From the NCBI GenBank assembly GCA_005880445.1, contig VBGJ01000039.1, forward strand, positions 1 to 32,027: 32,027 nucleotides of DNA. The letters run 5' to 3'. Positions 1-32,027 of this stretch are shown here, in pieces; position 1 is the first letter of the stretch; every line of letters begins with the position of its first letter. The stretch is from Chloroflexota bacterium (GTDB taxonomy: Bacteria; Chloroflexota; Dormibacteria; Aeolococcales; Aeolococcaceae). A program made the position numbers and the translations under genes. Under the pieces are notes generated by a model. The model was not told where the DNA came from, searched no databases, and saw only the letters and a list, made by a program, of their open reading frames with translations.

Positions 1-46
1 TGTTGTAAGACTCACCTTCCGGCCCTGCTCAGGGCATCATGGCCAG

Positions 47-823
47 GTGCCCACCTACACCGACGAGGGGATCGTGCTGCGCCGCATCGACTACGGCGAG
101 ACCGACCGCATCCTCACCGTCCTAACTCGGGAGCACGGAAAGATCGGAGTGATGGCCCGGGGTGTGCGACGTCCACAGAGCCGCCTCGCGTCACGCACCG
201 ACCTCTTTGTGCGGAGCCGGATGCAGCTGGCGAAGGGACGTGGGCAGCTCGATGTGCTGGTTCAGGCCGAGCCGATGTCTCATCGCAGCAGCAGCACCGA
301 TCCACGGTGTGCGGCGTGCGCCGCGCTGTGCGCGGAGCTGAGCGACCGTGTGCTCGAGACCAACCACGCCGACGACGAGATCTACGCGCTGGTCGCGGCG
401 GCGATGACCGACTGCACCGAGCCCGGCCGCGATCCACGCGCCGCCATGGTGTGGTTCGCGAGACGCATGATCGACCGGCTCGGATATGCGCCGCAGCTCC
501 ACGACTGCGCGAGCTGCGGTCGCCGCCTTCCCGAGCAGCCAGCCCGCTTCAGCGCCGTGGGCGGCGGCCTCCTGTGCGGCGCATGCGGGGCGAGCGACGC
601 GGGGGCCATCGAGTGCGGTGTCCGCGCCATCAAGGTGCTGCGCACCGCCGCGGCGGGTGAGGTGGAGCTCTGGCGGCGACTGCGCCTCGACGCGCCGACG
701 CTGAGCACGCTGGAACGCATCATCGAGGCAGAGCTCGCGCAGCATCTCGACCGGCAGCTGCGATCCTTCGACGTGCTCCGCGCCATCGAGGGCAGGAGCG
801 GCGCTGCGCTCTCGGTAGACTGA
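47..823 (+). CDS. recO: DNA repair protein RecO
   Basis: N-terminal MPTYTDEGIVLRRIDYGETDRILTVLTREHGKIGVMARGVRR is RecO OB-fold-like; CxxC...CxxC zinc motif (CASCG...CGACG); sits directly upstream of glyS. GTG start. Confidence 0.93.
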   Translation: MPTYTDEGIVLRRIDYGETDRILTVLTREHGKIGVMARGVRRPQSRLASRTDLFVRSRMQLAKGRGQLDVLVQAEPMSHRSSSTDPRCAACAALCAELSDRVLETNHADDEIYALVAAAMTDCTEPGRDPRAAMVWFARRMIDRLGYAPQLHDCASCGRRLPEQPARFSAVGGGLLCGACGASDAGAIECGVRAIKVLRTAAAGEVELWRRLRLDAPTLSTLERIIEAELAQHLDRQLRSFDVLRAIEGRSGAALSVD

Positions 824-829
824 CGCGCC

Positions 830-2227
830 GTGGGACAGCAGGCACCGGTGCAAGCGGATGTCGTCGAGAAGCTCGTCTCGCTGTGCAAGCAGCGCGGCTT
901 CGTGTACCCGTCGAGCGAGATCTATGGCGGCCTCAATGCCGTGTACGACTTCGGGCCGCTGGGCGTCCGTCTGCGCCGCAACATACGCGAACGGTGGTGG
1001 CGGCGCATCGTGGATCTGCGCGACGACGTTGAGGGGATCGAGACCGCGATCCTGATGAACCCACAGGTGTGGGTGGCGAGCGGGCACGTGCAGAGCTTCA
1101 CGGATCCGCTTGTCGATTGCACCGGGACGTGCAGGAAGCGCTGGCGTGCCGACCATCTCGCCGATGAGCGACGCGCGAGGGACAAGCCGGCGGACGCGCC
1201 GGGTTGCCCGGAGTGCGGCGGTGCGCTCACGGAGGCCCGGCAGTTCAACCTCATGTTCAAGACCTTCATCGGCCCGGTCGAAGAGGACGCGGCCCAGGTG
1301 TGGCTGCGCCCCGAGACGGCACAGGGCATGTTCGTCAACTTTGCCAACGTGCTCAACAGCTCGCGCCAGCGGGTCCCGTTCGGCGTCGCGCAAATGGGCA
1401 AGGGCTTCCGCAACGAGATCTCTCCGGGCAACTTCATCTTCCGCTTGCGTGAGTTCGAGCTGATGGAGATGGAGTTCTTCTGCAAGCCGGGCACCGACCG
1501 CGAGTGGCACGAGTACTGGTGCCGCGAGCGGCTCTCGTGGCATGTCGACGACATGGGCGTGCGCGAAGCGAACCTCCGGCTCCGCGCGCACGAGAAGTCC
1601 GAACTCTCCCACTACAGCACGGCGACGAGCGACATCGAGTACCACTTTCCGTTCGGGTGGGGCGAGCTGGAAGGCGTGGCGGATCGCACGGACTACGACC
1701 TCAAGACACACATGGAGCACAGCGGACGCGACCTGTCGTACTTCGATGTGCAGACGAATGAGCGCTATATCCCGTACGTGATCGAGCCGGCAGTTGGGGT
1801 GGATCGCATATTCATCACGCTCCTCGTCGACGCATACGACGAGGAAGAGGTGCGCGGCGAGCGGCGGGTGGTCCTGCATCTGCATCCCGATGTCGCACCG
1901 GTGCAGGTTGCGGTGCTGCCGCTCTCCAAAAAGGCTGAGTTGACCGAGCGCGCGCGGCGTATCGAGCACGATCTGCGCGGGAACTTCGCCACCGAGTACG
2001 ACGAGACGCAGTCGATCGGACGGCGATACCGCCGCCAGGATGAGATCGGCACGCCGCTCGCCGTCACCTTTGACTTCGACTCGCTCGAGGACCACGCAGT
2101 GACGATTCGCGAGCGCGACGGCATGACCCAGGTGCGGGTTCCCATCGACGGCTTGCACGCCGCGCTGCGCGATCAGCTGGGAACATTTCGTACCCGCGCG
2201 GGCCAGCGCGCGCACGGAGGCGGCTAG
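830..2227 (+). CDS. glyS: Glycyl-tRNA synthetase (dimeric, class II)
   Basis: Class II motifs: QFNLMFKTFIGPVEE, LRPETAQGMFVNFANV, FRNEISPGNFIFRLREFELMEMEFFC, GVDRIFITLL. GTG start. Confidence 0.96.
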   Translation: MGQQAPVQADVVEKLVSLCKQRGFVYPSSEIYGGLNAVYDFGPLGVRLRRNIRERWWRRIVDLRDDVEGIETAILMNPQVWVASGHVQSFTDPLVDCTGTCRKRWRADHLADERRARDKPADAPGCPECGGALTEARQFNLMFKTFIGPVEEDAAQVWLRPETAQGMFVNFANVLNSSRQRVPFGVAQMGKGFRNEISPGNFIFRLREFELMEMEFFCKPGTDREWHEYWCRERLSWHVDDMGVREANLRLRAHEKSELSHYSTATSDIEYHFPFGWGELEGVADRTDYDLKTHMEHSGRDLSYFDVQTNERYIPYVIEPAVGVDRIFITLLVDAYDEEEVRGERRVVLHLHPDVAPVQVAVLPLSKKAELTERARRIEHDLRGNFATEYDETQSIGRRYRRQDEIGTPLAVTFDFDSLEDHAVTIRERDGMTQVRVPIDGLHAALRDQLGTFRTRAGQRAHGGG

Positions 2228-2251
2228 CGGACGTCGCGCTACGCTGACCTC

Positions 2252-3226
2252 GTGAGCCGCCGTGGCCGAGCGACGCTGCCGGCGATCGCCGTGGCTGTGG
2301 TTGCCGTGCTGGTCGCCGGCGCCGCCGCCGGCACGCCCGCGGCGCCGCGCACACCGCGGTTGGCTGCCACCGGACCGGCGGCCGTGCCGCACGTGATGCT
2401 CATCGTCGAGGAGAATCGCAGCGAGGAAGCGGTCATCGGCGCGCCGCAGGCGCCCTTCGTGAACGCGCTCGCCAGTCGATACGGTGTGGCCACCGCGTCA
2501 TATGCAGAGTCGCATCCGAGCTTGCCCAACTATCTCGAGCTGCTCTCCGGCACCACGTGGGGGGTGACCGATGACGGCACAGGCTACAGCTTCCCCGGCC
2601 CGACTCTCGCCGACCAGTTGCAACAGCACGGCATACCGTGGCGCGCGTACATGGAATCGATGCCCCGACCGTGTTACCCGGGCGGCGGCTTCAACGGATA
2701 CGCGAAGAAGCACGACCCGTTCATGTACTTCAGGAGCATCACGGGCAATGCCACGAGCTGCGCCAACGTCGTGCCCTTCACGGCGCTGCACGCGGATCTC
2801 GCGTCGGGAGCTCCTCCGGCTTTTCTCTGGGTGACGCCCAATCTCTGCGACGACGGGCACGACTGCTCCACCGAGACGATGGACCGGTGGCTGGCCACCA
2901 ACCTCCCCCCGCTGCTCGAGTCATCGTGGTTCGCGCAGGACGGTGTCGTGATCATCACCTGGGACGAGGGTTCAGGTGGCAGTGGCTGCTGCCGTGGTGC
3001 ACACGGGGGCCGGATCGCAACACTCGTAGTCTCGTCGCGTCTGTATCAGCACGCGAGCAGTGCCACGCCGATAGATCACGCTGGCACGCTGCGAACCATC
3101 GAGGAGCTCTACTCGCTACCGTTCCTGGGCGACGCGGCGTGTTCATGCAGCGGCGATCTCCGCTCCCTGATCGAGTCGCCTCCGACCGCCGCGTTGACGT
3201 GGCTCACCGTGTCGCACTTTCGCTGA
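2252..3226 (+). CDS. Secreted phosphoesterase-family protein (acid phosphatase / phospholipase C-like)
   Basis: N-terminal signal-like hydrophobic stretch; HVMLIVEENRS, SLPNYLELLSG, VVIITWDEGSGGSG motifs of the phosphoesterase family. Confidence 0.8.
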   Translation: MSRRGRATLPAIAVAVVAVLVAGAAAGTPAAPRTPRLAATGPAAVPHVMLIVEENRSEEAVIGAPQAPFVNALASRYGVATASYAESHPSLPNYLELLSGTTWGVTDDGTGYSFPGPTLADQLQQHGIPWRAYMESMPRPCYPGGGFNGYAKKHDPFMYFRSITGNATSCANVVPFTALHADLASGAPPAFLWVTPNLCDDGHDCSTETMDRWLATNLPPLLESSWFAQDGVVIITWDEGSGGSGCCRGAHGGRIATLVVSSRLYQHASSATPIDHAGTLRTIEELYSLPFLGDAACSCSGDLRSLIESPPTAALTWLTVSHFR

Positions 3227-3422
3227 TCGCCGTCCAGCTGCCGCGCACGCGGTCCATCAGACGCGCGGTGGCAGTCGAATCATCGAGCGACAGCGGAGCG
3301 GGTGCGCCGTCCAGCACACTCTGCGAGAAGGCCTCCACCATCAGCTGGTAGGGATCGTCTGGATCATGCCATGCGGTGAATGGCTGCTCGATTCGTACGA
3401 TCCGGTCGCCCGTCACCAGCAC
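3204..3422 (-). pseudogene. C-terminal fragment of a Gfo/Idh/MocA-type oxidoreductase, out of frame with the 3413-4048 fragment
   Basis: VLVTGDRIVRIEQPFTAWHDPDDPYQLMVEAFSQSVLDGAPAPLSLDDSTATARLMDRV resembles the C-terminal end of this family; it follows the N-terminal fragment in another frame. Confidence 0.6.
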
Positions 3423-4048
3423 CGCAGCGCTGCGGCGACGCTGATGTCCACCGCTCCGACGCGGGCCACCGCGCTCACGGCGTCCGGCTCACCGCAGAAC
3501 CATCGTGCTGCATCGAGGGTGTAGCAGCCCACGTCCAGCAGCGCACCGCCGCCGAGCTCCACACGCAACCGCGGATTGCCGCTGTCGTGCAGCGCGAAAC
3601 CGAAGCTCGCGTTGAGGAACCGTACGTCGTCAGCGCTCTCCCGAAGGGCACGCATCCGCGGGTGGAAGCGGTACATGAACGCCTCCATCAACGTCAGTCC
3701 GAACGATGACGCAGCCCGGGCCATCTGTCGCACCTCGGAGGCGTCGACCCCGAGCGGTTTCTCGCACAGCACGTGCTTGCCGGCTTCGAGGGCGCGCAAC
3801 GTCCACGGCAGATGGAGGCTGTTGACCAGTGCGATGTACACGGCATCGACCGTCTCGTCCTCGAGCAGCGCGTCGTACGTGGGATGCACCCGCGCCACGC
3901 CGTGACGCTTGGCCATTGCCGCCGCACGGTTGGGGCTGCGGCTGGCGATCGCGACCGCGTCGGCGTTGTGGGCGGCGCGCAGCGCCGGAAGCACGGCGCG
4001 ATCCGCTATCCACGCCGCGCCGATCACGCCGAAGCGCAGACGCGGCAC
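3413..4048 (-). pseudogene. Gfo/Idh/MocA family oxidoreductase, truncated and frameshifted (N-terminal 211 aa)
   Basis: MPRLRFGVIGAAWIADRAVLPAL Rossmann motif; GKHVLCEKPLGVDASEVRQM signature; the frame ends at ...DISVAAALRCW* where the central beta-sheet domain should continue. Confidence 0.75.
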
Positions 4049-4053
4049 GGAGG

Positions 4054-5730
4054 TCAGATGCGCCGCTCGATCAACGCGCCGTCCTGTTCCGCGGACGTCA
4101 TCGCTGTCTCCATGACGGCGACCACGCGGCGGGCCTGCTGAGGAGGAACCGCGAGCGGTTCGCCATGGAGCAGATGACCGGCGAGGTTGCGGTAGAAGGC
4201 GCCGCGGTCGCGGCGCGGCAACGCCACGCGCTCCTCGTGCGTGCCGCCCTCGCCGTCGGGCCGCAGCACCCGAAGGCGGGCCGGGAGGTCGGTGGGCGCC
4301 ACTGCGATCTCGTCAATCTCGCCGTCCGGTCCGCGAGGCCGCTCGGTCACTCGCCGCCAGTCTCCAACGATCGATCCGCGTGTGCCCAGGACGTACCACT
4401 TCGGTTTCAGCGCGGCTGCAACGGCGGATTGCGCGAAGGATGCAACCGATCCATTCGCGAACGTGATGTCGACCGTGACGTGGTCCGCATTGGTCACGTC
4501 ATGCCACACTCGTTTGTGCTCGAGGCCGCGCACCGAGACAACCTCGCTGTCGAAGAGCTGCAGGATCCAGTCGATGTAGTGCGATCCCCAGTCGTACACT
4601 GCTCCGCCGCTGATCGGTTGGTGGCTGTGCCAGTAGTGGCACGGATGCTGGAAACCTCCCACGAATGACTCGAGGAGAAACGGTTCTCCGATGGCCCCCG
4701 ATCCCACGACCCGATGCAGCGCCACGAAGTCTGGATCCCAGCGGCGGTTTTGAAACACGGTGAGCGCGAGCCGCTGGCTGGCGGCCGACTCGACCATCGC
4801 GTCACAGTCACGCGCGTGGAGCGCGAACGGTTTCTCGCACACGACGTGCTTGCCCGCGTCCAGCGCATCGAGCACGACGCCGGCGTGGGTCGCCGGCGGG
4901 GTTGCCACGATCACCAGATGCACATCGTCGCGGCGAAAGAGGTCGGCCGTGGACGTGACGCTCGGCACGCCGAGGGGTGCTGCCAGCCGGAGCCGAGCTT
5001 CGTCTCGATCGCACACCGCGGCCAGCCACAGTCCGGGCGTCTCGTGCAGTGCCGCCGCGTGCGCCGGGCCCAGGGCGCCGAAGCCGATGAGGCCGACCCC
5101 GATGGCCGGCGTGTTCGCTGCGTCGACCACGCTGCTGCCGATGGCGCGCAGCAGCGCGCTCCGGAAGGGATCGTGCGCATAGGTGCGTGGATCATGGCCG
5201 AGGCCCACGTACGTGAAGCTGCCACTGCCGACGCTCCGCCGATACGCGAGCACCTGTTGCGTGTGGCGCCATGTGGTGCGCAGCAGCGGCACCGCCGCCG
5301 CCGGCGCCTCGGGCAGGAGGTTCACCTCGTCGTGCACCCGAAATCCCCGATGCGCGTCGTCGGCCGGGTTCACGTCGAGCTCCGTGTGCACGGTCCGGCC
5401 GTTCGGTGTCCAGCCGGCGAGCCCGGCGATCCGCGGGCTTGATGACCAGACGGTGAGAGTCTGTCCCGCCACCACGACGCGGCCGCCCGCTTGCACGAAG
5501 CGCTCCACCGCACCGGCCTGTGTCTCCGTGAGCTGCTCCCGATGGCGATGTGCATACACGACGCGCACGTTCTGGAGGTCGAGCAGCCGGTCAGCATCGA
5601 TGGTCAGGTCGACGTCGTAGCGCCCCGAGCCGCGCAGGTCCGCGGTGAGCGGCGCCAGATGATCGATGCGTTCCGGGTCGCAGAGCACGAGGACCGCCAC
5701 CCGCTCACCGAGGCCCATGCTGCCCGCCAT
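4054..5730 (-). CDS. ThuA-like (trehalose-utilization) domain fused to a Gfo/Idh/MocA oxidoreductase
   Basis: N-terminal ~200 aa ThuA-like (FVQAGGRVVVAGQT, YVGLGHDPRTYAHDPFRSALLRAI); then a second domain IGVGLIGFGALGPAHAAALHETPG...GKHVVCEKPFALHARDCDAMV. Confidence 0.82.
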   Translation of the reverse strand: MAGSMGLGERVAVLVLCDPERIDHLAPLTADLRGSGRYDVDLTIDADRLLDLQNVRVVYAHRHREQLTETQAGAVERFVQAGGRVVVAGQTLTVWSSSPRIAGLAGWTPNGRTVHTELDVNPADDAHRGFRVHDEVNLLPEAPAAAVPLLRTTWRHTQQVLAYRRSVGSGSFTYVGLGHDPRTYAHDPFRSALLRAIGSSVVDAANTPAIGVGLIGFGALGPAHAAALHETPGLWLAAVCDRDEARLRLAAPLGVPSVTSTADLFRRDDVHLVIVATPPATHAGVVLDALDAGKHVVCEKPFALHARDCDAMVESAASQRLALTVFQNRRWDPDFVALHRVVGSGAIGEPFLLESFVGGFQHPCHYWHSHQPISGGAVYDWGSHYIDWILQLFDSEVVSVRGLEHKRVWHDVTNADHVTVDITFANGSVASFAQSAVAAALKPKWYVLGTRGSIVGDWRRVTERPRGPDGEIDEIAVAPTDLPARLRVLRPDGEGGTHEERVALPRRDRGAFYRNLAGHLLHGEPLAVPPQQARRVVAVMETAMTSAEQDGALIERRI

Positions 5731-5842
5731 CCTAAGCGCTCGCGGCAGCCGGGCGCGGCCCGCCGGGGACAGCGGGGATGCTCTACGCTCTGGCGCTCGG
5801 ACCGCGCCGGAACTGGAGATCGATCACGACGAGGACTGGCTG

Positions 5843-8605
5843 ATGGCGGCAGGTACGCGGCGTCCACCTGCGAAGAAGAAGCAGCTCACGGCGAAGACCG
5901 CGAAGGCGAAGCCCAAGAAGGTGAGCCCGGACGGTCGCGCTCGCCGACCGGCGGCGCACAAGTGGGTGTACCTCTTCGCAGAGGGCAACGCCACGATGCG
6001 CGACCTCCTCGGCGGCAAGGGTGCGGGAGTGGCGGAGATGACGCGGGCCGGTCTGCCTGTGCCGCCCGGCTTCACCATCACCACCGAGGCGTGCAACGCC
6101 TTCTACGCCAACGCACGGAAGTTTCCCCGCGGCATGGACGAGCAGATGGATGCCGCGCTGCGCCACGTCGAGAAGCAAACCGGCAAGCGATTTGGCGACC
6201 CGAAGAATCCGCTGCTGGTCAGCGTCCGCAGCGGCGCGAAGTTCTCGATGCCGGGAATGATGGACACGGTGCTGAACCTCGGCCTGAACGCATCGACGCT
6301 CGAAGGCTTGGCTGCGCTGACGAAGGATCGCCGCTTCGCCCTCGACGCCCAGCGGCGCTTCATCCAGCTGTTCAGCAAGATCGTGCTTGGTGTCGACGGA
6401 CAGCGGTTCGAGGACGCTCTCGACGAGATCAAGCGCAAGACGGGCGCGGCAACCGACGCAGATCTCACCCCCGCCGCACTGCAGAAGCTGATCGACCGGT
6501 ATCGCGAGATCGTGCGCAGGGACGCGAAGACCGACTTCCCTGAAGATCCCCGGCAGCAGTTGCGCGCAGCCATCGGCGCCGTGTTCCAGTCGTGGAACAA
6601 CAAACGGGCCATCGACTACCGGAACTTCAACCGCATCCCGCACGATCTCGGCACTGCCGTCAACGTGCAGTCGATGGTGTTCGGCAACATGGGCAGCGAT
6701 TCGGGCACAGGTGTCGCCTTCACACGGGACCCGTCCACGGGTGAAAAGCGACTGTACGGCGAGTACTTGACCAATGCGCAGGGTGAGGACGTCGTGGCCG
6801 GCATACGCACGCCCAAGCCCATCGCGGCCATGGCGAAGGATCTACCCAAGGCCTACAAGCAGTTCGAGCAGATCGCGCGCAAGCTCGAGCGCCATTACCG
6901 TGACGTGCAAGACATGGAATTCACCATCGAGCGCGGACGCCTGTACATGCTGCAGACGCGGAGTGGCAAGCGCACCGCGGAGGCGGCGGTGAAGATTGCA
7001 GTGGACATGGTGGGCGAGCGACTGATCTCTCGCCGGGAAGCCGTCATGCGCGTCGAACCCACGCAGGCCGATCAACTGCTGCACCGTCGCATCGATCCGT
7101 CAGCGAAGGTCGAGGTGCTGGCGACGGGACTGGCAGCCTCCCCCGGCGCCGCATATGGCAAGGCCGTATTCGATGCGGACCGCGCCGAAGCGATGGCAAA
7201 GGAAGGCGAGTCGGTGATCCTGGTTCGGATCGAGACCAACCCCGATGACGTGCACGGGATGATTGCGGCGCAGGGGGTGCTCACATCGCGGGGCGGGCGT
7301 ACCTCGCACGCGGCTGTGGTGGCGCGCGGCATGGGAAAGCCGTGCGTGGCGGGCGCCGAATCCGTCGCAGTCGACCTGGACAGACGCCAGTTCACCGCTG
7401 GCGGCACCATCGTCAAGGAGGGCGACGCGTTCACCATCGACGGCGGCACCGGCCGGGTCATTGCGGGCCGAGTCCCCATGCTCGAGGCGGAAATCTCGCG
7501 GGAGCTCCAGGAGCTTCTCCGCTGGGCCGACTCGTTTCGGCGCCTGGAAGTGTGGGCCAACGGCGACTACCCGCATGACGCGGAGCGTGCGCGGGGATTC
7601 GGTGCACAGGGCATCGGGTTGTGTCGCACCGAGCACATGTTCATGGAGCAGAACCGCCTGCCCATCGTGCAGCGCATGATCCTCGCCTCCGACAGCGAGG
7701 AGCGGCGCCGCGAGCTGGCATTGCTGCTGCCATTCCAGCGCGATGATTTCCGCGGCATCCTCGCTGCGATGCACGGCCTTCCCGTGATCATCCGGCTCAT
7801 CGATCCGCCGCTGCACGAGTTTCTTCCATCGTACGAGGACCTCCTTGTGGAGGTGACGCGAGCACAGGCGCAAGGCAAGCCTGAGGCGGATTACCGTGAT
7901 CAAGCCAGACTCCTTGCAGCGGTGCGGGATCTCCGTGAGCAGAACCCGATGCTTGGGCTCCGTGGCTGCCGGCTCGGGCTGCTGTTCCCCGAGATCATCG
8001 AGATGCAGACACGGGCGATCATCGAGGCGGCGGTGCAGTTGAAGAAGGAACGCGTGAGTGTGCATCCGGAGATCATGGTGCCCTTGGTGAGCACCGCCGA
8101 AGAGCTCCGGCGCACGCGTGAGGTCATCGATGCCACGGCGCAGGCCGTGTTCCGAGAGACGAAGGCGACCGTGCGATACCTGGTGGGTACGATGATCGAG
8201 CTGCCACGCGCCGCCCTCACAGCGCGTGCCATCGCCGAGTCGGCAGAGTTCTTCTCATTTGGTACGAACGATCTGACCCAGACGACGTTCGGCATGTCGC
8301 GTGACGACGCGGAAGGCAAGTTCCTGATCAAGTACGTCGAGGAAAAGATCTTGCCGTACAACCCATTCGAGACCATCGACCACGATGGCGTCGGCCGGCT
8401 GATGCAGATCGCGGTGGAGGAGGGGCGGAGGACGCGCGGCTCCCTCAGCGTCGGCATTTGCGGCGAGCATGGCGGAGATCCCGAGTCGATCGCGCTCTGC
8501 GAGGAGATGGGCCTGGACTACGTCTCGTGCTCGCCGTATCGCGTACCGGCTGCCCGCCTCGCCGCGGCGCACGCACGGTTGACGCAGGTGGAGCGCGACC
8601 GCTGA
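5843..8605 (+). CDS. ppdK: Pyruvate, phosphate dikinase
   Basis: LFAEGNATMRDLLGGKGAGVAEMTRAGLPVPPGFTITTEAC; catalytic-His region GGRTSHAAVVARGMGKPCVAG; FGTNDLTQTTFGMSRDD. Start taken at ATG 5843 (the ORF call extends upstream). Confidence 0.95.
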   Translation: MAAGTRRPPAKKKQLTAKTAKAKPKKVSPDGRARRPAAHKWVYLFAEGNATMRDLLGGKGAGVAEMTRAGLPVPPGFTITTEACNAFYANARKFPRGMDEQMDAALRHVEKQTGKRFGDPKNPLLVSVRSGAKFSMPGMMDTVLNLGLNASTLEGLAALTKDRRFALDAQRRFIQLFSKIVLGVDGQRFEDALDEIKRKTGAATDADLTPAALQKLIDRYREIVRRDAKTDFPEDPRQQLRAAIGAVFQSWNNKRAIDYRNFNRIPHDLGTAVNVQSMVFGNMGSDSGTGVAFTRDPSTGEKRLYGEYLTNAQGEDVVAGIRTPKPIAAMAKDLPKAYKQFEQIARKLERHYRDVQDMEFTIERGRLYMLQTRSGKRTAEAAVKIAVDMVGERLISRREAVMRVEPTQADQLLHRRIDPSAKVEVLATGLAASPGAAYGKAVFDADRAEAMAKEGESVILVRIETNPDDVHGMIAAQGVLTSRGGRTSHAAVVARGMGKPCVAGAESVAVDLDRRQFTAGGTIVKEGDAFTIDGGTGRVIAGRVPMLEAEISRELQELLRWADSFRRLEVWANGDYPHDAERARGFGAQGIGLCRTEHMFMEQNRLPIVQRMILASDSEERRRELALLLPFQRDDFRGILAAMHGLPVIIRLIDPPLHEFLPSYEDLLVEVTRAQAQGKPEADYRDQARLLAAVRDLREQNPMLGLRGCRLGLLFPEIIEMQTRAIIEAAVQLKKERVSVHPEIMVPLVSTAEELRRTREVIDATAQAVFRETKATVRYLVGTMIELPRAALTARAIAESAEFFSFGTNDLTQTTFGMSRDDAEGKFLIKYVEEKILPYNPFETIDHDGVGRLMQIAVEEGRRTRGSLSVGICGEHGGDPESIALCEEMGLDYVSCSPYRVPAARLAAAHARLTQVERDR

Positions 8606-8613
8606 GCGACCGA

Positions 8614-9255
8614 GTGGGCGCGTATCCTAGGACGGCGGAAACCCAACGGCTCGTGCTGCGTCAGTTTCGGCAATCGGATCTAGACGCGTACACCTCGCTG
8701 CTCACAGAACCGGAGGTCGCGCGATGGTTCCGGATCGATTCGTCGTTCACACGCAACGACGCGTGGCGTCACATGGCGATGCTCGTGGGGCATTGGGACC
8801 TGCACGGATACGGCCGCTTCGCTGTCGACCTCAAATCCTCGGGGGCGTTGATCGGACGCGTGGGTCTCTGGTATCCCGAAGGCTGGCCGGAGATCGAATG
8901 CGGATGGGTGATCCATCCCAGCCAATGGGGCCACGGGTATGCGACAGAGGCCGCAGCTGAGACGCTGCGTCTTGGCTTTGCCTCGCTTGGGCTCACGCAC
9001 ATCATCAGCCTGATCCATCCCGACAATGCGCGATCGGCCCGAGTCGCCGAGAAGCTGGGCGGGCGCATCGAGTCGACGTGGATCGATTTCCACGGGAAGG
9101 AGGCGCTGGTGTACGGCTATGCGCTGTCACAGTCTCGGCACGCGCATGCGGGTGAGGTGAGCGCGATGGCGACGGATAATGCCGGGCGAAATGGCCGAGC
9201 ACGTTCGGGTGAGGAAGATCTCGACGCGGAGCGGCCGGCCGGAGATGCTCGATGA
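8614..9255 (+). CDS. GNAT family N-acetyltransferase (RimJ/RimL-like)
   Basis: TQRLVLRQFRQSDLDAYTSLLTEPEVARWF...ALIGRVGLWYPEGWPEIECGWVIHPSQWGHGYATEAAAETLRLGF...NARSARVAEKLGG. Start uncertain (GTG 8614). Confidence 0.85.
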   Translation: MGAYPRTAETQRLVLRQFRQSDLDAYTSLLTEPEVARWFRIDSSFTRNDAWRHMAMLVGHWDLHGYGRFAVDLKSSGALIGRVGLWYPEGWPEIECGWVIHPSQWGHGYATEAAAETLRLGFASLGLTHIISLIHPDNARSARVAEKLGGRIESTWIDFHGKEALVYGYALSQSRHAHAGEVSAMATDNAGRNGRARSGEEDLDAERPAGDAR

Positions 9256-9457
9256 CGGACACGTGGTGGAGGGCGACGAGGTCGGTCCGCCCACGCCCGG
9301 GCTGCCCTACTCGGTGCGGCGTACGGTCACCGAGCACGAGGAGGCTCCGGATGTGTTTGCGACGTCCCCGGTGCGGGCTGTGATCACCGCGCGCGAGGGC
9401 GGCATCGTGCTCCTGACGGACAATTCCCGCTACGCAGTCGAGGTGATCGGTCGCTGA
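9179..9457 (+). CDS. Small hypothetical protein
   Basis: ORF overlapping the GNAT 3' end; an internal ATG at 9191 may be the real start. No family recognised. Confidence 0.5.
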   Translation: MPGEMAEHVRVRKISTRSGRPEMLDDGHVVEGDEVGPPTPGLPYSVRRTVTEHEEAPDVFATSPVRAVITAREGGIVLLTDNSRYAVEVIGR

Positions 9458-9515
9458 GGCCGAATCGGCGCAAACGTCCCCAGAGTCGGCTGCTGATCGC
9501 CTACTCTTTGCATCG

Positions 9516-10256
9516 ATGTCGGTGCACCAGCCGCCCGTGCACGGATCGGCACCTCCGCATGGCGCAGAGGCGTACGTCCCGGTCGAAGACGTGGCTGAAC
9601 GGCTGGGGTTGCCGCTGGCCATCCTCCTTCGGCGGGTCGAGGCCGGCGACATTCCCGGACGCCGTGTGGAGACTCCTGACGGGGTGCGCTGGAGCATCCG
9701 GCTCAGTGACCTCGGCATAGACCCCGAGGAACCGGAGGGCAACGGTGCCGCACCGGAGCCCGAGCCGGTCGACCTGGTGGGTGCCGCGGCCAGGAACGCG
9801 TGGCCCGACAAGGTGGTGCCCCCTCCCGCCGAGGAGCTCGCCGCGGTGGCGCAGCCTCCTGCCGGCGCGGCGCGCGCCCCTGCGCCCGCACCTCCACAGA
9901 GCGCTGTGACGGCCTCGCAACGGGGGCCGAGCGAGTTGCGGGACGAGATCGGGTCGATGATGCTCGACCCGCGCGAGCTCGTTGCCGGACTGCTCGATCG
10001 ATGGGAGCGGACGCTCGAGCAGCGCATCTATGCCGAGCAGCGGCAGCGGTTCGAGTCCGAGCTCAATGCCAGGCAGAATCTCGTGAAGCAGCTCCAGCTC
10101 GAGCTGCAGACGGCGCGCGCGGAGCACGCCGCGATACAAGCCGAGCGTGATCGCCGCCTGTCGGAACAGGAGCGGCGCGTTGCCCAGATCCAGCGCGAGC
10201 TCGACGCTGCGACGGAGCAGATCACACGCCGTCGCGGTTGGTTCTGGCGGAGGTAG
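9516..10256 (+). CDS. Putative HTH/excisionase-like N-terminus + Pro/Ala-rich linker + coiled coil; unknown function
   Basis: YVPVEDVAERLGLPLAILLRRVEAGDIPGRRVETPDGVRWSIRLSDL resembles MerR/excisionase-type HTH; long Glu/Arg/Gln-rich coiled coil; C-terminal RRRGWFWRR. Confidence 0.65.
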   Translation: MSVHQPPVHGSAPPHGAEAYVPVEDVAERLGLPLAILLRRVEAGDIPGRRVETPDGVRWSIRLSDLGIDPEEPEGNGAAPEPEPVDLVGAAARNAWPDKVVPPPAEELAAVAQPPAGAARAPAPAPPQSAVTASQRGPSELRDEIGSMMLDPRELVAGLLDRWERTLEQRIYAEQRQRFESELNARQNLVKQLQLELQTARAEHAAIQAERDRRLSEQERRVAQIQRELDAATEQITRRRGWFWRR

Positions 10257-10292
10257 ACGCCGCAACGACCGGCGGTCGCTTGGAGGCGTGTC

Positions 10293-12146
10293 GTGGCTGT
10301 TGACGCGGTCGCAGAGATCAAGGCGCGCCTCGACATCGTGGAGGTTGTCGGCGGCTATCTGACGCTGCAGCGAAGCGGGCGGGAGTTCAAGGGCCTCTGT
10401 CCGTTTCATGCGGAGAAGACTCCGTCGTTCACCGTGAGCCAGGAGCGCCAGTTCTGGTATTGCTTCGGCTGTCAGCAGGGCGGTGACCTCTTCGGGTTCG
10501 TCGAGCGCATCGAGCGCGCCGACTTCCGGCAGGCGCTCGAGTTGCTTGCCGACCGCGCCGGCGTCGAGCTGGAATCCACGCAGGGGGGCCCTGCGCGCGG
10601 GGCAGCCCGAGACCGCCGGCGCGCGCTCGAGCTGAACGCCCGAGCCCAGCAGTACTACGAGCACGTCTTGTGGAGCACTCCGGCCGGGGCGCCCGGCCGC
10701 GCGCTGCTCGAAGAGCGCGGCGTCGCCGAGGCGCTGGCCAGGCGGTTCGGCATCGGCTTCGCTCCTGCCGGAGGGGCGGCGGGTGATGCGCTCGTCCGCT
10801 ACCTGACGACCAGGGGCGGCGCCGACGTCCACGAAGGGGTGCAAGCGGGTCTGGCGCAACCATCGCGGGGCGGTCCGTCTCGAGACCGCTTCCGGCACCG
10901 CCTGGTCTTTCCCATTCGTGAGGAGCGCGGGGCGATCCTCGGGTTTGGTGGCCGCGCACTGGGCGACGCGATGCCGAAGTACCTCAACACGCCGGAGACG
11001 GTCGCGTATCACAAGTCCCATGCGATCTTCGGGATCGATCTGGCCCGGCGTGCCATCGAGCGCGAACGCTGTGCGGTGGTGGTCGAGGGGTACTTCGACG
11101 TCCTCGCGGCGCATGCGGCCGGGGTCGAGCACGTCGTGGCGAGCAGCGGGACCGCGCTCGCACGCGAGCAGGTGCGCGCGTTGGGGCGTCATGCGTCGGT
11201 GATCACGCTCTGCTTCGACGGCGACGACGCGGGTCGCGCCGCGGCGTCGCGCGCCGTCGACGTGATCGCGGTGGAAGGCCTGCAGGCTCGCATCTGCGTG
11301 CTGCCTGCCGGCGCCAAGGATCCCGACGACCTCGTGCGGCAAGACCCGGCGGCATTTGCCGCCGCCGTCGCCACCGCGGCACCGGAATGGCAGGTGCTGC
11401 TGGACGGAGCGCTCGCCGGCGCGGAGGGCGGGAGCATCGATGCTCGGCGCGGAGCCGCGGAGCGCGTGGTCACGGTTTTGGCGCGAATCCCGGAGGCGGC
11501 CACACGCGACCTGTACCTGCAGCAGGCGGCGCGCCGCCTCGACATCGGGGCGCGATCGCTTGCCGCAGATCTCGCCCGTGAGGAGCGGCAGCGACCGGGT
11601 CGCCCACCGCGGCTCGTCCTTCCCCCGCCACCGGCCGCTGCAACGGCCGACGAGCCGGCGATGGATGGCGCCGAGGACAGCGGTACGGACGCACACATGC
11701 CGCAATGGGAGGCGTATCTCGGCAGCATCGTGGTGCATCGCCCGGCGCTGGCACACGTGCTGACGCAGGAGCTCGGGCTCGACATCGGTGCGCTGACGCA
11801 TCCGACGGCGCGGCGCATCGTCGAGGTGGCCCTGACCGCAGACGAGAGCGCATTTCCGCTGCACCGCCTGACTCAGCAGGATCAGTCGCACGCGGCCCGC
11901 CTCATGGTGCTCGACGTTCCAGAGCTCGACACCGAGAGCGACCCCGAAGCGCTGGTGCGTGCCATGCAGGACTGCGTGCGCGACGTGCACGAGGCGACCG
12001 CGCTCCGCTCGGCCGCGCTGATCCAGCGCGAGCTGCTGCAAGCAAAGGAAGAGGGTCGCGACGACGAGGTGCGCTTGCTCGCCGCCCGGCTTGCCGCGCT
12101 CGCAGCCGAGGCGCCCCATCTGCGGCACACCCTCTCGACGCGCTGA
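10293..12146 (+). CDS. dnaG: DNA primase DnaG
   Basis: CHC2 zinc finger (LCPFHAEKTPSFTVSQERQFWYCFGCQQGGD), YLNTPETVAYHKSHAIFGI, Toprim VVVEGYFDVLAAHAAG / CFDGDDAGRAAASRA; GGAGG SD upstream of the GTG start. Confidence 0.95.
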   Translation: MAVDAVAEIKARLDIVEVVGGYLTLQRSGREFKGLCPFHAEKTPSFTVSQERQFWYCFGCQQGGDLFGFVERIERADFRQALELLADRAGVELESTQGGPARGAARDRRRALELNARAQQYYEHVLWSTPAGAPGRALLEERGVAEALARRFGIGFAPAGGAAGDALVRYLTTRGGADVHEGVQAGLAQPSRGGPSRDRFRHRLVFPIREERGAILGFGGRALGDAMPKYLNTPETVAYHKSHAIFGIDLARRAIERERCAVVVEGYFDVLAAHAAGVEHVVASSGTALAREQVRALGRHASVITLCFDGDDAGRAAASRAVDVIAVEGLQARICVLPAGAKDPDDLVRQDPAAFAAAVATAAPEWQVLLDGALAGAEGGSIDARRGAAERVVTVLARIPEAATRDLYLQQAARRLDIGARSLAADLAREERQRPGRPPRLVLPPPPAAATADEPAMDGAEDSGTDAHMPQWEAYLGSIVVHRPALAHVLTQELGLDIGALTHPTARRIVEVALTADESAFPLHRLTQQDQSHAARLMVLDVPELDTESDPEALVRAMQDCVRDVHEATALRSAALIQRELLQAKEEGRDDEVRLLAARLAALAAEAPHLRHTLSTR

Positions 12147-12380
12147 GGCCTGTCGGATCCCAATGATGTTTGGTAAATCCCCGGCCGCGGCACCCTCGTT
12201 CCGTGCCGGAACGGTATCGAACACCGCCCTGGAGATCCCGTAGGCCCCGCTTCTGCCGACACCAAACGTATCCCGGCGCGTTAAATAGGATCGAAGGAAG
12301 AGTGAGGGCTGGCCCATCTTGGCGATCACGGCGGACGGCGTCGCCTTCTGTATCCAACCCTTCGGAGATTTGCTGAACCG

Positions 12381-13514
<1,134 letters not shown>

Positions 13515-13553
13515 GGCGCTGTTCCGATCTCGCGATAGACTCCGCTCCATCTG

Positions 13554-13625
13554 TCCGGGTTAGCTCAGCGGTAGAGCAGGCGGCTGTTAACCGCAAGGTC
13601 ACTGGTTCGAATCCAGTACCCGGAG
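13554..13625 (+). tRNA. tRNA-Asn (anticodon GTT)
   Basis: Cloverleaf read by eye: acceptor TCCGGGT/ACCCGGA, D-arm GCTCAGCGGTAGAGC, anticodon loop CTGTTAA (GTT at 13586-13588), T-arm ACTGGTTCGAATCCAGT, discriminator G, CCA not encoded. Confidence 0.95.
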
Positions 13626-13670
13626 CGGCACACGTCCCAGTCAACGTCCCAGCCGGGCTCGCAAGGCCCA

Positions 13671-14489
13671 ATGCAGCAAGGAGCACGCAGCATGTTCAAA
13701 GCCAAGGCACAGACACTGGACGCGTCCCCCGACGCGCCGGGGGAAGAGGCGAAGATGGCCGAATCCGATTCCGTTGAGGTCTCGGGCAGGGCGGATTCGC
13801 CGCCTCCGGCACATGGCGGCGCCGAGCCGTCGGCACCCGCCGCGCCCTCGTGGTCATACCCGTCGGGAATCGTCGCCGGCCGTGACACCCCGCCCGCACC
13901 CAAGAGGGCATCGACACCGCCACCGATGGTCGCGTCGCACGGTCCCGAGGGGAAGCGGCGCTCGCGTGTCGTGGTCATCGCCCTGTCCGTCGTAACGCTC
14001 GGCGTGTACGCGCTGATATGGCACAGCCGCATCAACACCGAAGTCGCCGACTTCGATCCACGGATGCACGTGCGGCCGGGCACGTCGACCCTTGCGGTCA
14101 CTGTTGCGTGGCTGCTCGGTCTCCTCATCTCCCTTGCGGGCGCTGCGCGCATCGTGATCGACACATTGAAGGTGACCCTTCCCTTCGACCCGCACTTCAC
14201 GGTGACGCACGCCTATTTCCTGCTTGGTGGTCTGGTCGTGATCCCATACCTCATGCTGGTGCTGCCGTTCAGCATCGTGGCCATCGTCATGACGCTCGAG
14301 CGTGTGCGGATGGCCGAGGACCGTGCCGGCAAGACCTCGGATGTGCAGATTCGTCCGGTGCGATCGGCGTGCTGGCTGCTGGTGCCCATCGCAGGAGGTC
14401 TCGTGCTCATGAGCGTCATGCAGCGCCGCCTCAATCAAATCTGGGAGATCGCCGCACCGGCGCCGGCGGCGCGCATCAGCCGCTTCTGA
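13671..14489 (+). CDS. DUF4234-like multi-pass membrane protein with long Pro/Ala-rich N-terminus
   Basis: VVVIALSVVTLGVYALIWHSRINTEVADFDP matches the DUF4234 pattern; about four hydrophobic segments. Start may be ATG 13692. Confidence 0.65.
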   Translation: MQQGARSMFKAKAQTLDASPDAPGEEAKMAESDSVEVSGRADSPPPAHGGAEPSAPAAPSWSYPSGIVAGRDTPPAPKRASTPPPMVASHGPEGKRRSRVVVIALSVVTLGVYALIWHSRINTEVADFDPRMHVRPGTSTLAVTVAWLLGLLISLAGAARIVIDTLKVTLPFDPHFTVTHAYFLLGGLVVIPYLMLVLPFSIVAIVMTLERVRMAEDRAGKTSDVQIRPVRSACWLLVPIAGGLVLMSVMQRRLNQIWEIAAPAPAARISRF

Positions 14490-14514
14490 CCAACTGACTA
14501 CACTGGCCACGCAA

Positions 14515-15303
14515 ATGGTCGTATCCATCGCGTGCGTGGCTGGTAAGGGCGGAGTCGGCAAGACGACGACGTGCGCCTCGCTGGCCGGCGCCTTCGCAGA
14601 GCGCGGACGGCGGGTCCTCGCCGTCGACATGGATCCGCAGTCGAACCTCACGTCTGGGCTGGGGTTCAATCCGTACACGCTGCAGCACACAGTCGCGGAC
14701 GTGCTGGTGGAGCCCGCCCACTCAGTCGATGAGGTCGTCGCAAGCACGCGCTGGCAGAACCTCCATCTGCTTCCGGCGAGCCCTGACCTGAGCGCGGTGG
14801 AGGCGGCGCTGCCGACGTCGCTCGATCGCGAGCTCCGCCTTCGTGAACCGCTGCAACGCGATTGCCGCGATTACGACTTCGTCCTGTTCGACACGCCGCC
14901 CAGCTTCGGCTTCCACACGGTGTGCGTGCTTGCCGCCGCCGACTTCGTGCTGATCCCGGTGCAGATGTCGGGATATGCCATCAAAGGATTGAAGGAGACT
15001 CTGCGCACCGTGCACGAGACGCGCCAGCGGCTCAACCCGAGGCTGCGGGTGCTCGGTCTGCTGCCGACGTTCGTCGTGCCCCGGACGCGTTTCTCCCGCG
15101 ACATGCTGGAAGCGTTGAGCGCCATCCCCAACCTGCGCGTGTTCGAGACCGCGATCAAGGTGACCGTCAAGCTGCAGGAGACCGCGCTCGCGGGCGAGCC
15201 CGTGACCGCGTACGCGTCGAGCAGCTACGCCGCCACCGCATACCGTGCCCTCGCCGACGAGGTCCTGAACGCGGTCATCGCGGATGCGGAGCGCGGTGAC
15301 TGA
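14515..15303 (+). CDS. ParA/MinD-family ATPase
   Basis: Deviant Walker A KGGVGKTTTCASLAGAFAERGRRVLAVDMDPQSNLT; YDFVLFDTPPSFGFHTVCVLAAADFVLIPVQ. No ParB in the window. Confidence 0.9.
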   Translation: MVVSIACVAGKGGVGKTTTCASLAGAFAERGRRVLAVDMDPQSNLTSGLGFNPYTLQHTVADVLVEPAHSVDEVVASTRWQNLHLLPASPDLSAVEAALPTSLDRELRLREPLQRDCRDYDFVLFDTPPSFGFHTVCVLAAADFVLIPVQMSGYAIKGLKETLRTVHETRQRLNPRLRVLGLLPTFVVPRTRFSRDMLEALSAIPNLRVFETAIKVTVKLQETALAGEPVTAYASSSYAATAYRALADEVLNAVIADAERGD

Positions 15304-15604
15304 TCTCGATCCCGGGCTTCCGACGGACCCCCGGCCGCCGCGACGCCGCCGCAGTGCCGCGCGAACGCCGGCGCTCGTCGATCCCGCCGACGTGCCGGAG
15401 GACGCCGCCGGCCGCGTCGAGCTGATCGCCATCCGCGCGCCCGCCGACGTCCTCGACTCCGGTGACGCTGCGCCGGCGCCGCCCGCAGGGCCGACCGGCT
15501 GGCTGATGCCGCTCGTGCTGCTGTCGAACGGCTGGGTCGCCGTCGGCGTGCTCGCAGCACTGCTCGTGGTTGTGTTCGTCATCGGCGTGGTCTTCACCCG
15601 CTGA
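15296..15604 (+). CDS. Small protein with C-terminal transmembrane segment(s)
   Basis: ORF 15284..15604, likely GTG start at 15296 overlapping the parA stop; C-terminal VAVGVLAALLVVVFVIGVVFTR hydrophobic. Confidence 0.6.
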   Translation: MTDLDPGLPTDPRPPRRRRSAARTPALVDPADVPEDAAGRVELIAIRAPADVLDSGDAAPAPPAGPTGWLMPLVLLSNGWVAVGVLAALLVVVFVIGVVFTR

Positions 15605-15611
15605 GTGCTCA

Positions 15612-15773
15612 GAACGTCCGATCAGGGGTGACAGCCCACCGGCCGCCCAGGGCGTAAGGAGGTCGCGGTGGCCCCCGCGACCGACGGGAGCGGCAGCGGA
15701 CAGCAGTCAGGCTGTCCGCGCAGCGGCAACCAAGGCGGCCGGTGGGCTGTTACCCGTACTGATACGTCCGTTG
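15612..15773 (+). ncRNA. Candidate structured RNA or MITE-like element (unknown family; strand assumed)
   Basis: 22-bp arms 15626-15647 / 15734-15755 (one G-U), extended by ATCAG 15621-15625 / CTGAT 15759-15763 and AACG 15613-15616 / CGTT 15769-15772; encloses two perfect hairpins 15661-15682 (8 bp) and 15696-15719 (9 bp). Confidence 0.55.
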
Positions 15774-15805
15774 CAGAACCACAGGTGTGAAGTAGCATCG
15801 CCGAC

Positions 15806-16438
15806 GTGGGTCACGCCGACGACGTCGCTGAGCTCGGTGAGGCAGAGCTCATCGCACGGGCGGTCGGGGGCTCGTCGCCGGCGCCTGATCTCGTGGAGAT
15901 GGGGGCGCGCGTGGCGCGGATACCGATGTGGGAGCGTCGCGCGCTCGGTCGGCGGGGGCTCGTGCGCGACCACGGCGTGGGCACGGAGCGGGCCGCGCGG
16001 CTCGAGGCGATCTGGGAGCTGGCCGACCGGTGGTACCCGGATGACCGCCCGTCGGTCGCCGCCCCGCGCGACGCGCTGCTGCTGCTCGAACGGTTGCGCA
16101 CCGCGAGGCGCGAGGAAGTGGTCGTGCTGTTGCTCGACGCGCGCCATCGGCCGCTGGGCGTCGAAACCGTCGCCGTGGGTACGGTCAACGCATCGCGGCT
16201 GCAGCCGCGGGACGTCTTTGCCCCAGCGTTGCGCAGTGGCGCAGTTGCAGTCATTATCGGCCATAACCATCCGAGCGGCGACTCATCGCCGAGCCGCGCA
16301 GATCGCACCGTCACCGCGGCACTCCGCGCCGCGGGCGAGCTGCTCGGCGTGTCGGTGCTCGACCATGTGATCGTCACGAAGCGCGGACATCATTCGTTTC
16401 GCGACGCCGAGGCGTGGGACGTCGAGGCCGTGGCGTGA
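15806..16438 (+). CDS. radC: RadC-family JAB/MPN domain protein
   Basis: JAMM motif GHNHPSGDSSPSRAD followed by LLGVSVLDHVIVTKRGHHSFRD. GTG start. Confidence 0.9.
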   Translation: MGHADDVAELGEAELIARAVGGSSPAPDLVEMGARVARIPMWERRALGRRGLVRDHGVGTERAARLEAIWELADRWYPDDRPSVAAPRDALLLLERLRTARREEVVVLLLDARHRPLGVETVAVGTVNASRLQPRDVFAPALRSGAVAVIIGHNHPSGDSSPSRADRTVTAALRAAGELLGVSVLDHVIVTKRGHHSFRDAEAWDVEAVA

Positions 16439-16456
16439 CGAGGAGGGCGGCGCCGT

Positions 16457-17650
16457 CTACGCGAAGGCGTCTTCGCCGGTGAGCGCCTTGCCAATGACGA
16501 GCGTGTGCACCTCCTCGGTTCCTTCGTAGGTCAGCACCGACTCGAGGTTTGCCATGTGCCGCGCCACCGGGTACTCGAGGGTGACGCCGTTGGCCCCGAG
16601 CACCGTGCGCGCGCTCCTGGCGATGTCGAGTGCTGTTCGCACATTGGCGCGCTTGGCGAGCGACACCATCACCGGATGCGCCCGGCCTTCGTCCTTGAGC
16701 ACACCGAGGCGGTGCACCAGAAGCCGTCCGTGCACGATGGCCGTCGCCATGTCGACAAGCTTCTGCTGCGTCAGCTGGTATGCGGCGATCGGCTTGCCGA
16801 ACGCGATTCGCTGCCGGCTGTATTCGAGCGCTGACTCGTAGCAGGCGCGGGCCGAGCCCATAGCGCCCCACGCCACGCCGTATCGAGCTTCGCTGAGGCA
16901 CGAGAGCGGTCCGCGGAGCCCGCGAACGCCGGGCAGCACCGCGTCGGCGGGAACGCGCACCGATTCAAACGAAAGCTCCGAGGTCACCGACGCGCGCAAT
17001 GAAAGCTTGCGATGCACGTCCGTCGCGCTGAAGCCGCGGCTGCCGCGCTCCACCAGAAATCCGCGCACACCGCCGTCGGTTTCGGCCCATACGACGGCGA
17101 CATCGGCGATCGACCCGTTGGTGATCCACATCTTCGTGCCGTCGATGATCCAGTCGTCGCCATCGCGTCGCGCCCGCGTGCGCATCGACGAGGGATCCGA
17201 GCCGGCGTCGGGCTCAGTGAGCCCGAAGCATCCGATGGCGCGCCCGGCCGCCATCTCCGGCAGCCAGCGCTGCTTCTGCTCCTCGCTCCCGTACGCGTGG
17301 ATCGGGAACATGACCAGCGACCCTTGCACGGAAACGAAGGATCGCAGCCCGCTGTCACCCGCCTCGAGCTCTTCGCTCGCGACGCCGTACGCCAGCGCCG
17401 TCGCACCCGCGCAGCCGTACCCGTGCAGGTGCATGCCGAGCAGCCCCATCTCGGCAAGCCCTGGGACGAGCTCGATGGGGAAGGTGCCCGCGTCGAAATG
17501 GTCGCTGATCACCGGTAGCGCGCGTTCGCGCACAAAGGTGCGCACCGTCTCGCGAACCAGCCGTTCGTCATCGCCGGCGAGCTCGTCGATCGCGTAGATG
17601 TCGCGCGGATCCAGCTCCGTGGTCTCGGCGGCTCGCTCCCGAAGTGCCAT
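16457..17650 (-). CDS. Acyl-CoA dehydrogenase (glutaryl-CoA dehydrogenase-like)
   Basis: GCFGLTEPDAGSDPSSMRTRARRDGDDWIIDGTKMWITNG; C-terminal GANGVTLEYPVARHMANLESVLTYEGTEEVHTLVIGKALTG. Confidence 0.9.
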   Translation of the reverse strand: MALRERAAETTELDPRDIYAIDELAGDDERLVRETVRTFVRERALPVISDHFDAGTFPIELVPGLAEMGLLGMHLHGYGCAGATALAYGVASEELEAGDSGLRSFVSVQGSLVMFPIHAYGSEEQKQRWLPEMAAGRAIGCFGLTEPDAGSDPSSMRTRARRDGDDWIIDGTKMWITNGSIADVAVVWAETDGGVRGFLVERGSRGFSATDVHRKLSLRASVTSELSFESVRVPADAVLPGVRGLRGPLSCLSEARYGVAWGAMGSARACYESALEYSRQRIAFGKPIAAYQLTQQKLVDMATAIVHGRLLVHRLGVLKDEGRAHPVMVSLAKRANVRTALDIARSARTVLGANGVTLEYPVARHMANLESVLTYEGTEEVHTLVIGKALTGEDAFA

Positions 17651-17693
17651 CGCCCGGCCATTATGGTCGGGGGCCGTGGCGCCCGCGTTCGGG

Positions 17694-18113
17694 CTACGCG
17701 GCGACCGGCAGCCCTGCTTCGATCAGCTGCGCTCGCAGCGTCGTGGCTGTGGCGAATCCGACATTGATGTGCCGGACCGTCTGCTCTGCGTCCAGCACGA
17801 CGGTGGTCGGGAGCGACATCACGCGGTAGCGCCGCGCCAGGCCGGGCTCGGACGCGACGTCCACCTCGCGGATCTGCACAGAGGCGTCGAGCCCCGTGGC
17901 GAGCGCGCGCAGGGCGGGCTCCTGCGCCGTGTGGCAGATGGTGCAGTTCGCGCCGGTGAAGTAGAGGATCGACGGGGCCGCCCGGCGTGACACGTGCGTC
18001 TCGACAACCTGGCCGAGCAGCACCAGCTGCCTGTTCCGCTGCACGCGTAATACCAGCGCAACGCCGCCGACGACGGCGATCGCGATCAGGGGAGCGAGGG
18101 CCAGCAGGCTCAT
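17694..18113 (-). CDS. Membrane-anchored thioredoxin-family protein
   Basis: N-terminal TM (LLALAPLIAIAVVGGVALVL); active site GANCTICHTA; cis-Pro region RVMSLPTTVVLD. ATGA overlap with the upstream DUF4395 gene. Confidence 0.85.
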   Translation of the reverse strand: MSLLALAPLIAIAVVGGVALVLRVQRNRQLVLLGQVVETHVSRRAAPSILYFTGANCTICHTAQEPALRALATGLDASVQIREVDVASEPGLARRYRVMSLPTTVVLDAEQTVRHINVGFATATTLRAQLIEAGLPVAA

Positions 18114-18571
18114 GCGGCCGAGGCGCGGGACAGCGGCAGGACGCCGAGCTTCACCAGCTGTGCATACACGATGCAGCCGACGCAGAGGTTGAATGCGAAG
18201 TTGAGGAAGGCGAGCACCACCACGATCCAGGCGAGCACCCATGCGACGACGAGCGCGCTCGCCAGCGCGGCGATGCTGGCGCCCGCGAGAAAGACGCCGC
18301 CGAGCAGTTGGGCGAAGCGGTGCGGAGCGGGATCCTCGTGTACCACCCGCGGCCTCACGATGCCCCAGGGCTTGAGCGCGTGGAGGTACAGGAGACGCGG
18401 AGCGTTGAGCTGGGGCGACACCATACCAGCGAGCATCATCACCGCGAGCACCGGCAGCACCACCGCCGCCTGATTGTGCGCGAGCCCCACGACGTGGGCG
18501 GCAACGATACCGACCATCAGGATCACCTGGTTGACCTTGAGGACGCTTCGATCGAACGGGACCGCCTTCAT
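18110..18571 (-). CDS. DUF4395-like membrane protein
   Basis: MKAVPFDRSVLKVNQ..., four hydrophobic segments, C-terminal NFAFNLCVGCIVYAQL CxxC; coupled by ATGA overlap to the thioredoxin gene. Confidence 0.75.
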   Translation of the reverse strand: MKAVPFDRSVLKVNQVILMVGIVAAHVVGLAHNQAAVVLPVLAVMMLAGMVSPQLNAPRLLYLHALKPWGIVRPRVVHEDPAPHRFAQLLGGVFLAGASIAALASALVVAWVLAWIVVVLAFLNFAFNLCVGCIVYAQLVKLGVLPLSRASAA

Positions 18572-18653
18572 GATCGCGAAAGCATAGTGCAACGGTCGGG
18601 TTTCCGGTCGCGTGGTCCAACCACCACTCTGACGTGCGAGAGTTGGCACCGAC

Positions 18654-19070
18654 GTGAGTCTCGAGGGCACTCCCACCGCCGCGAACATTCGCGAGGCCTT
18701 CGCGCGTGAGGCGCAGGCTGCGCTGCGCTCTCTGTACTTCGCCCGCCGCGCCGATGTCGAGGGCCATGCCGACGTCGCGGCGTACCTTCGCGCCCTCGCT
18801 GATGGCGAGGCGGGACACGGCTTCGGGCATCTCGAGTTCCTCGAAGAGGCCGCGGATCCGCTGGCAGGCGCGGGAGACACGCGCGGCAACCTGGACAGTG
18901 CAATCGCCGAAGCGGAGGCAAATGCCGCCGCCTACGAAGCGCACGCGACGGCGGCGCGCAAGGGCCGCCTCCCTGACGTCGCGGAGTGGTTCGAGTCCGT
19001 GGCCGCCGCGGAGCATGCTCACGTCGTGCAGCTGACCCGCGTGCGTCGCGCACTGGACGAGCACGAGTAG
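18654..19070 (+). CDS. Rubrerythrin-like diiron protein (no rubredoxin domain)
   Basis: REAFAREAQAALRSLYFARRADVEGHADVAAYLRALADGEAGHGFGHLEFL...ESVAAAEHAHVVQL (ExxH motifs). GTG start. Confidence 0.82.
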   Translation: MSLEGTPTAANIREAFAREAQAALRSLYFARRADVEGHADVAAYLRALADGEAGHGFGHLEFLEEAADPLAGAGDTRGNLDSAIAEAEANAAAYEAHATAARKGRLPDVAEWFESVAAAEHAHVVQLTRVRRALDEHE

Positions 19071-19640
19071 ATGGGACGGGAGCTCGTCCCCGAGGAGATC
19101 CGGGCCGGCACCGCGTACGAGACGGTCCGCGGCGACGAGCGCAGCCGTATCGCTGCCCTGCAGCGATACCGGCGTGTATCACTGGGGCGCGTGCTGTCTC
19201 TAGTCTTCCAGAACCGGGAAACGCTGACGGCGGCGCTCGAGGAGATGCTGCGCACCCAGCGAAGCGCCGAACCGGACCGCGTCGCCGCCGGCGTGGCGGC
19301 GTTCAACGCGATGCTGCCGGACGACCCAGTTCTGGGTGCCACGCTGTACGTCGACGTCGCCGACCCCGCCGAGCTCGCCCAGGCGATCGCAGATCTCGGC
19401 GGTATCGAGCGCAGCGTGTATCTCGACATCGGCGGCGAGCGCGTCGGCGGCCTCCCGGATGCGCGCGAGGCAGAGGACGAGGCTGCGGGTGCGTGGCACA
19501 TCAGCTTCGCTCTGGGTGACCCGCATCGCGACGCGTGGTCCACCGGCGCGGAGATCGCGGTGGGCGTGGAGCATCCGGCGTGCTCGGCTCGCGTGGTGCT
19601 CGGGGAGGAGCAGCGACGGGCGATCGGCGCCGATCTCTGA
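19071..19640 (+). CDS. DUF3501-like protein
   Basis: ATG directly abuts the rubrerythrin stop; REL.PEE.......ER..RIAAL...RRV.LG..LSLVFQNRET...Q..EMLR pattern typical of DUF3501. Confidence 0.7.
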   Translation: MGRELVPEEIRAGTAYETVRGDERSRIAALQRYRRVSLGRVLSLVFQNRETLTAALEEMLRTQRSAEPDRVAAGVAAFNAMLPDDPVLGATLYVDVADPAELAQAIADLGGIERSVYLDIGGERVGGLPDAREAEDEAAGAWHISFALGDPHRDAWSTGAEIAVGVEHPACSARVVLGEEQRRAIGADL

Positions 19641-19993
19641 CGGCCGCGGCGGTCGCCGCGCTGCTGGCCGTCATCGCGACATCGTGCGGCGGTGGCAGCT
19701 CGGCGGGCGACGAACCGTGGCGGGCCGGCCATCCCGATCCATCGGGCCTGACGTTCGACCAGCAGGCCCCCGGGCTGTGCGCGTTCCCCGTGCAGTATCC
19801 GGCTGAGGCGCCAGCGGCGATCGAGTACCGCGGCGCGGGGTACGTGCAGCGGGTCAAGACGGCGGCCCCGGCAGTCCCACCCGGGATGGTGATCGGGCAC
19901 TCGGGCGGGTGGACCGTGAGCACCGCGAGCGGCGGTCTGTACCTGCTCACCGGTGCTGTGATGTACCAGTACCGGTCAGAGGCCAATTGTTGA
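19580..19993 (+). CDS. Small putative lipoprotein
   Basis: Lipobox-like [22 protein letters not shown]; start uncertain (GTG 19580), overlapping the DUF3501 3' end. Confidence 0.6.
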
Positions 19994-19994
19994 G

Positions 19995-20603
19995 ATGACC
20001 CCGCCCCGTTCTGCGTTGCCGTTCACCGCGCTCGTCGGCCAGGAGGCGATGAAGTCGGCACTGATCCTCAACGCGATCAACCCCGCGATCGGCGGCGTGC
20101 TCATCCGGGGCGAGCGAGGCACTGCGAAGTCGACCGCGGTACGCGCCTTGGCGGGTGTGCTTCCGGAGATCGATGTGGTGGAGGGGTGCCGCTACCGGTG
20201 CGATCCGGCCGATCCGCAGCGCTGGTGCGACGACTGCCGTCTCCGCGCCGCCGGCGGCGACGAGATGCGAGCGCGCCGTGTGCCGCTGCGCGTGGTCGAG
20301 CTGCCGATCAACGCATCAGAAGATCGCGTGGTCGGCACGCTGGACACGGAGGCGGCGATCAAGGAAGGGCGGAAGGTGTTCGAGCCGGGTGTGCTTGCGG
20401 ATGCCAACCACGGCATCCTCTACGTCGACGAGGTGAACCTGCTCGACGACCACATAGTCGACGTGCTCCTGGATGCCGCTGCGATGGGGCGCAACACCGT
20501 CGAGCGCGAAGGCATCTCGTTCGCGCATCGCCGGCCTGCGCACCGTGCAGGAACGCGTGAGCATCATCGAGCGCGACGCCGAGAGTCGCGAGACTCATCG
20601 TGA
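19995..20603 (+). pseudogene. ChlI-like AAA+ chelatase N-terminal portion, frame broken near 20533
   Basis: [46 protein letters not shown]...[38 protein letters not shown], then out-of-frame sequence; sensor-1 and Arg-finger regions missing relative to the paralog at 22098. Confidence 0.8.
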
Positions 20604-22068
20604 TCTGCACGATGCTTTCAGCAGCACCGACGAGCACCTGCGCACCGTCATCATGAAAGCCTCCGAGCTGCTGCCGCTCGTCACCATACCCCCGCAGATC
20701 CGATGGTTCATCGCTCTCGTGTGCATCGATGCCGGAGCGCTGGGTCATCGCGCCGACATCGTGGTGAGCGCCGCGGCGCGGACGCTCTGCGCGTGGCGTG
20801 AGGCATCGCGAATCGTGACAGCGAACGAGGCGGGGCAGGTCAGCGGGGCCCCATCCGCCCTCAGCGCCGGCACCGAAGATGTCGTCTTGGCAGCGGATCT
20901 CGCGCTCGCGCACCGGCGGCGTACGCGCGTGGAGAGCGGGCCACCGGCGCAACCGGCGACAGCGCACCAACAGAGCCAGGAGCGCTATGAGGAGATGGCG
21001 CGCCAGGCCGAGACGGCGGTGGCGCAGACGGTTGCCCAGGAGGAGGGTGATAGCCCAGCGACCGACGAGAAGGCCGGCGAACAGACCGACGGCGACGGTC
21101 ACGTCCGCGGTGACGATCGGGCAACCGACGCTGTCTCGCGTCGCGCCGCCGAGCAGCTCTTCGAGGGGACGTTGTTCCCCGTGCGAAAGATTGCGCTGCC
21201 GCGCGACCGCAGGTCGCGAGCCACCAGCGGTAAACGCAGCTCATCACGCAGCGCGGACAAGCGAGGACGCTACGTGCGCTCGACGCAGGCGGAGCACACC
21301 ACCGACATCGCCTTCGACGCGACCGTGCGCGCGGCGGCCCCTCATCAGCTGCGACGGCGCGCGGAAGCCGCCCCGAGTGTGGAGGCTCCGGCGTTGCACC
21401 TGGAGCGGCAGGATCTGCGGCAGAAGGTCCGTCGCCGCCGCACGGGAACGCTCATCGTCTTCGTGGTCGATGCCAGCGCGTCCATGGATGCGGAGCAGCG
21501 CATGCAGGCGACCAAGGGCGCCGTGCTTTCGCTGCTGCGCGATGCGTACGTGCGTCGTGACAAGGTGGCGCTCGTCGTCTTCTCCGGACGCACGGCACGC
21601 GTCGTGCTGCAGCCGACTTCCAGCGTCGATCTCGCAGAGCACCGGCTGCAACGCCTCGCGGTGGGTGGCACGACTCCGCTCACCCACGGGATCGTGGCGG
21701 GGTTGCGACTGATCCGAACCGAGCGGCTCCGCGACGCGTCCGTGTATCCATTGCTCGTGCTCATCAGCGATGGGCGCGGCAACATCTCGTTGTTCGGCGA
21801 GGAGCCCTTGGTGGAGGCGCAACGCCTCGCTGAGCAGCTCGCAGCGGAGAACGTCCACACGCTGGTCATCGACTCGGCGCGCGATCACTCCGTCCGCGCC
21901 GGCCTGCCGAGAATCGGGACGCACCACCGGACACCGCTCTTCGGCGGCTATGGATTCAACGCGTGTCTCGACCTGGCAGAGCGCGCGGGTGGCGAGTACC
22001 TGGGTCTGTACGACCTTTCACAGGGAGCGATTGTCGAAGGCGTGGAGAAATCCCTGCGTGGCCGGTAA
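20473..22068 (+). CDS. Chelatase AAA-lid + von Willebrand A domain portion (ChlD/BchD-like); homology begins at about 20533
   Basis: [18 protein letters not shown] continues the ChlI fold in another frame; [47 protein letters not shown]. Confidence 0.8.
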
Positions 22069-22097
22069 GGAGCGCAATCGTCGTGGCGCCTGAGACA

Positions 22098-23144
22098 ATG
22101 AGCGCGATGCACAACGGAAGAAGCGTGTTCCCCTTCACCGCCATCGTGGGGCAGGAGGGCATGAAACAGGCGCTGGTGCTCAATGCGATCAATCCCGCCA
22201 TCGGCGGTGTGCTGATCCGCGGCGAGAAAGGCACGGCCAAGTCAACTGCGGTGCGAGCGCTCGCCCGTCTGCTGCCGGAGCTGGAGGTGGTTGCCGACTG
22301 CCTCTACGCGTGCCCGCCTGATGAACCCGAGCTTCAATGCCATCAGTGCAGCACGCGTGCGCAGGTGGGTGAGGAGCTGCCCAGGAGCCGGAGGCAGATG
22401 CGGGTTGTCGAGCTCCCCATCAACGCATCCGAGGACCGCGTGGTGGGAACCATCGACATCGAAGCTGCCATCAAACGCGGCGAGAAGGAGTTCGAGCCGG
22501 GTGTGCTTGCCGAGGCGAACCGCAACATCCTCTACGTCGACGAGGTGAACCTGCTCGATGATCACATCGTCGACGTCCTGCTGGACGCGGCGGCGATGGG
22601 GCACAACACCGTGGAGCGCGAGGGCGTATCGGTGTCGCACCCGGCGCGCTTCATTCTGGTTGGGACGATGAACCCCGAGGAGGGTGACCTCCGTCCACAG
22701 CTGCTCGACCGGTTCGGCCTGTGCGTCGATGTCGAGGGCATCCACGACGTGAGCCAGCGCGTGGAGATCGTCGAACGCCGCGAGGCCTACGAAGAGGATC
22801 CGGACGCGTTTGGGTCCGAGTACGAACCCGAGGAGCGCGCGGAGGCACAGCGCATCTCGCGCGCCCTCGCCGGGCTCTCCGATGTCGTCGTCGACCGCGA
22901 CATCCTCTTCGCCATCGCCGCGCTCAGCATCGAGCTCGAAGTCGATGGACACCGCGCCGACATCGTCATGCGCAAGAGCGCCCAGGCCCTCGCTGCGCAC
23001 GAGGACCGCTCCGCCGTCGACCTCGACGATGTCGAGCATGTGGCGCCGATGGTGCTCTCGCACCGCGTCAAGTCCTCGATGGGTGGTGTCCGTCGCGGTC
23101 TGGCCGACATCGGCGAGATCCTTAGGCGTGGAGCCGACGCCTAG
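22098..23144 (+). CDS. ChlI-like AAA+ chelatase ATPase subunit (magnesium/cobalt chelatase-like)
   Basis: [86 protein letters not shown] intact. Start may be 22098 or 22107. Confidence 0.88.
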
Positions 23145-23147
23145 CCT

Positions 23148-24407
23148 CTACGCCACGTCCTCGGTGTCGACGAGCTCCACGCGGGGCCGGCGGGCGAAGA
23201 CGGTCTGACGCAGCAGCCGGCGGAGCAGCGAGGCGCTCTCGATGCTCTCTGGCGGCACCTGCAAGGGCTTGCGGTCGACGACACGCCGCGTGATGTGGAT
23301 GCCGTGACGCGGGAGGATCCGTCGCAGGTAGCCCCACGTGTCCTGCAACCCGTTGCTGACCGACTCGTAGCCGTGCTGCATCACCATCAGCCGTGCCGAG
23401 AACGACATCAGCTCATGGAAGAACATCTTCTCGTCGTCCGCGCGCGGCTCGATGAGGATGATGTCCACGTCGTCGTGGCGGTCTCGCACGAAACGGATGT
23501 GGTCGAGCATCCCATCGTGAAGCATGCCGCGCATCACCTGGTTGTACACGCCGCGCATGCCGGCGTCGGCGAGGTGCTCGCCGATCTGCCCGCGCACCAC
23601 CTCCGGGGTGTCGAGGTGGAGCGCGTCCACGGGAACTACCGGGTTGATCACCACGATGAGGGTGGCGCCGCGTGAGACGGCGACGTCGAGTGCCGAGATG
23701 CCCTTGATGCCACCGTCCACATAGTCGACGCCATTGATGCGCACCGGCTTGAACAACACCGGGACGGCGCTGCTCGCCGCGACCGCGGTGCTGATGGGGA
23801 CCTTCTCGTTGTTGTAGCGTGAGAACACGACGCGCTCGCCGGTGTCGATGGCGCACGTGACGATGTGCAGCTCCTTCTCGAGGCGCCTGAAATCATCCAC
23901 GAGCTCCTCGCCGGCGAAGAGTCGCTCGAGATACCGGATGAGCTGCGAGGAGGTGAAGAATCCGGATGGCAGGAGCGGGCTCATCATGCCGATGAGGTCC
24001 ATCGGATTCAGCTTCGACGGATGGCGCGCGACCTCCCAAGCCGCCTCGCGCACCAGCTCGGGAAACTTGAGCAGGCGCACCGCAGCCTCGGTGACATTGG
24101 GGCGATAGATCGTCCAGCGGGTGGGCGGGCGCAGCATGCGGTTGGAGCCTTCGAGCCCCAGCGCCATCTCGGTCGGAGTGACGCCGTTGGCCAGCAGCGC
24201 ACCGACGAGCGAGCCGGCGCTGGTGCCGACGTAGATGTCGAAGTCGTTGACGGTGACGCCGACGAGCAGGTCGTCGAGCGCCCGCAGCGCGCCGATCTCG
24301 TAGGTGAGTCCGGTGATCCCGCCACCGCACAGGACGAGCGCGCGCTTCCCCGTGTCTGCTTTCGCGGCCGCCGTGCGACGTCGTCGCCGGACGGTCCTCG
24401 TGGCCAT
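23148..24407 (-). CDS. Patatin-like phospholipase family protein
   Basis: RALVLCGGGITGLTYEIGALRAL oxyanion motif, GTSAGS nucleophile elbow, DGGIKG catalytic Asp motif; Arg-rich N-terminus MATRTVRRRRRTAAAKAD. Confidence 0.88.
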   Translation of the reverse strand: MATRTVRRRRRTAAAKADTGKRALVLCGGGITGLTYEIGALRALDDLLVGVTVNDFDIYVGTSAGSLVGALLANGVTPTEMALGLEGSNRMLRPPTRWTIYRPNVTEAAVRLLKFPELVREAAWEVARHPSKLNPMDLIGMMSPLLPSGFFTSSQLIRYLERLFAGEELVDDFRRLEKELHIVTCAIDTGERVVFSRYNNEKVPISTAVAASSAVPVLFKPVRINGVDYVDGGIKGISALDVAVSRGATLIVVINPVVPVDALHLDTPEVVRGQIGEHLADAGMRGVYNQVMRGMLHDGMLDHIRFVRDRHDDVDIILIEPRADDEKMFFHELMSFSARLMVMQHGYESVSNGLQDTWGYLRRILPRHGIHITRRVVDRKPLQVPPESIESASLLRRLLRQTVFARRPRVELVDTEDVA

Positions 24408-24447
24408 GGCCCGATGATATGCGGGCGACCGGTAGCATGGCCGAGTT

Positions 24448-26250
24448 GTGCCCCTCGATCTGATCCGCAACTTCAGCATCATCGCTCACATCGATCACGG
24501 CAAGTCCACGCTCGCCGACCGCTTGCTCGAAGCGACGGGAACCGTGGCTCAGCGAGACATGCAGGATCAGCTGCTCGACCAGCTCGACCTCGAGCGAGAA
24601 CGCGGCATCACCATCAAGGCACAGGCGGTGCGGCTCAGCTATCCGGCGCGCGACGGCCTCGTCTACGAGCTCAACCTCATCGACACGCCGGGACATGTCG
24701 ACTTCGCGTACGAGGTCTCACGGTCGCTGGCGGCATGCGAGGGCGCACTCCTCCTCGTCGACGCGTCCCAGGGCGTGGAGGCACAGACGCTCGCGAACGC
24801 CCATCAGGCGATCGAGAACGACCTCGAGGTCGTGCCGGTCATCAACAAGATCGATCTCCCGTCGGCAGACCCGGACCTGGTGCGACGCGAGATCACCGAG
24901 GTGGTGGGTCTCGATGCGAGCGATGCGCTGCTGACCAGCGCGCGTGAGGGGATCGGAATCACCGAGGTGCTCGAGGCTGTGGTGGCGCGTATTCCACCGC
25001 CGCGGGGACAGCCGGAGGCTCCCCTCAAGGCACTGGTCTTCGACGCGAAATACGACGCGTACCGCGGCGTCGTCGTGTACGTCCGCTTGTTCGATGGGAG
25101 CCTGCACGCCGGGACCCGCGTCCGCATGATGGCGACGCACAAGGAGTTCGTCGTCGACGAGGTCGGGGTCTTCAAGCCGGTGATGACGCCGGTGCATGAG
25201 CTCGCGTGTGGCGAGGTCGGCTACCTGATAGCGTCGATCAAGAACGTGCGCGACAGCAAGGTGGGGGACACGGTCACCAACGCGACGCATCCAACGTCCA
25301 CGCCGCTGCCCGGGTATCGCGCGGTGACGCCCATGGTGTTTGCCGGCATCTTTCCGGTGGACACCGCCGACGTCGAGGACCTCAAGGAAGCGCTCGCAAG
25401 GCTCAACCTCAACGATGCGTCACTCGTGTACGAGCCGGAATCGTCAGCGGCGCTCGGCTTCGGGTTCCGCTGCGGTTTCCTCGGGCTGCTGCACATGGAG
25501 ATCGTTCAGGAGCGGCTGGAGCGGGAATTCTCACTCAGCCTCCTCACCACGGCGCCCACTGTCGAGTATCGCGTGCGCTTGCGCAGCGGCGAAGTCATCA
25601 CCGTCGACAACCCGGAGCTGCTTCCCGACACTTCGCACATCGAGGCCATCGAGGAACCACGATGCGACGCCACCGTCCTCACGCCGAGCGCGTACGTCGG
25701 CGCCGTCATGGAGCTGTGCCAGGAGCGACGTGGGGCATTCGCCGGCATGGAATACCAGCCGGGCGATCGGGTGCAGCTCTCGTACGACCTCCCGCTGGGA
25801 GAGATCATTCACGACTTCTACGATCAGCTGAAGTCACGCAGCCGCGGTTACGCGTCGCTGGACTACGAGCTGTCGGGGTTTCGCGAGGCCGACCTCGTGA
25901 AGCTCGACCTCGTGGTCGGCGGCCAGCGGGTCGATGCGCTGAGCATGATCGTGCACCGCGATCGGGCCCGCGAACACGGCCGCAAGCTGACGGAACGGCT
26001 GCGCAAGCTGATTCCCCGTCAGCTGTTCGAGGTGCCCATACAGGCAGCCATCGGTGGCAAGATCATCGCCCGCGAGACGGTGTCAGCCATGCGGAAGGAC
26101 GTCCTCGCCAAGTGCTACGGCGGAGACGTGACGCGCAAACGCAAGCTGCTCGAGAAGCAACGAGAGGGTAAGAAGCGCATGAAGCGCGTGGGCAACATCG
26201 AGATTCCACAGGAGGCCTTCATGGCCGTTTTGCGGATGGACGAGGACTGA
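24448..26250 (+). CDS. lepA: Elongation factor 4 (LepA)
   Basis: [86 protein letters not shown]-terminal [41 protein letters not shown]. Confidence 0.97.
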
Positions 26251-26254
26251 GGCC

Positions 26255-26927
26255 ATGCCAAGGCCCCGCCCGCCACGAAAGCGACCCCGAAAGCGTCCCG
26301 ACGCGCAGCAGCGAGTTCTGCGCGCTGAGGCCGCTCTGAACAAGCAGACCGCGCAGAGCACGCAACAGAAACCGCAGCCACCGGGACCGCCGGACGCACC
26401 GCGCGGCGCCTCCGCGGCAGCTCCAGCGACCGGGGACGAATTGTGGTCGCGGCGATCGTATGCGGTCATGGTAGCGATCGTTGCGCTTCTTCAGATTCCG
26501 CTCGGAGCGATCTATTGGGCTGTTCAGCCGGCGAGTAGCCACGGCGTTGCACGTCGTCGTGGGTGTCGTTATCTACTTTCTCTGGTTGGTGCTTGCCGTC
26601 CCCGCCGGTGCGCTCATCTCGACGACACCCGCCCCACACACGTCGACGACCACTTCGTCGTCGGCGACCGCCACCGCATCGCCGTCACCCTCGAACGGAG
26701 TCGGCTCATCGACGTCTGCGTCGCCAAGTGCATCCGCGTCGGCGGGGCCCGCCACCGTCATCGACGCCACGGCGCAAAACTACGCACTGTTCGGCGTCGT
26801 GAACCTCGCAGCGTTCGCCCTGACTGTGTACGTCTACCCGCCGCTGTACAAACGCCTCCGTCTGAAACCCAGGCCCCGCGGGCCCACCCCGCCGCGAGGA
26901 AGTGTCCGAGGCCAGTCGAAGCGATGA
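26255..26927 (+). pseudogene. Small membrane protein (basic N-terminus, ~3 TM, Ser/Thr-rich loop) split by an apparent frameshift near 26534
   Basis: Frame of 26255 encodes the basic tail and TM1 (YAVMVAIVALLQIPLGAIYWAV); frame of 26481..26927 encodes TM2 (VVVGVVIYFLWLVLAVPAGAL), the S/T loop and TM3 (YALFGVVNLAAFALTVYVYPPLY). Confidence 0.6.
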
Positions 26928-28165
26928 CCGTGCACGCATCCTCTGCTCCGCCGATTGCCGCCGGCCTCCATCCCGGCGACCCCGCGCCGCGCTCGATTCT
27001 CGAGGAGGTGCGCTCCCTCTACGTGCACATCCCGTTCTGCGAGCGCAAATGTGAGTACTGCGACTTCATGTCGGTGGCGGGTACCGCGGGAGAGCATGAG
27101 TACGTGGCCGCGCTGCGCGACGAGATTCGCGTGCTGGGCCGGCAGCTCCCCGGGGTGCGGCTGGAGACGATCTTCGTCGGCGGCGGCACCCCATCGCTCA
27201 TCGATCCGGAGCTGCTTGCCTCGGTAGCCTCAGAGATCCGCTGCTCCTTCGACGTGGCGCCCGGTGCGGAGATCACCTTGGAGGCGAACCCGTCGAGCAC
27301 GACTCGCGAGCGGGCGCGCGCCTGGCTTGGCGCCGGCTTCAACCGCGTGAGCATCGGTGTCCAGAGCCTCGAGCCGGACATCCTCACGTTCCTCGGACGC
27401 GTGCACGATCCCGGGCGAGCCCTCGCGGCGGTCGAGGAGGTGCGCGCGGCCGGCTTCGAGTCGATCAACTGCGACCTCATCTATGCAGTGCCAGCTCTGG
27501 ACGACGTCCGGTGGCAGCGGACCGTGCAGCGCATCGCGGATGTCGCACCTGGACACGTCTCCTGCTACGAGCTCACCGTGGAGCCCGGAACCCCGCTGCA
27601 CACCGCGGTGCGACGCGGCCGTGTGACGACGTGCGATCCGGAGTTCGCGCTCGTGCAGCATCGCATCGCAATGGAAACGCTGGCAGCCGCAGGGTACGCA
27701 CAGTACGAGGTGAGCAACTTCGCGCGTCCTGGCCGGGAGTGCCGTCACAATCTCGCGTACTGGAGCAACGCGTACTACGTGGCCGCCGGCGTCGGCGCTC
27801 ACGGTCATATCCCGGCTGCAGCAGCGCCCGCACTCGGAATCGCCGCAGAGCCGGGTGCGGTGTCGACTCGTTACTGGCACGGCCGTGGCATCGCCGCGTT
27901 CGTCGCAGCAGTGCGTGATGGATTCGTGCCGATTCGTGGCAGCGAGCCGGTCGGCGCCGAGATGCGCGAGCGGGAACGCATCATGCTCGGGCTGCGTTTG
28001 CGAAGCGGTGTGAGCCTGGAGAGTGACGCGTCACTCCGTGAAGCCCGCGACCTGGCAGCGGCCGGGCTGCTCGTGCTCGACGGCCGGGTGACGCGCACGA
28101 CACGCGACGGTGAAGCGTTGCTCAATGCCGTCACGCTGCGGCTGACATCGGGCATGTTCTCCTGA
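26924..28165 (+). CDS. hemW: Radical SAM heme chaperone HemW-like (HemN-related)
   Basis: SLYVHIPFCERKCEYCDF (CxxxCxxC), IFVGGGTPSLI, NRVSIGVQSLEPDILTFLGRVH, INCDLIYAVPALDD, QYEVSNFARPGRECRHNLAYW. ATGA overlap with the upstream ORF. Confidence 0.93.
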   Translation: MTVHASSAPPIAAGLHPGDPAPRSILEEVRSLYVHIPFCERKCEYCDFMSVAGTAGEHEYVAALRDEIRVLGRQLPGVRLETIFVGGGTPSLIDPELLASVASEIRCSFDVAPGAEITLEANPSSTTRERARAWLGAGFNRVSIGVQSLEPDILTFLGRVHDPGRALAAVEEVRAAGFESINCDLIYAVPALDDVRWQRTVQRIADVAPGHVSCYELTVEPGTPLHTAVRRGRVTTCDPEFALVQHRIAMETLAAAGYAQYEVSNFARPGRECRHNLAYWSNAYYVAAGVGAHGHIPAAAAPALGIAAEPGAVSTRYWHGRGIAAFVAAVRDGFVPIRGSEPVGAEMRERERIMLGLRLRSGVSLESDASLREARDLAAAGLLVLDGRVTRTTRDGEALLNAVTLRLTSGMFS

Positions 28166-28224
28166 CGCTGCGGCGACGCATGTAACGTGCGCGACCACAA
28201 CACCGGCGTGACCTCGACGACCGC

Positions 28225-28479
28225 GTGACGGTGTTCCGGAGGTGCTTGAAGAACGCCGTCCGTATGCGGCACGATCATCCAATGCGAGAGGCGATGCCCC
28301 GGGCGCCCGCCCCTGTGGTCGAGGCGCTCGTGCGTGCAGGTATCTCGCGGACGACGGCGCTCGCCATAGAGCGTCACAAGGCTCAGGAGATCCTGGACCT
28401 GCTCGACCCGGTGCGCGCGGGCGCAAGCGAGGCGCTCACCGCCGGCGTGGGCACCGCGCTCGGGCATGGTACGATTTAG
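28225..28479 (+). CDS. Small hypothetical protein (84 aa or shorter)
   Basis: ORF upstream of hrcA; its stop codon lies inside the CIRCE element; internal ATGs at 28264 and 28282 are possible starts. Confidence 0.35.
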   Translation: MTVFRRCLKNAVRMRHDHPMREAMPRAPAPVVEALVRAGISRTTALAIERHKAQEILDLLDPVRAGASEALTAGVGTALGHGTI

Positions 28480-28502
28480 CACTCGCAACTGACGACTGCT
28501 AA
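28476..28502. promoter_or_regulatory. CIRCE operator (HrcA binding site)
   Basis: TTAGCACTC-GCAACTGAC-GACTGCTAA versus consensus TTAGCACTC-N9-GAGTGCTAA: one mismatch in 18; located 34 nt upstream of hrcA, preceded by TACGAT (28470-28475) as a possible -10. Confidence 0.92.
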
Positions 28503-28536
28503 CGCGGCCCACGGTCGCGGGCATGAGCAAAAACCC

Positions 28537-29574
28537 GTGGACCATTCCGTACCGATCGACGTACGCAAGCAGCAGATCCTGAAAGCCGTTGTCGCGGACT
28601 ACACGCGCACCGGTGTCCCGGTGGGCTCCCAGGCGCTGGCGATGCACCTCGCCACGTGGTCGTCGGCCACCATCCGCAACGAGCTGGCCACGCTGAGCGA
28701 GATCGGGTACCTGATCCAGCCCCACACGTCGGCGGGGCGGGTGCCGTCGGATCTTGGCTACCGGTATTACGTGGACTTCCTGATGGAGGAGGAGGCGGTG
28801 CCGGCGGCGGTCCGCCGCCAGCTGGAGCCGTTCTTCGCGGCGCTCCCGGCGACGCTGGAGGGTGTCCTCGAGATCGCGGCGACCGCGCTCGCCGTCGTCA
28901 CCGACGCGGTCAGCCTGGTCACCGCGCCGGGCGCCCTCGGGGCGCGGGTGAAGCACCTCGACCTGGTGTCGCTCGAGCCGGTCCAGGCCCTGCTCGTCCT
29001 CGTGCTCGAGGGCAACGTCGTGCGCCAGCACACGATCGCACTGTCGGTGGCCACCGATCAAGCGTCGCTGAGCGCGCTCGCGCAGGCGCTGAACACCGAG
29101 CTCCCGGGCCTCGACGCTCGCGCGATCGACTCGATGGAGGCGCCGGCCGGCGTCCGGGGAGCGCTGCGCCGCGAGACGCTGGCGGCCATCGTGCGGTTCA
29201 TGCGCTCGGTCGACGCCCAGCAGGACACGCTCATCCTCCACGACGGCGTACGCAATCTGCTGCACCAGCCCGAGTTCGGTGATGTCGATTTGCTCCGGCA
29301 CGTCATCGAAGTCGTGGAGGAGCAGCGCATGCTCGCAGCGCTGATCGCGCAGGTGGACCGCGACTCCGGGGTGCAGATCATGATCGGGCGGGAGAACAAC
29401 CTGGCGGAGCTGAGCCGGTGCAGTCTGGTGCTGACCACCTATCGGGCCGGACCCGAGCGGCGGGGCACGATCGGCATCCTGGGCTCCACGCGGATGCCGT
29501 ACGGGCACGTGGCGCCCCGGGTCCGCGACGTGGCCGCGCGGGTCGGACATGCTCTCGAGCGTGTACTCAGCTGA
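28537..29574 (+). CDS. hrcA: Heat-inducible transcription repressor HrcA
   Basis: RKQQILKAVVADYTRTGVPVGSQALAMHLATWSSATIRNELATLSEIGYLIQPHTSAGRVPSDLGYRYYVD. GTG start. Confidence 0.95.
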   Translation: MDHSVPIDVRKQQILKAVVADYTRTGVPVGSQALAMHLATWSSATIRNELATLSEIGYLIQPHTSAGRVPSDLGYRYYVDFLMEEEAVPAAVRRQLEPFFAALPATLEGVLEIAATALAVVTDAVSLVTAPGALGARVKHLDLVSLEPVQALLVLVLEGNVVRQHTIALSVATDQASLSALAQALNTELPGLDARAIDSMEAPAGVRGALRRETLAAIVRFMRSVDAQQDTLILHDGVRNLLHQPEFGDVDLLRHVIEVVEEQRMLAALIAQVDRDSGVQIMIGRENNLAELSRCSLVLTTYRAGPERRGTIGILGSTRMPYGHVAPRVRDVAARVGHALERVLS

Positions 29575-29594
29575 CGGACGGGAATACTGACCCC

Positions 29595-30170
29595 ATGGCT
29601 GCGCCAAAACGTCCTCACGCCCCCGCGGACGCGTCCGCCCTTCGGCGTGGTGCGATCGAGCCTGGCGAAGTCCCGGCGACCCCGGCCGAGGCTGCCGCCC
29701 GCGATGAGGCCGCCCCGGTAGAGGCGGTGCTCGACGAGTGGGAGAGCCGGTATGTCCGCCTCGCCGCCGACTTCGAGAATTTCAAGCGTCGCAAGGCACA
29801 GGAGCTCGCCGACAGCGGCCGGTACCGGAACGAGGACGCGGCGCGCGCGCTGCTCCCCGTGCTCGACAACCTGCGGCGCGCCGTCGAGCACGCACCCGAA
29901 GCGGGCGCAGAAGAGTTCTTCGTCCATGGGCTGGAGCTCGTCGTGAGAGAGTTCGAGACGGCACTCGAGCGCCTGGGAGTGCAGCGCATCTCCGCGGTCG
30001 GAGAGCCGTTCGACCCGGCCGTGCACGAGGCGATCGGAGGCGAGGAGTCCGACGACGTCGAGCACGACACGGTGATGGCAGAGCTCGTCCCGGGCTACCG
30101 TCTCCACGACCGGCTCCTGCGGCCCGCCGTCGTTCGTGTGGCGCACCCGCGCCCCGCGCCGGCGGCCTGA
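29595..30170 (+). CDS. grpE: Nucleotide exchange factor GrpE
   Basis: [23 protein letters not shown]...[15 protein letters not shown]...[13 protein letters not shown]...[21 protein letters not shown]. Confidence 0.94.
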
Positions 30171-30171
30171 C

Positions 30172-31290
30172 ATGGCGACCGCGAAGCGCGACTACTACGA
30201 GGTCCTCGGAGTCGCTCGTAACGCCAACAGCGAGGAGCTGAAGACGGCGTACCGCAAGCTGGCCATGAAGTATCACCCGGACCGCAACGACGGGGACAAA
30301 GCAGCGGAGGAGCGGTTCAAGGAGATCGGCGAGGCGTACTCGGTGCTGAGCGATCCGGACAAGCGCCAGCGGTACGACGCGTTCGGGCACGCGGCGGGCG
30401 GCATGCCACCGGACTTCGGATCGTTCTCCTTCGATTCGGCCTTCGACCTCTTCGACATGTTCTTCGGCGGGGGCGCCGGCCGCCGGCGCGGTCGGAGCGG
30501 ACCGCAGCGTGGCGCAGATCTGCGCATGAACATCGAGATCACATTCGAGGAAGTGGTGTTCGGTGGCAAGCGGACCATCGAGGTACCGCGTGCCGGCCAG
30601 TGCGAGGAGTGCCATGGCAGCGGAGCTCGCGCCGGGACGGAAGCGAAACAGTGCCCGACATGCCAGGGCGCGGGACAGGTGCGCCGCACCATGCAATCGA
30701 TCTTCGGCCAGGTGACGACCGCCGCGGCCTGTCCGCAGTGCCGCGGTGAGGGCCGCGTCGTCGAGGATCCGTGCCCGCACTGCCGGGGCCAGGGCCGCGT
30801 CGAGGTGCGGCACACGGTCGAGGTGACCATTCCGCCGGGCGTCGACGAGGACGTGACGCTCCGTCTCAGCGGTGAGGGCGAGGTGGGGCCGCGCGGTGGC
30901 GCGGTCGGCGACCTGTACGTTGGGTTCCGCGTGCGGCCGCATCCGCAGCTGGTGCGGCACGGTCAGGACATCGTGTTCGAGCTGCCGATCTCCATTCCGC
31001 AGGCGGTGCTGGGCGACCACATCACCGTGCCCACCGTCAACGGGGAGCACGTGGTCGATGTCCCGGCCGGCGTGCAGCCGGGTAAGCAGATCAAGCTGCA
31101 CGGTATGGGCGTTCCGCACGTGCGGAGCGGGCGGCGAGGCGACCAGATCTGCATCGTCCGGGTCGTGGTGCCCGCGCATCTCTCGCACCAGGAGCGCGAG
31201 CTGTACGAGCAGCTCGGCGGCCGCGAAGGAAAGCCGGCCGAGGTCAAGAAGGGGTTCTTCGACTCATTGCGCGACGCTCTGCGCGGCTGA
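30172..31290 (+). CDS. dnaJ: Chaperone DnaJ
   Basis: J domain [35 protein letters not shown]; four CxxCxGxG motifs ([32 protein letters not shown]). Confidence 0.97.
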
Positions 31291-31360
31291 GCGCGTCATC
31301 GCAACCGCGCACACGGGTTTAGCGCGCCGGTGCTGTGGGGTAAAAGGAAGTCAGGAACGG

Positions 31361-31379
31361 CCGCGGTTGCAGACCGCGG
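31361..31379. promoter_or_regulatory. Inverted repeat in the hsp20 5' region (operator or 5'UTR hairpin)
   Basis: CCGCGGT-TGCAG-ACCGCGG, perfect 7-bp stem, 27 nt before the hsp20 ATG. Confidence 0.45.
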
Positions 31380-31406
31380 AACTCAAGCACAAAAGAGGTG
31401 AAAGAT

Positions 31407-31892
31407 ATGGCGATCGTGCGGTGGAATCCGTGGAACGATCTGTTCGACCTGCACAGTCAGATGGACCAGCTGTTCTCGACCTTTCAGGGTGATGCGGCTC
31501 GGGCAACCAATGGCGGCTCCGAGTTCATCAATCTTCCGGTGGACATCCGTCAAACGGACAGCGAGTTCGTGATCGAGGCGTCGGTCCCTGGCTTCACGCC
31601 GGAGCAGGTCGAGGTGACCTTCGAGGACGGCACGCTGACCATCAAGGGCCAGCGCAGCTCGGAGACGGAGGAGAAGAAGGGCGAGTACGTGCGCCGCGAG
31701 CGCCGTCATGCATCGGTGTACCGCCAGGTCGGTCTTCCCGCCGAGGTGCGCGCCGACGCGATCAGCGCATCATTCGACAACGGAGTGCTGCGGATCACCG
31801 TCCCGCGTGCGCAGAAGGCGCAGCCGAAGCGCATCCCGGTGACGGCTGGATCGAACGGCACGCCACAGGTCATCGAACACCAAAAGAGCTGA
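31407..31892 (+). CDS. Hsp20/alpha-crystallin small heat shock protein
   Basis: MAIVRWNPWNDLFDLHSQMDQLF; alpha-crystallin VDIRQTDSEFVIEASVPGFTPEQVEVTFEDGTLTIKG...LRITVPRAQKAQPKRIPV. ATG 31407 preceded by the AGAGGTG SD. Confidence 0.93.
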   Translation: MAIVRWNPWNDLFDLHSQMDQLFSTFQGDAARATNGGSEFINLPVDIRQTDSEFVIEASVPGFTPEQVEVTFEDGTLTIKGQRSSETEEKKGEYVRRERRHASVYRQVGLPAEVRADAISASFDNGVLRITVPRAQKAQPKRIPVTAGSNGTPQVIEHQKS

Positions 31893-31957
31893 CACCGCTG
31901 GGCGCGGGTCCTGCCTGAAGAACCGGGGAGTACACACCGGAGCGAGGGCGTCCCGCA

Positions 31958-31979
31958 GGCCCGAGTGGTCCCTCGGGCC
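31958..31979 (+). other. Hairpin downstream of hsp20 (terminator-like without a T-tract, or part of a structured RNA)
   Basis: GGCCCGAG-TGGTCC-CTCGGGCC, perfect 8-bp stem. Confidence 0.4.
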
Positions 31980-31995
31980 GAGGGTCGAGCGGCGA

Positions 31996-32015
31996 GCGAC
32001 GGCGACTGCCGTCGC
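31996..32015 (+). other. Second hairpin near the window end
   Basis: GCGACGGC-GACT-GCCGTCGC, perfect 8-bp stem with a 4-nt loop. Confidence 0.4.
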
Positions 32016-32027
32016 CGACCGCGTACC

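Follow-up and report, generated by a model that had tools for sequence, protein, structure and literature searches.

The described systems closest to the element considered here are bacterial MITEs, the REP/BIME/REPIN and SLS palindromes, and hairpins maintained by template switching. Bacterial MITEs are short, dispersed, intergenic sequences that lack open reading frames, carry terminal inverted repeats and are present in some species and absent from others. The REP/BIME/REPIN and SLS families (PMC2267715) are dispersed extragenic palindromes often located downstream of or between genes, with REPs favouring the sites downstream of genes (PMC3733652). Template switching during replication is reported to homogenise the arms of inverted repeats and invert their spacer (PMC8604942), and to create, maintain or repair RNA-type hairpins via multi-base compensatory change (PMC8794818). 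The element upstream of radC resembles each of these systems in part. Its best explanation, to which a probability of roughly 0.7 is assigned, is that it belongs, as a single copy among many, to a MITE-like superfamily of palindromic repeats in Dormibacterota that lack ORFs and whose stems are rewritten by template switching.

The window, which is the entire 32,027-nt stretch of DNA analysed, contains the element in a 201-nt gap between the stop codon of the upstream ORF at 15604 and the radC start at 15806 (Table 1). The flanking genes encode a ParA-like ATPase, a small protein with no Pfam match whose sequence reads as membrane-anchored, and RadC, which is identified from its own sequence and conserved position. 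A preliminary description of the locus reported an element filling most of this gap, with 22-nt arms containing one G-U pair, two outer helices, two internal hairpins and CAGAAC at both edges, and all of these features are present; 21 of the 22 P1 pairs are Watson-Crick. The folding energy of -110.9 kcal/mol is well below that of dinucleotide shuffles (-79.6 +/- 4.2 kcal/mol; z = -7.45; 0 of 200 as low), and the reverse strand folds with equal stability, in line with a near-palindromic sequence. None of the Rfam 15 covariance models reached the gathering threshold, and a second threshold likewise gave no match, in agreement with the initial impression that the element is unlike familiar RNA families.

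Table 1. Coordinates of the radC element, the second copy in the window and two further repeat families of relative G009
Feature	Position	Strand	Remarks
Complete copy: core, long P1 stem and outer helices	15612..15773	.	Fold and covariance-model match; absent at the g6 parA-mem-radC intergenic region
P1 5' arm	15626..15647	+	22 nt; locus-private, outer half G-rich
P1 3' arm	15734..15755	+	22 nt; complements 5' arm, one G-U
Conserved core, three-way junction	15648..15733	+	87-92% identity to 3 same-genome copies; covariance model (CM) E about 1e-29
P2 hairpin	15661..15682	+	8 bp, loop TGGCCC
P3 hairpin	15696..15719	+	9 bp
ATCAG/CTGAT outer helix	15621-15625/15759-15763		
AACG/CGTT outer helix	15613-15616/15769-15772		
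CAGAAC, left of possible 6-bp target duplication	15610..15615	+	Duplication unsupported as a rule
CAGAAC, right of possible 6-bp target duplication	15774..15779	+	Duplication unsupported as a rule
Second copy, variant 1b core, after Hsp20 gene	31917..32027	+	R2 match E 3e-6; cut at 3' by contig end
G009 second family	C31:35504-35629, C32:64977-65096, C32:29055-29187, C32:7677-7771		Loci L256-L277, L238-L255
G009 second family	C1:11188-11315, C36:193098-193230, C36:249870-250001, C13:46092-46225		Loci L256-L277, L238-L255
G009 third family	C13:78775-78974, C13:36243, C13:41567, C32:49219, C36:166517, C36:200942		

The element is not unique in its genome, where the core (about 15641-15740 of the window) has three more close copies. 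A sequence match identifies about eight close core copies in G009, a related genome. Covariance models were built from 12 copies (model 1) and subsequently from 27 matches (model 2, R2). At E <= 0.001, R2 matches number 11 in the window's genome (G000), 16 in G009, 5 in G003 and 3 in G008, and the seven genomes of genus g6 contain 1-4 model matches apiece; the window's organism is itself a Dormibacterota MAG. Other genera of the family gave no match at E <= 0.001, an absence that is soft because the first-look filter limits scoring to few candidates in any one genome. All genomes compared are draft MAGs of 58-98% completeness with approximate gene calls, E-values derive from a short calibration, and single copies such as L397 are possibly products of chimeric assembly. 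The second copy, at the window's right end, matches the atp-operon copy of this genome with 100% identity over 84 nt, and it is severed by the contig end, as expected because repeats break assembly. The element is short, non-coding and ORF-less, with many dispersed intergenic copies. The phages searched contained no member of the superfamily, plasmids yielded one 34-nt match in two records, and a short viral-contig pattern was set aside since its matches occur at chance level only. The literature covered, subscription papers apart, contains no description of the superfamily in Dormibacterota, and it appears to be an undescribed repeat from an uncultured phylum.

Comparison of the copies separates the core from the arms. 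Copies whose cores are 90-98% identical have arms with chance-level identity that are yet complementary. Across 12 copies, 92% of alignment cells pair and 30 of the 47 pairs have changed on both sides; shifting the pairing partner by 1-3 columns abolishes this signal. The three-way junction, with P2 and P3 enclosed by the long stem, is kept across copies. The preliminary description is correct with regard to a real structure whose junction shape persists, but a dispersed MITE-like repeat is a better fit than an RNA restricted to one locus. In genus g6 the arms are common to the copies and resemble terminal inverted repeats, GGTGGGGAGGGCATG, in contrast to the locus-private terminal arms of G000 and G009. 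Two elements, L425 (G023 C34:97135-97214) and L088 (G003 C230:2077-2182), have lost one or more internal hairpins and kept their arms.

Orthologous copies record how the arms and the core change. Between L392 and L396, five clustered changes in the 5' arm are matched by five exactly complementary changes in the 3' arm, while the 92-nt core has 3 differences. The core of L399, and that of G026 at locus A (sucC-sucD), runs opposite to the orthologous cores, although the flanks keep their orientation. In G030, the locus D element carries CGCTGAG in its 5' arm, the inverse complement of CTCAGCG in the host sequence on the right side of the site; the empty sites of this locus and G014 have CTCAGCG or a near match to it, and the orthologous element of G014 has no inverted copy. 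Template-switch hairpins (PMC8794818, PMC8604942) are marked by multi-base changes mirrored between the arms and by inversion of the spacer; both occur between orthologues here, together with arm extension. The cases reported for such hairpins concern RNA genes and short inverted repeats in coding sequence, whereas here a whole dispersed repeat family seems to be shaped. From these alignments we infer that template switching makes the stems locus-private. The copies, each a three-way-junction core closed by a long G-rich/C-rich stem, are dispersed between genes; in the proposed mechanism, one arm or the adjacent flank would be recopied in inverted form after insertion by replication template switching. 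This process would keep the arms complementary while making them locus-private, and it would also flip the core.

Because the arms are apparently rewritten by template switching, covariation in this superfamily is not by itself proof of RNA selection. The covariation proposed as a check in the preliminary description does exist, but given the template-switch marks in orthologues it is no proof of an RNA function. The same description held that the G-U pair and the well-formed hairpins favour an RNA-level structure; for the G-U pair this view is not sustained, and neither it nor the complementary changes speak for RNA rather than DNA, since orthologous arms undergo templated homogenisation at the DNA level. 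Template switching of DNA can generate strong covariation in palindromic repeats, a signal usually taken to prove that an RNA is functional, and caution is warranted. The family is a natural record of how long RNA-like stems may form and remain perfect without pair-by-pair selection, and its host species are related closely enough for single events to be seen.

The origin of the arms was considered separately. Insertion into common pre-existing palindromes is rejected, since 746 kb of G009 contain no palindrome of at least 15 bp with a short loop and the arms are therefore not a common pre-existing target. Random duplication of any flank at insertion, taken as the only source of the arms, is weakened by the mostly G-rich composition of the 5' arms (310 G versus 186 C across 31 arms). 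A speculative extension, given about one chance in five in our judgement and thus improbable, is that the element manufactures its own palindrome, host flank being copied by fold-back during or after insertion of the core or of a short-armed element. If true, each insertion would acquire a private perfect stem, which would constitute a distinct interaction between a bacterial mobile element and its target.

Several orthologous sites lack the element. Among the seven g6 species, locus D carries it in two, and the other five sites are empty with conserved flanks and no palindrome; locus A carries it in six, and the site in G005 is empty, again with no palindrome. The g6 gap upstream of radC is short and lacks the element, and it contains a common promoter-like motif. 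Empty orthologous sites indicate gain or loss of the element in its entirety, and some of them could reflect old losses. Between atpA and atpG, a long palindromic element occurs in five genera and gaps of 0-120 nt occur in others. The core variants at this one intercistronic site (L328-L332) differ among the five genera, with fam3 in G009 and G003 and fam1b in the window's genome.

The most durable alternative, although still unlikely, is that the elements are fixed and ancestral and that gene conversion swaps cores between sites with no new insertion. Core exchange of this kind would generate the same contrast between core and arms, consistent with the similar cores and dissimilar arms within a genome and with an atpA-atpG site where differing core variants from different genera all sit within long G-rich arms. 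The clean empty sites of congeners, which have no palindrome, are what this explanation fails to accommodate. Such conversion may also operate together with insertion.

Somewhat less probable is a cis-acting structured RNA, either riboswitch-like or a protein-binding leader, in which selection acts on the junction at the RNA level and dispersal is secondary. The invariant junction strands, the compensatory changes in P2 and P3 and the presence of an atpA-atpG element in five genera are all compatible with such a role. Against this explanation stand copies adjoining unrelated genes in all gene orientations, a core that can face both ways at a single orthologous site, the persistence of empty sites and of derivatives with P2 or P3 deleted, and the absence of an Rfam match.

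Gene context also bears on a bidirectional transcription terminator whose stem is free to diverge, which we regard as a poor explanation. The 23 copies found with the first model occupy about 11 convergent, 9 co-directional and 3 divergent gene gaps (based on approximate ORF calls), most of them tight; the near-half share of convergent gaps would suit a terminator, as would arms that are G-rich at 5' and C-rich at 3' on both strands. An intrinsic terminator consists of a GC-rich hairpin followed by a U-run, whereas these elements have no U-tract, and a search at the radC element for promoter-like or intrinsic-terminator-like sites found none. Some copies lie in divergent gaps, and others lie inside the ATP synthase (atpA-atpG) and succinyl-CoA synthetase (sucC-sucD) operons, so an obligate terminator is unlikely. 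The neighbouring genes, among them radC, atpG, sucD, leuS, PCMT and SpoVS, are unrelated. Intercistronic REP hairpins slow mRNA 3' decay or damp expression of the downstream gene. By analogy, we infer that the likeliest effect of a transcribed element would be that of a comparable mRNA hairpin, shielding the upstream mRNA by slowing 3' decay or damping the downstream gene, a possible role in mRNA stability that it would have in common with REP/BIME/REPIN sequences. The element would be tolerated rather than required.

With regard to mobility class, the preliminary description named a MITE with a target-site duplication as the main alternative. The dispersed MITE-like repeat is upheld by the same-genome copies, the copies in relatives and the empty orthologous sites. 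The target-site duplication is not: flanking direct repeats of 41 copies average 2.98 nt, compared with 2.95 nt in shuffled pairings (p = 0.45), and a duplication rule is accordingly rejected. For this reason the element is termed MITE-like rather than a MITE. It differs further from bacterial MITEs in its mostly locus-private arms and its elaborate three-way-junction core, and a non-exhaustive genome-wide search found no autonomous partner or transposase. The sole TIR-like pair in G005, located 1.4 kb apart and considered as a candidate autonomous element, proved to be coding DNA. Arms resembling the terminal inverted repeats typical of MITEs are clear in g6, in contrast to G000 and G009. Compared with REP/BIME/REPIN and SLS sequences, the element is larger (about 130-190 nt with variable arms, not a 20-40 nt palindrome with a conserved tetranucleotide), has another architecture and an unconserved stem sequence, and is accompanied by no detected RAYT. 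Mobilisation as a REP/REPIN by a RAYT (Y1) transposase is very improbable: GGAG/GTAG-like tetranucleotides do adjoin both hairpins and the preference for sites downstream of genes is that of REPs (PMC3733652), but Y1_Tnp has no match in G000, G009, G008 or the seven g6 genomes (MAG completeness 86-89%; control genomes positive), and elements of 130-190 nt with long private arms are unlike palindromes of 20-40 bp. G003 has one marginal match to a Y1 transposase. The element is akin to a MITE or a REP-type dispersed palindrome but is assigned to neither class, because neither a target-site duplication rule nor a RAYT was found and its structure is far larger.

Other repeats were observed in the relatives. 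A second family in G009 has an unrelated core, GGCGAGTTCCCG...GGGTGTTTGAGCAA, long and mostly private arms and a loose GGACACACATCC motif, and it often precedes GACCACG. A third dispersed family in the same genome is about 165 nt in length, with the core CCGGCCGGAGCAGGATTCCGGGACCCAGGTCAGA and locus-specific closing stems. In G008, which belongs to another genus, two long palindromic elements (L293; C1:102815-102938 and 103091-103213) lie about 150 nt apart and have an architecture resembling that of the radC element.
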